This document shows positions 1 to 64,000 of a stretch of 64,000 nucleotides of DNA, one piece after another. The position numbers and the translations under genes are program-made. Below the pieces are notes generated by a model. The model had not been told where the DNA came from. It saw nothing but the letters and a program-made list of their open reading frames with translations, and made no database searches. Position 1 is the first letter of the stretch. Every line of letters starts with the position of its first letter. The DNA lies in NCBI GenBank assembly GCA_937922785.1, contig CALAJQ010000016.1, positions 1 through 64,000 on the forward strand, written 5' to 3'. Origin of the DNA: an uncultured Acidimicrobiales bacterium (GTDB lineage: Bacteria; Actinomycetota; Acidimicrobiia; Acidimicrobiales; SZUA-35).

Positions 1-470
1 CAGTTGACCGCCAACCAGGCCGACAGGGCTGAGTTGGTTGCCTCGGGCCGAGGTTGGGCCCGGTGGGCCGCAAACATTGGGCGAGCGCCGTAGTGAACTG
101 AGTCGACTCCGCGCCACAGATCTTGGGCAAGCGGAGCGATCTGATCTGAGAGACCTGGCGCAATCGATTCGAGACCCGGAAGTACCGAGGCATCGCGTGT
201 GGCGGAAATCGCCTCGACGTCAGTGACGTCGCGATACCTGCTCATTACGAACTCGATAACCTCCGGGCTGATGGAGTAGGTGGCCGACGACGCCGCAGCC
301 GGGCTGATATTGCCAAGGGGAGCAAGCCGCCAGGCAACTATCCACCCAGCACCATTGGGCACGCCTAAAGCTTCATAGCGCGCAATCGCGTCTTGGTCCC
401 ACATGAGCCAGCCGACGAGGTCGTGACTAGCGAGTCCGGCCCTGGCAGTGAGGTTCATCCACTCGGTCAT
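1..470 (-). CDS. SCO6745-family protein, 3' end outside window
   Basis: The open frame starts at an ATG (complement of 468-470) and runs off the left edge without a stop, so the C-terminus is missing. The translation begins MTEWMNLTARAGLASHDLVG and continues with an [A/R]YEALGVPNG...AWRLAPLGNISPAAA stretch. This resembles the SCO6745 family, an actinobacterial group of unknown function with an [F/Y]xALGL...RxAPxG pattern, and matches the two other copies here at 22750 and 57123. A purine-rich AAAGGAAA lies about 7 nt upstream of the ATG and supports this start. The gene is divergent from the amidohydrolase at 625. Function is unknown; the family call is by pattern only. Confidence 0.65.
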   Translation of the reverse strand, partial: MTEWMNLTARAGLASHDLVGWLMWDQDAIARYEALGVPNGAGWIVAWRLAPLGNISPAAASSATYSISPEVIEFVMSRYRDVTDVEAISATRDASVLPGLESIAPGLSDQIAPLAQDLWRGVDSVHYGARPMFAAHRAQPRPEATNSALSAWLAVN

Positions 471-624
471 TTTGACGTTTCCTTTGGCTTGATCTTGCTT
501 GGCTAGCTCGGCGGCCGGCTTTGCTGCGTTTGTTCAACCTAGGGCCTCCGGTGATCTGGGGCTAAACTCGTCGATTCTGGGGATGCGGAAATGACCTGCG
601 ACCCCACATGCGCGAAACTGGACC

Positions 625-2349
625 ATGGCTGAACACGACCTGGTGATTAGAGGCGGAGTTGTTATCGACGGCACGGGTCACCCCCGACGTGAAGCCGACG
701 TTGCGGTCTCAGAAGGCATCGTCACCGAAGTCGGGACGGTGTCGGGTTCGGGGCGCCGAGAGGTAGAAGCCAACGGCGCCATCGTGGCTCCGGGTTTCGT
801 CGACGTTCACACTCACTATGACGGCCAAGCAACCTGGGAATCCACTATGCAACCGTCGTCCTGGCATGGTGTGACCACCGTTGTGTTCGGCAACTGTGGT
901 GTTGGATTCGCGCCGGTACACAACAGCGACCACGAGCGCCTAGTGCAACTGATGGAGGGAGTCGAAGACATCCCGGGCACGGCTTTGCACGAGGGTCTGT
1001 CGTGGAACTGGACCTCGCTCACCGAGTACCTAGACGCGCTGGGCGGACCCAAAGACATGGACATCGCAGCCCAGGTGCCTCATGCCGCCTTAAGACTCCA
1101 TGTGATGGGCGAACGCGGCGCCAAGGGCGACGATGCCCGGCCCGATGACATCGCCGAGATGGGTCGACTGGCCGCCGAGGGAATCAATGCCGGTTTCCTC
1201 GGATTCACCACGAGCCGAACCCAGAACCACAAGACCTCGCTGGGCGAACCGACGCCCACCCTCACCGCCGCCAAGGAGGAGCTGGTCGGCATCGCTGAGG
1301 CAATCGGAACTACGGGCAAAGGTGTGCTCCAGCTCGTCAGCGACTTCTTCGACGTCGAAGGCGAGTTCGCCATCGTTCGGGCTATGACCGAGTCTTCGGG
1401 CCGTCCGATCAGTTTCACTCTTGTCGAGTCGCCGCGAGGTTATGAGTATCATCGGTCGATCCTCGGGCACATCGAGACCGCCCGAGCCGATGGTCTGGCC
1501 GTCACCGGTCAGACTGCTGTCCGTCCAATCGGTGTGTTGCTCGGTTTCGAGTGCACACTAAACCCTTTCCTGGCTAACCCGGTCTTCCGAGAGATTTCAG
1601 ATCTACCCCAGCACGAACGGACCGCGGCCCTGACTGATCCCGCCTTCCGTGAACGGTTGCTGCAGGCAGCGGGAGGCCGCGAGAACCAAGCGGTTGGTGG
1701 TCGCCTGATCGAGCGGTTCGACATCATGTTCCCGCTGGGGACGTCGCCCAACTACGAGCCCGACCCGACGAACTCGGTCGCTGCGATTGCAGAACGTGAA
1801 GGCCGTCCACCCGCCGAGGTGGCCTTAGACGCCATGCTCGACAACGACGGCACAGCGATGTTGTGGGTGCCGTTCTCGAATTTCGCCAAGGGCAATCTCG
1901 ACGGCACTCGTGAGCTTTTGACTCACCCCTTTACGGTGCCCGCGTTGTCCGACGGTGGCGCTCACGTGGGCACGATCTGCGACGGTTCGTTCCCCACCAC
2001 GCTGATTCAGCATTGGGGTCGTGATCGCCCCCACGGCCGGATCGAAGTCGAGTTTTTGATCCAACGCCAGTGTCGCGACACCGCCCAATTGGTTGGGTTG
2101 AACGACCGTGGCTTGATCGCCCCCGGATACCGAGCCGACATCAATGTGATCGACTTTGATCGGCTCAGAGTTCACCAGCCCGAACTGCTCTATGACCTAC
2201 CGGCCGGCGGTAGGAGAATCGTTCAGCGAGCCGACGGATACGTGCACACATTTGTGGCTGGCACCGAAACCTACGCCGAAGGCGAAGCCACCGGCGAGTT
2301 GCCTGGTCGACTGATCCGTGGCGCCCAACCCACCCCGACTGGAGTCTGA
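625..2349 (+). CDS. N-acyl-D-amino-acid deacylase-like amidohydrolase
   Basis: A 574-residue amidohydrolase of the D-aminoacylase/D-hydantoinase superfamily. The N-terminal beta-sandwich (residues 1-55, DLVIRGGVVIDGTG) leads into the metal motif VDVHTHYD with H62 and H64. It is followed by the family-typical FGNCGVG, whose C91 matches the zinc-ligand cysteine of D-aminoacylases, and a C-terminal SDGGAHVG (about residue 442) carrying the expected catalytic Asp. Length fits the family. The enzyme is cytosolic, with no signal peptide. Substrate cannot be read from sequence: many actinobacterial members are annotated as D-aminoacylases without biochemical support. It is followed after one base by a TauD-like dioxygenase, so the two are probably co-transcribed. 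Confidence 0.85.
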   Translation: MAEHDLVIRGGVVIDGTGHPRREADVAVSEGIVTEVGTVSGSGRREVEANGAIVAPGFVDVHTHYDGQATWESTMQPSSWHGVTTVVFGNCGVGFAPVHNSDHERLVQLMEGVEDIPGTALHEGLSWNWTSLTEYLDALGGPKDMDIAAQVPHAALRLHVMGERGAKGDDARPDDIAEMGRLAAEGINAGFLGFTTSRTQNHKTSLGEPTPTLTAAKEELVGIAEAIGTTGKGVLQLVSDFFDVEGEFAIVRAMTESSGRPISFTLVESPRGYEYHRSILGHIETARADGLAVTGQTAVRPIGVLLGFECTLNPFLANPVFREISDLPQHERTAALTDPAFRERLLQAAGGRENQAVGGRLIERFDIMFPLGTSPNYEPDPTNSVAAIAEREGRPPAEVALDAMLDNDGTAMLWVPFSNFAKGNLDGTRELLTHPFTVPALSDGGAHVGTICDGSFPTTLIQHWGRDRPHGRIEVEFLIQRQCRDTAQLVGLNDRGLIAPGYRADINVIDFDRLRVHQPELLYDLPAGGRRIVQRADGYVHTFVAGTETYAEGEATGELPGRLIRGAQPTPTGV

Positions 2350-2350
2350 G

Positions 2351-3385
2351 ATGTCCGATGTTCTCACCGCAGAGCAAGTAACCCCGCTAGAGCGGCACGG
2401 CGAATGGCGTGCCGCCGATGTTGCCAATCCCCAGGAATGGACATATCAGCTGTCGGCAGCTGAGATATCTGAACTTGAGGGGGCGTTGGCCGTAGCCAGG
2501 GGTCACTCCGACGAGTTGCTCGACATCAACAAACAGCACTTTCCGCTGGACGGTTTCGCCGGCGTTCTCGCTGGTATAGCTGAGGAGTTGATCAACGGTC
2601 GAGGTTTCCAACGGATCTCAGGTTTGCCGGTTGAGCGGTTGGGTCCAGAAGATGCGTCTTGGATCTACTGGGGGATAGGGCTGCATCTTGGGGTGCCATG
2701 GGCCCAGAACCACAAGGGTCACCTATTGGGTGATGTGAAGGATCAGGGAAAAGCACTGGATGATCCGACAGCCCGCGGTAACGAGATCGGCGGAGCTGGA
2801 CTTGGTTTCCACTCCGATGGCTCGGACCTGGTTGGGCTCATGTGTCTGGACCCCGGAGTCGCCGGTGGAGAAAGCCTGATCTCCAACGCTTTGTTGTGTC
2901 ACAACTTGTTGGTCGAATCCGATCCGGAGCTTGCCGGGGTTTTGTATGGCGGCTTGCCCTATGACTACCGGGGCGAACAGCCCGATGGTGAGAAGCCGTA
3001 CTATCACATCCCGGCGTTCAGCCGGAAGGGTGACCGATTGTTCGTGCGTTACATTCCGCAGTTCATCCTGGCCTCCCAGCGGCACGAAGATGCGCCTCGA
3101 CTCACCGACGCCCAACGTTCGGCGATGAAGGCCTACAGCGCCTTAGTCGAGAATCCAGATCATTGGGTCCAAATGCGGTTCGAGCCTGGCGATATCCAAT
3201 TCGTCAACAACTATCACGTCCTTCATGGCCGCAAGCCCTACACCGATGACACAGGCGTGGGTCGAGTTCGTTGGCTGAAGCGTTTATGGCTGGCGACAGA
3301 AGTTCTGAGCGCAGACGACAGGCCAGAACGCTTCCAGGCCCGAGGCGCAATTTCTCACTGGGCCAAGAATCGAACTACGGCTTAG
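2351..3385 (+). CDS. TauD/TfdA-family 2-oxoglutarate-dependent dioxygenase
   Basis: A 344-residue Fe(II)/2-oxoglutarate dioxygenase. The facial triad is visible: H154 and D156 in GFHSDGSD and the distal H292 in NYHVLHGRKPY, followed by the 2OG-binding arginine region RVRWLKRLWL. The frame is open further upstream, but I chose the ATG one base after the stop of the amidohydrolase because it fits coupled translation; an upstream start would overlap that gene by 32 bases. The order amidohydrolase then dioxygenase suggests a shared catabolic step on an acylated or amino-acid-derived substrate. The family also includes taurine, carnitine/gamma-butyrobetaine and herbicide dioxygenases, so the exact substrate is open. 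Confidence 0.85.
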   Translation: MSDVLTAEQVTPLERHGEWRAADVANPQEWTYQLSAAEISELEGALAVARGHSDELLDINKQHFPLDGFAGVLAGIAEELINGRGFQRISGLPVERLGPEDASWIYWGIGLHLGVPWAQNHKGHLLGDVKDQGKALDDPTARGNEIGGAGLGFHSDGSDLVGLMCLDPGVAGGESLISNALLCHNLLVESDPELAGVLYGGLPYDYRGEQPDGEKPYYHIPAFSRKGDRLFVRYIPQFILASQRHEDAPRLTDAQRSAMKAYSALVENPDHWVQMRFEPGDIQFVNNYHVLHGRKPYTDDTGVGRVRWLKRLWLATEVLSADDRPERFQARGAISHWAKNRTTA

Positions 3386-3436
3386 TCCAAAACCAATTGT
3401 GGGCCAACAGGCCTCCCAGCGGCACGCCGTTCGCTG

Positions 3437-4888
3437 CTAACTCTTGGTTGGTCCAACAATCCAGTGCTCGACTGATGTGCTCGCCTGGGTATCGGCTCTC
3501 TCGATAATCCTCAGTTCGACCATCCGTTGAATCGTGTGCCTGGCAAAAGCGGCTGCCAGGCTTCGGTCGCTTTGTGGCTGTTCCACAAGTCCACCAGAAT
3601 CCGCCACAGACAGCAGGGCCTTAACCACGTAGTCGAGTTTTCGGCGAGAGAAAGTTGTTCCAGCGTCACGAGCTAGATCTCGGGCCGATCTTGTTAACCG
3701 ATTAACGGTGCTGGAAGATAGGTCCGCAGGTTTAACTCGTCGCCACGACTCGGAGAGATGACCAAAGAGTATTGGCCATTCCGAATCATCCAAGAGTGGA
3801 AACTCGCGATCGATGCGGCGGAGCTGGCGGGCCGGCTCTGGTGCTGATGGCAGGTCAGACTCCGTTCTCGCCTGTGCCGTTGCCTGTGTCGGTTCGAGCA
3901 CCCCATCTGACGCCGGTTCAGTTGCAGAGCTATGGGTGCGGTCAGCGCTGTCAGCGGGAAGAAGATAGGCCTGCCGGCCGGTACTGATCTCGCCCTCGGG
4001 TACAGCGTGACGAAGGAACCGTTTGAAGCTCCGATGGCCGAACCAGTCGTCGCTTATTTCTGCGCCAAATTCCCGCTGTAACGCCCATGCAAGCCCGGCT
4101 AAGTCGGTGGGCCGGGTGATCGAAGTCCATCGGCTCCGCAAGAGGGCTGCGGCATCTGCAGCCTGGCCTGCCAACGTGCTTGCCGCTAGCGATACTGAGT
4201 CATCGTGTTCGGCTACTAGCTCTTGATCGATCCGATCAAGCTCGGTCCGAAGGTCCTCGGCAATGTCATCGAGAATTGCGAGGAGGTCCGCCATTCTTGT
4301 ACTGAGAACGTTAACCAGCGGTGGCAACGCTCCGTCTTTGCTGTATGACTCCTCGTGGGTTAGTTCGCCCCAGCTGTCCTGCAAGAGTGTCCGAACTTGC
4401 AGCTCACAAACAACCGGAGTTCCGCCAACCTCGATCCCCAGGTTCACGTGCCAGCCTCGATAACCGGACTCTTTGGGCTCGGTTACGTAATCGCGTTCTG
4501 AATCCGGGTCGAGCCAGAGACCCGTGCCTTCAACCCGAGGTACGGCCTCTAGAGCGGCCTCGATCATGCCGATGTCGCGCAAGTTGATGCAGGTCACTCT
4601 GAGACCCACGAGGTCATCAATCGTCCCAACAACGTCGTCAAGGGACTGGATCTGGTCTTCGTATCGCGCCAGGTTGATCTTGCGCCAGGTCCGACGTTTT
4701 GATTTCACCCGGCCGCTGGTGCTGGTAATACGTGCCAGGTCGCGATCGCTAAGAAGTTCAGTAAGAGCGCTCCTTAGTGAGGCTTCAGCTGTCTTCAGTG
4801 CTGGCTCCAAAACGGTTGATCGCAGTGCGTCGTACCAAACGCCAAACTCTGCGTAGCCAATTTTGGAGTCGGGAGATGGATTGCTCAT
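3437..4888 (-). CDS. RelA/SpoT-type (p)ppGpp synthetase domain protein with LOTUS-like C-terminus
   Basis: A 483-residue protein. Residues about 45-220 form a nucleotidyltransferase domain of the RelA/SpoT synthetase type: the basic loop SGRVKSKRRTWRKI, the Mg-binding DLVGLRV, the fold motif ESGYRGWHV, and ELQVRTLLQDSWGELTHE, which matches the family E[I/L]Q[I/V]RT...W...H. There is no HD hydrolase, TGS or ACT domain. The following 260 residues are unlike small alarmone synthetases. One segment (about 255-310, WFGHRSFKRFLRHAVP followed by a YLLP strand) resembles the OST-HTH/LOTUS fold, and a helical tail (about 370-475) looks winged-helix-like. Expected product is (p)ppGpp or another pyrophosphorylated nucleotide or RNA. 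It is divergent from the small gene at 4980. Confidence 0.75.
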   Translation of the reverse strand: MSNPSPDSKIGYAEFGVWYDALRSTVLEPALKTAEASLRSALTELLSDRDLARITSTSGRVKSKRRTWRKINLARYEDQIQSLDDVVGTIDDLVGLRVTCINLRDIGMIEAALEAVPRVEGTGLWLDPDSERDYVTEPKESGYRGWHVNLGIEVGGTPVVCELQVRTLLQDSWGELTHEESYSKDGALPPLVNVLSTRMADLLAILDDIAEDLRTELDRIDQELVAEHDDSVSLAASTLAGQAADAAALLRSRWTSITRPTDLAGLAWALQREFGAEISDDWFGHRSFKRFLRHAVPEGEISTGRQAYLLPADSADRTHSSATEPASDGVLEPTQATAQARTESDLPSAPEPARQLRRIDREFPLLDDSEWPILFGHLSESWRRVKPADLSSSTVNRLTRSARDLARDAGTTFSRRKLDYVVKALLSVADSGGLVEQPQSDRSLAAAFARHTIQRMVELRIIERADTQASTSVEHWIVGPTKS

Positions 4889-4979
4889 CTCTGGTTAGTC
4901 GAGTCGGTACAAGTCATGATGTTCGCGCCGACTCTAACATCGCGGCTGGCAGAGCGAAGTCACTACGCTTGGCGAGCTA

Positions 4980-5315
4980 ATGGAGAACCTTCACAAAGCC
5001 GTTCGCCGCGTCATCGCAGCCATGTCTGTGCTGAGCGTCGAGCTTGACGAGGCCAACACGCCGGTAAAGCGCGCTGTGCGTCTGAACCTTGAAGTTCAGA
5101 GCCAAGGCCTTGTAATTCTCGAACGCGAGCTTCGGGCCGGAGCTCCGACCCGACGGGTGTGGTCTCTAGGTCAGGCGTCAATTCCGATTCTTGTGCTTTC
5201 GCTGAAGTCGATCACCAAACAAGCCAGTGAGCCGGACCCTCCGTCAATTGTTGAATGCCGAGATGCAATAGCCGAGCTAAGCGATGCCCTTACTGACTTT
5301 GCCGAGAATCGCTGA
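4980..5315 (+). CDS. small helical protein of unknown function
   Basis: A 111-residue, mostly alpha-helical, soluble protein that I do not recognise. It begins MENLHKAVRRVIAAMSVLSV, contains a heptad-like ELDEANTPVKRAVRLNLEVQ stretch and ends in an acidic helix. No signal peptide, membrane segment or catalytic motif is visible. A TACGCT hexamer sits 10 nt before the ATG, so a very short leader is possible. It is divergent from the RelA/SpoT-like gene across 91 bp, and may be its regulatory partner or simply a neighbour. The coding call rests on an intact frame with neighbour-like codon use. Confidence 0.55.
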   Translation: MENLHKAVRRVIAAMSVLSVELDEANTPVKRAVRLNLEVQSQGLVILERELRAGAPTRRVWSLGQASIPILVLSLKSITKQASEPDPPSIVECRDAIAELSDALTDFAENR

Positions 5316-5342
5316 TCGATCTCTAGTCAGGGAACGATTCGC

Positions 5343-5774
5343 CTAGACCGCGTAGATGTCATATTCAACACCGTCGGGCGTGGTGGTGCCCATGGCAACG
5401 CAGAACTGAGCGTTAAGCCAGTCATATCGGTTGTCACCCGTCTCAAAACGCGGAGCCGTCCGAATGCTGGCGGTGCCGTCTTCGTTTCGGGTCCCGAAGC
5501 CGGTGTAGGTGACATAGATGTCGGCACCGTCATCGGTCTTCAGCGAAAAACGGACATCAAGCGAGAAGCTGCCGTCGGCCAAAATGGTCAGCCAATCACC
5601 CGCGGCCACACCTTCTGTGGCCGTTGCGTTAATTTTCGGACCAACAAAAGTGGCACCAGTAACGGTGGCTACAACCTTGGTGCCAAGCGGGCCGGCGACA
5701 ACAGGTCTGGCCACATCGTTTGTTCTTGCTGAAAGGGTGCCGATGTATTCGGCCGGGAGTGAATCTAGAGGCAT
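5343..5774 (-). CDS. DUF3237-family protein
   Basis: A 143-residue beta-rich protein matching the DUF3237 pattern: an early TGATFVGPKINATATEGVAAGDW segment, VRFSLKTDDGADIYVTYTG, and a C-terminal FETGDNRYDWLNAQFCVAMG. Homologs are small lipocalin-like barrels that often sit next to oxidoreductases; none has a firm biochemical role. The start is the ATG at the complement of 5772-5774, which has a TAGGTT-N6-ATG leaderless arrangement and no Shine-Dalgarno sequence. It is divergent from the ABC exporter operon at 5894. Confidence 0.8.
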   Translation of the reverse strand: MPLDSLPAEYIGTLSARTNDVARPVVAGPLGTKVVATVTGATFVGPKINATATEGVAAGDWLTILADGSFSLDVRFSLKTDDGADIYVTYTGFGTRNEDGTASIRTAPRFETGDNRYDWLNAQFCVAMGTTTPDGVEYDIYAV

Positions 5775-5786
5775 TGCTTCAACCTA
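5772..5786 (-). promoter_or_regulatory. leaderless -10 element (TAGGTT-N6-ATG)
   Basis: Reading the minus strand, TAGGTT is followed by GAAGCA and then the ATG of the DUF3237 gene. Transcription would begin at or within a base of the start codon. There is no purine-rich ribosome-binding site. Confidence 0.5.
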
Positions 5787-5893
5787 GACGCGCCGGCTGG
5801 GCAGCTTGTAATGCGACATCGTGTGGAAATATTCGCTTGGTCTCACTAACCAACCACGTTGCTAGCCATCCCCGTTGCTATAGATAGAGGCCG

Positions 5894-7012
5894 ATGTTCA
5901 TCGCCCTTCGAGAGATCCGACGCGCTGCTGGACGTTTTAGCCTGCTCATCGGGGCCGTGGCCCTACTGGTGTTGCTGCTGCTTTTCTTTCAGGCAGTAGC
6001 TGGCAGCCTCACATTGGGTCTGACAGGTGGAACCGAACAGTCGAGCTCGGACATTTGGGTCTATGACGCCAGAGCACGAAACAATCCCGCAGTCAGTGTG
6101 CTTCCGGTGGGCGTGGCAAACGCTGTCACCGAGGTTGAGGGAGTAGCAGTCGCAGGGCCGATCGGCTTGTCGGTTTTTGTTGCGACTTTTGAAGGTGCCG
6201 AGGTTGAGGTAGTGATTCTGGGCGGAGACCCCGGCGGACCTGCCGGTCCGGTCGAGATCAGCCAAGGTGACCGGCCAACAGCTCCGAACGAGGCCATCTT
6301 CAGTGTTGCCTCGCTGGCCGGCGAGGGCTTCGAACTGGGCGACCAGATAGAGCTTGCCGGACAGGCCATCACGATCGTTGGCGTCGCAGACGACGCGGCC
6401 TTCAACGTTCTGCCAACGTTCTATGTTGCCTTTGAGACTTACGCCGCCGCCGTGACGGATAGGGCTGGCTCTCAGTTCGAAGTTCCTGCGTCGATCATTG
6501 GGGTTCAGGTAGATGATGGGGCAGACCCTAACGTCGTGACGTCGGCCATCGAGACTCAAGTATCCGGTGTCACTGCCTTGACCCGACCCGATGCGGTAAA
6601 CGCATTGCCTGGCGTCGGGACAATCACGCAGTCGTTCAACATTTTGTATCTGCTTCTCTACATCGTGGTCACCATCGTCACCGGCGTGTTCTTCCTGATT
6701 CTCACGGTTCAGAAGGCACAGTCCCTAGTGCTATTGAGGGCAATTGGTGCCCCGAAGCTTGACGTCATCAAGCCGGTTCTGATCGAGGTCATCTTCGTAG
6801 TTGGTGCCGGATCACTAGTTGGTTCGGTCGTGGCTTGGGGGTTACTGCGGCTATCGCGTGATGTGTTTGGTGCTCAACTTGGTGCAAGCACAATCACTGT
6901 GTCGGTGGGTGCAGTTGTGATCCTCGGCTTGCTGGCCTCGGTTGGTGCACTGAGGCGAGTGCTTGCAATCGACCCTCTAGGTGCAACTCGCAAAGGCGGG
7001 ATTCAAGTATGA
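5894..7012 (+). CDS. ABC transporter permease, FtsX/MacB type (first of pair)
   Basis: A 372-residue permease. A single N-terminal membrane helix (about residues 17-38, LIGAVALLVLLLLFFQAVAG) is followed by a large extracytoplasmic domain (about 45-245). Three C-terminal helices follow, beginning ILYLLLYIVVTIVTGVFF and including an LRAIGAPK loop typical of the FtsX domain. This is the MacB/LolE-type topology used for export or extraction of lipids or peptides. It overlaps the second permease by four bases (ATGA). The sequence before the ATG is TATAGA followed 9 nt later by the start, with a weak AGAGG between, so either a leaderless or short-leader message is likely. Confidence 0.85.
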   Translation: MFIALREIRRAAGRFSLLIGAVALLVLLLLFFQAVAGSLTLGLTGGTEQSSSDIWVYDARARNNPAVSVLPVGVANAVTEVEGVAVAGPIGLSVFVATFEGAEVEVVILGGDPGGPAGPVEISQGDRPTAPNEAIFSVASLAGEGFELGDQIELAGQAITIVGVADDAAFNVLPTFYVAFETYAAAVTDRAGSQFEVPASIIGVQVDDGADPNVVTSAIETQVSGVTALTRPDAVNALPGVGTITQSFNILYLLLYIVVTIVTGVFFLILTVQKAQSLVLLRAIGAPKLDVIKPVLIEVIFVVGAGSLVGSVVAWGLLRLSRDVFGAQLGASTITVSVGAVVILGLLASVGALRRVLAIDPLGATRKGGIQV

Positions 7013-8082
7013 ATCTTGCGATCAAGGAACTTCGACGCACCCCTGGCCGCTTCCTGCCGGTAACCTCTGCCATGACGTTGCTGGTTGTGCTGTTAACCGT
7101 GTTAGGTGGATTCCTCGATGGGCTCGAGCTGTCTCAAACCGGTTCTTACCGAGCTCACGAGGGAAAGAGCTGGGCCTTTTCCGCGCCTAGCGAGCTTCAA
7201 GTTAGACGTTCGGTCATTGACGCCAACACTCGAGCAGAACTTACTGACTCAGAGGGTGTGATCGCGGTTGGTCAACTTAGCCAGGTCACTACTACTGCTG
7301 GAACTGAAGAGGCCGGCTTGGATGCAGACGCACTTCGAGATGTTGTCTTTCTGGGGTACGAACTCGCCACAGGTGTCTTGCCCGAGCCGCCCGTCGAAGG
7401 TGTCGTGGTGGATCAAGCGCTTTCTGATCTATTGGCAATCGACATAGGCGACGATCTGCTAATCGGCCCCAACGCTGAACCGCTGGAGATCACTGCGTTT
7501 GTTAATGACGTAAGTCAAGGCTCCCCAACAGTGTGGGCGTCGACAGAAAGCTGGCGGGCCGTCTTGGGCGTGATGGCTACCGATTTGCCCCCCGAAGGTG
7601 CGTCTCAAGTACTCATCATTGAGGCAGACTCATCCGGCGTGTTGGCGCCAGCTGGCGTACAAATTGCTGACACCGATGAGGTCATAGGAGCGCTGGCAAC
7701 CGTTCAACAGCAGTCATCAACGTTTAGCGGCATCATCGGTGTGACCTTCGTGGTTACGCTCATCGTGGTTGCGCTCTTCTTCGCTCTGCTGACGCTTGAA
7801 CGCATTCTTCAGTACGCGGTGCTGAAGGCAATCGGTGCCAACACCCGAGACCTTCTCAAAACGCTAGTCACACAAGCGGCTGCCATAAGCACGGTCGCTG
7901 TGGTGGTTGGCATTGCGCTCTCCTTCATTTTCATTGCATTCCTTCCGCCTGATCTGCCTTTGCGGATTGAGCCGTACCGACTCGTCGTTATTGCAATTGG
8001 AACTCTGGTCACTGCTTTACTGGGCAGCCTGTTCACGTTCCGACGCATCAACCGGATCGACCCCGCCGAAGCGATCGGCTAG
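7009..8082 (+). CDS. ABC transporter permease, FtsX/MacB type (second of pair)
   Basis: A 357-residue permease with the same layout as its upstream neighbour. An N-terminal helix (FLPVTSAMTLLVVLLTVLGG) precedes an external domain (about 40-230) and three C-terminal helices, with the FtsX loop LKAIGANTRDLLKTLV. The protein ends in the INRIDPAEAIG tail seen in this family. It starts in the ATGA overlap with the first permease and is followed after 11 bases by the ATPase gene, making a three-gene exporter operon. Substrate is unknown. The heteromeric permease pair with a small external domain resembles DevC/LolCE-like exporters more than tripartite MacB. Confidence 0.85.
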   Translation: MNLAIKELRRTPGRFLPVTSAMTLLVVLLTVLGGFLDGLELSQTGSYRAHEGKSWAFSAPSELQVRRSVIDANTRAELTDSEGVIAVGQLSQVTTTAGTEEAGLDADALRDVVFLGYELATGVLPEPPVEGVVVDQALSDLLAIDIGDDLLIGPNAEPLEITAFVNDVSQGSPTVWASTESWRAVLGVMATDLPPEGASQVLIIEADSSGVLAPAGVQIADTDEVIGALATVQQQSSTFSGIIGVTFVVTLIVVALFFALLTLERILQYAVLKAIGANTRDLLKTLVTQAAAISTVAVVVGIALSFIFIAFLPPDLPLRIEPYRLVVIAIGTLVTALLGSLFTFRRINRIDPAEAIG

Positions 8083-8093
8083 ATCGGAGCCCC

Positions 8094-8765
8094 ATGAATA
8101 CTCTCGTAGTTGACCAAGTATCCAAGATTTACGGCGAAGGCGACCAGCAAGTTAAGGCGCTTGACCAAGTGTCACTGGAGGTGGCTAGCGACGAACTCTT
8201 ACTGCTGATGGGTCCCTCGGGCTCGGGCAAGACAACCTTGCTTACGATCTCGGGAGCACTGCTGAGACCGACCGATGGCTCAATACAAGTTGGTGGTTCG
8301 GAGCTAACCAAGCTGGACGATAAGGAACTATCCAAGTTCCGAAATGACAAGATCGGCTTCGTGTTTCAGGCCGTCAATCTGATTCCATTCTTGACCGCTA
8401 GGGAGAACCTGTTGGTTGTCCGTAGTCTCGGCGGCGGGAAGGTAGATGCGGGGGCTAAGAAGCGGGCTGAGGAGTTGTTAGACGAGCTCGGGCTGGGGAG
8501 CAAGGGTGACAATCTCCCCTCCCAACTTTCTGGTGGTCAGCAACAGCGTGTGGCCATAGGTCGGGCACTAATGAACGAGCCAGCGATGCTGCTCATCGAC
8601 GAGCCGACCTCGGCCCTTGATAGCGAACTGGGAAGGCAAGTCATGGAACTAATCCGTGACGAAGTGAAGAACCGCGATATCGCAGGGATCGTGGTCACCC
8701 ACGATGAGCGGGTCCTTGACTTCGGCGATCGGATCGTAGAGATGGTCGACGGAAAGATCACCTGA
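8094..8765 (+). CDS. ABC transporter ATP-binding protein, LolD/MacB type
   Basis: A 223-residue ATPase with Walker A GPSGSGKTT (residues 40-48), the signature LSGGQQQRVAIGRALM, Walker B LLIDEPTSALD and an H-loop VVTHDERV. Spacing, length and sequence put it in the LolD/MacB/FtsE group that pairs with FtsX-type permeases, in agreement with the two genes directly upstream. It powers the exporter from the cytoplasmic side. The ATG is preceded by GGAGCCCC, an acceptable ribosome-binding site. Confidence 0.92.
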   Translation: MNTLVVDQVSKIYGEGDQQVKALDQVSLEVASDELLLLMGPSGSGKTTLLTISGALLRPTDGSIQVGGSELTKLDDKELSKFRNDKIGFVFQAVNLIPFLTARENLLVVRSLGGGKVDAGAKKRAEELLDELGLGSKGDNLPSQLSGGQQQRVAIGRALMNEPAMLLIDEPTSALDSELGRQVMELIRDEVKNRDIAGIVVTHDERVLDFGDRIVEMVDGKIT

Positions 8766-8794
8766 CCAGTCGGCTCCGAACCGAATAGCACGTG

Positions 8795-8812
8795 TAAGAC
8801 GAACAAGTCTTA
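8795..8812 (+). terminator. small inverted repeat after exporter operon
   Basis: TAAGAC and GTCTTA form a six-base stem around a six-base loop, 29 bases after the ATPase stop and before the next gene. There is no T-tract, so it is at best a weak terminator or a processing hairpin. Confidence 0.25.
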
Positions 8813-8838
8813 GAGGCGCTCGTCGAAATGGAGATCGC

Positions 8839-9123
8839 GTGTCTTTCTATTCAACTGAGACTGAGCTGGTGCGAGCCTTAGTCGTCCGTTTCCGGCGCGC
8901 TGCGTCGGTTGCTGACGACGTCGCAGATCAGACGATGCACGCGTTGGCACTGTCGGCACTGGATACGCCCGCGGTCGGTGAAGCCATCCGGATAGCCGAG
9001 GGTCTAGAGCGCGCCGCTGCAGACCTTGCCAACTACTCACACGACGTCGACGATTCCGAAAGTCAGAATCGATTCAAAGAAAATGGGAACCAGATCGGCC
9101 GGTCGTTTCGAACCACTTGGTAA
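8839..9123 (+). CDS. small helical protein at head of type VII-like cluster
   Basis: A 94-residue helical protein with no recognised domain. The GTG start is supported by GGAGAT seven bases upstream. The size, two-helix composition (residues 8-35 and 45-70) and position just ahead of a W-T-G protein and an FtsK-type ATPase are those of WXG100-like secretion substrates or their chaperones. However, no W-x-G turn is present: the only Trp is the penultimate residue. No signal peptide. The role is inferred only from the neighbourhood. Confidence 0.55.
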   Translation: MSFYSTETELVRALVVRFRRAASVADDVADQTMHALALSALDTPAVGEAIRIAEGLERAAADLANYSHDVDDSESQNRFKENGNQIGRSFRTTW

Positions 9124-9163
9124 CAGCGTTCAACACCGAGCGCACTAACCAAAAGGAACAGAC

Positions 9164-9649
9164 ATGGCCCAGTTAACAATGATTACCGAGAGTGTCGCAG
9201 AGGCAGTGAATCGCTTTGCGGAACAAGCCACTGGCGTCGAAGTAACACGAGGCGGAGTGCGAACCATCATTGGTGAAGTCGAAGCGCTCCTAGAGCAGAT
9301 CGGCGTTACCGAGCCCCGGCTGATAACCGAGCTTGAAGCTCTCGGGCTTGACACCGCAGCGACACTCGCTGCGACGCTTGGAGCAGACTGGACGGGTGAA
9401 GCCGCAGACCGATTCCGAGGATCAACCGAAGAGCTCATCGCCTTCATCGACCAGGTTCGTGAGCGACTGCGTGTTGCCTATGCAGACTTCAACGCCGCTC
9501 GCGAGAACCTGCGAACCATCTTGCTTGAAGTAGGCGCCGAGTTTGACGCTCGTGCCGCCGAAGGCGAAGAGACAACCATCGATTACCGAGGGGTTCTCGA
9601 GGCTCGGATCAGCGAGACCGAGTCTCTCTTCTCCAAAATCCTTATCTGA
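9164..9649 (+). CDS. WXG100-like helical protein (extended)
   Basis: A 161-residue all-helical protein with W76-T77-G78 between two long helices (ADWTGEAADRFRGSTEELIAF), the hallmark turn of the WXG100/ESAT-6 fold. It is longer than the usual 100 residues, having about 70 residues before the turn and a tail after residue 125. A clear YxxxD/E export motif is not evident. A good ribosome-binding site (AAAAGGAA) precedes the ATG. It lies two genes upstream of the EssC/EccC-like ATPase and is the best candidate substrate or structural partner of that machine. Confidence 0.6.
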   Translation: MAQLTMITESVAEAVNRFAEQATGVEVTRGGVRTIIGEVEALLEQIGVTEPRLITELEALGLDTAATLAATLGADWTGEAADRFRGSTEELIAFIDQVRERLRVAYADFNAARENLRTILLEVGAEFDARAAEGEETTIDYRGVLEARISETESLFSKILI

Positions 9650-9660
9650 GAGCCGAGCTG

Positions 9661-10074
9661 ATGCCGACTGTCGGAGAGTTCATGCGAGCTGCGGCGCTTC
9701 TGGAAGACTCAAGCGCCGCTGCTCGCACGATGATGGCACCAGTCGATGCGGCTATGGGGCCAGACGTTCTAGTGGGTGGACTCGTAACTTCAACGACCGA
9801 GCGCACCATCAATGAACGCTCTACCGACGCCGCAGGTCTTAGCGCCGAGCTAGTTCGGTTGGCATCTGAGTGTCGGTATCGGGCGGCTGTAGTGGCCGCC
9901 GCTGCAGCTGAAGCGGCGGCCTACGCAGACGCATACTCCACATACTCTCGACGGCGGCGAAGCTATGACCAACAGCTTGACGTCTATAGGTCAAGGCCAG
10001 ATTCGGGTCATCCGGGGCGTCCTCCCCATCCGCCGACACCACCACCTAAACCTCCAACCTGGGCAGATTTCTGA
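9661..10074 (+). CDS. helical protein with proline-rich C-terminus, type VII-like cluster
   Basis: A 137-residue protein. Residues 1-105 are helical and rich in Ala, including an AAVVAAAAAEAAAYADAYST segment. The last 30 residues are a proline-rich tail (HPGRPPHPPTPPPKPPTWADF). Its stop overlaps the start of the large ATPase gene (TGATG), a sign of tight translational coupling. Pairs or trios of small helical proteins directly before an FtsK-type ATPase are typical of type VII secretion loci. No family is recognised; secreted partner or ATPase adaptor are both possible. Confidence 0.55.
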   Translation: MPTVGEFMRAAALLEDSSAAARTMMAPVDAAMGPDVLVGGLVTSTTERTINERSTDAAGLSAELVRLASECRYRAAVVAAAAAEAAAYADAYSTYSRRRRSYDQQLDVYRSRPDSGHPGRPPHPPTPPPKPPTWADF

Positions 10075-13000
10075 TGCGAATAACGTTGCAGTCACCATCT
10101 TCTATTGCCGACGTCGAGCTCGTCGGAATGGACCCTGATATGCCGCTACGCGAACTTATGGTCGCCGGTGGCTGGAACGATCCACCTGAGCTTGTGTTGG
10201 TGGACAAACGGCGTAACCGGACCGACCAACCTCTGTCAACGGTCAACTTTGTAGAAGGGAGCGTGGTGCGAGAGGTTATTGAGCTGTCAGCACCGCCTCG
10301 GGTAGAGCTCGTGCGGCTTGCAGGTCTGGCCACCGGGCAGTTTCTTCAGTTGGCAACTGGTACCTACGACGTTGGATCTTCTGATTCTGACACGCCTGCG
10401 ATCGGACAAGCGAAGGAACCTCGCTTTCGGCTAGAGGTCCACAGTGATGGCACGGCCACAGCACTTGCCTTGGCCCCAGGAGTAATTGTTGAGGGCGATC
10501 AGTTCAGGCGCGGTCGGCCGTTGGTGATCACCACCCACGATGCTGTCTATCGGGTTGACCCACTCGCTGGTGAGTCACTGGGCTCGGTAGATCCCGCTCA
10601 CGGCAAGGGCGCTGGAGTTCACAAATCGGTCATGAGGCAACCTCGGTTATTGGCCTCACCGGCACATCCAACACTAGACCTGCCACCTCCGCCGCCAGAG
10701 CCTCGGGGAGCGCCGACAATCTCATGGCTTGTGACGCTCGCCCCAGTACCAATCGGCATCGTCTTGGCATTTTTCTTGAGCCCCTACTTTTTGGCGTTCG
10801 CGGCAATGTCACCGATTATCTCTATCGCTCGTTGGCGAGATGGTAAGAAGCGCCTCCGCATTGACGCGGCGGCGTCGGTTCAGTACACGTTGGAGAAGCT
10901 TCACAGTTTTGGCCTGCAGATACGTCATCAGGCTGATATCGAGGCCCAACATCGACGAGATCGATATGTCGACTTGCGCCGCCAGGAGAAAATCGCAGAC
11001 ACGGGCAGCCCTCGGTTATGGGAGGTCCGACCCCATCACCAGGATCATCTAAACGTGACCCTTGGTTTGGGGGAAGCGACTTGGGGGCCAACTGTGGCGC
11101 GTAACCCTTCGGTTGAAGGTATTGATGACCTAATTGAGGCCAGCAGCTTTTTGCGATCCTGTCCGGCAACGGTGGGGTTGGCCGACGTTCGAGGAATTGG
11201 CTTGGTCGGTCCTGTTGAGATCGCCCAAAAGGTTGCAGCAGCGATGCTGTTGGAACTCACAGTTCGTCAAGGGCCGGCTGACATCGAAGTTCACTGCCTT
11301 CTGGATGTTGATTCGTCTGAGATTTGGGACTGGGTGAAATGGTTGCCGCACCTCTATTCAACCTCCGGTGAGCCTCGGCTTATGTTTGACCGCAGCGCTA
11401 CCTCAGCTGTGTTGGATCTTCCAGTTCCTGACGTGAGACGGGGGCTGGACCCAGATTCATCGCCAGCTCAGCTCTTGTTGATCGACAGCATCGGCCATCT
11501 TCGGACAGGACTTCCTGACGTGTCGGCCGCCGTCAATCGCGGCGCGGCGGTCGCAATAGTGGTGGCTGAGTCTGTTGATCAGCTTCCGGCTTTCTGCGGC
11601 GCCGTGGTTCAGGTGTCGGAGGCAGGTGACTGTCGTGTTAACAAGGTGGACTCCGGTGAAGTTATGGATGGCATTCTGGCCCCGGTCGCAGACATGGGGG
11701 CCATAGTCAACACCGCCAGGGCAATGTCACGCTTTGTCGATCCCGATGTGGCAGGTGCTGCAGCCCAAGTTCCAACCAGGTGCAAGCTAAGTGAGTTGCA
11801 GGGCACCGGATTGGGGACAGCGTCAGTGACTGAGCGTTGGGGAAGATCTGCGGTGCGTTCTGGTGGACATCTATCGGCAGTCTTGGGAGTTGGAGCGGAA
11901 GGGCCCTTTGAAGTTGACCTGGTGCGAGACGGACCCCACGCGTTAGTCGCAGGAACCACTGGAGCCGGCAAGAGTGAGCTACTCAGAACGCTGATTGCTT
12001 CGATGGCTTGGGGCTATAGCCCCGACCAAGTGACGTTTGTTCTGGTCGATTTCAAAGGTGGAGGAGCGTTCGATGCCTGTGCCAATCTTCCACACACCGT
12101 CGGCGTAGTTACCGATCTCGACGCTCCACTGGCCGCCCGGGCGCTGCGGTGCATGCGGGCAGAGCTGACCTATCGCGAGCATCGGCTGCGCGGGGCCGGA
12201 GTTTCAGATCTGTCGGAGCTTCCCGAGACTGCGGAGCCACTTCCTCGATTGGTAATTGTCGTTGACGAGTTCGCCACCTTGGCTGCGGAGCTTCCGGACT
12301 TCATGGAGTCGTTGGTCGATGTCGCTCAACGCGGCCGCAGTCTCGGTATCCACATGGTCCTGGCAACGCAGCGCCCGGCTGGTGTTGTCGACAACAAGAT
12401 CAGAGCCAACACGAACCTTCGAATCGCTCTTCGGGTTCAAGACGACAGCGACTCCATCGAAGTCATTGGCTCGTCGGAGGCCGCCAAGATTCATCGAACC
12501 CAGCAGGGCCGCGCGTTCGCCCGCCTGGGAGCCGGTGAGCTTGTACGTTTCCAAACTGCTCTGGTCTCAGAGCCGCCAGCTGCCCTTGACGGGGTGGCCC
12601 TTCGACTTAACCCGTTTCGTCTCAATGCTCAGCGGCCCGAACCGCAGATTGTCACGCCCGGACAGCGGTCGGATCAACCAAGCGAACTTGAGCTGTTGTC
12701 GGTTTCGGCTAGCAACGCGGCCGTTCGGCTGGCCCTAGATGTGCCCCGGGTTCCGTGGCCTGAACCTCTGCCTCCGGCGCGCCCGCTGGCCGAGCTCGCA
12801 AAGCCAGGTGGCAGTCAGTGGCGGGTTGCGGTGGGGGAAGTCGACTTGCCTGACGAACAGCGGCGCTCAGTATTCACCTGGTCCGGACCCGAAGACGGAA
12901 ATGTTCTGGTCTACGGAGTCGACTCGGCAGACGTGGCGGGTGTGCTCGGCACGTTCTGTACCGCCATCGCCAGTAGCCACAAACCTGACGAAGCTCATCT

Positions 13001-14216
13001 TTATGTGGTCGATTTTGCCGGCGCACTTTCAGCTTTGTCTGATCTACCTCAAGTAGGTGGCTATTTGGGGCCTGAGGATGATGAGCGGATCGGTCGACTG
13101 CTGGACTTGCTGGAGACCTTGCTAGATGAGCGACGTGACTTACTTAGAGAACAGCGCTCGGCCGGGCTGGGCCCGTCGGACGTGCCAATGATTGGCCTCT
13201 TTATTGCTAACTACACCGGGCTGCTTGAACACTTCGATGAACAGGGTGACCTTGATGGCGCGGTCCGCCTTGGTGCGATACTGCGCGATGGCCCGCCGCT
13301 AGGTGTGTTTATGTTTGCGTCAGGGACGGGCGAACGAGGCATACCGATGAAGGTTTCGGCCCAGGTTTCCACCAAGTTTGTCCTTCGTTTAGCTGACAGC
13401 ACCTCGTACTCGGCATTTGGGCTTCGGGCCCGTGATATTCCTTCGTTGGGACCCGGCCGGGCCATTGACACACGGACAGGTCTGGAGGTGCAGTTTGCAA
13501 TTCCAGCGTGGAGTGTGCCGTCGGTGTCAACTTCTGAACAGGTCGCCAACGGCCCGGTTCGCCTTCGGACCCTCGGAAGCGACATCTCCCTTGACGAGCT
13601 AGCTGGCGAGACACAAATCAGGGGAGATCTTTGGCGCCTGGCCATCGGTATCAACCACCATGACCTTTCCGCTGCGTTGATTGACATTCGAGCTGGGGTC
13701 CACACCGTTGTAGCTGGTCCTCCGGCCAGCGGTCGCAGTACTGCGTTGCGTTCGATCGCCGCTTCGTTGGCAGCGGTTTCGCCACAGACCCCGATTGGTT
13801 CAATTGGCATCGAACTCGGCACAGAAGTGGGCTGCCTTATTTCGACTGCTGAAGAGCTGATTCAGTTCGGGGTCGAAGGTGGGTTGCTGCTGGTTGACAA
13901 CATTGAGCAGTTGCCCGTTGAGCTAAGCCCAGACCTAGAGAAGCTGGTTGCCGCCGCCCCGCAACAGTTGCGCATCGTCGTCTCGGGTCGAAACGAAACC
14001 CTCAAGGGGATGCAACCAATGATGCGGATGCTGACTGCGTCGCGAACGGGCCTACTGCCGCGCCCTGGCACCGACGCTGGCGACGTTTTCCGGTGCAGGC
14101 TTCGAGTAAAGGGTGTTTATGAAGCGGGCCGAGGCTTCCTGCTGAACGGAGGAACCGGCGGAATCGCCCAGATTGCCCACACCAACAACTTTGCGGTGTT
14201 GGTGGAGAATTGGTAG
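10074..14216 (+). CDS. EssC/EccC-like FtsK/SpoIIIE ATPase with ubiquitin-like and FHA-like N-terminus
   Basis: A 1380-residue membrane-anchored motor. Residues 1-75 look like a YukD/ubiquitin-type beta-grasp domain and 85-165 like an FHA-type domain. A hydrophobic hairpin at about 216-252 is followed by a basic stretch. The first FtsK domain is intact: Walker A GTTGAGKS at 627-634, LVDFKGGGAF, and Walker B LVIVVDEFATL with D731-E732. A second ATPase-like domain near 946 (YGVDSADVAG) has lost a recognisable P-loop. A third near 1212-1225 keeps a partial one (VAGPPASGRST). This three-ATPase chain with an FHA-type head is the EssC (type VIIb) layout rather than the mycobacterial EccCa/EccCb layout. 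It is the energy-providing core of the cluster. Confidence 0.8.
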   Translation: MRITLQSPSSIADVELVGMDPDMPLRELMVAGGWNDPPELVLVDKRRNRTDQPLSTVNFVEGSVVREVIELSAPPRVELVRLAGLATGQFLQLATGTYDVGSSDSDTPAIGQAKEPRFRLEVHSDGTATALALAPGVIVEGDQFRRGRPLVITTHDAVYRVDPLAGESLGSVDPAHGKGAGVHKSVMRQPRLLASPAHPTLDLPPPPPEPRGAPTISWLVTLAPVPIGIVLAFFLSPYFLAFAAMSPIISIARWRDGKKRLRIDAAASVQYTLEKLHSFGLQIRHQADIEAQHRRDRYVDLRRQEKIADTGSPRLWEVRPHHQDHLNVTLGLGEATWGPTVARNPSVEGIDDLIEASSFLRSCPATVGLADVRGIGLVGPVEIAQKVAAAMLLELTVRQGPADIEVHCLLDVDSSEIWDWVKWLPHLYSTSGEPRLMFDRSATSAVLDLPVPDVRRGLDPDSSPAQLLLIDSIGHLRTGLPDVSAAVNRGAAVAIVVAESVDQLPAFCGAVVQVSEAGDCRVNKVDSGEVMDGILAPVADMGAIVNTARAMSRFVDPDVAGAAAQVPTRCKLSELQGTGLGTASVTERWGRSAVRSGGHLSAVLGVGAEGPFEVDLVRDGPHALVAGTTGAGKSELLRTLIASMAWGYSPDQVTFVLVDFKGGGAFDACANLPHTVGVVTDLDAPLAARALRCMRAELTYREHRLRGAGVSDLSELPETAEPLPRLVIVVDEFATLAAELPDFMESLVDVAQRGRSLGIHMVLATQRPAGVVDNKIRANTNLRIALRVQDDSDSIEVIGSSEAAKIHRTQQGRAFARLGAGELVRFQTALVSEPPAALDGVALRLNPFRLNAQRPEPQIVTPGQRSDQPSELELLSVSASNAAVRLALDVPRVPWPEPLPPARPLAELAKPGGSQWRVAVGEVDLPDEQRRSVFTWSGPEDGNVLVYGVDSADVAGVLGTFCTAIASSHKPDEAHLYVVDFAGALSALSDLPQVGGYLGPEDDERIGRLLDLLETLLDERRDLLREQRSAGLGPSDVPMIGLFIANYTGLLEHFDEQGDLDGAVRLGAILRDGPPLGVFMFASGTGERGIPMKVSAQVSTKFVLRLADSTSYSAFGLRARDIPSLGPGRAIDTRTGLEVQFAIPAWSVPSVSTSEQVANGPVRLRTLGSDISLDELAGETQIRGDLWRLAIGINHHDLSAALIDIRAGVHTVVAGPPASGRSTALRSIAASLAAVSPQTPIGSIGIELGTEVGCLISTAEELIQFGVEGGLLLVDNIEQLPVELSPDLEKLVAAAPQQLRIVVSGRNETLKGMQPMMRMLTASRTGLLPRPGTDAGDVFRCRLRVKGVYEAGRGFLLNGGTGGIAQIAHTNNFAVLVENW

Positions 14217-14259
14217 CCAGCACAGACTTTTTGGCAGATACAGAATTCTTAAGTAATCG

Positions 14260-14289
14260 CGAACCGTCACCGGGGTTCGGGGCGAACCC
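14260..14289 (+). promoter_or_regulatory. alternating CGAACC/GGTTCG inverted repeats before operon
   Basis: CGAACC (14260-14265), GGTTCG (14274-14279) and CGAACC (14283-14288) alternate. The last two form a seven-base stem, GGGTTCG/CGAACCC, around a GGG loop. The array lies between the ATPase gene and the operon that encodes an ECF sigma factor. It could be a hairpin terminator of the upstream message, or an operator. GAAC-type sequences also occur in ECF -35 elements, so autoregulation is possible but unproven. Confidence 0.4.
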
Positions 14290-14333
14290 TTGTTAAGAAG
14301 TCAACCCTTTATCAACCTGGAAGGAGTCTTACA

Positions 14334-15083
14334 ATGGAGAAATCAGAACTCTGGTTTGCTAGAGCAAGGCAGTGGCTCGGCTGGACCAACAGGCAACCGG
14401 CTATCGCCGTTAGTCTCCACGAGGACGCCGTTTGGATGTTGGCTCTCCGAGATCGGCCTTTTCGCATCACAGCGTGTGGAAGTGTGCCGTTGTCCATCGG
14501 GACTGTTCGTCACGGTAAACTTCGCCTGGTTGGCCTGGCCGCAGATGCGACTCGTTCCTTGGCAACTCACCTTCATCTTCGCAGCGATTGGCCGGTCATC
14601 GCCGTAGTCGCACCAAGCACAGCTTTCGCAGATCCGAACACAGACACGGTTCATGCGTCACTGGACAGCTATCAAGTTGACGCTGTCACCCGATTGCTCA
14701 AAGAGGCTGGGTTTAGCAACTCCCACCTTGACCCTGTTCCCGCCGCGATTGCCAGGGCGGGAAGGATGCTGTCTGGCCCCGCTGGGTTTGCTGCGGGTTC
14801 TGGCTGGCTGACAGGCTGGGCGGATGAAGTATCTGAGGCCACGCCGTCGGGCTCGGTCTGGGATTCACTTGCTGTCGGAAGCTCGCCAACTTCACTTATG
14901 CCGGTAAGTAGTTCTGCCCCTGTCGGGGTTGCCCAGTCGGTGAAACTAGACGGACCTTGGCCTTTGTTGCTGGGAGCGGCCTTGTCAAAGTTCGAGCACG
15001 GGCCCGACTCGGAGGTATTGGGTGTTGCTCCACCAGCCGTGCACGGTTGGGCCGCCGAGCCGATTGGCGGCGTAAGCGCATGA
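14334..15083 (+). CDS. PilM-like actin-fold protein (putative)
   Basis: A 249-residue protein with a strong AAGGAG ribosome-binding site. The opening pattern, AIAVSLHEDAVWMLAL followed by CGSVPLSIGTVRHGKL, recalls the phosphate-1 region of PilM/FtsA actin-fold proteins (in PilM, a GIDIGSSSVK strand then VPLPPGAI.DG). Later segments, RLLKEAGFSNSHLDPVPAAI and a C-terminal WPLLLGAALSKF, also fit PilM-type ends. The classic acidic nucleotide-binding residues are not clear, so it may be a degenerate scaffold. Its stop overlaps the next start (ATGA). It is the first gene of an operon ending in sigma and anti-sigma factors. Confidence 0.4.
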   Translation: MEKSELWFARARQWLGWTNRQPAIAVSLHEDAVWMLALRDRPFRITACGSVPLSIGTVRHGKLRLVGLAADATRSLATHLHLRSDWPVIAVVAPSTAFADPNTDTVHASLDSYQVDAVTRLLKEAGFSNSHLDPVPAAIARAGRMLSGPAGFAAGSGWLTGWADEVSEATPSGSVWDSLAVGSSPTSLMPVSSSAPVGVAQSVKLDGPWPLLLGAALSKFEHGPDSEVLGVAPPAVHGWAAEPIGGVSA

Positions 15084-16564
15084 GTCAACAGATCCACTTT
15101 CCGACCGGCACAACAGCCGAAGTTGGCCGCCAGCGCTATGTAGCTCGGTCGCTAAGCGTGCTGAGTCCGCTATTCCTTTTAGGCGGGCTATTCCTATGGA
15201 CGGCGACGTCCGCTGGGGGTAGCCCCGAACAGGTAGTTCTCGAACAAGAGCCAGCAGCCACCGCGCCTTCGACCGCGCCCGAAACCACAGCTGTTGTGGC
15301 CGCAGAGCCCCCCACCATCACCGGAGCGAAGGTCTCCACCGCTGGCTTACCGGTTGCCATCGAGATAGAGGCGTCACATGAGATAAAACTCGTGACTCCT
15401 CCGGCCAACGGATTGGTTCAGCTCGAAGGAGCCGGCGACGCGGTCTATGCCCCGAACGAAGCCTTTGTCGGGTCAGACACGTTCGTGGTGGAAACATGCA
15501 ACGAAGGCGAGTGTCGTCAGGCCGATATCGAAGTGGACGTGCTTCCCGCATCCACTTCTAAGTACCTCGCCACACCCGTGACTCGCATCATCGACTCTCG
15601 GGATAACGAACCGCTTGATCCCGGAGATTCACAAACCGTTGCTCTAACAGGAGAGATTGATTATGAGGCCGTTGCCCTATCGGTCACGTTGATGCAATCG
15701 CAGGCCGCCGGCTCGGTCCAGGTTGATGGCGGGGCAGGTCCAGTTAGTGCCATTACGGTTCCGGGCGCCGGGGCGATGACAACGAACCTTGTAATCGTTC
15801 CGATAACCGATTTGAACTCAGTCACGGTCACCAATCAAGCCGGAGGCCATGTTGTCGTTGACGTAGTTGGCGTCTTCGAAAGCTCGGCAGAGTCTGCAGA
15901 TGGCCGCTTCGTTCAGGTTGACCCCGTCGAGGTGGCAAAGCTTGAGACGGCGGTCGACGGCCGCGAAGCCACGATCCGCCTTGGTGAACTTCTGGACTTG
16001 CCGAACGAAGAGATCAGCGCGGTGCTGGCGCTGGTAACTGCCGATGTTGGGGCTGACGGCGGCATGGTTCGGTTAGGTCCGGGAGTTGAGGCCTATGACC
16101 AGATGCTTATGTGGGGCAAGCCAGGTGGCCCAAACTTAGAAAGAAGAGGAGTGGTCCTTCTGACTCCTGACTCTGATGGTGCTCTGTCGTTTCGGTACGA
16201 AGGTGGCTCGGTTATCGAGCTAGACGTCCTTGGCTATTTCACCAACTCCGCCTCGGCAACCGAGACCGCCGGACTGTACGTCCCTGAATATGGCGGCCAA
16301 ACGATTTCTGAACTATTCGGACCGGGCACCAGCGTGGTCGGGGTTGTTCCCGACTATGCGGGAGCGGCGTTTGTAAATGTGTCGGCCGAGCCAGGCGCAA
16401 ATGGTTCGGAAGATCCACGTGATCTAGGTATAGCTTCAGGCCGGACGATTGGAACCGCCTTGGCGGTAACGCAAAATCCCGATGCCGCCAATAAGGGAAT
16501 CGAGGTGGAGACAAGCAATGAGTTGCAAGCAACGCTCCAACTGCTGGGCATCTTCCTCCGATGA
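15080..16564 (+). CDS. membrane-anchored extracellular protein with RIxDSR-type beta domain
   Basis: Start chosen at the ATG overlapping the upstream stop (ATGA), giving 494 residues; an earlier in-frame ATG would overlap the PilM-like gene. A short cytoplasmic part (1-25) precedes one membrane helix (about 26-45, LSVLSPLFLLGGLFLW). An Ala/Thr/Pro-rich linker follows, then a cadherin-like module (APNEAFVGSDTFVVETC) and a domain with TRIIDSRDNEPLDPGDSQTV ... GGHVVVDVVGVFE. The last is a clear match to the R-[IL]-[IL]-D-[ST]-R ... V-V-D-V-x-G-Y-F module abundant in secreted proteins of Acidimicrobiia. A degenerate second copy ends in LDVLGYFTN. It is presumably displayed outside the cell. Confidence 0.7.
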   Translation: MSQQIHFPTGTTAEVGRQRYVARSLSVLSPLFLLGGLFLWTATSAGGSPEQVVLEQEPAATAPSTAPETTAVVAAEPPTITGAKVSTAGLPVAIEIEASHEIKLVTPPANGLVQLEGAGDAVYAPNEAFVGSDTFVVETCNEGECRQADIEVDVLPASTSKYLATPVTRIIDSRDNEPLDPGDSQTVALTGEIDYEAVALSVTLMQSQAAGSVQVDGGAGPVSAITVPGAGAMTTNLVIVPITDLNSVTVTNQAGGHVVVDVVGVFESSAESADGRFVQVDPVEVAKLETAVDGREATIRLGELLDLPNEEISAVLALVTADVGADGGMVRLGPGVEAYDQMLMWGKPGGPNLERRGVVLLTPDSDGALSFRYEGGSVIELDVLGYFTNSASATETAGLYVPEYGGQTISELFGPGTSVVGVVPDYAGAAFVNVSAEPGANGSEDPRDLGIASGRTIGTALAVTQNPDAANKGIEVETSNELQATLQLLGIFLR

Positions 16565-17238
16565 CAGCTCAAGTGGCGTACCTGCCGCTTCCAGGAAAGG
16601 TTCCAGCAGGGAATTCAGAGAAGACCCGGGCGAAAGTAGCAGCTACAGTGGTGTCCACGGAACCAGAACTCGATGCAGACGTGCTCCGGCGGCTACGCGC
16701 CGGCGACCCAGATGCTCTGGGGGCTGTTTATGATCGCTTCTCGAAACCGGTCTGGACAGTGGCGATGAGCATCTTGCATGACCGCGAGCTTGCCGAAGAC
16801 GCCATGAACGAGGCGTTTATGCGCCTGTGGAAGAGCGCCGCTGGCTACGACGCAAGCCGACCACTGGCCCCGTTCCTGTTTACGATCGCTCGCCGCTCGG
16901 CATTGGATCTGTACCGGCGCGAGCATCGGCCGACGCGAGGTGACCACGAGCCAGAACGCGACGACGTTGTGGTCAACCTGCCGGACCTGGAACAGGCCTG
17001 GGAAGCGTGGGAGATTCAGGGAGCGCTAGAAGAACTGCCGAAGGACGAGCGCGCGATCCTTCAGCTGTCCCACTTCCTGCAAATGACCCACGCTGAGATC
17101 GCCGAAAAACTTGAGGTGCCTGTAGGAACGGTAAAGTCCAGGTCGCACCGAGCCCATAAACGATTGGCTTCTCGATTGCGACACCTACTCCCGCAGGGTG
17201 AAACTACGAGTCGCCGCGGAGGTGATCGAAATGTCTGA
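16561..17238 (+). CDS. ECF-subfamily RNA polymerase sigma factor
   Basis: A 225-residue sigma-70 family protein. Region 2 spans about 45-110 (LGAVYDRFSKPVWTVAMSIL...AEDAMNEAFMRLW...LFTIARRSALDLYRR). Region 4 spans about 145-205 (LPKDERAILQLSHFLQMTHAEIAEKLEVPVGTVKSRSHRAHKRL), with no region 3. Its start overlaps the stop of the secreted-protein gene (ATGA), and its end overlaps the anti-sigma start by eight bases. It would redirect transcription when released from its membrane partner. Co-transcription with a PilM-like and a surface protein suggests control of envelope functions. Confidence 0.93.
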   Translation: MTAQVAYLPLPGKVPAGNSEKTRAKVAATVVSTEPELDADVLRRLRAGDPDALGAVYDRFSKPVWTVAMSILHDRELAEDAMNEAFMRLWKSAAGYDASRPLAPFLFTIARRSALDLYRREHRPTRGDHEPERDDVVVNLPDLEQAWEAWEIQGALEELPKDERAILQLSHFLQMTHAEIAEKLEVPVGTVKSRSHRAHKRLASRLRHLLPQGETTSRRGGDRNV

Positions 17239-17896
17239 AGTCGATCCCACCAACGACATGTGGGCTGAGTTCCTAGACCCTTCAAAACCTGACCCTGTTC
17301 TAGAGCATGAAGAAGCCGAGATGCTCAGCCGAGCTCGTTCGACCTTGCAACAGCCCGAGCTTTGGGATGGTCCCTCTGCCGGAGCCCGAGACCGGCTGCT
17401 AAGCCAGGCTCGCCAGGAAAAGCCCGATGTAGTCTCGCTTGCGTCAGCCCGGAGTCGAAGGTCCCGGCCCATGATGGCCGCCGCTGGTTTGGTCGCAGCG
17501 GCCGCCGCGATCATCGCTGTGTTTGTGCTGCCAGCCGGTCAGACTCCGGTTCCAACTGGCACAACCTATGAGGTTGCTGGCGGGTCCTACCTGCCCGACG
17601 CAATCGCAGACGTGACCGTAGATCCGTTGGCCAACGGCGTGAAGCTGGTGATCACCCTCGACGACATTCCTGCGGCTGAAGCCGGTACCTACTACGCCGG
17701 TTGGTTGATGGGTCCGGACGGGACCGTTCCTGTGGGAAGCTTCCATGCTCGTGGCACTGGGGACGTCAGAAGGGTCAGCCTTTGGAGTGGCACTGAAACA
17801 GAGGACTATCCAATGTTTATGGTCACTCTCCAAAACGAAGGCGAGCCGTTAACTCCGTCAGACCGGATTGTGCTTCAGGGATCGGTCGCAGGCTAA
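17231..17896 (+). CDS. RskA-like membrane anti-sigma factor
   Basis: A 221-residue protein starting at an ATG with a strong GGAGGTGATCG ribosome-binding site inside the end of the sigma gene. Residues 1-75 are cytoplasmic. One membrane helix follows at about 77-97 (MMAAAGLVAAAAAIIAVFVLP). The external C-terminal domain ends ...YYAGWLMGPDGTVPVGSFHA...MFMVTLQNEGEPLTPSDRIVL, matching the anti-sigma-K factor RskA C-terminal domain. No zinc-binding HxxxCxxC motif is present in the N-terminal part. It sequesters the adjacent sigma factor and is probably inactivated by regulated proteolysis. Confidence 0.85.
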   Translation: MSEVDPTNDMWAEFLDPSKPDPVLEHEEAEMLSRARSTLQQPELWDGPSAGARDRLLSQARQEKPDVVSLASARSRRSRPMMAAAGLVAAAAAIIAVFVLPAGQTPVPTGTTYEVAGGSYLPDAIADVTVDPLANGVKLVITLDDIPAAEAGTYYAGWLMGPDGTVPVGSFHARGTGDVRRVSLWSGTETEDYPMFMVTLQNEGEPLTPSDRIVLQGSVAG

Positions 17897-17920
17897 CCCT
17901 CCTCTAGCAAGCCCCCTGCC

Positions 17921-17953
17921 CCCTCTCCCTCTCCCTCTCCCTCTCCCTCTCCC
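17921..17953 (+). repeat. (CCCTCT)n microsatellite
   Basis: Five and a half perfect copies of CCCTCT lie 24 bases after the anti-sigma stop and directly abut the 83-bp dispersed repeat. Slippage-prone, with strong purine/pyrimidine strand asymmetry. Confidence 0.9.
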
Positions 17954-17954
17954 G

Positions 17955-18037
17955 AAATTTCTGCCCCAGGTGACAATTAGTGTCACCTGGGGCAGACAGA
18001 ATCCGAAAATGTCGCCTACAGCTGACATTTGGGACCC
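17955..18037 (+). repeat. 83-bp dispersed intergenic repeat, copy 1
   Basis: It aligns without gaps to the reverse complement of 32080-32162, with about 11 mismatches in 83 positions. This copy contains a perfect 16-base stem (17960-17975 with 17981-17996, arms TCTGCCCCAGGTGACA and complement) around an ATTAG loop. A second stem, AAATGTC/GACATTT (18009-18030), follows. The sharp symmetry suggests a structured RNA, a bidirectional terminator or a REP/MITE-like element. It lies between the anti-sigma gene and the next gene. No REP-type transposase is present in the window. Confidence 0.8.
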
Positions 18038-18078
18038 ACAACCGGGGTCTCAAGATTCCGCAGCGGCCAGCTTGGGTC

Positions 18079-18093
18079 TATTCTCCACCTATG
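18079..18093 (+). promoter_or_regulatory. leaderless -10 element (TATTCT-N6-ATG)
   Basis: TATTCT, CCACCT, then the ATG of the MmcQ/YjbR-like gene. It has the same geometry as seven other starts in the window and decides the start codon of a frame that is open further upstream. Confidence 0.55.
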
Positions 18094-18486
18094 GCTCACC
18101 CTCAGCGCTTTGACGACAACGACCCGGTTCTGGCCAAACTGCGTGAGATCTGCCTTGGTTTACCGGGGGCTGACATGAAGGTCTCACACGGTCGTCCCGC
18201 CTTCTTTACGAAGAAGATCTTTGCGATGTACGGAGCGGTCCTCAAGGGTGAACACCACACCGGCGAATATGACCAGGCGTTGGTGTTTATGCCCGACTCT
18301 GCTGAAGCTGACGCACTTGCCCAGGACGAGCGATTCTTCAGCCCGGCCTACTGGGGACCATCCGGATGGCTAGGGCTAGATCTAAGCCACAAGCCTGACT
18401 GGGATGAGGTCGCTGAACTGGTTGAAGACAGCTACCGGGCGAACACAACAAAGAAGCTGATAGCGGAATTGGACTCGCTGGACTGA
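18091..18486 (+). CDS. MmcQ/YjbR-family protein
   Basis: A 131-residue protein of the MmcQ/YjbR (DUF419) fold. Typical segments are LREICLGLPGADMKVSHGRPAF, KKIFAMYGAV, and a C-terminal GWLGLDLSHKPDWDEVAELVEDSYR. Members are small monomeric proteins, described as DNA-binding-like but without a settled role. The frame runs on upstream through the 83-bp repeat. I chose the ATG at 18091 because homologs begin near here and a leaderless -10 element sits exactly six bases before it. Confidence 0.82.
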   Translation: MAHPQRFDDNDPVLAKLREICLGLPGADMKVSHGRPAFFTKKIFAMYGAVLKGEHHTGEYDQALVFMPDSAEADALAQDERFFSPAYWGPSGWLGLDLSHKPDWDEVAELVEDSYRANTTKKLIAELDSLD

Positions 18487-18487
18487 G

Positions 18488-18532
18488 TTATCCACAGTTC
18501 GGGGCACCTAGTCAGTTTCGAGACCTGACCCC
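18488..18532 (+). repeat. 45-bp element with DnaA-box-like end, copy 1
   Basis: TTATCCACAG, eight variable bases, ACCTAG, four variable bases, then TTTCGAGACCTGACCCC. The same spacing and 31 of 45 bases recur at 48788-48832. It starts one base after the MmcQ stop and ends four bases before the first ATG of the PhyH gene. Confidence 0.7.
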
Positions 18533-18536
18533 CATA

Positions 18537-19418
18537 ATGGAAAGCATGAGTCTTCCTGAACTTCAGCGCTTTCCTAGCGATGCTCCGCACGCCGAAATGA
18601 TGGCGGCTTACAAGGCTGACGGCGGCATGATCATCGAGAACATGGTGCCCGCTGAGACCATCAGCGCATTGCGAGACGCCGCTGACTTGGTCAGTGCCGA
18701 GCTTGTCCCGGGGTCCACAACTCAAGGGATGGGCAAGGACGGCAAGGAGTTCGTTGGGAAGAACACCATCCGGTTCTCCAGTCTCGGCCTACACACGCCC
18801 GCGTATTTCGACCTATTGGACAACGAGATCTTCAAGGCGGTCGCCGATGAGGTCCTGCTTCCAAACTGCGGTTCCTATTGGGTGAACACTGCCCAGGTCA
18901 TGTACATCGGACCTGGTGAACCCGCTCAGGTTTTGCACCGTGACGCCAATAACTGGTGGCAATACGTGTCTGCCACTTGGCCAAACTCTGCCGAGGTCAC
19001 TGTCAGCGCCATGATCGGGCTTGAGGATGTAACCGAGCATCTCGGGGCGACTCGAGTGGTTCCTCGAAGCAACTTCGAAACCGACCTTGTCCACTACGAC
19101 GCACCCCGTGAAACTGTTCCAGCCGAACTGGGTGCTGGCGACGCCCTGATCTATTCCGGCTATGTGGTGCACGGTGGCGGCGCCAACACGACCACCGACA
19201 TGTGGCGTAAGGCAATGCACCTTAGTTTTGTTGTGGGCTGGTTAACCCCCGAAGAGGCCTGTGCGATTGACTACACCACCGAAGAACTCCAGGCGCTGTC
19301 GCCGCGAGTTCAACGGCTTCTCGGACATCGATCCTATGACTCACGCCCTCTGCGGGGCGGAGGACTATGGTTGAAGAACGTCAATGCGATCGAAGATCCC
19401 GACGGAACTGCTAACTAA
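18537..19418 (+). CDS. phytanoyl-CoA dioxygenase (PhyH) family protein
   Basis: A 293-residue Fe(II)/2-oxoglutarate oxygenase. The first pair of iron ligands is in VLHRDANNWW (H-x-D). The distal His is in YSGYVVHGGGANTT, followed by WRKAMHLSFVVGWL with the 2OG-binding Arg. A short SLPELQRFP N-terminus and a GGGLWLKN C-terminal tail are present. The ATG at 18546 is an alternative start three codons in. Many marine actinobacterial PhyH proteins act on unknown lipids or small molecules, so the substrate is not assignable. Followed after 26 bases by the amphi-Trp gene, probably in one operon. Confidence 0.85.
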   Translation: MESMSLPELQRFPSDAPHAEMMAAYKADGGMIIENMVPAETISALRDAADLVSAELVPGSTTQGMGKDGKEFVGKNTIRFSSLGLHTPAYFDLLDNEIFKAVADEVLLPNCGSYWVNTAQVMYIGPGEPAQVLHRDANNWWQYVSATWPNSAEVTVSAMIGLEDVTEHLGATRVVPRSNFETDLVHYDAPRETVPAELGAGDALIYSGYVVHGGGANTTTDMWRKAMHLSFVVGWLTPEEACAIDYTTEELQALSPRVQRLLGHRSYDSRPLRGGGLWLKNVNAIEDPDGTAN

Positions 19419-19444
19419 AGAGTCTTAGAGACAGAGGAAAACCA

Positions 19445-19666
19445 ATGGCTGATCGTGATATCGAGAAGAACGTACCTGTAAGTCAATTTGTGGACACGCT
19501 ACGTCGTCTCGCCGATGCTCTTGAAGCGGGCGAGTCATTTCGCATCCAGGTTCAAAACAAGCGATTCACAATTCCCGCCGATGCCGAGATCATCATCGAA
19601 CACGAAATTGAAGATGGCGACGAAGAATTTGCGATGGAACTCCAATGGAAAGCCTCTGACGACTAG
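19445..19666 (+). CDS. amphi-Trp domain protein
   Basis: A 73-residue acidic protein matching the amphi-Trp domain: VSQFVDTLRRLADALEAGESFRI, QNKRFTIPADAEI and the terminal EEFAMELQWKAS, with the expected single Trp. Function is unknown; in other genomes the domain occurs alone or fused to small regulators. The start has an AGAGGAAAACC ribosome-binding site. It is co-directional with PhyH upstream. Confidence 0.85.
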   Translation: MADRDIEKNVPVSQFVDTLRRLADALEAGESFRIQVQNKRFTIPADAEIIIEHEIEDGDEEFAMELQWKASDD

Positions 19667-19741
19667 TAACTCTCAAGCTGGGAGACTCTTAGTCACACCA
19701 AGTGGTCCGAAAACCGCCGGACCTCGCCCCAATAGCTGATC

Positions 19742-19756
19742 TAAAGTTGCGGCATG
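19742..19756 (+). promoter_or_regulatory. leaderless -10 element (TAAAGT-N6-ATG)
   Basis: TAAAGT, TGCGGC, then the ATG of the molybdopterin oxidoreductase gene. No Shine-Dalgarno sequence is visible. Confidence 0.55.
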
Positions 19757-21814
19757 ACGACGCTTGAAGTTCTGGGAACCTGCCATCACGATTGTCCTGA
19801 CAGTTGCGGCTGGGTTGCGACGTCGGTGGACGGCGTCCTTACCTCAGTAAAGGGAAACAAGAAGCACCCGTTTTCAAAGGGTGAGCTGTGCCCGAAAGTC
19901 AACAAGTTTGTTGGCCGGGTGAATCACGAGAATCGACTGCTTACGCCCCTTATCCGAACCGGAGTGAAAGGGAGCGGCGAATTCCGTGAGGCGACTTGGG
20001 ATGAAGCGCTAGAGCTTGTGGTCAGCGAGTTCTCACGCGTGAAAGACACCTACGGCGGCGAAGCGATCTTGCCATGGTGGTCGGCGGGAACTCAGGGCCT
20101 GATTCAGAACTCGGGAACAAGTAACGCACTGTTCGCATTGCTGGGATCGAGCACCCAATACGGAAGCGTGTGCGGCGCAGCGTCTGGTTTCGGTATGGCC
20201 ACTGTGTATGGCCACGGCCTCGGAACCGACCCGCTTCAATGCGAGCACTCAGATCAGATCATTCTGTGGGGCACCAACACACGGCTCACCAACAGGCATC
20301 TATGGCCCACAATCGCTAAGGCTCAAAAAGATGGCGCCAAGGTCATCGTTGTTGATCCGATTAGGACAATCACTGCCGATAAGGCCGATCAACACATCCA
20401 GCCACTGCCTGGAACTGACGTGGCGATGTTGCTGGCCATCATCAACGTTCTCATCGCCGACGATTTGGTCGATCACGACTACGTCTCGGCACATGCCCTT
20501 GGCTTCGAAGAGTTAGCCGCCCACGTGGTCAACAGCACGCCTGAGTGGGCTGCACCGCTGTGCGGCGTGGATGCGGAGACCATTAGGGATTTGGCACGCT
20601 CGATTGGAACCATCCCGGCCACGATGATTCGTGGCCTCATTGGTGTGGAGCACCACTTCAGCGGCCCAACGATGTATCGACTGTCGGCCATGATTCCGGT
20701 TTTGACCGGTTCTCACAAGACGCTGGGCGGAGGTTTCGCCCGAAGCGTTGGGGCATGGGCCGAGGTTGACGATGTTGATGGCGGGGTAGTTGCCGGGCTT
20801 GCTTCTGTTGTTGCACCCAATGCGGGCCAGCGCCGGTCGCTTCGACAGCCAGCGCTCGGCGAGTCACTCACTCAGTTGGCTGACCCGATCCACGCCTTGT
20901 TCATATGGAATGGCAATCCTGTCTTGAGCATGCCTGACTCTGCGGCTGTCCGACGAGGCCTCGAACGCGAAGATCTTTTCACGGTCGTGAGTGAGCACTT
21001 CATGACCGACACCGCCAGATATGCAGACGTCATATTTCCGGCCGCAATGGAGACCGAGATGGTCGATGTCATGCCAGCGTGGGGTCATCTATGGCTTGGT
21101 TGGAACGAACCAGCCACAGACCCGCTGGGTGAAGCAGTTCCTAATACTGAACTCTTCCGCCGCTTGGCCAAAGCGTTTGGCTTCGACCAGCCCGAGCTTC
21201 ACCTGTCCGACATGGATCTGATCAAGATGGCCGTCGGTGATCACGTTGACATTGAAGCGATGCGTCGTGATGGTTACGTGCGCGTTACCAACTACCCCGA
21301 GAACTACTTGCCTTATGAGAACGGTGGCTTCCACACGCCATCAGGCAAGGCGGAGCTAGTTGCTGAATCGTTCGGCGCGGTAGGCGTCAGCCATCTCCCT
21401 GAATGGATTCCGGTGGCCGAAGGGCCAGGTAGTCCTCAGATGGATCGTCACCCGCTGTTCCTTCAGACGCCGAAGAAGGCCACCCGTTTCCTAAACACGT
21501 CCTACAGCGATCTCCCGGCCCATGCTGATCTGGAGACCAAACCCCATATCGAACTTGATCTAGCCGATGCAGAAGTTCGAGGGCTGACCGAAGGTGACAC
21601 TGCCCGAGTTTTCAACGACCGGGCATCGTTAACGCTGCCGGTTGCGATCACCGACCGCCTGCGCCCAGGCGTGGTCAGCGTGCCATGGGGCTACGTCGAC
21701 TCCGCTTATGGCGACGCAACAGGCTCGGTGAACGACCTGACAAATGCCGCTGACACCGAATTCGGAGCGGGCTCCAACTATGGCGACACCCTGGTCCAAG
21801 TCGAAGCGATATAG
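19754..21814 (+). CDS. molybdopterin-dependent oxidoreductase with [4Fe-4S] site
   Basis: A 686-residue member of the DMSO-reductase superfamily. The N-terminal iron-sulfur site is C10-x3-C14-x3-C18-x27-C46, followed by HENRLLTPL. The molybdopterin domains include SSTQYGSVCGAASG, VVDPIRT and FIWNGNPVLSMPDS. The C-terminal dinucleotide-binding beta-barrel runs from about 560 (FLNTSYSDLP...) to the end (NDLTNAADTEFG). There is no Tat signal, so the enzyme is cytoplasmic. It resembles the small-subunit-free oxidoreductases related to formate dehydrogenase and polysulfide reductase catalytic chains. Substrate is unknown, and no electron-transfer subunit gene is adjacent. Confidence 0.88.
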   Translation: MTTLEVLGTCHHDCPDSCGWVATSVDGVLTSVKGNKKHPFSKGELCPKVNKFVGRVNHENRLLTPLIRTGVKGSGEFREATWDEALELVVSEFSRVKDTYGGEAILPWWSAGTQGLIQNSGTSNALFALLGSSTQYGSVCGAASGFGMATVYGHGLGTDPLQCEHSDQIILWGTNTRLTNRHLWPTIAKAQKDGAKVIVVDPIRTITADKADQHIQPLPGTDVAMLLAIINVLIADDLVDHDYVSAHALGFEELAAHVVNSTPEWAAPLCGVDAETIRDLARSIGTIPATMIRGLIGVEHHFSGPTMYRLSAMIPVLTGSHKTLGGGFARSVGAWAEVDDVDGGVVAGLASVVAPNAGQRRSLRQPALGESLTQLADPIHALFIWNGNPVLSMPDSAAVRRGLEREDLFTVVSEHFMTDTARYADVIFPAAMETEMVDVMPAWGHLWLGWNEPATDPLGEAVPNTELFRRLAKAFGFDQPELHLSDMDLIKMAVGDHVDIEAMRRDGYVRVTNYPENYLPYENGGFHTPSGKAELVAESFGAVGVSHLPEWIPVAEGPGSPQMDRHPLFLQTPKKATRFLNTSYSDLPAHADLETKPHIELDLADAEVRGLTEGDTARVFNDRASLTLPVAITDRLRPGVVSVPWGYVDSAYGDATGSVNDLTNAADTEFGAGSNYGDTLVQVEAI

Positions 21815-21892
21815 CCAAATCCGCTTGGGTATCTCTGCACGAAGTTGAGCTAGCTAGTCTTCTGTTTTGCCCTAAATGGAAGGCCATTCTCA

Positions 21893-22273
21893 ATGAGCAT
21901 CATCGGAAAATTGGCACAAACTGCCGCAGCATTTTGGATTCTGAACGTCTGGTTCAACCGGTTCAACAAAGACACCGGCTATCGCGGCGGCAACGCTAAG
22001 AACATGGTGGAGGAGTTTGAAGAATACGGAATGTCCAAGAAACAGATGTACGCGGTGGGTGCGGTCAAGGTCGGCCTAGCTGGAATGTTGCTTGCGGGAC
22101 ACCAGTATCCACGCCTTGTTCGCCCCGCCTCTATAGGTCTGGCCGGGATGATGCTTGGCGCAATTGGGATGCACATCAAGGTGAAGGACCCGATCAAGCG
22201 CTCTCTTCCCGCTGCAACAGTCGCAGGTCTGTCGGTTGCTTCAGCGGTTCTGAACGGCAACAGCTCTGACTAG
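21893..22273 (+). CDS. DoxX-like membrane protein
   Basis: A 126-residue protein with hydrophobic helices at about 8-20, 52-70, 76-95 and 103-120. The pattern YAVGAVKVGLAGMLLAG, SIGLAGMMLGAIGMHIKVKDP and SLPAATVAGL matches the DoxX/DoxD-like family. A soluble stretch (KNMVEEFEEYGMSKKQ) between helices 1 and 2 resembles the PxxExFxxYGxP segment of such proteins. Possibly involved in membrane redox; no function is proven. It converges with a second DoxX-type gene. Confidence 0.75.
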   Translation: MSIIGKLAQTAAAFWILNVWFNRFNKDTGYRGGNAKNMVEEFEEYGMSKKQMYAVGAVKVGLAGMLLAGHQYPRLVRPASIGLAGMMLGAIGMHIKVKDPIKRSLPAATVAGLSVASAVLNGNSSD

Positions 22274-22286
22274 AAAATCTGTTGCT

Positions 22287-22628
22287 TCATCGAATTAAGA
22301 AAAGAGCCACGAGCGCTGCGTTGATAACCCCCAGCGTCGCGGCTGGCACCATCAATCTTGGGGCATCGTGAATTCTGAACCTAACAACTAGACCGAGAGC
22401 CATCATTACCGCCAGCCCTGCTGCGGCCAGCGCCCCAATAGGGCGATAGGCAAGTCCGGCGATAACACCGAAGGAACCAAGAAGCTGAGTTGCACCAACG
22501 AAGCGTCGAACTTTGGGCATTCCGTATCGCTCGTACTCACCACGCGGTGGCATACCGAACAGGGTTTGCCAACCGTAGATTGCGAATGCGATCCCAGAGG
22601 CCAGGGCGAGCGTGACCAGTAAGAGCAT
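22287..22628 (-). CDS. DoxX-family membrane protein
   Basis: A 113-residue, four-helix membrane protein from the chosen ATG (complement of 22626-22628). It reads MLLLVTLALASGIAFAIYG...YERYGMPKVRRFVGATQLLGSFGVIAG...AAGLAVMMALGLVVRFRI...VPAATLGVINAAL. The GxP-KVRRFVGATQLLG loop is typical of DoxX-like proteins. A TTG further upstream would add a non-hydrophobic N-terminus and is less likely. It is convergent with the DoxX-like gene at 21893, which shares the E-x-YGM motif, so the two are probably old paralogs. Confidence 0.78.
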   Translation of the reverse strand: MLLLVTLALASGIAFAIYGWQTLFGMPPRGEYERYGMPKVRRFVGATQLLGSFGVIAGLAYRPIGALAAAGLAVMMALGLVVRFRIHDAPRLMVPAATLGVINAALVALFLIR

Positions 22629-22737
22629 CAAAGCGTCACCATATGGCGGATCGGCCCTGTGCCCCTGATCGGGTGATCTCAATCCCTCGGCCTTTCAACT
22701 CTGTCTCGTCGAATCGGGTTGGAAGCGGCTTTGGGTT

Positions 22738-22752
22738 TACGCTGCGCCGATG
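22738..22752 (+). promoter_or_regulatory. leaderless -10 element (TACGCT-N6-ATG)
   Basis: TACGCT, GCGCCG, then the ATG of the SCO6745-family gene. No ribosome-binding site is evident. Confidence 0.55.
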
Positions 22753-23583
22753 GATGCTTCACTCACAGCTCGACTCGGGGCCATGCTCAACCTGACCCAC
22801 GGCTTTATCTATTTTGCCCCTGAAGCGACCGAGGCCTATGACGCTCTCGGCCTGAGCGGTCCTGAACATTACTTCGCCAGCCGGGCTGCTCCGTTTGGTC
22901 CAGTCGCCGCCGAGATTGTGATGGCCACCTTCTTCAACTTTGACCCGGCCTATGTTTCCCAAGGGATGGAGCGACCCTGGCAGTCAGCGTCTCCGGCCGT
23001 GGTCCAATCCGCCCGAATGGCCGCCGCTGCGAAGGTGCTAAGGCGATGTGTCCCTGATCTGATGGCAGGTGATGTGGCCCAAGCAAGCGAGCTGGCGCAG
23101 AAAATGATTGACGGCCTGGGGTTTGAAGGAAAGCCGTTGGCAGCAGCTAACCGTGCAGTCCCGGAGTCTGAGGATGAGATCGAGTTGTTGTGGCAGCGCA
23201 TCACCGTGTTGCGCGAGTGGCGCGGTGATGTTCACGTTGCCGTATTGGTTTCAGCGCCGGTTAATGCGGTTGAGGCCTTGATACTTCATGCAGCCACGGG
23301 TCAGGTGCCAAAGGCTGCGCTACAGCGCAGTCGGAAGTGGTCAGCCGAAGCGTGGCAGCAGGGGGTTGACTCACTTGTCGGCCGTGGCCTTGTAAACACC
23401 GACGAATCCTTTACTGAGGCCGGCCAGGTCTTTCGCAACAACATTGAAAGCACGACTGACCAAGCATGCCAGCCAATGGTTGATGCGATCGGCGTCGACG
23501 AAACGCATCGGCTGATCGAATTGCTGAAGCCCGTGCGTCGCGGACTGTTAGACGGCGGAGCGTTTGCTTTGATGGGACGCTGA
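22750..23583 (+). CDS. SCO6745-family protein
   Basis: A 277-residue soluble, helical protein. The N-terminal half (LTHGFIYFAPEATEAYDALGLSGPEHYFASRAAPFGP) is the diagnostic SCO6745 pattern. The C-terminal part (about 185-270) has a winged-helix-like look: GQVPKAALQRSRKWSAEAWQQGVDSLVGRGLV then FTEAGQVFRNNIE, similar to MarR-type helix-turn-helix and wing elements. Family members are common in Streptomyces and Mycobacterium; no biochemical role is established. Two further copies are in this window. Confidence 0.8.
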   Translation: MDASLTARLGAMLNLTHGFIYFAPEATEAYDALGLSGPEHYFASRAAPFGPVAAEIVMATFFNFDPAYVSQGMERPWQSASPAVVQSARMAAAAKVLRRCVPDLMAGDVAQASELAQKMIDGLGFEGKPLAAANRAVPESEDEIELLWQRITVLREWRGDVHVAVLVSAPVNAVEALILHAATGQVPKAALQRSRKWSAEAWQQGVDSLVGRGLVNTDESFTEAGQVFRNNIESTTDQACQPMVDAIGVDETHRLIELLKPVRRGLLDGGAFALMGR

Positions 23584-23628
23584 GTTAGCCCGGTTTGACG
23601 GGCCGAGTTGCTGGCTGGCCAGCCTGGG

Positions 23629-24030
23629 TTAGTCGAGACCTCGATCGATCCAGGTTTCGTGAACTCGTCTCCAACGCAATCCGTTTGGGGCGTCTGACTC
23701 TGTAGAGAAGACCACAGTGGAACGCCGGGTGTTAGAGCGGTCGGTCAAAACATGTTCTTCTATGTATTCGGCCACCAATACGCCCTCGGTTTCCATAACA
23801 AGCTTGTGATCGAGAGTTCGAATGGTCAACGATTCTGTGTGAGCGTGCCCGGCGGTGATCGCAGCGATTGTTCCGGCCCGGTCGGTGGTGTTCGCATCGG
23901 GAGCGACGAAAGTGAAGTCTTCGGCCAGCGCTGCTTCGACCCGTGACAGATCCGTCGAGTTGCCCAAGAAGTAGGACTCAAACACTTCGTGAAGTTCGCT
24001 GATTTCCGATTGCCAGTTTGGGATCGCCAT
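23629..24030 (-). CDS. NTF2-like (SnoaL/DUF4440-type) protein
   Basis: A 133-residue protein of the NTF2-like fold. Helical start (ISELHEVFESYFLG), then VEAALAEDFTFVAPDANTTDRAG, IRTLDHKLVMETEGVLVAEYIEEHV and a terminal RRVHETWID. This is the layout of SnoaL/DUF4440 proteins, which serve as isomerases, hydratases or ligand-binding proteins. The start has GGGAGACTGAATC before the ATG. It is divergent from the OYE-type reductase at 24105, so a joint catabolic role is possible. Confidence 0.72.
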   Translation of the reverse strand: MAIPNWQSEISELHEVFESYFLGNSTDLSRVEAALAEDFTFVAPDANTTDRAGTIAAITAGHAHTESLTIRTLDHKLVMETEGVLVAEYIEEHVLTDRSNTRRSTVVFSTESDAPNGLRWRRVHETWIDRGLD

Positions 24031-24069
24031 GATTCAGTCTCCCACACCGATGTGGCCCGTGCCCTTGCG

Positions 24070-24107
24070 TTGATGAGCTACCCATATTGATCTAGCGTCG
24101 GGCGATG
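24070..24107 (+). promoter_or_regulatory. leaderless promoter: TTGATG-N17-TAGCGT-N6-ATG
   Basis: This is the most complete of the leaderless promoters: a -35 like TTGATG, a 17-base spacer, -10 TAGCGT, and the ATG six bases later. It drives the OYE-type reductase gene. Confidence 0.6.
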
Positions 24108-26138
24108 ACCGACCCACTGCTGGAGCCATTTCAGCTGAAGCACCTAACGCTCCGCAATCGTATTTTCTCCTCGGCTCACGAGCCGGCTTACGGCGTGAAC
24201 GGACTGCCCACTGACCGGTACCGCCTCTATCACGAGGAAAAAGCCAAGGGCGGTGTTGCGATGACCATGACTGCCGGCTCGGCAGTTGTAGCCGAAGACA
24301 GTCCTGCGGCTTTTGGAAATCTACATGCCTACAAGGACGAGATTGTTCCTTGGATACAACGCATCACCGACGGGGTTCACGAGCACGGCGCGGCTTGCAT
24401 GATTCAGCTGTCTCACATGGGGCGCCGAACCGCCTATGCCCAGGGTGACTGGCTACCGCTAGTTGCGGCGTCGGGCCTTCGCGAGCCTGCGCACCGCAGC
24501 CATCCGAAGGAAGCTGAGGATTGGGATCTGGAACGCTTGGTCGTCAAGTACGTCGACGCGGTTGAACGTATGCAAGCCGGTGGAATGGATGGCATCGAGC
24601 TGCAAAGTTATGGCCACTTGATGGACGGCTTTTGGTCTAAGGCCACTAACCAACGTGAAGATGAGTGGGGAGGCGTTGAAGAGAACCTGCGCCGTTTCCC
24701 GCTTGAGGTGATGCGCGCAATTCGCAAGCGAGTTGGCCCAGATTTCATAGTTGGGATCAGGATGACCTTTGACGAGATGGTCCGCCCTGGGATTGACGCC
24801 AGCGATGGCGTTTCGAAGCTGGCTCAGCTTGAGATCGAAGGACTCATCGACTTTGTGAATGTGATTCGAGGGACGACGTTCACTGACACTTTGCTCTCCG
24901 ACGTGATCCCGATTCAAGGCATGAGTGCTGCACCTCATCTCGACTTTGCCGGCTTGATTCGTTCCGAAACCAAGCTACCCGTGCTGCACGCAGCGAAGAT
25001 CGACGACATTGCCACTGCTCGACACTCAATTGTTGAAGGCAAGCTTGATCTTGTCGGGATGACCAGGGCGCAGATCGCTGACCCCTACCTGGTGGAGAAG
25101 TTAGCCGAAGGCCGTGAATCAGAGATTCGCCCCTGCGTTGGTGCCACCTATTGCCTCGACCGAATCTATGAGGCTGGCGAGGCGCTTTGCATCCACAACG
25201 CAGCGACGGGGCGCGAAGAAACAATGGCTCACAAGATCACTTCGGGCCCAAGGGCCCGCCGGGTAGTCGTTGTGGGTGGGGGCCCAGGCGGCTTGGAAGC
25301 TGCCCGCGTTAGCGCCGAGCGAGGTCACTCGGTTGTTGTCATTGAGGCGATGCCAAGTGTTGGTGGGCAACTGAACTTGGCAACCCGCAACCCTCGTCGA
25401 GTTGACCTGGTTGGGATCGTTGATTGGCGGGTTGCTGAGCTTGAACGCCTGGGCGTGGAAGTCCGATGCGGCACCTATGCCGAGGCTTCTGACGTAATGG
25501 CACTGGCGCCCGACGTCGTGTTTATCGCCACCGGTGGGCAGCCCCAATATCCATCGCTCGAGGCAGGTGAAGGCTTGGTTTCCACCTCTTGGGAAGTCTT
25601 GGAGGGTTCTGTTAAGCCCAAGGGACGGGTCCTCTTTTACGATGATGATGGAACACATTCGGCCATGTCGGCCGCCGAAGTCATGGCCCGGTCTGGCGCC
25701 GACCTAGAGATCGTCACACCCGAGCGAACACTCGCAGTGGACATCGGCGGTATGAACTTCGTGCCGTACGCAAAGGTATTCAACGAGACTGAGACGCGCA
25801 TCACTCTCAACACCCGCCTGCTTTCAGTGCGCCGAGAAGACGCTGGCCTTGTGGCGACCCTTGGTAGCGATCAGTCTGATCACCGGTTCGAGCGGGTCGT
25901 GGATTCGGTTGTTGTTGACCACGGAGCGTTGCCGCTGGCGGAGCTCTACTTCGAGTTGAGGCCTGGCTCTAGTAACGGAGGCGCTGTTGACCATGCTGCG
26001 CTTATCGACGCAAGGGCCCAGTCCATGGTCCGCAACGAAGCTGGCACCTATCAATTGTTCCGTGTGGGGGACGCCGTCGCCAACCGGAACGTCCATGCCG
26101 CAATCTACGACGCACTGCGCCTGGCGGTCACGCTCTAG
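24105..26138 (+). CDS. OYE-type NADH:flavin oxidoreductase / N-demethylase-like, FMN + FAD domains
   Basis: A 677-residue enzyme with an N-terminal FMN TIM barrel (1-340; LLEPFQLKHLTLRNRIFSS, GMDGIELQSYGHLMDGF), an iron-sulfur segment, and FAD/NAD-binding Rossmann domains (from about 385, VVVVGGGPGGLEAA). This is the 2,4-dienoyl-CoA reductase/trimethylamine dehydrogenase layout. The cluster segment reads CVGATYCLDRIYEAGEALC: compared with the usual C-x2-C-x2/3-C-x11/12-C, the second Cys is Ala. From memory, related sequences labelled N-methylproline demethylase share this CVGA form, so the enzyme may demethylate a secondary or tertiary amine. Cytosolic. Confidence 0.85.
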   Translation: MTDPLLEPFQLKHLTLRNRIFSSAHEPAYGVNGLPTDRYRLYHEEKAKGGVAMTMTAGSAVVAEDSPAAFGNLHAYKDEIVPWIQRITDGVHEHGAACMIQLSHMGRRTAYAQGDWLPLVAASGLREPAHRSHPKEAEDWDLERLVVKYVDAVERMQAGGMDGIELQSYGHLMDGFWSKATNQREDEWGGVEENLRRFPLEVMRAIRKRVGPDFIVGIRMTFDEMVRPGIDASDGVSKLAQLEIEGLIDFVNVIRGTTFTDTLLSDVIPIQGMSAAPHLDFAGLIRSETKLPVLHAAKIDDIATARHSIVEGKLDLVGMTRAQIADPYLVEKLAEGRESEIRPCVGATYCLDRIYEAGEALCIHNAATGREETMAHKITSGPRARRVVVVGGGPGGLEAARVSAERGHSVVVIEAMPSVGGQLNLATRNPRRVDLVGIVDWRVAELERLGVEVRCGTYAEASDVMALAPDVVFIATGGQPQYPSLEAGEGLVSTSWEVLEGSVKPKGRVLFYDDDGTHSAMSAAEVMARSGADLEIVTPERTLAVDIGGMNFVPYAKVFNETETRITLNTRLLSVRREDAGLVATLGSDQSDHRFERVVDSVVVDHGALPLAELYFELRPGSSNGGAVDHAALIDARAQSMVRNEAGTYQLFRVGDAVANRNVHAAIYDALRLAVTL

Positions 26139-26256
26139 TTTAAGCACGGAAACTAAGCACGAAGTATTGGTCCCAATCCGCAAGTGTCTGCGAGACTGTT
26201 GTGGTGTCAGCTTCACTTCTGGAAGAATCACTTGGGCGCTATCCAAAAGGTGTCGA

Positions 26257-27564
26257 ATGGATGAGTCGGTCGCCGCAGGTCTCTTCACTATGAGTCTGAT
26301 CGGCCGCCGACCAAAGGTAGTTATTGTGGGCGCAGGCTTCGGTGGCCTGGCCGCAGCCAAGGAAATGGCTGATCTGGATGTTGACGTTCTGATGATCGAT
26401 GCCCGGAATCATCACACGTTCCAACCGTTGCTTTACCAGATCGCTACTGCTGGTCTTGACGCCGATGATGTCTGTTACCCGATTCGAGGCGTGTTCCATC
26501 GGCAAGGCAACGCGCGGGTACGTTTGGGCAGGGTCAAAGCCATTCACAAGGAAACAAAGACGGTCACGGTCGATGATGGCACGGCAATTCCATATGACTT
26601 CCTCGTGTTAGCAGCCGGGGCGGTCACCGCGGATTTTGGCGTGCCCGGAGTCGGCGAGCATGCCCTTGGCCTCAAGTCAGCCACCGACGCCCTCACCATT
26701 AGGACCAAAGTCCTCGAGTCGTTTGAGGCAGCTGACGCCGATCCGGCCTTAGTCGACGACGGTGTGCTTAACATCGTGATTGTTGGCGGAGGCCCCACCG
26801 GAGTTGAGCTTGCTGGCGGTATGTCAGAGCTCGTCGATCGAGTTCTTCGGCGTGACTATCCGGGGTTGGAGATCGATCGGGCGCGCATCGTGCTGATTGA
26901 GGGCGCTGACCGATTGCTCGGTTCCTTCGCCAGCAAGCTTTCCAAGCGTGCGGAGAAACGGCTGGTCAAAATGGGAGTCGAACTGAAGTTGGGAGTTGCG
27001 GTTGCTGAGGTCACTGCAGCGTCGGTACGGCTTGATGACGGAACTGACATACCAACCAGCACTGTTGTTTGGGCCGCAGGGGTAAAGGCGAACGAGATCG
27101 GCACTGCCCTCGGCGGCGAGCTTGATCGTGGCGGTCGGATATTGGTTGGCAAAGACCTGTCGGTGCCCGGAAATCCAGATGTCTGGGTCATCGGCGACCT
27201 TGCCTCGAGTCCAACCGGTGATGGCCGACCACTTCCTCAGGTGGCGCCAGTCGCAGTCCAAGGCGGGGAGTTCGTAGCCAAAGCGATCGCGGCACGAATC
27301 GAAGGTCGAGAGTCGGAAGAATTCCGTTATCGAGACAAAGGCTCAATGGCCACGATTGGACGCAACGCGGCCGTAGTCGAGCTGCCGAACGGCAGAACGC
27401 TCTCAGGCTGGCCCGGTTGGATCACATGGCTCGGTCTTCACCTTGTTCTGCTGATCGGTTTCAGGAATCGAGCGAACGTCCTGGTGAATTGGGCCTGGAA
27501 CTATTGGACCTATGACCGGGGCAGTCGCCTAATTCTGGCTCATACTCAACCACCAACTGACTAA
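26257..27564 (+). CDS. type II NADH dehydrogenase-like FAD oxidoreductase
   Basis: A 435-residue protein from the ATG preceded by AAAAGG at good distance; the frame is open upstream but overlaps the previous gene. An FAD motif VVIVGAGFGGLAAAKEM and an NAD motif IVIVGGGPTGVELAGGMSEL are followed by a CxxA-less VWAAGVKANE and VWVIGDLAS (second FAD contact). QVAPVAVQGGEFVAKAI comes before a C-terminal amphipathic region (WPGWITWLGLHLVLLIGFRNR) that would hold the protein on the membrane. This is the NDH-2 layout: NADH to quinone electron transfer without proton pumping. Confidence 0.88.
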   Translation: MDESVAAGLFTMSLIGRRPKVVIVGAGFGGLAAAKEMADLDVDVLMIDARNHHTFQPLLYQIATAGLDADDVCYPIRGVFHRQGNARVRLGRVKAIHKETKTVTVDDGTAIPYDFLVLAAGAVTADFGVPGVGEHALGLKSATDALTIRTKVLESFEAADADPALVDDGVLNIVIVGGGPTGVELAGGMSELVDRVLRRDYPGLEIDRARIVLIEGADRLLGSFASKLSKRAEKRLVKMGVELKLGVAVAEVTAASVRLDDGTDIPTSTVVWAAGVKANEIGTALGGELDRGGRILVGKDLSVPGNPDVWVIGDLASSPTGDGRPLPQVAPVAVQGGEFVAKAIAARIEGRESEEFRYRDKGSMATIGRNAAVVELPNGRTLSGWPGWITWLGLHLVLLIGFRNRANVLVNWAWNYWTYDRGSRLILAHTQPPTD

Positions 27565-27575
27565 TCTCAGAGCCT

Positions 27576-28610
27576 GTGAGCTTTCAACCAATTCATACCG
27601 AGCGGCTGATCCTTCGCCAGTCACTGCTGACCGACGCTGAGGCGGCCTACCAGCGGCGCAGCTTGCCGGAGGTGGCGCGATACCAAGATTGGGAAATGCC
27701 CTACACCCGGGATCGGGCAGAGAAAGGAATGGCCGAGCTTGTGGCCATGGACGGGCCAGTCGACGGCACGGGCTGGTCGCTGACAGTCGTTGATGCGGCG
27801 AACCCCGAAGTGATCATGGGAGATCTTTACGTGGGGGTGAATTGGGGCGGCCGGAGTGCCCTGGTCGGCTACACCTTCCATCCCGACTTCTGGGGGCAGG
27901 GTTACGCCACCGAAGCAACTCAAGCGATAATCAAGTATCTGTTTCTGGACTTCGGGGTCACCCGGGTTGAGTCCTCACTGCATCCTGATAATCCGCCTTC
28001 CGCCCGAGTTCTTGAGGCCTGCGGAATGAAATTCGAAGGCCTCACCCGTCAATCGTTTTGGGTGGGCGACGAGTGCTCAGACGACATGCTCTACGGTTTG
28101 CTCCGAGCTGATTGGGACGCTTGGTGTGACCGGCCAAGACACGTGCCCGAGAGTCTCAACTTGGTTCCGCTCACGGCGGATAACGCCAGGGCAGTGGGAA
28201 ATTTGAGCACACACAAATCCCAAGAACGTTTCGTTTCAACCATGTTGGGCAACTACGAGGACGCTCTTGTGCCGCCCAAACGCAACGGGGCGCAGATGAT
28301 CCCGTGGTATCGAGCTATCGAGGCCGATGGCCAAATCGTCGGGTTCATCATGGCTTCAGAGCAAACAGATGCTGACACCAACCCTTATCTTTGGCGAATG
28401 TTGATAGACCGCATGCATCAGCGCAGAGGCATCGGGTCCGCCGCCTTGGACCAATTTGAAGACTGGTGTCGTAGCCAAGGTGCAACGGCTGTTGAAGTCA
28501 CATGGGTTGAAGGTCCCGGGTCTCCAGCGCCCATGTACATCGCCAGAGGGTACATACCGTCAGGCAAAATTGAGGACGGCGAGATCCACGCAATCAAACA
28601 GCTCGGGTGA
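27576..28610 (+). CDS. double GNAT acetyltransferase
   Basis: A 344-residue protein with two GNAT domains. Residues 1-175 are RimJ/RimL-like (IHTERLILRQSLLTD, GYTFHPDFWGQGYATEATQAII, LHPDNPPSARVLEACGMKFEG). Residues about 185-344 form a second domain (MIPWYRAIEADGQIVGFIMA, WRMLIDRMHQRRGIGSAALDQ, EGPGSPAPMYIARGYIPSG). Both keep the acetyl-CoA loop, Q/R-x-x-G-x-G/A. The GTG start lies eight bases after TAATCT, compatible with a leaderless message. Targets are unknown: one domain could modify a protein N-terminus and the other a small molecule. Confidence 0.85.
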   Translation: MSFQPIHTERLILRQSLLTDAEAAYQRRSLPEVARYQDWEMPYTRDRAEKGMAELVAMDGPVDGTGWSLTVVDAANPEVIMGDLYVGVNWGGRSALVGYTFHPDFWGQGYATEATQAIIKYLFLDFGVTRVESSLHPDNPPSARVLEACGMKFEGLTRQSFWVGDECSDDMLYGLLRADWDAWCDRPRHVPESLNLVPLTADNARAVGNLSTHKSQERFVSTMLGNYEDALVPPKRNGAQMIPWYRAIEADGQIVGFIMASEQTDADTNPYLWRMLIDRMHQRRGIGSAALDQFEDWCRSQGATAVEVTWVEGPGSPAPMYIARGYIPSGKIEDGEIHAIKQLG

Positions 28611-28626
28611 GACACCTAACTAGCGA

Positions 28627-30993
28627 CTAGCTATTGCGGTCAACAAAGGCCGGTGGATCAAAAGCCTTTACCGGCAGGGCCGGGCCCTCGTATCGCTCGA
28701 TGCTGACCAAGCAGCTCAATGCCGCTGGGCCTTGGGATAGGTTTGATGTGCCGTGATCGTGTGACAGCACGTTCACGTTTCCGTGGTTGCATGTTGCCTG
28801 CCCGCCGGTGTCGACTGGGTCAAACCAAGCTCCGGTGGCCATCTGCACTACATCAGGTCGTAAGCCATCGTCGATCACAACACCGGCCAGCAACGAACCG
28901 CGACTGTTGTGCACCCGCACGGTGTCTGAGGCTTCGACGCCAAGCAGGGTTGCAGTTTCTGGATGTATTGATATCGGTTCGTGTCCGTCAATCTTGGATG
29001 CCCGGCTGATTGATCCGTGGTCTAACTGCGAGTGCAGTTTGGTGACCGGCTGATTCGAGATCAGATGAAGGTGGTGGCCTCGGTCTGTTGCGCCGAGCCA
29101 CTCGCGAGGTTCGAACCAGGCCGGATGGGCGGCACAGTCAGCTAGCCCAAAGGCTCCGACAACTTCAGAGGTGATTTCGATCTTCCCGCTGGGCGTTCTT
29201 AGCGGCTCACCGTTGCGGAAGTTGCGCCACTCGTTGTTCGGACGTTCGGGTGCAGGCACCTCAATCCACTTGCGACTCTTCAGCTCATCTAGCGATGGCA
29301 GCGAGATTTGGCGGTCGGCGCAGTGCTTACGCGTCTCTGAGTAGAGAAGCTCGATCCAACCGGCGCTATCGCGGCCTGCGGTGAATCTCTGCTCGAAACC
29401 AAGCTGCGCTGCTATTGCGGAGAAGACTTCGTAGTCATTACGAGCCTCTCCAACAGGCTCTATAGCCCGTTCCATTATCGACACCATTCCAGAGTTGGGA
29501 GTTATCTGCAGGTCCGAGCGTTCAAGTGGAGTGGTTATTGGCAGCACGACGTCGGCGAACTTGGCGTTGGTATTCCACGTCCATTCGTTCACCACGATCG
29601 TGTCTGGCACCTGCCACGCGTCCAACATTCGGGTCAGGTCTTGGTGATGATGGAAGGGATTGCCTCCAGCCCACCACATCAGTTTGATATCTGGATATGA
29701 GTACTGAGAGCCGTTGTAGCTGAATTGCTTTCCCGGGTTCAGCAACATGTCAGAAATTCGGGCAACCGGAATGAAGGTGTCAATTGGGTTGGTGCCTTGG
29801 GGGAGTGCCGAGGCTGTGATTCGTTGGATCTTGTCTCCAACTCGATTCACAGCGCTAAGCCCAAACGACAGGCCGCGCCCCGGCAGGCCTATTTCCCCAA
29901 GCAGCGCGGCCAGAGCGATTGCGGCCCAGAAAGGTTGCTCTCCATGGTCTTGTCGTGTGAGTGACCAGCTGACCGAAATTATGGTTCGCTGGCTAGCCAT
30001 CCGATGTGCGAGTCGGCGAATCCAGCCCGCGTCGACGTCGGCGATGGCCGCTGCCCACTCTGGGGTTTTTGCCACATTGTCTTCGCCTTCTCCGAGCACG
30101 TATCGCTTGAACGTCGCCGCTCCGACCGTGTATCGATCAATGAAGGCTTGATCATGAAGTTCTTCGACTAACAACGTGTGGCACAACGCCAACATGATGG
30201 CTGTATCGGTGGTAGGCCTAGGGGCGACCCACTCGGCGTCGACGTCGTCAAGGACATCGGACCGGATGGGTGACACGTTCACAAAGCTCAAGCCTGCAGC
30301 TTTGGCCGCTAACACGTTTTCGCGTTGGGTGTGGCGGCCCACTCCGCCCTGATTGATCTGGCCGTTCTTCAACGGGATTCCGCCAAAGGCCACAACCAGC
30401 TCGGCATGGTCGATGATTTCTGGCCACGTTTCGCCTTCGTAAACGTAGGGTCGATAGTCGCCAATGACGTGAGGCACCATGACCTCTGCTGCGGCGAAGC
30501 TGTAGGAATTCACAGAACGGGTGTATCCGCCTGCGCAGTTGAGGAACCGGTGAAGCTGGCTTTGTGCATGATGGAAGCGGCCTGCGCTTGCCCAACCGTA
30601 GGACCCGCCGTAGATCGCCTGGTTGCCGAAGCTGTTGCAAACCCGATCGATCTCAGAGGCAACCAATCGTTCGACTTCATCCCATGAGATTTCGACAAAC
30701 GGTTCTTTTCCGCGAAGATGCGGGTTACTTCCCGGGCCGCCTTCCAGCCAACTCCTACGCACGGCCGGTCGCGTGATTCTGGTCGGGCCGTCGATGACAT
30801 CGACGAGACCGTGGCCAATTGGGGAAGGATCAGGGTCAGCTTCGAAATCGTGAAGCCGTGTGACCTTGCCGTCAGCCACTTCGACTCGGTAGGTGCCCCA
30901 GTGATTGGCCGTCAGCGGCAGGTCGGTGAGGTCAAGTTCCGGTGGGCCCATATTTGCGAACTGTACTTGAGGTGGATAGTGCGCCGGGACCAT
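28627..30993 (-). CDS. BisC/TorA-type molybdopterin oxidoreductase
   Basis: A 788-residue molybdoenzyme of the biotin sulfoxide reductase/TMAO reductase group. There is no N-terminal Cys cluster. SWDEVERLVASEIDRV is followed by YGGSYGWASAGRFHHAQSQLHRF and SVNSYSFAAAEVMVPH, whose Ser fits the molybdenum-ligand serine of this group. Later segments NEWTWNTNAKFADVVLPITTPLERSD and the C-terminal barrel (SHDHGTSNLSQGPAALS) agree. No Tat signal is seen, so like BisC it should be cytoplasmic, perhaps repairing oxidised methionine or biotin, or reducing S- or N-oxides. A TTG start two codons upstream is an alternative. Confidence 0.88.
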   Translation of the reverse strand: MVPAHYPPQVQFANMGPPELDLTDLPLTANHWGTYRVEVADGKVTRLHDFEADPDPSPIGHGLVDVIDGPTRITRPAVRRSWLEGGPGSNPHLRGKEPFVEISWDEVERLVASEIDRVCNSFGNQAIYGGSYGWASAGRFHHAQSQLHRFLNCAGGYTRSVNSYSFAAAEVMVPHVIGDYRPYVYEGETWPEIIDHAELVVAFGGIPLKNGQINQGGVGRHTQRENVLAAKAAGLSFVNVSPIRSDVLDDVDAEWVAPRPTTDTAIMLALCHTLLVEELHDQAFIDRYTVGAATFKRYVLGEGEDNVAKTPEWAAAIADVDAGWIRRLAHRMASQRTIISVSWSLTRQDHGEQPFWAAIALAALLGEIGLPGRGLSFGLSAVNRVGDKIQRITASALPQGTNPIDTFIPVARISDMLLNPGKQFSYNGSQYSYPDIKLMWWAGGNPFHHHQDLTRMLDAWQVPDTIVVNEWTWNTNAKFADVVLPITTPLERSDLQITPNSGMVSIMERAIEPVGEARNDYEVFSAIAAQLGFEQRFTAGRDSAGWIELLYSETRKHCADRQISLPSLDELKSRKWIEVPAPERPNNEWRNFRNGEPLRTPSGKIEITSEVVGAFGLADCAAHPAWFEPREWLGATDRGHHLHLISNQPVTKLHSQLDHGSISRASKIDGHEPISIHPETATLLGVEASDTVRVHNSRGSLLAGVVIDDGLRPDVVQMATGAWFDPVDTGGQATCNHGNVNVLSHDHGTSNLSQGPAALSCLVSIERYEGPALPVKAFDPPAFVDRNS

Positions 30994-31060
30994 CGACAAT
31001 ACGGAGTAGTTCTCGCTGAGTGAGACTTCGGCCGTGCCTTCCTAGAATGAACGAATCACT

Positions 31061-32044
31061 ATGACTAAACCAATCGTTCTTATTACTTCCTCGACAGGCC
31101 GCATTGGCCGTGAGCTTGTTGCTCGCCTTGGCGCTGGAGGCCAATTCACTGTTCGCGCATGCGTGTTCAGTGAAGGGTCCGAAGAGATGCTTCTGGGCCT
31201 AGGCGCTGACGAAACCGTTCACTTCGATCTGAGCGATCCTGCCACTTGGGGGCCAGCGTTGGAAGGCGTTAGCGCGGTTTACTCAGCATCACTTGACCCG
31301 ATGCTTGAAGGTCATCTGAACTTCTGCGAAGAGCTGGGCCGCCGCAAGGATCAGATTGATCACGTCGTGCGGGTCAGCTGCATGGGTGCAGATACAAATA
31401 CCGCTTCATATGACCCAACCAAACACGCATCACGAGAGGGTGCTGGTATTCCGCTGATGCTTCAGCATTACTGGTGGGGCGAGAAGGCGCTGATCGACGC
31501 TGGCCTTAACGTCACTGTCCTACGCAACAACTTCTTTATGAATCACCTGTTGAAGACTGACAGCGAGAGTATTGACACCGAAGGCTGGTTCACTAATCCA
31601 CTCGGGTCGGCCCGAAACTCATTCGTAGCTACTCGTGACATTGCCGAGGCCGCCGCCGTTGTACTTTCAGAAGGCCCCGACCGCCACGGCAACAAGTTCT
31701 ATGACATCACTGGCCCCGAGCCTCAGACCATGACTGAGATTGCTGCCGATCTCGGCCAAGCGATGGGCAAGACGATCGAATACCGGGCCCAATCGATGGA
31801 AGACTTCGAGAACGATTTTGGCGCAACCCGCGCCGAGTTCTTTGAGTACTTGTCGAACGGCTTCTACTGCCGATGCAGCCCAGACTTCTACAACCTCACT
31901 GGTCACAAGCCCACCAGCTATCTCGACTATCTCACCACTGTCGGCGCCGCTGGGGAAACTGGTCTTGAGGAACTGTGGCAAGGCAACCTTTGGAAAAAGG
32001 GTGTGGACGCAATGAAGGACGCCGCCGCCCTCGAAGCCGACTAA
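31061..32044 (+). CDS. NmrA-like NAD(P)-binding atypical SDR
   Basis: A 327-residue Rossmann protein: a nucleotide loop STGRIGRELVARLG (GxxGxxG-type), VRVSCMGADTNTASYDPTKHAS, and NVTVLRNNFFMNHLL, where NmrA-type proteins carry their substrate loop. A DITGPEPQTMTEIAADLGQAMGKTIEYR segment is typical of the NmrA/HSCARG group. No YxxxK pair is obvious. It may be an NADP-sensing regulator or a reductase of an unknown small molecule. TAGAAT lies 12 bases before the ATG and no ribosome-binding site is clear. Divergent from the BisC-type gene. Confidence 0.82.
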   Translation: MTKPIVLITSSTGRIGRELVARLGAGGQFTVRACVFSEGSEEMLLGLGADETVHFDLSDPATWGPALEGVSAVYSASLDPMLEGHLNFCEELGRRKDQIDHVVRVSCMGADTNTASYDPTKHASREGAGIPLMLQHYWWGEKALIDAGLNVTVLRNNFFMNHLLKTDSESIDTEGWFTNPLGSARNSFVATRDIAEAAAVVLSEGPDRHGNKFYDITGPEPQTMTEIAADLGQAMGKTIEYRAQSMEDFENDFGATRAEFFEYLSNGFYCRCSPDFYNLTGHKPTSYLDYLTTVGAAGETGLEELWQGNLWKKGVDAMKDAAALEAD

Positions 32045-32079
32045 TTCTGGTAAAGCGTCGGGTCCACGTGCCTCGTCCA

Positions 32080-32162
32080 GGGGTCCAAATGTCTGCTGTA
32101 GGTGACATTTTTAGGTTCTGTCAGCTGGAGGTGACACTAATTGGCACCTGGGGCAGAAATTT
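32080..32162 (-). repeat. 83-bp dispersed intergenic repeat, copy 2 (inverted)
   Basis: Reverse-complement match to 17955-18037, gap-free, with about 11 mismatches. The second hairpin arms AAATGTC/GACATTT are kept. The long first stem of copy 1 is broken here by several substitutions. As in copy 1, the same end is flanked by a purine/pyrimidine-asymmetric tract, here G-rich. It sits between the NmrA-like gene and the IPNS-like gene. Confidence 0.8.
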
Positions 32163-32188
32163 GGGGGAGGGCAGAAATTTGGGGGAGG
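32153..32188 (+). repeat. 18-bp tandem duplication at repeat edge
   Basis: GCAGAAATTTGGGGGAGG occurs twice in direct succession at the outer end of 83-bp repeat copy 2, nine bases before the -10 element of the next gene. Consistent with slippage or a target-site event. Confidence 0.9.
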
Positions 32189-32196
32189 GGTCGGCG

Positions 32197-32212
32197 TAAT
32201 CTGGGGGCAATG
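32197..32212 (+). promoter_or_regulatory. leaderless -10 element (TAATCT-N7-ATG)
   Basis: TAATCT, GGGGGCA, then the ATG of the IPNS-like oxygenase. It fixes the start 23 codons after the first in-frame ATG, whose extra peptide would be encoded by the repeat itself. Confidence 0.5.
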
Positions 32213-33199
32213 GCTGTTGTACCGATTATCGACCTAAATGGCTGCTCGCCTGAGACTCCGCCCGAAGCAGTTGTTTCTCAAGTAGCTCATGCCGCGGAAC
32301 ACTTTGGCTTTTTCCAAGTGGTGAACCATGGCATCTCTGAAGACCTCATCAACCAGGTTTGGGACTCCACCAAAGAGTTCTTTGGCCAGTCTCAGGCCGA
32401 TAAGCGCAAGCTGAATCGCTCGAAGGAAAATGCCCGCGGCTACTACGACCGTGAACTCACCAAGAACGCCCGTGACCTCAAAGAAGTTCTTGACCTGGCC
32501 CAGGTTCGATATCCCGAACTTCCCGACAGCCATCCAAGCAACATTCACGCAGTTGACGGACTCAACCAGTGGCCCGAGCTTGAAGGGTTTCGCTCCACGA
32601 TTGTCACCTACTTAGAAGCCTGCAATGATGTTGCCTTGTGGCTGCTTGCTGCATTCTGCGAAGGACTTGGCGAGCATGCCCAGGCATTACGGGCCGAATT
32701 CGGACCAGGGCACACCAGTTTTCTGCGCATGAACCATTACCCGCTGGGTGACTTACTTTCGGCGGACGAGGCTGCCGAGGTAACCGATCTTGGCGACATG
32801 GCTCTTCACCATCACAGTGATGCCGGAGCGCTAACTCTTCTACTTCAAGACGACGTCGGCGGGTTACAGGTAGCCCATGGTGGCGGGTGGATCGATGTTG
32901 AGCCGACGCCAGGGGCAATCGTTGTTAACACTGGCGACATGATGCAGGTCTGGTCCAACGATCGATACCAAGCAGCGCTGCATCGCGTGTTGCCCCGGTC
33001 CGATCGAGAGCGATACTCGCTTCCGTACTTTTTCAACCCGTCTTATGAGACCAGTTACAGCCCGTTGCCCGGCTCAGTGGCAAAGGGCGACACGCCGCAC
33101 TACAGCGAGATCACCTGGGGTGACTTCCGCCAAGCTCGAGCCGATGGTGACTTCGCCGACTACGGGGCCGAAGTGCAGATCTCCAACTTTCGCCTGTGA
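32210..33199 (+). CDS. isopenicillin-N-synthase-like 2OG-Fe(II) oxygenase
   Basis: A 329-residue oxygenase of the IPNS/2OG-Fe(II) family: an N-terminal DIOX_N domain (VPIIDLNGC...AAEHFGFFQVVNHGI) and a jelly roll with the iron pair in LHHHSDAGALTLLLQD. The distal His is in AALHRVLPRSDRERYSLPYFFNPS, which includes the R-x-S 2OG motif. Such enzymes hydroxylate or desaturate small metabolites. No peptide synthetase or beta-lactam gene is nearby, so the IPNS name gives the fold and not the reaction. The upstream in-frame extension lies in repeat DNA and was left out. Confidence 0.87.
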   Translation: MAVVPIIDLNGCSPETPPEAVVSQVAHAAEHFGFFQVVNHGISEDLINQVWDSTKEFFGQSQADKRKLNRSKENARGYYDRELTKNARDLKEVLDLAQVRYPELPDSHPSNIHAVDGLNQWPELEGFRSTIVTYLEACNDVALWLLAAFCEGLGEHAQALRAEFGPGHTSFLRMNHYPLGDLLSADEAAEVTDLGDMALHHHSDAGALTLLLQDDVGGLQVAHGGGWIDVEPTPGAIVVNTGDMMQVWSNDRYQAALHRVLPRSDRERYSLPYFFNPSYETSYSPLPGSVAKGDTPHYSEITWGDFRQARADGDFADYGAEVQISNFRL

Positions 33200-33203
33200 A
33201 CCT

Positions 33204-33653
33204 CTAACTTTGCCATCGGTATTTGATGTCGGGCTCGCCTTCTTCGTTGTCGCCAGCGGTTCGATCAATCTCGACAAAGCCGTGACGCTCATAGAAGCGT
33301 TGGGCCCCCGTGTTTGACACAAACGTCCACAAAACCAGCTCGCCATCGCTGGCCGACTTGGCGTGTTGAACCAACTTCGACCCGATGCCATTGCCAGTCT
33401 CAGATGGTCTCACGTAGAGGTGCTCGATCCAACCGTCAGTGGTCACCAACACCGCTGAGATCTGCCCAGCATCGTTTAGTGCCAGCCAAACTTCTTGCTG
33501 AGACATCACGAACTCGCTGAACCATTTGCGGGTCTCCTCATCGCCATGAACCGCTGCCGGTATAGAAGGCACGGCCTCCCAGCGCGCGTCGATCATCAAC
33601 TGGGCGGCCGCTTGGGCGTCGTCTGGCAATGCTCTTCGGATGGTCATCTTCAC
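33204..33653 (-). CDS. GNAT-family acetyltransferase
   Basis: A 149-residue single-domain GNAT protein: MTIRRALPDDAQAAAQLMID, IEHLYVRPSETGNGIGSKLVQHA with the acetyl-CoA loop, and LWTFVSNTGAQRFYERHGFVE. Its ATG has an AAGG ribosome-binding site and lies four bases beyond the stop of the nitronate monooxygenase gene upstream on the same strand. The two form an operon. Substrate unknown. Confidence 0.88.
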   Translation of the reverse strand: MKMTIRRALPDDAQAAAQLMIDARWEAVPSIPAAVHGDEETRKWFSEFVMSQQEVWLALNDAGQISAVLVTTDGWIEHLYVRPSETGNGIGSKLVQHAKSASDGELVLWTFVSNTGAQRFYERHGFVEIDRTAGDNEEGEPDIKYRWQS

Positions 33654-33657
33654 ACCT

Positions 33658-34767
33658 TCACCGGTTGAGGATTCGGCTGGCGTCTGCTGTCAGCGTCTGT
33701 ATTACCTCAGCCGCAGAGGGGATGTCTGAAAGTTGGGCAACTGCAGCGCCGGCATACAACGGTTGCAATTGGTCATCGTCGGAGGCCCGGGCAGCCCCGA
33801 ACAGGTCTCGGCCTGCAGCAGCTTGAAGCAGTCCAGGTAGGGCTTCTGCTCGAGACTCCGCCCAATGGTCGGTGAATTCTGAATTCAAGACACGAGCCCA
33901 TTGGCCGGTGAAACCATCGGTCAACGTTGTGGAGCGGTCGCCTGACGTGATTCGCTGTTTCCAAACTTCGGCTGCCCCTGACTCCTTGGTTGCTACGAAA
34001 CGGGTTCCCATCAAGGCACCGTCGGCGCCTAGGGCGAACATTGCAGCAAGCCCGCGTCCGTCAACAACACCGCCCGAGGCCAAGACTGGAACCTCGCGAC
34101 CAACCGCGTCGACCATTGCTGGCACCAGTACGAGACAACTTGAACCCGTGGCCCCTTGCCGATCAGGCTTTGTGCCGTAGCTTCTATGACCGCCAGACTC
34201 TGTGCCCTGGGCGGCGATTGCGTCAACTCCGTTCGCTACTGCCGAGACCCCATCGCTCAACGTCGCAACCATGCTCAACACCTTGGTGCCGGCGCGGTGA
34301 AAACGCTCCACCAAGTCTGCTTCGGGAATGCCAAGACCGGCCGAGAAAACAGGGACCCGCTCTTCGATCATGACAGTAAGGGCGTCGTTGACGAGGTCCC
34401 TCGCCGGAGCCGGGCGTTCGAACGTAACGGGTAGATCGAACCGTGGTCGAAAGTGGTTCAGTACTGCTTGTGAGCCTCGAACCACATCATCGGAAATTGC
34501 CGCTGGATCTGGAGAGGTACGCACGTCGCTATGCAACCAGATGTTCACGCCGAAGGGTTTGTCAGTGGCTTGGCGGATCTGACGGATTGATTCCCGAAGC
34601 GCGTCTGGCTTGGCGCCTAGGGCGGCCATAACCCCAAGCCCTCCAGCGTTCGAGACAGCGGCTACGAGCCCGGGCACAGCCACTCCGGCCATGCCCGATT
34701 GAACGATTGGAGCTTCGATTCCAAGTGCCTCAGACAGACGTTTTCCAAGTACTGCATTACCGGTCAT
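33658..34767 (-). CDS. nitronate monooxygenase (2-nitropropane dioxygenase-like)
   Basis: A 369-residue FMN TIM-barrel enzyme: LGIEAPIVQSGMAGVAVPGLVAAVSNAGGLGVMAAL at the N-terminus, KVLSMVATLSDGVSAVANGVDAIAAQGTESGGH with the catalytic-type His, and LASGGVVDGRGLAAMFALGADGALMGTRFVA for FMN phosphate. These match the nitronate monooxygenase family, which oxidises nitronates such as propionate-3-nitronate. Enoyl-ACP reductase FabK-like activity is an alternative in this superfamily. It has a leaderless TAGCGT-N6-ATG start. Confidence 0.87.
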   Translation of the reverse strand: MTGNAVLGKRLSEALGIEAPIVQSGMAGVAVPGLVAAVSNAGGLGVMAALGAKPDALRESIRQIRQATDKPFGVNIWLHSDVRTSPDPAAISDDVVRGSQAVLNHFRPRFDLPVTFERPAPARDLVNDALTVMIEERVPVFSAGLGIPEADLVERFHRAGTKVLSMVATLSDGVSAVANGVDAIAAQGTESGGHRSYGTKPDRQGATGSSCLVLVPAMVDAVGREVPVLASGGVVDGRGLAAMFALGADGALMGTRFVATKESGAAEVWKQRITSGDRSTTLTDGFTGQWARVLNSEFTDHWAESRAEALPGLLQAAAGRDLFGAARASDDDQLQPLYAGAAVAQLSDIPSAAEVIQTLTADASRILNR

Positions 34768-34779
34768 GCTGCGACGCTA
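34765..34779 (-). promoter_or_regulatory. leaderless -10 element (TAGCGT-N6-ATG)
   Basis: On the minus strand: TAGCGT, CGCAGC, then the ATG of the nitronate monooxygenase gene. The same TAGCGT hexamer is used at 24093. Confidence 0.55.
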
Positions 34780-34845
34780 GCAGTGCAGATCGCAGCGCAG
34801 ATACGAGCGCTTGACGCTTTGCCAACGAGCTGCTGGTCTTGGGCT

Positions 34846-35382
34846 ATGTCCACGAATGAGACCGAGAGCTTCGAAACTCTTCTCACCGGCGGCCACCCGA
34901 ATTCGCTAGGGCGGACAGAAGACGTAGTCGCAATGATTTTGGCTGACAAGACGCGCTTGCAAGAGCTGTACCAATGCTATTTCAGTACCGATGAGGTTGT
35001 ACGGCTTCGCGTGGCAAGCGCAATGAAGCGAGTGACGATTGCCAAACCCGGATGGGTCATGGAAATCCTCGACGGTTTGCAATCAGAGATCGCTGAAATA
35101 GATCAAGCGTCAAACCAGTGGACACTGTCTCTGATCTTTGACGTGTTAGTTGAACGGATGTCGTCAGCTCAACATCAGCGGGCCTTAAAAATCATCAAAG
35201 GCAATCTGGCTAGTCACACCGATTGGATCGTGTTGAGTAACTGCATGAAGGTGCTCGGCAAGTGGGCAAAAGACGATCCCGATCTAGCCGAGTGGCTACT
35301 TCCCCATGCGAGTCGCCTAGCCGACGACCAGCGAAAATCTGTTGCAAGAAACGCCCAGAAACTCCTCGACCAACTCAGCTAG
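34846..35382 (+). CDS. HEAT-repeat-like protein
   Basis: A 178-residue helical protein: SFETLLTGGHPNSLGRTEDVVAMILADKTRLQELYQCYFSTDEVVRLRVASAMKRV, then three more helical pairs and ILSNC-like core helices (DWIVLSNCMKVLGKWAKDDPDLAEWL). The HPNSLGRT and DEVVRLRVA patterns recur in bacterial HEAT/armadillo-type solo proteins. It is probably a protein-binding scaffold, cytosolic. The upstream open frame overlaps the divergent gene; the ATG at 34846 was chosen because it begins just before the conserved part. Confidence 0.7.
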   Translation: MSTNETESFETLLTGGHPNSLGRTEDVVAMILADKTRLQELYQCYFSTDEVVRLRVASAMKRVTIAKPGWVMEILDGLQSEIAEIDQASNQWTLSLIFDVLVERMSSAQHQRALKIIKGNLASHTDWIVLSNCMKVLGKWAKDDPDLAEWLLPHASRLADDQRKSVARNAQKLLDQLS

Positions 35383-35383
35383 T

Positions 35384-36061
35384 TCAGTTGCCGATGTCGT
35401 ACTTGCCGGGTGTGATCAGACCGCTTTCATAGGCGAAAACAACTACTTGGGCTCGATCGCGGAGACCAACCTTTGTGAGAATGCTGGACACGTGGGTCTT
35501 GACAGTCGCCGCGCCGATGTACAGAACCTCAGCGATCTCGGCGTTCGTTGAACCCTTCGCCAGTTCAACGAGGACTTCGCGTTCGCGGTCTGTGAGAGAA
35601 TCAAGCCGCCGTGCTGCGGCGGCGTCGGTTGCAAGAGTTCGAGCGAATTGTCCGATGAGTCGCCGCGTTATGCTCGGGTCAAGCAGCGCGCCACCTTCGG
35701 CTACTGTGCGAACTGCGGGGGCAAGATTTTCGGGTGGGATGTCTTTGAGTACAAACCCGCTGGCACCGGCCTGAAGTGCTCGATAGACGTATTCGTCGGG
35801 ATCGAAGGTTGTCAGGATGATGACCCTGACGGGCCAATCTGATTCTTCGATAATGGCGGCAGTCGCCGCTAGGCCGTCCATCTCTGGCATTCGAATGTCC
35901 ATAAGCACGACGTCGGGGCGATGCTTGCGAATCACCTCGATCGCTTCGATGCCGGTGCCAGCTTCGGCCACGACTTCAATATCGGGTTGGTTGCCGAGCA
36001 CCATGGCAAAACCACCTCGCACCAGAGCTTGATCGTCAACGATCACGACCCGGACAGTCAC
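35384..36061 (-). CDS. NarL/LuxR-type response regulator
   Basis: A 225-residue regulator. The receiver domain has D9-D10, the phospho-acceptor D55 in VVLMDIRMPEMDG, the Thr in ILTTFDPDEYVY and the Lys in GFVLKDIPPE. The LuxR helix-turn-helix is LTDREREVLVELAKGSTNAEIAEVLYIGAATVKTHVSSIL. The GTG start overlaps the kinase stop by three bases (GTGA), so the pair is co-translated. The likely target is the ABC transporter operon just upstream of the kinase gene on the same strand. Confidence 0.94.
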   Translation of the reverse strand: MTVRVVIVDDQALVRGGFAMVLGNQPDIEVVAEAGTGIEAIEVIRKHRPDVVLMDIRMPEMDGLAATAAIIEESDWPVRVIILTTFDPDEYVYRALQAGASGFVLKDIPPENLAPAVRTVAEGGALLDPSITRRLIGQFARTLATDAAAARRLDSLTDREREVLVELAKGSTNAEIAEVLYIGAATVKTHVSSILTKVGLRDRAQVVVFAYESGLITPGKYDIGN

Positions 36062-37335
36062 GATTTCCCTGGATCCAGAGGTAGGCGGGCATTGACAAAG
36101 AAGCCGTGAGGCGGGTGTGGTCCAGCCGTTAGGGTGCCTCCCAGGATTTCAGCGCGTTCGCGCATGCCCGTGATCCCGTAGCCAGACTTCGGGAGTTCAG
36201 GGGAAAGGCCCTTGGTACTATTGGTTATATCGACGGCAACTAGGCCATCTTCCATTCCAATGTTGACGCTCACAACAGGTCTGGGTCCAGCGTGTTTGAT
36301 GATGTTGGTTATCGACTCCTGCACTATGCGGTAGATGGCCACACCCACTCCCATTGAAAGATCGTCGGGCAATTCTGTGACGTTAACCGTCACATCGGAT
36401 CCGATGTGCGAGAGCTGGTCGGTGAGCGCTGTGATGTCGGCGACCCCGGGCTGGGGGCCCAGATCCACCGACTCAGCATCCTTGGGGCGAAGTACACCGA
36501 GGAGATGTCGAAGGTCGCTAAGGGCCTCGCGTCCAGCCTGCTCTACATCACTCATGGCCGCTACCGCCTTGTCGATGTCTGTCCCGGCGATAGTTCTAGC
36601 GGCACCTGCTTGAATAGTCATCATCGAAACTTGGTGAGCCACGACATCGTGCAACTCACGGGCAATTCGAGAACGTTCGTCTAATACGGCTTGACGAGCT
36701 TGGGCGTGTTGATCTGCTTCGAGGCGCTCAGCCCGTTCTTGCACTAAGGCGAGGTAGTCACCGCGATTGTGGATACGTCGGCCCACGTACCACGGCACAA
36801 TAGCGAACAAGAAGGCGGGCCAAATGTCGATGCGTTGGTTCCCATCGATCACCGAACCGAGGAGGCTGACCCCAACGACAGCTCCCACAGCAACAAGGCT
36901 TTGCCGGTAGTCGGTGCTGTAACGGCCCACGCCATATATCGCAACGACAAGAGCCAGTTCGTGCCCGTCCCCGTAGCTTCCGAGGGCCCAAGCGATCATC
37001 GCGGCCAGCACGGCCGCCGTTACAGCGATGGGTTGAGAGCGTCTCTGCAGGAGGACTGCGGCGCTGATGGCAAGAAGAGCGAAGGCTCCAACAGGGTGAT
37101 CGCCGATATCGCCTAGCCTCAGGTCGTCCCCATCGGCGACGGCGCTCGCCGCCACGGCAACTAGTGAGACTGCGAACACGATAAGTGCGAGAATTGCGTC
37201 GGTGGTGCGTGGCCAGCGACTAAACGGACCGACGTAGGGATGAGGCTCACCAGGTTCAAACCAGTCGCGCCATTGCCAGCCGCTCACAGCGGCTGGCAAT
37301 TGGGCTTCGGTTTGGCTTCGGTCGAGTGTGGCCAT
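36058..37335 (-). CDS. NarL-family sensor histidine kinase
   Basis: A 425-residue membrane kinase from the chosen ATG; a GTG 13 codons upstream is possible. Several hydrophobic helices (about 40-180) form the sensor with almost no external loop. A short coiled coil follows, then the HisKA_3 dimerisation box DERSRIARELHDVVAHQVSMM with the phospho-His, and the HATPase domain (YRIVQESITNIIKHAGP, YGITGMRERAEILGG). This is the intramembrane-sensing type that often watches over envelope stress together with drug-export ABC transporters, matching the genes next door. Confidence 0.92.
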   Translation of the reverse strand: MATLDRSQTEAQLPAAVSGWQWRDWFEPGEPHPYVGPFSRWPRTTDAILALIVFAVSLVAVAASAVADGDDLRLGDIGDHPVGAFALLAISAAVLLQRRSQPIAVTAAVLAAMIAWALGSYGDGHELALVVAIYGVGRYSTDYRQSLVAVGAVVGVSLLGSVIDGNQRIDIWPAFLFAIVPWYVGRRIHNRGDYLALVQERAERLEADQHAQARQAVLDERSRIARELHDVVAHQVSMMTIQAGAARTIAGTDIDKAVAAMSDVEQAGREALSDLRHLLGVLRPKDAESVDLGPQPGVADITALTDQLSHIGSDVTVNVTELPDDLSMGVGVAIYRIVQESITNIIKHAGPRPVVSVNIGMEDGLVAVDITNSTKGLSPELPKSGYGITGMRERAEILGGTLTAGPHPPHGFFVNARLPLDPGKS

Positions 37336-37444
37336 CTTGTAACCACGGTAAGCGCCAACGTGATGGCGTGTCACCCCTCCATGGATGGATTCCCCTCCGT
37401 CGCACGGGGGAGACGTTCCTGATGATTGCTAGCTGAGCCTCTGA

Positions 37445-38191
37445 TCAGACGATGTCTTGACGGTGGATCGACCACAGAGCGAGCAATGCTGGGACTGCAG
37501 CCCAGGATGCAATTGCGAGTATCGCGCTAACCACGCCGGTGGTGTCGGCGACACCGGAGACAACGAGGGCAAGAGCGCTTGGAACCCAAGAAGCAGTGCC
37601 GCTTGCCAATTGGATGATCAGTGGTGGCGCAATGATCAGAGTCACGACTGCAGCGGTGACGGCGCCTCCCGTATTGCGGATCACATTTCCAATTCCGCCG
37701 CCCAATATGGCGCCGGCTGCGCCAGCAAAGCTCGAAGCCACAAGTACCTGCGCAACCTCTCCGAGCGAGGCCAAGAAGCCGTAGTTGGTCATGGGAAGCG
37801 AGATAGCGACGGCGCCGATTGTGAGACCTGCCCCGGCAAGTCCAAGGACTGCACCGCCTAGCCCGATGGCCGTCATCTGAGCCAGCAACGCTTTCGACCT
37901 GCGTGGGGCTGCCAGATAGGTAGCAATTACTGTGTTGTGTCCGAACTCGCGTGCAGCAGCGATGGCACCGAACAACCCTGCGATCATCAACGCGTTTCCG
38001 GCAAACGCAAACAGCGAGATTTGATCCGCAGCAGTGGAAATGAAAGTCTTCGAGCCGTCCATGTCGGTGCCGATTGCAACCGCTGTGCCATTGATCGCAG
38101 CTAGCACTGTGAGGACTGCGAGGAAAGAGAGTGGCATGCGGGTGGTGGTGAGTTTGCGTAACTCGCTTCGTAATAAGTCTGTTGAATTCAC
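37445..38191 (-). CDS. ABC-2-type transporter permease
   Basis: A 248-residue six-helix permease. The GTG start, two bases after the ATPase stop and preceded by AAAGG, gives VNSTDLLRSELRKLTTTRMP; the open frame further upstream overlaps the ATPase and is not coding. Features are an N-terminal LRSELRKLTTTRMPLSFLAV, an AAAREFGHNTVIATYLAAPRR coupling loop and Ala/Gly-rich helices. It pairs with the ATPase directly upstream to form a drug- or peptide-export ABC transporter. Confidence 0.85.
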   Translation of the reverse strand: MNSTDLLRSELRKLTTTRMPLSFLAVLTVLAAINGTAVAIGTDMDGSKTFISTAADQISLFAFAGNALMIAGLFGAIAAAREFGHNTVIATYLAAPRRSKALLAQMTAIGLGGAVLGLAGAGLTIGAVAISLPMTNYGFLASLGEVAQVLVASSFAGAAGAILGGGIGNVIRNTGGAVTAAVVTLIIAPPLIIQLASGTASWVPSALALVVSGVADTTGVVSAILAIASWAAVPALLALWSIHRQDIV

Positions 38192-38193
38192 GG

Positions 38194-39108
38194 CTAGTTG
38201 CCTTTCTGGGATGGTTGAGCGGTGAGAGCGAGGAAGACGTCTTCGAGCGAGCCAGCGTTTGGTGCTAGCTCGTGAATAGCGAGGCCGCCTCTGTGAGCGG
38301 TGTCGCCGATCTTGTCCAGATCGAGCCCGGTTACCACTAGCCTGTCGCCCGCAGTCTGTTGAGCCGTGGCGCCGGCAGCCAGTAGAAGTTCTGCTAGTCG
38401 AGCAGGGCAAGGAGTCCGGACATGGGCTGATTTTCCAGTTAGCTCGTCGATTGTCCCCGTTGTGACTAAACGTCCGTCGGCAATGACTATTACGTCATCA
38501 ACCAGGTGCTGCACCTCGGTAAGCAGGTGGCTTGAAACCAGCACCGTGTCTCCGTTGGCGGCTCTGGCCCGTAGTAGGTCGCGGAGATCACGTATGCCCT
38601 GGGGATCCAGCCCATTGGCGGGCTCGTCTAGCACGAGCACGGGCGGGTCACCAAGCAAGGCGGCGGCAAGAGAAAGGCGCTGCTTCATGCCAAGTGAGTA
38701 GGTGCCAACTCGTCGCTTCGCAGCGTCGGGGTCGAGGCCGGCTATGGACAGACTTTCATCAACTCGGCGCCTTGGCTGCCCGGTCGCTTGGGCGATGATG
38801 CAAAGGTGGTCTCGTCCTGTCCGGCCTGGGTGAAAGGCATTGGGTTCCAGAACCACGCCAACCGTGCTTGCGGGGTTTGGCAGGTCTCTATAGCGGCGGC
38901 CACCGATGGTGGTCGTGCCATGGTCAGCGGACGCTAAGTCAAGTAGGACTTTCATCGTGGTGGACTTTCCCGAGCCGTTTGGGCCGAGGAAACCCGTGAC
39001 TTTGCCAGGTTCGACGGTGAAGGTGAGATTGTCGATCACGGTACGATTGCCGTAGCGCTTGGTAAGCCCATCGACTTTGAGCGGATGGTCGTTTGAACGG
39101 GCGGTCAT
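38194..39108 (-). CDS. ABC transporter ATP-binding protein, BcrA/DrrA type
   Basis: A 304-residue ATPase: Walker A GPNGSGKSTTM, the signature YSLGMKQRLSLAAALLGDP, Walker B VLVLDEPANGLDPQG, and the H-loop VLVSSHLLTEVQHL. The last 90 residues form the extended C-terminal domain of the BcrA/DrrA group. A very strong GGAGGAGACACA ribosome-binding site precedes the ATG. With the permease and the NarL-type two-component system downstream on the same strand it forms a four-gene unit that resembles bacitracin/daunorubicin-type self-defence or stress modules. Confidence 0.92.
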   Translation of the reverse strand: MTARSNDHPLKVDGLTKRYGNRTVIDNLTFTVEPGKVTGFLGPNGSGKSTTMKVLLDLASADHGTTTIGGRRYRDLPNPASTVGVVLEPNAFHPGRTGRDHLCIIAQATGQPRRRVDESLSIAGLDPDAAKRRVGTYSLGMKQRLSLAAALLGDPPVLVLDEPANGLDPQGIRDLRDLLRARAANGDTVLVSSHLLTEVQHLVDDVIVIADGRLVTTGTIDELTGKSAHVRTPCPARLAELLLAAGATAQQTAGDRLVVTGLDLDKIGDTAHRGGLAIHELAPNAGSLEDVFLALTAQPSQKGN

Positions 39109-39222
39109 TGTGTCTCCTCCAGAAGTTGTTGTCTTCTAGTAGACGACGGACTGTCCTGAATGTCATCGGGCGCAGAGAGGGTTGGGTCTCCGTCGTGCGG
39201 CGGAGATCGAGCAACTGTGGTG

Positions 39223-39472
39223 TCAGCTGAAGCGAGAGCACCGCGAAAAAACCGACGAAGGTGAGTCCCCGAGAAGCTCGTCGGCTTCGGTCAGCAACGC
39301 CAAGGTGTACCTGTCATGAGGCTTACGGAACGGGCTTTGATTCCAATGGGCCAAAGCGGCAGCTACGAACCTGCGGCTCGACAACCTGCGGCTCGACGTG
39401 AACGTCGCCTTCAGGGCCAGTCAGTCTTCGGGCATCGACATCTAGCGAATAGTCATCCCACCGATAGATCAT
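39223..39472 (-). pseudogene. relic of a winged-helix (Trans_reg_C-type) regulator
   Basis: The stretch 39109-39497 has no intact gene. On the minus strand an ATG (39470-39472) opens a frame reading MIYRWDDYSLDVDARRLTGP, then EGDVHVEPQV. This is the usual N-terminus of OmpR-type winged-helix domains of large actinobacterial regulators, which normally continues FDLLAYLVEHRDRVV. Here the VEPQV segment is duplicated (15 bases twice) and the frame stops after 49 codons at 39323. A second frame then reads FVAAALAHWNQSPFRKPHDR... to a stop at 39223, unrelated to the domain. This looks like deletion debris. Confidence 0.5.
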
Positions 39473-39497
39473 GTGTCCCCCTCAGTCCATCCTGAGA

Positions 39498-40166
39498 CTA
39501 GAAGACGGGGAACACGTTTGGGTCTTTTGCTGACCGTTCGGCCCGAGCGAGGGCGTAGAGAACGTTCCAGTCGCCGTGGCGGTTTCTTGCAATTCCGGTC
39601 AGGATGTCGATTACGATTGCCGGCCCGAGAGGATCGGTCTCGGGCCGTTGTTCACCAGTACTGACTGCGAGGTCATCTAGGTGAAGCAGGACCTCGATCA
39701 GCCTTGTCCGGCAGAAATCGTCAAGTGTGAGAAGCCGACCGCCTAGGGCACCGACGAGGCGATCGTGGGGCTCAGACGCCAACCGGGCCCTCAGATCTAT
39801 AGCCAGCTGCTGACATTTGTTTACTGTGGCTTGGTGGCCGATGGCTGCTTCGGTGGCTGAGACGTCTTTGATCTGTTCGTGGATGGGCGAGTCGATGGCA
39901 GCGTGGAAATAGGTGATTGGCGTTAGGAGGTTATCTTCGGGTCTGCGGTCGACAGGTGTGCGATCCAGGTAAGCGATCGTTGCGCCAGCGGCCCGGACCA
40001 GGTGCGCAGCAAGCGCTCCAACTGTCATTCCATCGAGAGCTGACGGCTGATCCCATTGTTCCTTCACAGCGGAGCGAGCTAAGAACACCGCGGCAGACTC
40101 CACTGCCTCTACAGCTAGACCGCGGACCTGGGCAGAGCTGATGGTGGACAAGTCGGTGTGGCTCAC
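39498..40166 (-). CDS. MDMPI_N-type (DinB-like) maleylpyruvate isomerase-domain protein
   Basis: A 222-residue helical protein beginning at a GTG that overlaps the previous stop (GTGA). The pattern (DGMTVGALAAHLVRAAGATIAYLDR, FCRTRLIEVLLHLDDLAVSTG) is that of the mycothiol-dependent maleylpyruvate isomerase N-terminal domain, including the spaced His residues that bind a metal in DinB/MDMPI folds. Function is likely thiol-dependent detoxification or transfer. It forms a two-gene unit with the DinB-like gene at 40163. Confidence 0.75.
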   Translation of the reverse strand: MSHTDLSTISSAQVRGLAVEAVESAAVFLARSAVKEQWDQPSALDGMTVGALAAHLVRAAGATIAYLDRTPVDRRPEDNLLTPITYFHAAIDSPIHEQIKDVSATEAAIGHQATVNKCQQLAIDLRARLASEPHDRLVGALGGRLLTLDDFCRTRLIEVLLHLDDLAVSTGEQRPETDPLGPAIVIDILTGIARNRHGDWNVLYALARAERSAKDPNVFPVF

Positions 40167-40891
40167 TTCTGTATCTCGATTCTTTTCATCGATGGTCCGT
40201 TTGCGTTTGTGTCGCCCCAATATTCCGGAAGCCGGAGGTAGCCAACCCTGGGAAGCTCAACAGTTGGTTCCAAACCTTGGTGTTCTTTAAGACGCTGAAT
40301 GGTTCTGATGTGGCTGAGCATTTCGTAGAAAACCATCCAAAGCGAACCCTCCAAGTCATAACGAACGAAGCCGGGGTGATCGGGGTCTGGGTCTGCACCA
40401 CGAGGCAGTGTGGTGATCACATAGGCCCAGAATTCGGTGGCTCGAATGCTGACCCTTTCCGCCCTCAGCTGCTCAATTGTGAACTCGTTAGCTACCCGTT
40501 CGAGCCAACCTATGCCTATCTCCAGTTTCGCAATGAGGTCAGGCACCTGCCAATAGAGGTCCTCGTCGAGCATCCGGTCATATTTCATCTTCGGTCCGAA
40601 ATGGTGGTGCTCCCAAACGACAGGTTCGGGCTCGTTGCCGTCGGGCCAAAGCAGCGCGCCGCAGCGGCGATGAGTAAAGACAAGCGAATCCCAAGCCATG
40701 TGCGAAACCTGGCGACGGATTGACCACCACATCCACTCGTTCGCAGGACCGAGATCGTCGAAGTCGAGCTGGGTGACGCTTAGCCCATCCACCTCAGACC
40801 GAACCCAGTCAACCAACCGCCGATAAGGAGGCATGGTCGCTTTATCTGGATCCTCGGGCATCTCGACGATTTTGTGATCGACCAATGCCAT
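40163..40891 (-). CDS. DinB-like protein
   Basis: A 242-residue helical protein with PPYRRLVDWVRSEVDGLSVTQLDF, WSIRRQVSHMAWDSLVFTHRRCG and FYEMLSHIRTIQRLKE. The spaced His residues (QVSHM, MLSHIRTI) suit the DinB/YfiT four-helix metal site. It follows the CYP153 gene by 10 bases on the same strand and overlaps the MDMPI-type gene downstream. The three may be co-transcribed. Actual activity is unknown; DinB-fold proteins include thiol-S-transferases and metal-dependent hydrolases. Confidence 0.65.
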   Translation of the reverse strand: MALVDHKIVEMPEDPDKATMPPYRRLVDWVRSEVDGLSVTQLDFDDLGPANEWMWWSIRRQVSHMAWDSLVFTHRRCGALLWPDGNEPEPVVWEHHHFGPKMKYDRMLDEDLYWQVPDLIAKLEIGIGWLERVANEFTIEQLRAERVSIRATEFWAYVITTLPRGADPDPDHPGFVRYDLEGSLWMVFYEMLSHIRTIQRLKEHQGLEPTVELPRVGYLRLPEYWGDTNANGPSMKRIEIQK

Positions 40892-40901
40892 GGTGTGAGC
40901 G

Positions 40902-42215
40902 CTACTTGCGGGTTACTTGGACTGGGAGAGTTGCGTAGCCGTTTACGAATGATGAGAAAGTGCGGGTCGGTTCTTCCTTCACCTCGACGCGTTCGAATTG
41001 GGCCAGAAGCTCCTCCCACAGAATCCGAAGTTGAAGCTCGGCCAGGCGGCTACCCATGCAGTAGTGCACGCCGTAGCCGAATGACAGATGACGGTCTGCG
41101 TTGGGTCGTTCGATATCGATCACGTTTGCGTTCTCGAACATGTCTTCGTCACGGTTCGCAGAGGCGTACCACATCAGGATCTGGTCGTTCTTGAGGATCT
41201 GCTTGCCGCCAATTTCGGTGTCGAAGTTGGCAGTGCGTCGCATATAAGAAAGTGGCGTCTGCCAACGGATGATCTCAGGCACCATGCCTGGGATTAACGA
41301 CGGGTCGGCGATTAGCTTGTCGTACTGGTCGCTGAACTTGTTCATGCCATAAATGCTGCCAGACATGGTGTTTCGAGTTGTGTCGTTTCCGCCAACGATC
41401 AGCAGCAGGAGATTGCCGAGGTGAGCTGCTGTGGGCATGTGCTTGGTGGCTTCGCCGTGAACCAACATTGTGACCAGATCATCACCGGGGTTATGGAGGC
41501 GGTCTTCCCAAAGCACCTCGAAGTACCGGACGCAGTCCATCATCTCTTCGCGCTTTTGTTCGATTGTCTCAACCACGCCTCCAGGCTGAGGAATAGCAAA
41601 GACGATGTCAGACCAGCGGGTTAGCTTGCGTCGGTCCTCAAACGGGAAGTCGAACAGGGTCGCCAGCATCATCGTGGTGAGCTCGATGGAGACGGTGTCT
41701 ACCCAGTCGAAGGTTTCGCCATCTGGGAGCGAGTTCAAAACGTCGACGGTTCGTTCCCGAATCAGCGGCTCGATATTGCGCAGGTTCTTTGGCGCAGCTA
41801 CGGAGCGAACGGTGTTGCGTTGTTCGGTTTGCTTTGGTGGATCCATCGAAATGAATGAGGTGATTTGCGGAGCGTCATCGCCGCGTTCGACAATCTTTTG
41901 CCCCAAAGTGATTCCTGGTGCGGACGAAAAGGTCTTCCAGTCTCCATCGACAGCTCGAACGTCGTCGTATTTGGTGATCGACCAGTAGCGGCCCGCCGTC
42001 TCTAGCTCGTTGAAATGAACGGGGTCTTCCGCACGCAGGCGTGCGAAGTGCTCTTGCCAGCGGTTCTCACGAAAAAGGTGAGCATTAAGAGGATTGATCT
42101 CGTCTATCGACAATTCCGAAGCGGCCGCCACGTTGGCGCCCAGCTCGGCCATTTCGGCTTCGGGACCGCGGCTAAAAGCCTCAGAGATCGAAGGATCGAC
42201 GTTGGTGTCAGTCAT
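40902..42215 (-). CDS. CYP153: cytochrome P450, CYP153-type alkane hydroxylase
   Basis: A 437-residue P450. The haem motif is HLSFGYGVHYCMGSRLAE with the axial Cys; the I-helix is LLLIVGGNDTTRNTMSG; the K-helix is EIIRWQTPLSYMRR. Long stretches (FDWVDTVSIELTTMMLATLF, DFPFEDRRKLTRWSD, MWYASANRDEDMF) match the CYP153 family as I remember it closely. CYP153 enzymes hydroxylate medium-chain n-alkanes and fatty acids at the terminal carbon. A strong AGGAGA ribosome-binding site precedes the ATG. The ferredoxin and ferredoxin reductase genes that usually flank CYP153 are absent, so it must borrow electrons from elsewhere. Confidence 0.85.
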   Translation of the reverse strand: MTDTNVDPSISEAFSRGPEAEMAELGANVAAASELSIDEINPLNAHLFRENRWQEHFARLRAEDPVHFNELETAGRYWSITKYDDVRAVDGDWKTFSSAPGITLGQKIVERGDDAPQITSFISMDPPKQTEQRNTVRSVAAPKNLRNIEPLIRERTVDVLNSLPDGETFDWVDTVSIELTTMMLATLFDFPFEDRRKLTRWSDIVFAIPQPGGVVETIEQKREEMMDCVRYFEVLWEDRLHNPGDDLVTMLVHGEATKHMPTAAHLGNLLLLIVGGNDTTRNTMSGSIYGMNKFSDQYDKLIADPSLIPGMVPEIIRWQTPLSYMRRTANFDTEIGGKQILKNDQILMWYASANRDEDMFENANVIDIERPNADRHLSFGYGVHYCMGSRLAELQLRILWEELLAQFERVEVKEEPTRTFSSFVNGYATLPVQVTRK

Positions 42216-42309
42216 AAAAACTTGCTCTCCTAAGTGTTACTAACAACATTGTTACCCATCAGTCACCTCAGGGCCTAAACGAGCTTGGTGCGGATTGGCT
42301 ACACAACCT

Positions 42310-42909
42310 CTAGCCCGGGTCGTTGAGTTGGGCCCATTGAAGCAGCAGGACCGTCTTGCCATCCACAATCTTGCCCGACCCAACTTGGGCGATGGCGTCG
42401 TCGATGTCGATTTCGATTACCTCAATGTCTTCACCTTCGTCGTCCAGACCACCTCCATCGTTTACTTGATCGTCTGGGGTGTACTCAGCAACAAAGAACG
42501 AAACCCTTTCAGTCACTGAACCCGGGCTCATAAAGAGCTCAAACAGTGGCACAACGTTACGCACTTCATAGCCAGTTTCTTCAACGGCCTCCCGCTTGAT
42601 GGCAGTTGCGGCGTCGTCTTCGTCCAGCAGTCCGGCCGCAGTTTCGATCAGCATTCCGTCCGTGTGGCCGTTGAGGTAAGCGGGCACTCTGAACTGTCTC
42701 GTAAGTAACACTTTGCGACGAGTCCAATCGATCAACAGAATCGTGGCCCCATTGCCGCGGTCATAGGCCTCGCGCTGGCGTGTGGACCATTCTCCAGCGC
42801 GGTTTCGGTAGTTGAAGTCAACCTTTTGCAACGTGTACCAGCTGTTGGAAAGGACCTCCAGGCTGTTGATCTGGACATCAGGGTTTGTTGTTGGGAAACC
42901 AGCGCTCAT
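42310..42909 (-). CDS. Nudix hydrolase, NudK/GDP-mannose pyrophosphatase-like
   Basis: A 199-residue Nudix protein from the ATG at the complement of 42907-42909. It reads VEVLSNSWYTLQKVDFNYRN-type at the N-terminus (here SLEVLSNSWYTLQKVDFNYR), YDRGNGATILLIDWTRRKVLLTRQFRVP, and a Nudix box AAGLLDEDDAATAIKREAVEETGYEV (G-x5-E-x7-REUxEExGU-like, with the first Glu position as Asp). The DRGNGA and LTRQFR segments are typical of NudK, which hydrolyses GDP-mannose. ADP-ribose is an alternative substrate. Divergent from the DeoR-type regulator. Confidence 0.82.
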   Translation of the reverse strand: MSAGFPTTNPDVQINSLEVLSNSWYTLQKVDFNYRNRAGEWSTRQREAYDRGNGATILLIDWTRRKVLLTRQFRVPAYLNGHTDGMLIETAAGLLDEDDAATAIKREAVEETGYEVRNVVPLFELFMSPGSVTERVSFFVAEYTPDDQVNDGGGLDDEGEDIEVIEIDIDDAIAQVGSGKIVDGKTVLLLQWAQLNDPG

Positions 42910-42922
42910 TTCGGTGACGGTA
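42907..42922 (-). promoter_or_regulatory. leaderless -10 element (TACCGT-N7-ATG)
   Basis: On the minus strand: TACCGT, CACCGAA, then the ATG of the Nudix gene. It selects this ATG over the first codon of the longer open frame. Confidence 0.45.
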
Positions 42923-42965
42923 CAGGTCGCCTGCACGTTTGAAAAGCAATACGGGCAAATTCGTG

Positions 42966-42981
42966 TACTATCGTGCAAATG
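42966..42981 (+). promoter_or_regulatory. leaderless -10 element (TACTAT-N7-ATG)
   Basis: TACTAT, CGTGCAA, then ATG of the DeoR-type gene. The promoter and start codon are only about 45 bp from the divergent Nudix promoter, so the regulator could control both by binding between them. Confidence 0.5.
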
Positions 42982-43776
42982 TCAAAAGATCCGACTACAG
43001 GCACAGAACTGGCAGACACAGAACTAGTTGACGAACGCCAAGCCTGGTTACTCGAACAGGTGAATGCCGAGCGGCGAGTCACCACAAATGAGGCCGCAGC
43101 TCGACTAGGAGTCTCTGTTGACACCGTCAGGCGGGATCTTCGCCAGCTTCATGACCAAGGTTTGCTAAAGCGAGTCCACGGTGGTGCCGTTCCGGTCTCG
43201 CGATTGCCTGGCTCGTTCTCTGGCCGAAGTAGCGAAGCGTCGGGAACGGTTCCTGCTCTTGCCGCCGAGATCGTCAAGCGTTTCAAGCCTGGTCAGGTCA
43301 TCGGGCTTGACGGAGGCTCGACGAGCGTAGAAATTGCGTCACGAATTCCGGCGACTCTCTCGGTCATTGTTGTTACCAATAATCCAGCAGTCGCCGTTGC
43401 GATGGCAGATCACGCCAGCGCGACCGTAATTTTGTTGGGAGGCCAGGTCGATCTGAGGTGGATGGCATCCACGGGTTCCGAAGCAGTCGATGGCTGGCGC
43501 GACTACCGGCTCGATATCGGCGTGCTTGGTGTTTGTGGGCTAGAGGCAGAGGCAGGGCTAACAACTAACTCGGCCAACGAGGTGGCGACCAAGCGGGCAC
43601 TCGTCGAGTCCTCCACCGAAGTCATCGTCGCCGTTCACAAAGAGAAGGTCGGAGTCCAGGCACCATTTGTTGTAGCTGGCCTCGATTCGGTCGGATTGGT
43701 CGTTACGAATTCAGAACTGCCAACTGTTATTCGCAAGAGGCTCAAAAAGCACGCAACCGAGATTGTTGTCGTCTGA
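42979..43776 (+). CDS. DeoR/GlpR-family transcriptional regulator
   Basis: A 265-residue repressor. The DeoR helix-turn-helix is RQAWLLEQVNAERRVTTNEAAARLGVSVDTVRRDLRQLHDQGLLKRVHGGAVP. The sensor domain of the phosphosugar-binding (ISOCOT) fold carries IGLDGGSTSVEIASRIPA, VVTNNPAVAVAMADH and LGVCGLEAEAGLTTNSANEVATKRALVE. The ligand is usually a phosphorylated sugar. A GTG two codons upstream is an alternative start. The divergent NudK-like gene is a plausible target. Confidence 0.9.
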   Translation: MSKDPTTGTELADTELVDERQAWLLEQVNAERRVTTNEAAARLGVSVDTVRRDLRQLHDQGLLKRVHGGAVPVSRLPGSFSGRSSEASGTVPALAAEIVKRFKPGQVIGLDGGSTSVEIASRIPATLSVIVVTNNPAVAVAMADHASATVILLGGQVDLRWMASTGSEAVDGWRDYRLDIGVLGVCGLEAEAGLTTNSANEVATKRALVESSTEVIVAVHKEKVGVQAPFVVAGLDSVGLVVTNSELPTVIRKRLKKHATEIVVV

Positions 43777-43785
43777 TTTTCTGAG

Positions 43786-44517
43786 TTAAGCCAGCGGCGA
43801 GACAATCTTGGTTTGCCAATCGTTCGGATTAGGAACTTCACCTGGGTCGGTTAGATAGATCTCCCAAGGTCCACCCGATGCCGTCAATTCGTTGTCGTTG
43901 ATCCAACGATCGATGGCCAGGTGGGTATCACCCAGTGACTCATAAGATCCGTGATGAATTGCCACGGCCGCATCCCCGCCAGGTAGCGCGCTCGCAAACA
44001 GGTCCTCTCGGTGAACTGCACCGGCCGGCTCGACCAGTGGAACTCCAGCCTCGATTTCAAAGAACGCGGCAGACTGGCTGAGGTACCGAACAAAGGGTGG
44101 CCCGGCCATCGTCAGGCCCGCCTCCATCACGTATCCGTAAGCGGCAGGAAGGCATTCGGCCAAGGCGTCGGCCATTTGATCTTTGTCGACTCGGCGGCGG
44201 GCAACAACCGTCGGAGTTTCATCGATCGACTCGCGGGTGATTTCAGATGTGGCCATGGGGTCCTCTTTCATAGTGATGCGCAAACCACTAGAGCGCAGAT
44301 CTGCTGCCGCTCTCTCTAGCCGCAGTCGTTGTTGGTACTTGGCCGGGCTTTCTTTCACCCTGGCGGCGAAGATGCGCTGCAGATGCGTGGGTGAAATCTT
44401 GGCTACGTCTGCTGCGTCGGTCAAGGACATCGAGTGTCCCGACTTCTTCATCCGTGCTAGCAGCGGCAGCAGTGTGGGTGTCCGTAGCATTGAGCCCATT
44501 CTAGAGACCCGGTTCAT
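43786..44517 (-). CDS. AraC half-HTH fused to GyrI-like effector domain
   Basis: The full open frame encodes 243 residues. Residues 1-80 hold the first AraC helix-turn-helix (SLTDAADVAKISPTHLQRIFAARVKESPAKYQQRLRLERAAADL). The second one, normally about 40 residues further on, is missing. Residues 88-243 are a complete GyrI-like domain (SEITRESIDETPTVVARRRV ... AYGYVMEAG ... GSYESLGDTHLAIDRWI). An in-frame ATG at 44256 has a strong AAAGAGGACCCC ribosome-binding site, so a stand-alone 156-residue GyrI-like protein is also made or was once the original gene. Probably a multidrug-binding sensor or small-molecule hydrolase. Confidence 0.72.
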   Translation of the reverse strand: MNRVSRMGSMLRTPTLLPLLARMKKSGHSMSLTDAADVAKISPTHLQRIFAARVKESPAKYQQRLRLERAAADLRSSGLRITMKEDPMATSEITRESIDETPTVVARRRVDKDQMADALAECLPAAYGYVMEAGLTMAGPPFVRYLSQSAAFFEIEAGVPLVEPAGAVHREDLFASALPGGDAAVAIHHGSYESLGDTHLAIDRWINDNELTASGGPWEIYLTDPGEVPNPNDWQTKIVSPLA

Positions 44518-44551
44518 CGCAGATTTAACCGATCTTGCGAATCAGCGATAC

Positions 44552-45430
44552 CTAGGCGCCGTGGCCGGTGGCTTTGGACAAATAGGCGGCCGGGGAAGTG
44601 CCCAGATGGCGTCGGAAGTCTCGGGTTAGGTGAGCCTGGTCTGAGTAGCCTAGTTCTGCTGCAACTGATGCCCAGCCTCGCCACTGGTCGCCGTTGTCGA
44701 TGGCCATTCGGGCTGCTTCGGCGGCCTCGATTATCCGCCACCTTCGAACCACCGCAGAGGGGCTAACTCCTACGTGGGTTTCAAAAAGGCGTTGAAGGGT
44801 TCTTACGCTGGCTCCAGCTGCCTTGGCGAGGTGCTCGTCTCTGCAGACTGATCTGTCACGCTCGGCAATGGCGGCAACTCGGCTGACCTCTTTTGCCTCA
44901 GTGATCATTGCCGGCTCGCGCCGCTCCACCAGGCCTTCCAGCGCCCTCCGTAGGACGGCTATCCGTGACTCGTTGTCTTCCTCGGCACATACCTCAGCCG
45001 TCGCCGCCTCACCGTCGAAACCGGGTATCGCGTTAGTCAGGGTGAGCTGGAGGTCGGTCGCTGATCGAGCCGGACCATCCAGAAACACACCTAGTCCGCC
45101 GACGGTCAGTCTGGCCGCAACTGTCCAACCCTGTCCGGTGAGTCTTCTGCTGCTGAGCCCAGTCATCACCCCATAAATTCGACCCTGGGGAGAATCGAGC
45201 GCGCCGTCATCATCAATAGTCCCGACGCTGATGTTGCCGGCCGGATGATTCAGGACTTGTTGATTGTGAATGACCCCTGCAGGTAGGTCCCACGCTACGG
45301 ACCAGAACCACTCGACAAGACCCTCAAGCCCGCCGTCGGCAGGCGAACGTTTGAAGTCGACATGGCGCAGCATTTCGACCGGATCGATTATTCCGCGAGT
45401 GTCATCGGGGAGGGGGCCGGGCACCTCCAT
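44552..45430 (-). CDS. AraC-family transcriptional regulator
   Basis: A 292-residue regulator. The N-terminal half is a cupin-like ligand domain of the DUF6597 type (GLEGLVEWFWSVAWDLPAG, VLNHPAGNISVG, VMTGLSSRRLTGQGWTVAARL). The C-terminal half has two helix-turn-helix units: AGASVRTLQRLFETHVGVSPSAVVRRWRIIEAAE and ASVAAELGYSDQAHLTRDFRRHLGTSPAAYL. It lies 34 bases upstream of the AraC/GyrI fusion gene on the same strand and is divergent from the MDMPI-type gene at 45499. Confidence 0.88.
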   Translation of the reverse strand: MEVPGPLPDDTRGIIDPVEMLRHVDFKRSPADGGLEGLVEWFWSVAWDLPAGVIHNQQVLNHPAGNISVGTIDDDGALDSPQGRIYGVMTGLSSRRLTGQGWTVAARLTVGGLGVFLDGPARSATDLQLTLTNAIPGFDGEAATAEVCAEEDNESRIAVLRRALEGLVERREPAMITEAKEVSRVAAIAERDRSVCRDEHLAKAAGASVRTLQRLFETHVGVSPSAVVRRWRIIEAAEAARMAIDNGDQWRGWASVAAELGYSDQAHLTRDFRRHLGTSPAAYLSKATGHGA

Positions 45431-45486
45431 GACGATATCGGCCGAGCTTGGCGTGAATCTTCAAGAAGCAGTACGAGGTGATCACT

Positions 45487-45501
45487 TAGGTTGCCTACAT
45501 G
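45487..45501 (+). promoter_or_regulatory. leaderless -10 element (TAGGTT-N6-ATG)
   Basis: TAGGTT, GCCTAC, then the ATG of the TIGR03086-type gene. The hexamer is identical to that at 5781-5786 on the other strand. Confidence 0.55.
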
Positions 45502-46149
45502 ACTGATGACGCTAACGAATTGCCCCTGTTCCCAACAAATGCCCCTGCTATTTTCAGCGACCCTGGGGCGACTGCCAAACTTTTCGGCGAGGTGCTTGAG
45601 CGCCTGGCCGATGTTGTCGAACTGAGCGATGTCGACCTAGGGCAACCAACGACGTGCGACGGTTTCACGCTGGGCGATCTTCAACGTCACACCCTCGGCT
45701 GGTTGCAGTATTTTGCCGCTGCGCTCTCGGACCCCTACGCCGCATCAAGTCGTCCTGACCCCGACACTTTCGAGCTTGTTGGAACCCAGACAGCGAACAG
45801 CATTGTTGCTAACGCACAGGCTGTTATCTGCACTGCGATCGCCGACGGCGTGTCCGACGAGGTGGTCACGATGTCTTCCTCCCGTATGGCAGGCGACGGG
45901 GTTTTGGCGATGGCGCTGGGGGAGTACATCGTTCACGCCTGGGACTTGGCCACTGCCACTGGGCGACCGTATTCGGTTTCCGACGATGCGATTCAGCCAG
46001 CGCTTGATTTCTTGCGGGGGATGGTAGCCCCGGAATACCGGGGACCGGATTCGGGCTTCTTCGGCGATGAGGTCGAAGTATCCTCAGACGCACCGTTGCT
46101 ACACAAGCTCCTTGGTTTCACTGGGCGCAACCCTGAAATGTTGAGCTAG
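45499..46149 (+). CDS. TIGR03086-family (DinB/MDMPI-like) metal-binding protein
   Basis: A 216-residue helical protein: FGEVLERLADVVELSDVDLGQPTTCDGFTLGDLQRHTLGWLQYFAAAL, then MALGEYIVHAWDLATATGRPYSV and FFGDEVEVSSDAPLLHKLLGFTGRNP. The RHTLGW and VHAWDLA histidines and the LGFTGRNP ending are typical of the actinobacterial TIGR03086 group, a DinB-type fold. Role unknown, possibly mycothiol-linked. Convergent with the halohydrin-dehalogenase-like gene. Confidence 0.82.
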   Translation: MTDDANELPLFPTNAPAIFSDPGATAKLFGEVLERLADVVELSDVDLGQPTTCDGFTLGDLQRHTLGWLQYFAAALSDPYAASSRPDPDTFELVGTQTANSIVANAQAVICTAIADGVSDEVVTMSSSRMAGDGVLAMALGEYIVHAWDLATATGRPYSVSDDAIQPALDFLRGMVAPEYRGPDSGFFGDEVEVSSDAPLLHKLLGFTGRNPEMLS

Positions 46150-46155
46150 CGGCTG

Positions 46156-46827
46156 CTATGACCAACCACCATCCTGGCTGATTACTTGGCCGAAAATAAA
46201 TGACGATGACTCGCTAGCAAGGAAGAGGGCTAGCTCTGCGGTTTCGGACCCTTCGCCTAACCGTTGTGCGGGCACGTCCTGCCTCAACCGCTTTAAGAAC
46301 TTCTCGTTCTGGGCCAATTCAGGCGGATAGTAGGTCTCATTGGCCACGAAGTTCTGAGCAACTGCGTTTAGCCGGATGCCCTGTTTGGCCAAAGCATGGC
46401 CGGCGGAGCGAACAAACGCATTCTGTGCGGCGCGGGCGGTTACATAGGGGACCGCTTGGGGAGACATACGCCGTAGTGGCGATGACGACGTGATTGCCAC
46501 TACGGAACCGCCGCCGGCTTCAGCCATTTTCGGAGCAGAAGCTCTGACGAGGCGCATCAACGGGTGCACCATTGCGTCGAAGCTGTCTAGCCAAGGCCCG
46601 TCTTCGATATCTGCGGGCTTTGCTGCATACGCGGGCAAGTCGAGGTTGGCAACAATCGCGTCTAAGTCCCCGGCAGAGTCGATGAGCTGCTGAGGAGCAT
46701 CCGGTGAAACAAGTGAGTCGGTGTCAGCGATGACGTCGGCCCCTTCGTTGCTGAACAGGTGAGCTATTGGCGGGCCCATGTAGGTGTTGGCGCATGTCAG
46801 GAGGATGCGCTTGCCGGCTAACCGCAT
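46156..46827 (-). CDS. short-chain dehydrogenase-like, putative halohydrin dehalogenase
   Basis: A 223-residue Rossmann protein. The usual SDR Gly-rich cofactor loop is absent: LLTCANTYMGPPIAHLF stands where TGxxxGxG would be. The catalytic set is S115-x12-Y128-x3-R132 (ITSSSP ... PYVTARAAQNAF), with Arg in place of the SDR Lys. Loss of the NAD(P) loop together with Ser-Tyr-Arg is the signature of halohydrin dehalogenases. N- and C-terminal segments (RLAGKRILLTCA, EGADVIADTDSL, QNFVANETYYPPE, IFGQVISQDGGWS) recall HheB in particular. Expected reaction: vicinal haloalcohol to epoxide plus halide. A good AAGGACC ribosome-binding site precedes the ATG. Confidence 0.7.
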   Translation of the reverse strand: MRLAGKRILLTCANTYMGPPIAHLFSNEGADVIADTDSLVSPDAPQQLIDSAGDLDAIVANLDLPAYAAKPADIEDGPWLDSFDAMVHPLMRLVRASAPKMAEAGGGSVVAITSSSPLRRMSPQAVPYVTARAAQNAFVRSAGHALAKQGIRLNAVAQNFVANETYYPPELAQNEKFLKRLRQDVPAQRLGEGSETAELALFLASESSSFIFGQVISQDGGWS

Positions 46828-46928
46828 GAGTGGTCCTTAGGCTCGTGGTGGGTTCGGAGTTCCATCGGCAGACCCTACTAAAGACTCGCTGTCGGCGACC
46901 TTTCGTCAGGGTGCCTATCGTTGGAGAG

Positions 46929-48722
46929 TTAGCTCATCAGGGTGACGGTGGCGGCAATGGTCAGTTGCACCGAGATGCTTAGCGGCAAACCGGCCTTTAT
47001 GTAGTCGGAGAAGCGATAGCCGCCAGGGCCGTAGACCATCGTGTTTGTTTGATAGCCGACCGGGGACAGGAACGAGGTTGACGCTGCGATCGCCAATGCG
47101 ATTGCCATAAGCCTCGGGTCAACTCCGGCTGGACCGGCTACCGCCAAAGCGATTGGGAACACGACCACTGCTGCAGCGTTGTTGGTGACAATCTCGGTAA
47201 GCACCGACGTTGCCAGTACCAATCCGAGTACCAGTCCGAACGTTCCCAGGCCCTCGAATGCTCCAGTGAAACCTATGGCGATACTGTCGGCGAGACCGCT
47301 TGCTTCAACTGCAGCACCCAGCCCGAAAGCTGAGGCGATCAGTAGGATCACATCTAGGTCAATCGAGTTCTTTGCGTCCCCGAAAGTCATGACTCGCGAA
47401 GCCACCATTGCACCGGCTGCCACTAAAGCAGCTTCTAACGTTGACAGCAGGCCAGTGGCTGCAAGCGCAACAAATCCGACAATAATCGCAGCGACGATAG
47501 ACGCGTTCGCCGACGCGACAGGGGCGGGCGCGTCAAGCTCGGCGACAACGAGGAACTCTTTGCTTTGCCCGTAGCGGCGGCGAAATGCGTCACCAGCGAC
47601 CAGCACTAGGGTGTCGCCGTGGCGGAGTCGGACATCGCCGAGCTTTTCATCGAGACGTTGGCCAGACCGATGAATCGCCAGGACGGCAGCGCCATACCGG
47701 GCGCGAAAATCAGCCTCTCGTAGAGTCATCCCGTTCACGGCTGACATCCGGCCGATTACTACTTCAAATAGGCCCCGGTCAACTGCATCGATTGAGTCGA
47801 CCTGGTGCTCAACTACCGAAGTCAGTCCGGGCATTCTCTCGAGGTCCAAAACGTTGTCGACCTGGCCGACAAAGGTCAAGATGTCATTTTCAGCCAAGAT
47901 CTCATCGGGCCCAACCGGCACAATCGATCCACCATTGCGACGCAGCTGCGCAAGATACACGCCATCCAGGGAACGTAAGCCGGCAGCAGAAACTGACTGA
48001 CCGTTCATCGATTTGTCACTGCCGACTCTCATCTCAACGAGGAACGCCCGGGCCTCGTCGTCGTCTTGATCTGCCGCTGCTCGGCGGTTAGGAATCAGCG
48101 GGATTGAAACGGCGAATAGGACAAACATGCCAACTAGCGCAACTGGCAAACCGATCTTGGCGAACTCGAAGATGCCTAGGGCTTCGGCGCCTGTTTCTTC
48201 CAACAGCCCTGATACGACCAGGTTGGTTGAGGTGCCAAGCAAAGTCAGTGTTCCACCCAAGATCGAAGCGTATGAGAGTGGCAGCAGATAGCGCGAACCG
48301 TTGCGACTGTTGCGTCTACACCAAGCAAGAACGTCAGGTATGAGGATCGCCACAAGTGGCGTGTTGTTCAGCACTGCTGAGGACAAGGCCGAGGGAATCA
48401 ACAGACGGGCGTGTGCCACGCCTTTGCCCCCTGGCTTGCCCAGCAGCTTTGCCAGCGGGCCAGACAACAAGCCGGTTCGTTGGGCTCCCGCCGCCACCAC
48501 AAAGAGAGCAGCAACTGTTAGCGGAGCGGGGTTCGAGAAACCCGAAAACGCTTCTGCTGAAGTGATCACATTGGTTATCAGGAGAATGACAGTGGCGCCC
48601 AGAACCACTCCGGCCGGCGGGAACCGGTCGGCAACTAGTGTCCCAAGTGTCAAGATTAAGACGACAAGGGTGATGACAGCATCGGCCTCCACCTTGTCTA
48701 AATCGGCATTCTTTGCTGCCAA
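46929..48722 (-). CDS. SLC13/DASS-family anion transporter with two RCK_C domains
   Basis: A 597-residue membrane protein: N-terminal helices, NNTPLVAILIPDVLAW and TSTNLVVSG (the SNT-type motif), a cytosolic insert at about 215-375 with two TrkA-C/RCK_C modules (GLRSLDGVYLAQLRRNGGSIVPVGPDEIL; GMTLREADFRARYGAAVLAIHRSG), and a second membrane half with VTNNAAAVVVFP and SFLSPVGYQTNTMVYGPGGY. This layout is typical of actinobacterial SLC13 transporters for sulfate or dicarboxylates. The start is uncertain: TTG at 48722 or GTG at 48689. Confidence 0.88.
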   Translation of the reverse strand: MAAKNADLDKVEADAVITLVVLILTLGTLVADRFPPAGVVLGATVILLITNVITSAEAFSGFSNPAPLTVAALFVVAAGAQRTGLLSGPLAKLLGKPGGKGVAHARLLIPSALSSAVLNNTPLVAILIPDVLAWCRRNSRNGSRYLLPLSYASILGGTLTLLGTSTNLVVSGLLEETGAEALGIFEFAKIGLPVALVGMFVLFAVSIPLIPNRRAAADQDDDEARAFLVEMRVGSDKSMNGQSVSAAGLRSLDGVYLAQLRRNGGSIVPVGPDEILAENDILTFVGQVDNVLDLERMPGLTSVVEHQVDSIDAVDRGLFEVVIGRMSAVNGMTLREADFRARYGAAVLAIHRSGQRLDEKLGDVRLRHGDTLVLVAGDAFRRRYGQSKEFLVVAELDAPAPVASANASIVAAIIVGFVALAATGLLSTLEAALVAAGAMVASRVMTFGDAKNSIDLDVILLIASAFGLGAAVEASGLADSIAIGFTGAFEGLGTFGLVLGLVLATSVLTEIVTNNAAAVVVFPIALAVAGPAGVDPRLMAIALAIAASTSFLSPVGYQTNTMVYGPGGYRFSDYIKAGLPLSISVQLTIAATVTLMS

Positions 48723-48787
48723 TCAAGCAGCTGGCTACAGCTGAATTTGGCCGGGATTTCTCTAGAAGAGACGCTTTGTGGCCAGAC

Positions 48788-48832
48788 TTATCCACAGAAA
48801 TTCGAACCTAGCTACTTTTGAGACTTGACCCC
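48788..48832 (+). repeat. 45-bp element with DnaA-box-like end, copy 2
   Basis: TTATCCACAG, eight variable bases, ACCTAG, four variable bases, TTTTGAGACTTGACCCC, in the same register as 18488-18532. Its right half encodes the last residues and stop codon of the ankyrin gene on the other strand. Confidence 0.7.
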
Positions 48833-50308
48833 ATTTAGGTAGGTGGCGGTTTCGGTGTGGCCGAAGTGGTTGGCCCAGCCCCAAGGGTCAGCGCCGATGT
48901 GGGTGTCTTTCAGATCGGGGTTGGCACCGTGCTCGATTAGCATTTTGGCTCGCTCGACGTCGTTGGCCTCGGCGGCGTGGTGGAGTGCCGTTTTTGTGTC
49001 AGACAGATCGTTGATGTCGAACCCCAAGTCGATCAGCATCTTCAACATTGGATCCTGGCCAGCTGACACACTCTTGCACAGCCCCGGGTATTTGCCCTTG
49101 AGCTGTTCAAGTAGGTTGCCGTGCTCACTCAGCAGCTGTTTCAGTTGGTCGGTTTCATTGCGACGCGTGTACTGGAGTGCACGCTCGGTTGGCGTCATCT
49201 CCACATCTATTCCGGCGTCGGCTAGGACTGCCATCACTTCGACGTGGCCTTCAGCGGCAGCGATACGTGCTGGAGGCAATTGAGACCGACCAACGGGGCG
49301 TTCGAGGTCGAGACCAAGGCTGGCGAGGTAAGCCAGGATGTTCGGTCGGTTCCGCTTGGCGGCCGCCTCCACTTCGTCATACAGAAGCTCGTCGATTTCC
49401 CTCAATTGAGAGCCGAGACGCTGGTACCAAGGCCCGTTCGTGTCAGTGCCGAGCCCGAACTCCACCAGCAGCTCTAGGTGGGAGGGGTCGTCGTGGTTCT
49501 GCCCGCCGATGCCGTTGTTGTACAACAATTGCCCGTCGTTCGGATCGGCGCCGGCTTCAAGTAGTAGTCGGGCAAGTTCAAGTCTTTCGGGGTGCCAGGC
49601 CTGGTGGCTTTCGCCGCCGCCGATTGCTCCCGTCAACGCTGTAAACGGCGGAACGAGCCCTCGCCAGAAAAAGCCAGCGTTCGGGTCAGCGCCAGCCGAC
49701 AACAAAACCTTCACGGTCTCGATTGCAGACCATTCAGGGTTATCGGTAGTCAGCCGTGAGTAGACCGCGTAGAACAAAGGCGGCCAGTCGTTTGGCCCAC
49801 ATTTGGTGTTGACCGCATCGGGGGTTTCGTCAAGGGCACTGGCAAGTGCACGATGATCCCCAACGGTGGCAAGTGCCTCTACGGAGCCGGTGGCAAGCGC
49901 TGGGTCGGCAGCGAGCATTTGCTGAGCTGCCGCTAACCGATCTGAAGGGCTGGGCCCGTCGCCCGAATAGTCAAGGCATGCATTTTTCACAAACATGGCC
50001 TCGCTGCCGTGTTTCGTTCCGCCCTCGGCGCTCGAGGTGAAGATGTGGGAGCTCACAATCGTGAGGTGCTCCCGGAGTTTGTTCCAACTTGGGAACCGGT
50101 AAAGCCGTGCAATCATCAGTTGGGCGTCGGCAGTCTTGAAACTTGCCTGCTCTTCGGGTTGCAGCTCGGCAGCTTCGAGGCGGGGATGAAACTCATCGAT
50201 CATCGAGAGGGCGCCTGGTTCACCGCCACGAATCAGATCACGGACCAACTTCGCTTGGCTCTTGAGGTGCTCAAGCGAGGGATTCTCAGGTAACGGAATT
50301 GACGGCAC
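48812..50308 (-). CDS. ankyrin-repeat protein
   Basis: A 498-residue soluble protein. Residues 1-85 contain a helical ENPSLEHLKSQAKLVRDLIRGGEP start seen in actinobacterial ankyrin proteins. Ankyrin repeats follow in irregular spacing: ETVKVLLSAGADPNAGF, LELARLLLEAGADPNDG, KRNRPNILAYLASLGLDLE, AAAEGHVEVMAVLADAGIDVE, GQDPMLKMLIDLGFDIND, KTALHHAAEANDVERAKMLIEHGANPDLKD. It is a protein-interaction scaffold. The start is GTG without a good ribosome-binding site. The final codons lie inside the 45-bp repeat element, so the C-terminus may have been extended or cut by it. Confidence 0.85.
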   Translation of the reverse strand: MPSIPLPENPSLEHLKSQAKLVRDLIRGGEPGALSMIDEFHPRLEAAELQPEEQASFKTADAQLMIARLYRFPSWNKLREHLTIVSSHIFTSSAEGGTKHGSEAMFVKNACLDYSGDGPSPSDRLAAAQQMLAADPALATGSVEALATVGDHRALASALDETPDAVNTKCGPNDWPPLFYAVYSRLTTDNPEWSAIETVKVLLSAGADPNAGFFWRGLVPPFTALTGAIGGGESHQAWHPERLELARLLLEAGADPNDGQLLYNNGIGGQNHDDPSHLELLVEFGLGTDTNGPWYQRLGSQLREIDELLYDEVEAAAKRNRPNILAYLASLGLDLERPVGRSQLPPARIAAAEGHVEVMAVLADAGIDVEMTPTERALQYTRRNETDQLKQLLSEHGNLLEQLKGKYPGLCKSVSAGQDPMLKMLIDLGFDINDLSDTKTALHHAAEANDVERAKMLIEHGANPDLKDTHIGADPWGWANHFGHTETATYLNGVKSQK

Positions 50309-50338
50309 GGAGGACCAATTTCATAGGAAGGAGCGTAG

Positions 50339-50697
50339 TTACCGGGTGAGTTTTAGGCTAGCCACGGACAACGAACCGCTGTCAACGCTGGCGACGGCAT
50401 TACGCTTGCGGCCGCCAACCCAAACCGAAGCTGCGGGCTCTGCCTCTAAGTTCTTAACCCACAACGAGTTGGCCTGACGGTGCTGACTGCCACCCTTGAA
50501 CCAACACGGACAGCAACGAGCGGAACCTGGCGAGGCTTGCCTGATCTACGGCCTGTGGTTTCCAAAACAACCAAGCCTGCGCCGATCGGCAGCGGCGAAC
50601 CAATGCCTGCTTTCACTGCGGGAAGCACCACGCTGTTGAGCGCTCGAAATCCTCGTTGGGTAGCGCAGCGACGAAGGCCAGTTAGTGGGTTAGACAT
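50339..50697 (-). pseudogene. deazaflavin-dependent nitroreductase-like gene with one frameshift
   Basis: The first frame (ATG at 50695-50697) reads ...[32 protein letters not shown] and then goes out of phase. The next frame continues exactly where the family does, [20 protein letters not shown], then RKRNAV..., to a TAA at 50339. The break is near the GGCC at 50471-50474, and one missing base explains it. This is the DUF385/DDN fold that uses coenzyme F420. Either a recent frameshift mutation or a sequencing error; the rest is undamaged, which makes either a young event or an error likely. Confidence 0.7.
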
Positions 50698-50797
50698 ATC
50701 AAGTTAAACGATAAGGGCTACCTGGCAATTCCTTCGAACCAGGTGACCCAAGACACTGGTCTCTGTGTAGTGGTTGAACACAAAGCGTGTGGTTCTG

Positions 50798-50823
50798 TGA
50801 GATGCTTTAAGGATCGCATCTCA
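50798..50823 (+). promoter_or_regulatory. hairpin around an AAGGA motif
   Basis: TGAGATGC (50798-50805) and GCATCTCA (50816-50823) pair perfectly around a ten-base loop that contains AAGGA. It lies about 40 bases before the annotated GTG start of the next gene and inside its conserved open frame. Confidence 0.35.
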
Positions 50824-50860
50824 AACAGATCATTCCCGGCCAGCTCGGTATGAATACCGG

Positions 50861-51403
50861 GTGTGGGGCAAGTATCCCAAGGCCCGAAGCATCATTCGCG
50901 ACCTCGCGGATTCCGAGACGCGTGAAGAGGTTGATGACTGTTATCTGATCGTTGATGATCTGGACTTCAACGCCAAAATCCGTGACAACCGGCTGAAGAC
51001 GAAAGAACTAGTTTCAGAAACTAAGGGTTTCGAGGAATGGACATCTCAGACGCATCGAACATCAGAGTCGGTCCCCGAAGAGTTGGAAGCGATCTACGCG
51101 GCACTCAAAATGGACCGCCTTCGTAGCAAGAAACGATTCAGTCTCGAAGACGCGCTCAAAGGTCTTGAGGATCACGACGGAGTCCGTGCTGTGCAAGTCA
51201 CCAAGCGACGAAGGCGATACAAGTTGGGCGAGATGAAAGCCGAAGTCACCGACGTTGAAGTTCACAACACGGGTGAGGTGGCCCGGACGCTGTCAATCGA
51301 AGGCGCCAACCTGCGTGATCTCGTAAAGCTGCGAAAGACGCTTGGACTCAAGGGCGAATCGAACACCGCCGTCCACCAATACATCGACGAAGAATTCAAC
51401 TAG
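50861..51403 (+). CDS. CYTH-like domain protein, start uncertain
   Basis: A 180-residue protein from the only standard start in this frame, a GTG. Conserved-looking text continues upstream of it without a start codon (RPARYEYRVWGKYPKARSII), back to a TGA at 50798. The strand pattern (YEYRVWG ... DDCYLIVDDLDFNAKIRDNRLKTKELV ... GFEEWTSQ) resembles CYTH/adenylate-cyclase-like tunnel domains. The second half (about 95-165; RLRSKKRFSLEDALKGLE, AVQVTKRRRRYKLGEMKAEVTDVEV, TLSIEGANLRDLVKLRKTLGL) repeats a second such strand set with basic residues. Possible ligands are phosphorylated nucleotides. A rare start codon such as ATC at 50813 cannot be excluded. Confidence 0.6.
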   Translation: MWGKYPKARSIIRDLADSETREEVDDCYLIVDDLDFNAKIRDNRLKTKELVSETKGFEEWTSQTHRTSESVPEELEAIYAALKMDRLRSKKRFSLEDALKGLEDHDGVRAVQVTKRRRRYKLGEMKAEVTDVEVHNTGEVARTLSIEGANLRDLVKLRKTLGLKGESNTAVHQYIDEEFN

Positions 51404-51410
51404 CTGTTTT

Positions 51411-51470
51411 AGTAGAGCGCTGTGTCAGTAGAGCGCTGTGCCAGTAGAGCGCTGTGCCAGTAGAGCGCAG
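51411..51470 (+). repeat. 16-bp tandem repeat, nearly four units
   Basis: AGTAGAGCGCTGTGYC repeats three full times plus a partial fourth, with an AGCGCT palindrome in each unit. It fills the 73-bp gap between two convergent genes. Confidence 0.9.
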
Positions 51471-51476
51471 AGTCGC

Positions 51477-52160
51477 TCAGTCGTCGGTGTCTACCGCTCC
51501 ATCTTCGAGGTAGTCCATATGGGGAACAGGGTCCACTGACGTTCGAACGACTCCAACCAGGTTCGCTCCGATTCGACGGAGGAAGCGATAGTAGATGGCC
51601 AAAGGTACAACTTCGAACCCGGGTCGCTGAGAACTCATGAACTCATCGATCTTGGACTGGAAGTAGGCGACAGATTCACTTACTCGAGCCGAGTACTCGT
51701 CAATAGCGTCGCGGTCTGGGTCCGACGCTCCGAGCAGCTCTCCGGCTTCGGCGAAGAAGCCCGACAGTAGTGTGCGTTCCGCTGTCATCTTTTCCAGGTC
51801 GTCACTGTCACTGAATGACACGCCCTGCTCGGCGAGCTCCAGGATGTTTTTGGCTTGATCACCGATGCGTTCGATCTTCTTGAGCAGCAACGTGAACCCC
51901 AGTACCGAGCCGATATCGGCCGATCCTTGGACAGCTACGTGCACTACCAGCTCGCTCCGAAGCTCTTGTTCAGCTTGGTTGATCCTGTCGTCGGTTGAGC
52001 GAATGTCGGCAGCCACAGCCGAAGCGTCAGCGCCAGTCAGCAAGGCCAAAGAAGCAAGGTCAAAGGAGTGGCGAGCATCACCGAGCATTGCCACAGACCT
52101 CGCAACGATTGGCGCGAAGTTGCCCTCACCTGAACTTCCTTTGAAGAATGAAAGAACCAT
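51477..52160 (-). CDS. PhoU-like (DUF47-type) protein
   Basis: A 227-residue helical protein: VARSVAMLGDARHSFDLASLALLTGADASAVAADIRSTDDRINQAEQELRSELVVHVA, then FTLLLKKIERIGDQAKNILELAEQGVSF. This is the PhoU E/D-x3-R-IGDxAxNI-type metal cluster motif in a DUF47/PhoU bundle. It lies 22 bases after the Na/Pi cotransporter gene on the same strand and likely gates or regulates that transporter. AAAGGTATTCCC precedes the ATG. Confidence 0.85.
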   Translation of the reverse strand: MVLSFFKGSSGEGNFAPIVARSVAMLGDARHSFDLASLALLTGADASAVAADIRSTDDRINQAEQELRSELVVHVAVQGSADIGSVLGFTLLLKKIERIGDQAKNILELAEQGVSFSDSDDLEKMTAERTLLSGFFAEAGELLGASDPDRDAIDEYSARVSESVAYFQSKIDEFMSSQRPGFEVVPLAIYYRFLRRIGANLVGVVRTSVDPVPHMDYLEDGAVDTDD

Positions 52161-52182
52161 CGGGAATACCTTTCGTTGGCCG

Positions 52183-53340
52183 CTAGCCGAGAATAATTAC
52201 GCCGAGAAGCGGTACCACAATGAACACTACGGCCACATAAGCCACCGCGGTAGTGCGCCGCTCGACAGCGACACCGGCTAGCCGCTCGGCAGCAAATATG
52301 GGCCAGTCCCGGGCGAGCGGGATGATGTAGAGACCGAAGATTCCCAGCACGTTGAACGTGGTGTGGGCCAAAGCGACGGTAAGAGCTTCTGGGCTCGACG
52401 CAGCCAGTGAAGCAAGAAGGGCTGTGATCGTCGTTCCGACGTTTGCTCCAAGAGTTACCGGATATGCGTTACGCAGGGTGATCACACCAGCGCCGGCCAG
52501 CGGGATGAGAATTGATGTGGTGATGCTGGAGGACTGCACCGCAATGGTGATGACTAGGCCAAGCAGTAACGCAACAAACCCGCCACCCTTGCTCAACATC
52601 GCGTTAACAGATCGTTCCACTCGATCGGCAACAAGAGACCGCATGTTCTTAGTGATGAACGCCAGGCACAGCAGAATTATTGCCAGCCCGCTGAGGACCA
52701 TGAGAGTGCCCTGGAGGTTGCCGCTAGTGCCGACAGCCTCCCAGAAACTCTTCAGCAGATTTACCGGCCCTTTGACCCAAGCCTTAATCGGGCTCTTCCA
52801 CTCTGTGCCAGCCGCGCCAACGAGACTGGCACTTATTCGTGTGGCTGGACCGCTGATAACACCGAAAAAGATCTCCAATGGCAAAAGCACAGCAACAGCC
52901 AAGAGGTTAAAGAAATCGTGAACTGTTGCGGCGGCGAAGGCTCGACGGAATTCATCGGACTGGCGAATGTGGCCCAGGGAAACCAGCGTGTTGGTAACGG
53001 TTGTGCCGATGTTTGCGCCCATTGCCATCGGCACCGCATCCTCCAGTCCAAGCGCCCCGGAGGCAACGAGGCCAACAATCACCGAGGTAGATGCGGACGA
53101 AGATTGCACCAGGATTGTGCCAAGAACGCCTATACACAGAGCGGCTATTGGGTTACCGGCAGCGGCAAAGAGGCTCTGTTGGGTGTCCTCGCCCATGATC
53201 TTGATTCCGGCTTCGAGGGAGGAAACTCCTACCAGGAAGAAATAGATCAGTAGGAATACAAAAACCGACCGAAGAGCGCTGGGGATCTGGTAAGCGGACC
53301 CAGACGGCTGTGTAGTGGACACGGCCGATGACGCTACCAC
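52183..53340 (-). CDS. Na+/phosphate cotransporter (NptA/PNaS family)
   Basis: A 385-residue membrane protein with two inverted copies of the family motif: GVLGTILVQSSSASTSVIVGLVASG, then MAMGANIGTTVTNTLVSLG, and later ITIAVQSSSITTSILIPLAGAG, TLGANVGTTITALLASL. QSSS and GANxGTT are the substrate-site signatures of PNaS transporters. The start is a GTG at 53340, or a GTG seven codons later which has TAGCGT eight bases upstream. It is paired with the PhoU-like gene and mediates sodium-driven phosphate uptake or export. Confidence 0.9.
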   Translation of the reverse strand: MVASSAVSTTQPSGSAYQIPSALRSVFVFLLIYFFLVGVSSLEAGIKIMGEDTQQSLFAAAGNPIAALCIGVLGTILVQSSSASTSVIVGLVASGALGLEDAVPMAMGANIGTTVTNTLVSLGHIRQSDEFRRAFAAATVHDFFNLLAVAVLLPLEIFFGVISGPATRISASLVGAAGTEWKSPIKAWVKGPVNLLKSFWEAVGTSGNLQGTLMVLSGLAIILLCLAFITKNMRSLVADRVERSVNAMLSKGGGFVALLLGLVITIAVQSSSITTSILIPLAGAGVITLRNAYPVTLGANVGTTITALLASLAASSPEALTVALAHTTFNVLGIFGLYIIPLARDWPIFAAERLAGVAVERRTTAVAYVAVVFIVVPLLGVIILG

Positions 53341-53447
53341 TAGGTCAGACCAAGTGCCACAGTTTCACCACCACCTTGGAAGGCGGCGGGGGTTGTCATC
53401 GACACCAGCAAGGCTGAGACTGGGTGAACTTGACCGAAAGGTAAGCC

Positions 53448-54626
53448 TTGAACCTTCTTACGCCTGCCGACTGGTCGTTTCCAATTCCTATTGCCTTTGG
53501 GTCGGGCCGGGTCGCTGAAATCGGCTCGGTCTGTTCCCGGGCAGGCATGGCTGCACCCTTGGTGGTAACTGACAGAAACAGCGTGGATCTGCCGTTTGTC
53601 TCCAGGGTCCTGGACTTGTTGGGCTTGTCAGGACTGTCGCCCGGACTGTTCGCTGGTATCTCGCCTAATCCAACAGTTGCCGACATAAGCGATGGTCGAG
53701 CTGCCTTTGTTGGTGGCAATCACGATGGAATCGTCGCCATTGGCGGGGGTAGCGGTATGGACGGCGGCAAGGCCATGAGTCTGATCGCCAGGAATAGATT
53801 TGGTCTGGATCAGTTTGACTACGACGCCGACACCAGTCCGTCATTGAGCAGTGAACAACTTGTGCCGCTTGTCTGTATCCCGACCACGGCCGGAACCGGA
53901 GCCGAGACCGAAAGCACTGCGATGGTCACTGACACCGCCAAGGGGGTCAAGATCTGTGTCTGGCACCCCGAACATCGTCCGGTTGCCGCAATCCTCGATC
54001 CGGAACTGACACTGGGCCTTCCGCCCAATCTGACCGCGTGGACCGGCGTTGATGCGCTTGTCCACGCAATCGAGGCCTACTCGGTGCCAGATTTCCATCC
54101 GATGTGTGACGGCCTAGCGATTGAAGCGATCAGGCTGATTTGGAGATGGCTGCCGAGAGCGGTGGAAGACGGTTCCAACCTTGAAGCTCGGGCGGCGATG
54201 TTGACAGGGTCTTGCTTGGCTGGCGTGTCGTTTCTGAAGGGTCTGGGTCTCGTGCACGCGATGAGTCACATGGTCGGTGCGGTCTACAACACGCATCACG
54301 GGTTAACTAACGCCGTACTTTTACCGTCGGTCATCGAATACAACAAGAACGTTCTTGGCCCCAAGACGGAGGTAATGTCCACTGCTATGGGGTTAGCTGA
54401 CACGAGCCACGAGGCTTTCGCCGGGGCCATCAACTCCATGCTGGCAGACCTGGCGATCCCGACGAGTCTGGGTGAAATCGGCGTTGGCGTCGACCGCCTC
54501 AACGAGATTGCCCACAAGTCCTTGGGTGATGCAGCGGCCCGAACAAACCCGAGGCCCAGCTCGGTGGCAGATATCGAATCAATGTTGCACAAATCAGTTA
54601 GTCAGCTGGGTCAACCAGATCAATAA
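53448..54626 (+). CDS. iron-containing alcohol dehydrogenase
   Basis: A 392-residue group III (Fe-type) dehydrogenase: FGSGRVAEIG, GIVAIGGGSGMDGGKAMSL for NAD(P), CIPTTAGTGAETESTAMV, the metal ligands in TGVDALVHAIEAYSV (Asp and His), and GLVHAMSHMVGAVYNTHHGL (two His). The start is a TTG supported by AAAGG. It is followed after 14 bases by the HpsN-like gene, so both act in one pathway, presumably oxidation of a hydroxyl compound to an aldehyde that the second enzyme takes further or a parallel oxidation. Confidence 0.9.
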   Translation: MNLLTPADWSFPIPIAFGSGRVAEIGSVCSRAGMAAPLVVTDRNSVDLPFVSRVLDLLGLSGLSPGLFAGISPNPTVADISDGRAAFVGGNHDGIVAIGGGSGMDGGKAMSLIARNRFGLDQFDYDADTSPSLSSEQLVPLVCIPTTAGTGAETESTAMVTDTAKGVKICVWHPEHRPVAAILDPELTLGLPPNLTAWTGVDALVHAIEAYSVPDFHPMCDGLAIEAIRLIWRWLPRAVEDGSNLEARAAMLTGSCLAGVSFLKGLGLVHAMSHMVGAVYNTHHGLTNAVLLPSVIEYNKNVLGPKTEVMSTAMGLADTSHEAFAGAINSMLADLAIPTSLGEIGVGVDRLNEIAHKSLGDAAARTNPRPSSVADIESMLHKSVSQLGQPDQ

Positions 54627-54640
54627 AGGGCAGGAACCTC

Positions 54641-55915
54641 ATGACCATCAACTACATCAAACGAGCCACTCGCCCACTAAACGAGACCGACGTTGGAGTC
54701 AGGAAGACAGTTACTGAGCTTCTGGATCAGCTCGAGAACGGACGCGAGGCTGAAGCGATCAGCTTGGCTACAAAGTTCGACGGCTGGGAAGGCCCCATCG
54801 AGGTCACCGCTGAAGAGATAGCGAACGCAGCAAGTCAACTAGACCTAAGCGTTCGGGAAGACATCGAGTACGCGCACCGGCACATCCTTCGATTCGCCGA
54901 AGCACAGATGGCGTCGTTGACCGAATTCGAAATCGAAGTGGAGCCAGGCCTTCGCGCCGGCCAACGTAACGTTCCGGTTGATGTGGCTGGCTGCTATGTG
55001 CCGGCTGGCCGCTTCGCTCACATTGCCTCTGCGTTAATGAGTGTGACGACTGCCAAAGCTGCGGGTGTCGGACAGGTCGTTGTTACTTCTCCAGCTCGGC
55101 ACGATAGAGGCGGCGTTCACCCTGCGATTCTCTATGCGGCCAAGGTCGCAGGAGCCGATCGCGTGTTGGGCCTCGGTGGCATCCAAGGGATTGGTGCTTT
55201 GGCATTCGGGCTGTTTACCGGACTGGAGGCCGACATGATCGTCGGACCCGGAAACAGCTTTGTTGCCGAAGCCAAACGTCAGTTATTCGGTCGGGTCGGA
55301 ATTGACGTGATTGCTGGGCCGACTGAGTCAATGATCGCGGCCGACCACACGGCAGACCCGGTGATGGTGGCCACTGACCTAATTGGCCAAGCCGAACACG
55401 GGCCGGATTCTCCTGTATGGCTAGTGACCACCTCGCCCGAACTGGCCCAAGCAACGGATGAGCTTTGCAAACGCCACGCCGAAGACTTGCCCGATCCGGC
55501 GAGGGCTTCAGCAGTGGCCGCGTGGCGAGACTACGGGGAAATCATCCTGGTTGATAGCAACGAAGAGGCAGCGGCCGTCTGTGATGACTACGCACCAGAA
55601 CATCTTCAGGTGTTGGCGCAAGATTTGGATTGGTGGCGGGGGAGGCTGCGTAACTACGGTTCACTTTTCTTGGGCCCCAACACCAACGTGACCTTCGGTG
55701 ACAAGACTTCTGGGCCAAACCACATCTTGCCAACAGGTCGCGCTGCTCGTTACACGGGCGGCTTGAACTCCCTGAAGTTTGTAAAGCAGTTGACGTGGCA
55801 AGAACTCAGCGCGGAAGCAGGCGCCAAAGAGTCTCCGGTTGCGGCTCGCGTATCACGGCTCGAAGGCATGGAAGGTCACGCCCGCAGCGCCGATCTTCGC
55901 GGACCTCAGGCCTAA
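54641..55915 (+). CDS. HisD-like dehydrogenase, HpsN-type sulfopropanediol 3-dehydrogenase (putative)
   Basis: A 424-residue member of the histidinol dehydrogenase fold. It begins MTINYIKRAT and has AGCYVPAGRFAHIASALMSV, GPGNSFVAEAKRQLFGRVGID, DLIGQAEHGPDSPVWLVT (Gln and His zinc ligands), YAPEHLQVLAQDLDWWRGRL (Glu-His catalytic pair) and a final SRLEGMEGHARSAD. These follow HpsN, which oxidises 2,3-dihydroxypropane-1-sulfonate to sulfolactate, more closely than HisD. No other his gene is near, and the partner is an Fe-alcohol dehydrogenase. A true histidinol dehydrogenase is the alternative. It overlaps the convergent gene by four bases. Confidence 0.68.
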   Translation: MTINYIKRATRPLNETDVGVRKTVTELLDQLENGREAEAISLATKFDGWEGPIEVTAEEIANAASQLDLSVREDIEYAHRHILRFAEAQMASLTEFEIEVEPGLRAGQRNVPVDVAGCYVPAGRFAHIASALMSVTTAKAAGVGQVVVTSPARHDRGGVHPAILYAAKVAGADRVLGLGGIQGIGALAFGLFTGLEADMIVGPGNSFVAEAKRQLFGRVGIDVIAGPTESMIAADHTADPVMVATDLIGQAEHGPDSPVWLVTTSPELAQATDELCKRHAEDLPDPARASAVAAWRDYGEIILVDSNEEAAAVCDDYAPEHLQVLAQDLDWWRGRLRNYGSLFLGPNTNVTFGDKTSGPNHILPTGRAARYTGGLNSLKFVKQLTWQELSAEAGAKESPVAARVSRLEGMEGHARSADLRGPQA

Positions 55916-57117
55916 GGTTGATAAGGCGGAGCGAGCGGCGCTTGGGTACCTGACTTCTTGACCTTCGGAGTGGCATCTTCAGCAGCAACCTTTATGGCAT
56001 CGACCACTGACTGCATGTTGGCGCGGTGTTCACCAATTCGGCCTGCGATGATACGGGCCTCTTTGTCGGGCATGCGTTCGATTGCGGCGGTAAGGCCAGA
56101 CGGTCCGGGGCCGAGAATCAGTCGGTAGCGCAAACGAGTTGCTCCAGCGATTCGATCCAGCTCGAACCACCACTGTGCTCCCGGATTGTCAACATCTGAT
56201 GTGATCCAACCGAACCTGCGCTCGGGCTCAAACTGATTGACAAAACAAGGCACTTCCCACTCGCCAATGGCGTCGTGTTTGTTGGAACCAAAAAACTTGG
56301 CGCCAAGGCTTGGGCCTCCGGCTCCGTCGGCCCAACGAGCGCCAGTGAACTCTGGGCTGTGGTCGGATCCGAAGTTGATGTCGGTTACGAATTGCCAAAC
56401 TATCTCTGGTGATGCCTTGATATCGGCCTCTGCCACGCAACCGGGCCCGTCGGCAACCGATGGTGACTCGCTAGGTCCACGCTCCCAGGTGCGAGCAAAG
56501 CCGTCGATGTAGGTAATCTCTCGGGCCGGAAGCCTAGGGGCCAGCTTCACAGATGATCCCTTCATCCAACCGACTGGCAACATCGCTATTGGGGTTACGT
56601 CATCAGGAATTCCGAGCAGATCGGTCAGCTCGTTTTGTCTGGCCAAGATTGCCGTGGTCCACGCAGTTCCGAGGCCGCGGGCACGGAGAGCAACGCAAAA
56701 GCTCCAGACCGACTGAATTACCGAATCAAACAGACCCGGCCGTCCACTTCCATCGTGAACGCCGATGATTGTGGGGAAGACGATTGCCTGGCACTGGGCA
56801 AGGTGGGTGGCCAGGTGGGCGGCCGAGGCCATAACCTTTTCTTGAGGATGGCCGGTTCCCTCGATCTTGTTATGAGCTTCGATCATCCACTTGCCAGCGG
56901 CTTCCATGTAGATCTCGGCCAGTCGATCCTTGGTGCGCTGATCCCGAACGATGATCCAGCGCCGGCTTCCTTGGTTGCCGCCCGATGGCGCTTGCTCGGC
57001 GATGTCAATGCAATCGAGCAAGATCTGCTGATCAACTGGCCTCTCGAGGTCTAACCGTCGCCTGACAGCCCTAGTGGTCATGAGCGCTTCGTCTACCGAC
57101 TTGATGTCAATTGCCAT
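55912..57117 (-). CDS. nitroreductase-SRPBCC fusion protein
   Basis: A 401-residue protein with two unrelated domains. Residues about 5-205 are a nitroreductase-fold FMN domain (MTTRAVRRRLDLERPVDQQILLDC, AEQAPSGGNQGSRRWIIVRD, ARGLGTAWTT, AMLPVGWMKG). Residues about 225-385 are an SRPBCC/polyketide-cyclase-type domain (AEADIKASPEIVWQFVTDI, GAKFFGSNKHDAIGEWEVPC, WWFELDRIAGATRLRYRLIL). The ligand-binding barrel probably feeds or holds a hydrophobic substrate for the flavin domain. GGAAGG precedes the ATG. The stop of the SCO6745-family gene lies five bases upstream, so they form one operon. Confidence 0.82.
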   Translation of the reverse strand: MAIDIKSVDEALMTTRAVRRRLDLERPVDQQILLDCIDIAEQAPSGGNQGSRRWIIVRDQRTKDRLAEIYMEAAGKWMIEAHNKIEGTGHPQEKVMASAAHLATHLAQCQAIVFPTIIGVHDGSGRPGLFDSVIQSVWSFCVALRARGLGTAWTTAILARQNELTDLLGIPDDVTPIAMLPVGWMKGSSVKLAPRLPAREITYIDGFARTWERGPSESPSVADGPGCVAEADIKASPEIVWQFVTDINFGSDHSPEFTGARWADGAGGPSLGAKFFGSNKHDAIGEWEVPCFVNQFEPERRFGWITSDVDNPGAQWWFELDRIAGATRLRYRLILGPGPSGLTAAIERMPDKEARIIAGRIGEHRANMQSVVDAIKVAAEDATPKVKKSGTQAPLAPPYQP

Positions 57118-57122
57118 GGTCG

Positions 57123-57899
57123 TTACCTTCCTGGCGCCATAGCGCTTGAGGTTGGGGTCATCTTGGTTCCAGCATGATCGCGAGCTGCTTTGGATAGCAA
57201 CCGAAACTCGCCACGTTCGTCGTCAGTGAGTACTTCGAAGTCAACCGCGTGGAGCAAATTGGCGGCTGCTTCGATTTGGCTGCGAGCCTCCGTCATTGAT
57301 TCACCGTCTGGGTATGGCTCGGGCCACCCAAACATCTTTGCATTCCATGCGCCGGTCGGCCCGCTCATAATTGCTTCGAGAGGGCTCATTCCTGCAGCCA
57401 TCACTGCTGTGCAGAACCGCGAAAAGCCCAACTCGCGCAAGGTCTGGCAAAGCTGCATCGTTCGACCTGGCCCGGACTCAGGAAGGGTTTGGTCTCTCCA
57501 ACCCACAAACATTGGCGCACCGAGGGGGCTCGCAGAACTGACGACTCGTTCGGCTAGCTCTCCGAGTCTTTCGGCGCCGTCGAAACCGTCAAGGTGAAAT
57601 TCGCCCCACTCCTGACAGATTCGGGCGAACACTTCAGCTCCCGCTGCCGGACTTATGACCGCCCGGCCGGCCTGTACTTGGGAGGTCAGATATTCCGGGT
57701 TCCAAAAAAAGGCTCCGCCGACGACGTTGTCAACTGGGCAATCGCCCAGCACGCCAAGGCGGCCCACTGCATAACCCGGGATACCTTCGGGCATCCCGGC
57801 CGCAGCTGCCTTGTCGTTTGTTGACGGTGCCATCAGCCAATGCATAGCCAGCATGCCGATTGATCCCCGCATGCTTCGAGCCAGCGAAAGTGAGTCCAT
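57123..57899 (-). CDS. SCO6745-family protein
   Basis: A 258-residue protein, the third family copy in the window: SMRGSIGMLAMHWLMAPSTNDKAAAAGMPEGIPGYAVGRLGVLGDCPVDNVVGGAFFWNPE. The GYAVGRLGVLGDxPVDxVVxxAFFW block is highly characteristic. The C-terminal part ends TDDERGEFRLLSKAARDHAG, which is a helix-turn-helix-like region in relatives. It has a leaderless TAGGGT-N6-ATG start. It is co-transcribed with the nitroreductase fusion downstream, which hints at a shared task around flavin-dependent reduction. Confidence 0.82.
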   Translation of the reverse strand: MDSLSLARSMRGSIGMLAMHWLMAPSTNDKAAAAGMPEGIPGYAVGRLGVLGDCPVDNVVGGAFFWNPEYLTSQVQAGRAVISPAAGAEVFARICQEWGEFHLDGFDGAERLGELAERVVSSASPLGAPMFVGWRDQTLPESGPGRTMQLCQTLRELGFSRFCTAVMAAGMSPLEAIMSGPTGAWNAKMFGWPEPYPDGESMTEARSQIEAAANLLHAVDFEVLTDDERGEFRLLSKAARDHAGTKMTPTSSAMAPGR

Positions 57900-57911
57900 A
57901 GGCGGACCCTA
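57897..57911 (-). promoter_or_regulatory. leaderless -10 element (TAGGGT-N6-ATG)
   Basis: On the minus strand: TAGGGT, CCGCCT, then the ATG of the SCO6745-family gene. Confidence 0.55.
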
Positions 57912-58059
57912 TTTCCAGCTGATGCCCCAAGTCCATTTGGCGGGCCTTGCGAGGAACTCTGTGTCCTCTAGCTGTCTTCGGGGGCCAACATGGTTATCGG
58001 TGGAACCACATTGTAGTACTGGTGGCAAGTGTGAACCTGCTGGTGCGAACAACACCTGT

Positions 58060-59994
58060 GTGCTTGACTCAGATTCATGCGTCAACCGCCTAACAGTGGC
58101 CCTGTGGGCTCTGGCTTTAGCGATTGTCGCGGTCTTGATTCGCCCACAAGCTGCCGCAGCACAAGATGGCCAATCGGCTGAGACCGAACTTGTTGAAAGA
58201 TATGCGCCGGTAATTGCTTTGCGGCCCCAAACCGAGCCGTGCGACACCTCGGGCGAGCAGTTTGCGCCCGCTCCTGCTGATCTGGTTCTCGACAACCCGC
58301 ACATGTTGCTAAGGCAGATTGGAGTGGAGAACCCGGTTGTTCTTCGTGGACCAACTGCTTCTGACATATTCGGTATGGGTGGTGGTTTCTACATCGACTT
58401 CCCTGGTGACGCTTTTGGCCCGGGATGTCTCTACGAGAGGGACTATCAGCGCTACAACCAAGGCCGCAATGCCGTGGTCTACGCGCATATTGCCACTCAG
58501 TCCGACCGGCCAGACAAGCTGGCGGTTCAGTACTGGTTTTTCAATTACTACAACGACTACAACAATCTTCACGAAGGCGACTGGGAGGGGATTCAGCTTC
58601 TGTTCGAAGTTGGCACCGTCGAAGAGGCTTTAGCTGTTGAACCAGCCAGCATCGGTTACTCCCAGCATTTCGGAGGCGAGGTGGCGGAGTGGGGCGGCAA
58701 GAAACTTGAGCTTGTTGGATCACACCCAGTCGTCTATCCAGCAATCGGTTCACACGCCAGCTACTTTGCCCCGGCGCTCTACCTTGGTCGAAGTGGCAGC
58801 CAGGGATTCGGCTGTGACAACACTCAGAACGCCAGCCGTCGTCTGAACCCAGACGTGGTGCTGTTGCCCGACGAAGTGACTGACCCAAACGATCCGCTGG
58901 CTTGGTTGAGTTTCGAAGGACTTTGGGGAGAGAAGCGCTTCGGGCCTTTCAGCGGGGCAACTGGCCCAATCACTAAGCCTCGTTGGACCGCACCGGTTGA
59001 CTGGCACGACACACTGCGATCTTCCAGTGTCGCGGTGCCAGGCGGTTCCGAGACTACGACGCCTGTGGTGAAACAGTTCTGCGCTGTAGTTGGTTGGGGC
59101 TCGTCCCAATACCTCACTGCTCAACAACATCCGTTGCGGGTTACCGGGATCCTGGCGGCGATCGCCATTGTTCTGTGGTACCTAAGTGGACTTACGGCGT
59201 GGTCGCCGCTTCCCGCGATGCCCGTTGTCCGGCGCCGTCGACTTGGACAGATCATCACCTCCGCTGCGGCTTTCTACTGGCGGCACCGCGGCGTCATGCT
59301 CCGCATGGTGGCGATGTATGTTCCAGCGATTGTTGCTGCAAGCCTTTTGGTCGCTGGCATCGGGCGCCTGCTTGCCGGCAGCGCGCCCGAGGGAGCTGAC
59401 CCCAACCTTGGTCCAATCGGCGCCATCTTGATCGGCATGGCGGGAGCAGCAGTACAGGGCTTGGGCCTGCTAACGATCAACGCGGCGGTCATTGATGTGG
59501 CAGACCGAATCGAGCATGGCCGCCCGGTTTCAGCAAAGGCCGGCTTCAAGGCGGCCTTTGCTGCTTGGAGGCCGCTGGTTGGTGCAGCTCTTCGAGGCGC
59601 CTTGATAGTTCTTGGATTGGCCGTAACCATCGTCGGGACCCCTTGGGCTATCAGGCAGTACGTTCGTTATCAGCTTTCGGCTTCGGCCATCATTACTGAG
59701 GATCTAGAGAGTGGAACCGCAGCGTTAGCTCGCAGCTCGGCGCTGGTGTCGGGTCGAAGCCGGTGGTTCCATACCGCAACGGTTGTGCTGATGGTTCAAG
59801 GTCTTGTTGCCTTGGTTGGTGTAGTTGCTGGGTTGGCGTTCCTGCTAGCTACAAATGGCTTGCCTTTAGGGCTCTATTCGGCCCTGACCGCTTTAGCTTC
59901 GGCGTTCGTGTTGCCATTTACCGCAATGGCCCAGCTCTTGCTGTACGGCAACGTTAGGGCCGAAACTGAAGCAACTCGCGATGGCCAGCGTTAA
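58060..59994 (+). CDS. secreted/membrane protein with Vps62-like domain
   Basis: About 644 residues from the GTG at 58060. That start gives a proper signal peptide (NRLTVALWALALAIVAVLI then PQAAAAQDG); upstream codons overlap the divergent gene. Residues about 40-330 resemble Vps62-type domains: VERYAPVIALRP, YWFFNYYNDYNNLHEGDWEGIQLLF, PAIGSHASYFAPALYLG, DTLRSSSVAVPG. After a helix near 365, a five-to-six-helix membrane domain follows (about 420-640; WRPLVGAALRGALIVLGLA, ASAIITEDLESGTAALARSSALVSG), like the membrane domain next to glycerophosphodiesterases. Probably a cell-surface protein; function unknown. Confidence 0.7.
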   Translation: MLDSDSCVNRLTVALWALALAIVAVLIRPQAAAAQDGQSAETELVERYAPVIALRPQTEPCDTSGEQFAPAPADLVLDNPHMLLRQIGVENPVVLRGPTASDIFGMGGGFYIDFPGDAFGPGCLYERDYQRYNQGRNAVVYAHIATQSDRPDKLAVQYWFFNYYNDYNNLHEGDWEGIQLLFEVGTVEEALAVEPASIGYSQHFGGEVAEWGGKKLELVGSHPVVYPAIGSHASYFAPALYLGRSGSQGFGCDNTQNASRRLNPDVVLLPDEVTDPNDPLAWLSFEGLWGEKRFGPFSGATGPITKPRWTAPVDWHDTLRSSSVAVPGGSETTTPVVKQFCAVVGWGSSQYLTAQQHPLRVTGILAAIAIVLWYLSGLTAWSPLPAMPVVRRRRLGQIITSAAAFYWRHRGVMLRMVAMYVPAIVAASLLVAGIGRLLAGSAPEGADPNLGPIGAILIGMAGAAVQGLGLLTINAAVIDVADRIEHGRPVSAKAGFKAAFAAWRPLVGAALRGALIVLGLAVTIVGTPWAIRQYVRYQLSASAIITEDLESGTAALARSSALVSGRSRWFHTATVVLMVQGLVALVGVVAGLAFLLATNGLPLGLYSALTALASAFVLPFTAMAQLLLYGNVRAETEATRDGQR

Positions 59995-60047
59995 AGAGCG
60001 AGTACTAAATATGCCGATGATCCGGGAGTAACGGCTAGGAGACTCAG

Positions 60048-61208
60048 ATGGCTTCACAACAAAGGGTCAGGTTAGCGGTGGCGATGGCTCTGATCGTGGC
60101 GGGCTGTACTAACGCTCCGGCCGAAGATGCAGCCGCCGGCCCCACTACAACACAGGTGCCAACTACCAACACAGACCAGCAGTCGATTACGACACGGGCT
60201 GACGGAACACCTTCGTCTAGCTCATCGGCTTCAGCGCCGTCGGCTCCCGTCGCAACCACATCCTTAACCACAGGGCAGCCCGATGCGCCAGCCATCCAGC
60301 CCGAGACTGATGTGTTCCGCATCGCCCCTGTCGGAACTCTGCCAGGTCCGGTAATTGTCTATGGCCCAGATGGGGTTCGTCAGTCATTTCACACCCCGCA
60401 ACTTGCCCAGGTCGTAGAGGGTCCAGTGTCATCAGCGGTCGACACCTATCTACGCGGCACCGTTTATCAAAGGCCGGGCGACGACCGACGAATATTTGTT
60501 GCAGGCGCCGACGGGGACCAAGAGCTTCTGGTCGCGGCGGAGAACCAAACCATTCGCCTTGTCGGCATCCGAATCGAACCCACCGAGGACAACACGTTCC
60601 ATGTGCTCTACGTCAGGCGGACCTCATCCACCCCAGAGCTGACGAAGGAGACACTGCGGTCCTACAACACGGAAACCGGTGTCGTGACTGAACTGCTTGA
60701 GACAGGAGGCTGGGAAAGCGGAACGGATTTCGACTACATCGAGGGCGAGCGAGCGGTAGGGCGATGGTTTGGCGAGGCGTTCACCAGAACTCACATAATC
60801 AACACCGTTACCGGCGAAGTTGAACAGAGCTTTCCAGCCGAGGGTGAGTGTTTTGACGGGGAGTTTGCCGAAGGTTGCTTACCGTTCACGGTTGCGGGAC
60901 TTTCGGGCAACACGATCTATGGGTTCGGGCCAAACCCGAACGATTCTGGCGTGGTAGATCAGATGGCTTTGTACAGATTCGACACAGCCAGTTCAGAGTT
61001 GGTTGAGCTGATCTCCTTTCCGTGGGACAACGGTTTGTACTATCCCGTTGATATCTGGGTCAGGAGCGGCACGGTCGTCGTTGGATTGTCGACCACGCCA
61101 CGACCAGAAGACGGAGAGCCACTTCCTGCGTTGCTGTATGACATCAACGGGGGCGAGGCAACAACCGCGCCTATTTCTGGCTACTTGCGTACCGGGTTCA
61201 TCAGCTAG
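60048..61208 (+). CDS. secreted lipoprotein, unknown function
   Basis: A 386-residue lipoprotein: signal MASQQRVRLAVAMALIVAGC with lipobox VAGC and C20 as the lipid-bearing residue. A Thr/Ser/Pro-rich spacer (about 22-85) and a beta-rich external domain follow, with repeated strand pairs (IRLVGIRIEPTEDNTFHVLYVRR, LRSYNTETGVVTELLE, THIINTVTGEVEQSF, LYRFDTASSELVELISF). This gives it a beta-propeller-like look. AGGAGAC precedes the ATG. It follows the Vps62-like gene by 53 bases on the same strand, and both are surface proteins. Confidence 0.78.
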   Translation: MASQQRVRLAVAMALIVAGCTNAPAEDAAAGPTTTQVPTTNTDQQSITTRADGTPSSSSSASAPSAPVATTSLTTGQPDAPAIQPETDVFRIAPVGTLPGPVIVYGPDGVRQSFHTPQLAQVVEGPVSSAVDTYLRGTVYQRPGDDRRIFVAGADGDQELLVAAENQTIRLVGIRIEPTEDNTFHVLYVRRTSSTPELTKETLRSYNTETGVVTELLETGGWESGTDFDYIEGERAVGRWFGEAFTRTHIINTVTGEVEQSFPAEGECFDGEFAEGCLPFTVAGLSGNTIYGFGPNPNDSGVVDQMALYRFDTASSELVELISFPWDNGLYYPVDIWVRSGTVVVGLSTTPRPEDGEPLPALLYDINGGEATTAPISGYLRTGFIS

Positions 61209-61297
61209 AGGCGTTCGCTCATGTTTGAGTTGCACGAAGCAGGTTTGTCCTGCCCCTCGAGTCTGCCTAAACAAAAGCAAACAGCATGGCCGGGTAC

Positions 61298-62530
61298 CTA
61301 CAGCAGATCGATCACTTGCTGAAGTCCGAGTGCGCTTGATGCAATGGCGCCGACGGCTCCGTTGATCATCCAACGCTTCCTTCTGAGATTCGGATTCGTC
61401 ACGCTTAGCCGCACCAGCGCCAAATTCACCAAGGTAAAGACGGTCAAGGTGATCACGCTGGTTGCTTTGGCCAAAGTGACAAGCGGGAAGAATGCGGTAA
61501 GCACGACAATGCCGATGCCAACCAAGATGATCGCTCTGGCGGGTGTCTTATGCCGCAGATCAACCGAGGCCAACAATTTGGGGAGCTGCCCATCCACCGC
61601 CATTCCGTACAGGACTCTGGACGCCATCACGATCTGCACCAGAATGCCGTTGACCATTGCGAAGCTTGCAATCGTGGCAATGGGCGCCGAATTCAGGCCG
61701 CTGACTTCGGAAAAGATCACTGTCATTGGTGCGCTTGAGGAAACGATCTCACCGCGGTTTGGCAGGGCGGCGGCGATAAGGGCTAGCGCTACATAGGCAA
61801 TCAGGGTGACTCCAAGAGTCCAGGCGATAGCACGAGGAGCCGTTCGCCTTGGGTTGATCGTTTCTTCGGCCATGTTGGCGATGTCTTCAAAACCGATGAA
61901 CGCAAAAAAGGCAATGCCAGCTCCAGCCAGCACCGGACCCATCGCCCCGTCTGCAAATGGATTGAACGCCGGAGCTAAGTTGTCGAGCTTGACATGTTGA
62001 AAGCCGAACGCAACCACCACTATCAAAGTGCCTACCTCTAGGACAGTAACAACTGCTGCGAGAATCACGCTCTCGCGCACGCCCCACCAAGCGACAGTGC
62101 ACAGCACGATGACGATCGCAATCGCCGTCATTCGCTCGGGCAGATCAATCAGCGTTGTCACATAGCCAGCGAAGGCCAAGGAAACGACGGCGCTTGAAAT
62201 GACGCCAGTGACGACCACGCCCAGCCCAGCAATCCGGCCTGCCGCAATTCCGATTCCTTGGCGTACATAAACTGCTTCGCCACCGGCTCGCGGAAACTGG
62301 GCGACCAGCGCCATGTATGAAATACCGGTCAGCCCGGCTATGAGGCCGGCGACAAGAAATGCTAGAGGGGCCTGTGATCCAGCTGAGCCAAGGATCTCTC
62401 CGACCAGCGCAAAGATGCCGGCACCAACCGTTACTCCGAGGCCGTAAAAGACGAGGAGCGGAGTTGACAGCGTTCGCCTGAGTTTCCCTCGGTCAGTTGC
62501 GTGATCGCGCTCGCAGATGGTGTCGGTCAC
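61298..62530 (-). CDS. APC-family amino acid permease
   Basis: A 410-residue, about 11- to 12-helix transporter. The first-helix motif LVFYGLGVTVGAGIFALVGEI is the substrate site of APC transporters. Others are QFPRAGGEAVYVRQGIG, AFFAFIGFEDIANMAEETINPRRTAPRAI with the Glu-rich consensus loop, and SRVLYGMAVDGQLPKLLASVDLRHKTPARAI. The last region is typical of the CAT/AAT amino acid transporters. The start is a GTG. It is divergent from the universal stress protein gene across 180 bp that carry two DosR-like boxes. Confidence 0.9.
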   Translation of the reverse strand: MTDTICERDHATDRGKLRRTLSTPLLVFYGLGVTVGAGIFALVGEILGSAGSQAPLAFLVAGLIAGLTGISYMALVAQFPRAGGEAVYVRQGIGIAAGRIAGLGVVVTGVISSAVVSLAFAGYVTTLIDLPERMTAIAIVIVLCTVAWWGVRESVILAAVVTVLEVGTLIVVVAFGFQHVKLDNLAPAFNPFADGAMGPVLAGAGIAFFAFIGFEDIANMAEETINPRRTAPRAIAWTLGVTLIAYVALALIAAALPNRGEIVSSSAPMTVIFSEVSGLNSAPIATIASFAMVNGILVQIVMASRVLYGMAVDGQLPKLLASVDLRHKTPARAIILVGIGIVVLTAFFPLVTLAKATSVITLTVFTLVNLALVRLSVTNPNLRRKRWMINGAVGAIASSALGLQQVIDLL

Positions 62531-62609
62531 GCCCTGACGACATCCTCAAGCCGATTTTGTCTGCCTAGTTTCATGCATTGATTGTCGTTGAGGACCTCCC
62601 CAGCGCCCA

Positions 62610-62623
62610 GAGTCCAAAGTCCC
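62610..62623 (-). promoter_or_regulatory. DosR/DevR-like box 1
   Basis: On the minus strand this reads GGGACTTTGGACTC, close to the mycobacterial DosR consensus (TTSGGGACTWWAGTCCCSAA) and differing from box 2 at only two positions. It faces the APC permease gene. Confidence 0.45.
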
Positions 62624-62639
62624 AAGACCTCCTGAAGTA

Positions 62640-62653
62640 GGGACCTTCGACTC
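62640..62653 (+). promoter_or_regulatory. DosR/DevR-like box 2
   Basis: Reads GGGACCTTCGACTC on the plus strand, centred exactly 30 bp from box 1 and 57 bp upstream of the universal stress protein start. Pairs of such boxes before universal stress genes are typical of the hypoxia/nitric oxide regulon in mycobacteria. Confidence 0.5.
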
Positions 62654-62710
62654 TAGGAAGTCCGCATCATCCAATTCAGGATCAGCACATGGCACAGACC
62701 GGGATCTCCA

Positions 62711-63523
62711 ATGCATAGCCGGGTGCTGGTGCCTCTCGACGGAAGTATCACTTCCCCTGCGGCACTTACCGTCGGGAGGCAGCTTGCTGAAAAGTGGGAT
62801 GCCGAGCTGCAGGTGCTAGCGCTAGTTGAGAAAGGCCAAGCCTCATCTGGAATCGAAACCCTGACTAAGCGGCTTCTTGACCGAATCGACCTTAAGCCGA
62901 AGCTGGAGGTGCGTCGTATCGCCTATTCAGCGGCAGAAGATATCGCCGGCGAGTTCGACCTAGTGCCCGACACTTTTGTGGTGCTGAGTTCGTGGGCAAG
63001 AGGGCGAAGCGCCGGCGTTGTCCCGAATCTGGCAGAAGACGTTTTCCGTCTAGTGCGCCAGCCCATGCTGCTAGTGGGTCCAAAGGTTGAGGCCCGGAGC
63101 GATTGGCCAGACGGGCCGCTGCATATCAGCATCGACGGATCAGGCTTCAGTGAGACCATCGCCAAATCTGCGGTTCTGTTCGCCAAAAGTCTGCAAATCG
63201 ATGTCAGATTCGTGACTGTCTTCGATCCAGAAGATGCTCCAGGTGGGCCTGACATTTCACTGGAGACCAACGCGATCGCCCGACTCGCAGATCAGGCGCA
63301 GGCGGTGTTAGGTCGCGAGGCCAACTACGACGTTCTTCACAGCCCACAGCCAAATCGAGAGATCCCCAGCTACGCAAAACGCTACGGTGCTGCGGCGATT
63401 GCAATGGCAACGCACATGCGGTCGGGGGTATCTCGGCTAGCGCATGGCTCAGTCACTATGGATGTCGTGGGCCAGGCTCACTGCCCGATTTTGGTTGATC
63501 GTCCGTCAGTGGGTGAGTTCTAG
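62711..63523 (+). CDS. tandem universal stress protein
   Basis: A 270-residue protein with two Usp domains, 1-125 (RVLVPLDGSITSPAALTVGRQLAEKWDAELQVLALV ... VVLSSWARGRSAGVV) and 135-270 (PLHISIDGSGFSETIAKSAVLFAKSL ... AIAMATHMRSGVSRLAHGSVTMDVVGQAHCPILVD). The last segment keeps a modified ATP loop (G-x-x-R-x-x-x-G-S). Tandem Usp proteins in actinobacteria are often controlled by DosR, and two DosR-like boxes precede this one. The kinase-regulator pair at 35384 is not an obvious DosRS. The frame of an earlier ATG at 62688 stops after nine codons. Confidence 0.88.
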   Translation: MHSRVLVPLDGSITSPAALTVGRQLAEKWDAELQVLALVEKGQASSGIETLTKRLLDRIDLKPKLEVRRIAYSAAEDIAGEFDLVPDTFVVLSSWARGRSAGVVPNLAEDVFRLVRQPMLLVGPKVEARSDWPDGPLHISIDGSGFSETIAKSAVLFAKSLQIDVRFVTVFDPEDAPGGPDISLETNAIARLADQAQAVLGREANYDVLHSPQPNREIPSYAKRYGAAAIAMATHMRSGVSRLAHGSVTMDVVGQAHCPILVDRPSVGEF

Positions 63524-63566
63524 GTGAGCAAGAAGCCCCAGCAGCGGAACAGCAGCAGAGCAACGG

Positions 63567-64000
63567 TTAGAAGCCTTCGATGAGGTTTCGGTCGATTTCA
63601 GAAATCGAGGTCACACCAGACAACGCCATTGTGCGCTCGATGCCCGACTGGAAGAAGTCCAGCACATGGTCAACGCCGGCCTTACCGCCTACAGCCAGGC
63701 CGTACAAATGTGGCCGGCCCATCATGCAGGCGTTGGCCCCCAAGGCAAGGGCCTTGACGACGTCGCTGCCTCGGCGAACGCCACCGTCGCAGTAGATCTC
63801 GGTTTGGCCGCCCACCGCATCAGCTACAGGTGAGACCAGGTCGATGATGGCGGGGGAGGAATCGAGTTGTCGGCCGCCGTGGTTGGAAAGTGCAACGGCT
63901 TCGATGCCCGAATCGGCAGCGATTTTGGCGTCAGCCACGCTTTGCACGCCCTTCAGAACTACGGGGCCACCCCATTGGGAACGAATCCATTCAACGTCAT
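63567..64000 (-). CDS. FMN-dependent alpha-hydroxyacid oxidase, 5' part outside window
   Basis: The C-terminal 144 residues of an LldD/glycolate-oxidase-type enzyme; the frame is open to the right edge. It reads VEWIRSQWGGPVVLKGVQSV, IEAVALSNHGGRQLDSSPA with the catalytic His and the substrate Arg of HGGRQLD, IYCDGGVRRGSDVVKALALGANACMMGRPHL (FMN phosphate site) and DFFQSGIERTMALSGVTSISEI. Substrate class is L-2-hydroxyacids such as lactate; MftD-type mycofactocin-associated oxidases are close relatives and cannot be excluded. The stop is at the complement of 63567-63569. Confidence 0.88.
   Translation of the reverse strand, partial: DVEWIRSQWGGPVVLKGVQSVADAKIAADSGIEAVALSNHGGRQLDSSPAIIDLVSPVADAVGGQTEIYCDGGVRRGSDVVKALALGANACMMGRPHLYGLAVGGKAGVDHVLDFFQSGIERTMALSGVTSISEIDRNLIEGF

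Follow-up and report, generated by a model that had tools for sequence, protein, structure and literature searches.

The gene and its flanking genes

The window, a stretch of 64,000 nucleotides from an uncultured Acidimicrobiales bacterium (contig CALAJQ010000016.1), carries on its minus strand, at positions 46156–46827, a gene that the initial annotation had put forward as a candidate halohydrin dehalogenase (HHDH). HHDHs turn small chlorinated or brominated alcohols into epoxides by removing the halogen. The reading frame, its coordinates and its strand were all found to be correct: it begins with an ATG, has a Shine-Dalgarno-like AAGGA (46834–46838, minus strand) 6 nt 5' of this codon, and encodes a 223-amino-acid protein followed by a stop, in which the first HHDH motif, Tyr128, Arg132 and the three consecutive serines 114, 115 and 116 are all present. 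The ORF call, PDB matches, tree and predicted fold were used for its assignment. It is not a chance ORF: members of its clade occur on 19 named contigs with 61–73% identity to the window protein, and Gly18, Ser114, Tyr128 and Arg132 are identical in 84 out of 84 aligned sequences.

Upstream and on the same strand, a gene coding for a CitMHS-type (citrate-type) anion transporter with two TrkA_C stretches (46929–48722) ends 101 bp from the HHDH gene. On the other side, a convergent gene on the plus strand encoding a TIGR03086 metal-binding protein (45499–46149) stops 6 bp from it and forms, with an AraC-type regulator gene on the minus strand, a pair that spans 44552–46149. Further away, at 39498–42215 of the minus strand, a P450 gene is followed by an ORF without a Pfam match, which we take to be DinB-like, and by an MDMPI_N (mycothiol-dependent) gene. 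These three genes overlap or nearly so, and the group, 4 kb from the HHDH gene, looks like one transcription unit. Neighbour genes are plain ORF calls, some with unsure starts.

Motifs and putative catalytic residues

HHDH motif 1 is given as T-X4-F/Y-X-G (PMC11976700, PMC4989007). Residues 11–18 of the window protein, TCANTYMG (46774–46797, minus strand), match this motif, with Thr11, Tyr16 and Gly18 at the defined positions of the putative nucleophile pocket. The segment stands where SDRs have their glycine-rich loop, and the absence of that loop, as initially annotated, was borne out. Motif 1 is kept in 82 of the 84 sequences, the exceptions being L065, which has an unread base, and L105, in which Thr is replaced by Ser. 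The signature of NAD(P)-dependent SDRs (T-G/A-X3-G/A-X-G and S-X10-14-Y-X3-K) is absent, TCANTYMG and YVTAR being found in its place.

The initial annotation had also proposed a Ser115-Tyr128-Arg132 triad. Tyr128 (46444–46446, minus strand), the putative catalytic base, and Arg132 (46432–46434, minus strand), at the position of the SDR lysine, hold in all 84 sequences, but the serine has to be moved by one residue. It is Ser114 (46486–46488, minus strand), the final residue of strand 107–114 in the model, that is invariant, whereas position 115 is occupied by Ala in 62 sequences and by Ser in 22. The catalytic triad is thus most likely Ser114-Tyr128-Arg132, with the serine assigned from the alignment and an X13 spacing between Ser and Tyr.

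Counted from the aligned serine, this S-X13-Y spacing, shared by all 20 members of the clade that includes the window protein (hereafter the window clade), departs from the published motif 2. The literal string S-X12-Y-X3-R is nonetheless matched by the 20 members through Ser115, for the sole reason that residue 115 is also a serine. Outside the clade the spacing is X12 in 62 of 64 sequences and X13 in the other two (L013 and L018). Since the triad is kept, the sequence can still be filed as that of an HHDH variant despite its X13 spacing. The one-residue insertion maps to Ser122-Pro123 (46459–46464, minus strand), its exact residue being alignment-dependent, in a catalytic loop that typically reads TSSSPLRRMSP in the clade (S-X13-Y-X3-R); it lies near the positions mutated in HheD8 (M124 and R127, from the title of entry 8xxb mapped onto the alignment). 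Three further residues mark the clade, Arg120, His144 and Ser217, each found in 20/20 members and in 0, 1 and 0 of the 64 other sequences, respectively.

L013 and L018 form a deep HHDH-like pair with S-X13-Y-X3-R and without a serine in the X12 register, and they fail the published motif 2. The genome that carries L018 (G040) also encodes L109, whose kinship is with G-type HHDHs (7wkq, 4.3e-98); L109 has Ala at the Thr position of motif 1 and an intact Ser-Tyr-Arg triad.

Relationship to characterised HHDHs

In the PDB sequence search the best matches were HheD2 (7b73, identified in PMC9629495; 5.5e-53), HheD8 (8xxb, a triple mutant taken as HheD8 by its entry title; 6.3e-44) and HheB of Corynebacterium sp. 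N-1074 (4zd6; 1.2e-43), while the best SDRs not named as dehalogenases came at about 2e-17. A profile built from 11 homologs placed the B and D types far in front (2.3e-70 or better), and with the same profile some cofactor-using SDRs (3.7e-34) ranked above HheA and the G types. Likewise, pairwise identity to eight SDRs (25.9–34.7%) overlaps that to the A, C and G types (28.8–37.3%). On sequence grounds, only the links to the B and D types are strong, the A, C and G types being no nearer than some SDRs.

The resemblance to HheB noted in the initial annotation stands at 38.0% identity, but HheB is not the nearest characterised type: the D type comes first, with HheD2 at 43.9%. HheD2 and HheD8 (36.8%) are similar in length to the window protein and share motif 1 and the triad with it; they differ by their S-X12-Y spacing, and the window clade falls outside the D group. 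HheB has the motif 1 tyrosine, and differs by S-X12-Y spacing and another loop. HheA2, HheC and the G-type enzymes (1zmo, 1pwx, 6i9v, 7wkq, 8h8y) share the Ser-Tyr-Arg triad, but have longer chains and lie on separate branches.

The tree was computed on 101 rows, comprising the 84 homologs (window protein included), nine HHDH references of the A, B, C, D and G types, and eight Lys-type SDRs. The HHDH references and the homologs are separated from the eight SDRs at 100/99. Within this part, the window clade (20 rows) is supported at 99/93 and lies outside the D group that contains HheD2 and HheD8 (18 rows, 100/99). HheB, a long branch of unsure placement, stands beside the D group at 95/64 rather than as sister of the window protein, which in this tree groups with neither the B nor the D type; L054 and L068 join the D group and HheB at 97/91. 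A separate clade of 44 rows (99/95) is drawn largely from Pseudomonadota; the remainder includes Chloroflexota, Myxococcota and Acidimicrobiales, among others. The link between the window clade and L013/L018, whose stem is long, is weak (90/58), and several long branches meet in the tree, so that the order among HHDH types is unsure.

Predicted fold

HHDHs are homotetramers, of which a single chain was modelled here. An AlphaFold2 monomer model built from the 84-sequence alignment has a mean pLDDT of 95.4, with the lowest values in the block 121–130 (84), where the insertion sits. In a Foldseek search with this model, chains of HheD2, HheD8 and HheB took ranks 1–9, NAD(H)-bound SDRs appeared from rank 11 and HheA only at rank 31. 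The VIA Z was 36.1 with HheB (0.9 Å over 222 residues), 35.4 with HheD8 (1.0 Å, 221) and 34.9 with HheD2 (1.1 Å, 222); over all structures of these three enzymes it ranged from 34.9 to 36.2, compared with 31.1 for the best other SDR. Further near structures in this comparison were 4yqz and 6a41, the latter titled a dehalogenation enzyme (VIA Z 31.8). Together with the PDB E-values and the 100/99 split of the tree, these values favour closer kinship to HHDHs than to ordinary SDRs, as the initial annotation had supposed.

Ordinary SDRs have the Rossmann fold in common with the window protein (VIA Z about 29–31) and differ from it by their glycine-rich loop and lysine, neither of which it has. 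Cofactor-binding SDRs possess a helix-strand unit after the second strand. In the model, the second strand is followed by one loop, one helix and a strand at 57–60, and this unit seems to be absent, as read from the predicted secondary structure. Three indirect signs would speak against an NAD(P) site: the missing glycine-rich loop, the missing lysine and the shortened segment after strand 2. As for the region of the halide pocket, the predicted fold superposes on the HheB and HheD8 structures as whole chains.

Distribution

The window clade has 20 members. The titles of the 19 named ones point to Acidimicrobiia or a group within it in 12 cases, only to Actinomycetota or Actinomycetes in six and to Deltaproteobacteria in one. 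Such enzymes had been described as scarce, which now appears doubtful: a scan of genome contigs gave 515 tblastn-confirmed stretches, at a loose cut that also admitted SDRs, of which the best 80 were kept, and 19 of these 80 loci belong to the window clade. The distribution of the gene is patchy. With a protein search at 1e-25, six genomes had a match both in the window's family (39 genomes) and in the class sample (395 genomes), its own genome being one of the six each time. We also considered that the gene could be mobile cargo and rejected this, since no relative was confirmed among 79 candidate stretches from viral contigs and a single plasmid record, from Novosphingobium (41% identity), was found at E 1e-20 or better. 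No description of this clade was met in a literature search, although one may exist.

Haloalkane dehalogenases and epoxide hydrolases

In 4 of the 80 fetched loci, representing three lineages, the HHDH gene has a haloalkane dehalogenase gene at most 1 kb away. In L037, a member of the window clade, the two genes are head-to-head and divergent, with starts about 0.1 kb apart; in L080, from Chloroflexi, they run in the same direction, 120 bp from each other; in L066 and L069, the haloalkane dehalogenases are 98.9% identical and located 937 bp from the HHDH gene. The proteins of L037, L080 and L066, the three that were scored, reached 374.9, 273.7 and 372.6 with the NCBIfam model NF002043, above its cut-off of 265. 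Taking as background the 58 NF002043 genes over the cut-off in 39 genomes (168 Mb) reached through HHDH loci, 0.06 adjacencies would be expected by chance for 81 places, and the probability for three lineages is about 3e-5, a rough and post hoc value that becomes 2e-4 at double density, the density itself being drawn from a chosen genome set. Within the window clade, such an adjacent gene is found in just 1 of 20 loci.

The genome of the window encodes two haloalkane dehalogenases over the NF002043 cut-off and one EHN epoxide hydrolase, none of them close to the HHDH gene. Neither enzyme was found near the window gene, and 141 kb of the contig separate it from the nearest NF002043 match. By gene content, a route from haloalkane through haloalcohol and epoxide to diol may be possible on paper in this organism.

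We rejected the idea that the presence of haloalkane dehalogenases tracks that of HHDHs: in the window's family, at least one occurs in 5/6 HHDH-containing genomes versus 18/33 others (Fisher p 0.37). Requiring at least two gave 4/6 versus 3/33 (p 0.006), a cut picked after seeing the data, and larger genomes may hold more haloalkane dehalogenases and HHDHs alike. A haloalkane dehalogenase over the cut-off occurs in 32 of the 39 genomes reached through HHDH loci versus 23 of the 39 of the window's family. Overall, the genomic context hints at a real organohalogen metabolism.

Other neighbouring genes

No conserved operon around the window gene was found when its neighbours were compared by blastp (1e-8) with those of the 80 loci, and these neighbours gave no clue to its substrate. 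The transporter recurs only in L100, a D-type HHDH locus that has a gene 29% identical to it just upstream on the same strand, and a second AraC-type gene only in L050. The AraC/MDMPI pair at 44552–46149 has a single counterpart in the 80 loci, a pair about 65% identical to it that opens L032, 3 kb from the HHDH gene of that locus. Family members of low identity to the window P450 and ABC-transporter ORFs occur in 7 and 12 of the 80 loci, respectively.

P450 genes are more frequent than expected beside the window clade: six of its 20 loci contain seven such genes in total, where 1.54 would be expected (P 0.001, uncorrected and post hoc). The expectation comes from 449 matches with some genes split in two and is if anything too high, and the motif-based count of seven omits a P450-like ORF in L032 (7102–8355), grouped with the others by blastp. 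In the window genome, only 1 of 23 other SDR matches has a P450 gene within 10 kb (Fisher p 0.04, a comparison across different genomes). We regard this association as a weak lead.

Another context recurs in the mainly gammaproteobacterial branch. There, 19 loci (between L062 and L107) have a DsbA-family gene on the HHDH strand, no more than 5 kb upstream, and clusters read from single representatives correspond to CoA-transferase-family (21 loci), MaoC-type (18), acyl-CoA dehydrogenase (20) and thiolase (6) genes; the best model for the CoA-transferase-family representative is 2-methylfumaryl-CoA isomerase, under its cut-off. The loci concerned are mutually related, and shared descent explains part of the recurrence. 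This acyl-CoA context suggests a part in another catabolism for some HHDHs, and it could give a clue to what the enzymes of that branch do naturally. A DsbA gene also follows directly downstream in L042, a member of the window clade.

Proposed function

Motif 1, the triad, the tree and the predicted fold support the candidate halohydrin dehalogenase of the initial annotation, and we consider it very probable that the gene at 46156–46827 encodes a cofactor-independent HHDH akin to the B and D types. Judged by sequence against five of the types A to G (A, B, C, D and G), it represents a new actinobacterial HHDH branch whose catalytic loop varies by one residue.

Both catalysis and the absence of a cofactor are inferred, and the mechanism outlined here follows that of HheC and of the family in general. 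Ser114 would hold a vicinal haloalcohol while Tyr128, made acidic by Arg132, would take the proton of its hydroxyl group; the alkoxide would then close to the epoxide and the halide depart into a pocket lined by T11, Y16 and G18 of motif 1 together with a loop at about residues 159–168. This dehalogenation would be reversible. In a pathway that breaks down natural or man-made organohalogens, the enzyme could follow a haloalkane dehalogenase (or a monooxygenase) and precede an epoxide hydrolase, a role that we propose tentatively. With similar caution, the window clade may be a separate Acidimicrobiia subfamily, recognisable by its longer loop and by Arg120, His144 and Ser217; its enzymes would act after haloalkane dehalogenases when organohalogens are broken down in nature, and L013 and L018 would be deeper relatives that escape motif mining.

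A less likely alternative is an enzyme of HHDH fold that opens or closes epoxides as part of lipid, sterol or terpenoid catabolism, using some other nucleophile, and dehalogenates only as a side activity. The recurrent DsbA and acyl-CoA-type genes, the DsbA gene of L042 and the P450 genes of the window clade would fit this, and a 2016 review states that further physiological functions cannot be excluded (PMC4989007). Against it stand the adjacent haloalkane dehalogenases in three lineages, the tendency of catabolic genes to cluster anyway, the post hoc nature of the P450 enrichment and the interrelated DsbA loci. It is highly improbable that the protein is a dead HHDH relative devoid of catalysis: no evidence for this was found, although the inserted loop residue might in principle affect the active site, and the triad is invariant across the 20 clade members, whose identity to the window protein is 61–73%. 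Least probable of all is an ordinary NAD(P)-dependent SDR whose motif was lost by drift, which we rejected on motif, tree and fold: Pfam assigned the protein to general SDR families only, and the 25 listed of 165 NCBIfam matches are general SDRs, all under their cut-offs, but the HHDH motif is kept clade-wide and both the tree and the fold side with HHDHs.

HHDHs are valued biocatalysts. The first to be known were obtained from strains that had been enriched on toxic compounds, and what the family does in nature is described as largely open (PMC4989007). For the HHDH reading preferred here, the extra residue between the catalytic Ser and Tyr may alter substrate scope, since it lies near the positions mutated in HheD8 (M124, R127), and relatives like L013 and L018 would escape any search that applies the published motif strictly. 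A coherent actinobacterial branch, with one member beside a haloalkane dehalogenase, offers a concrete case in which to ask what HHDHs do in nature.
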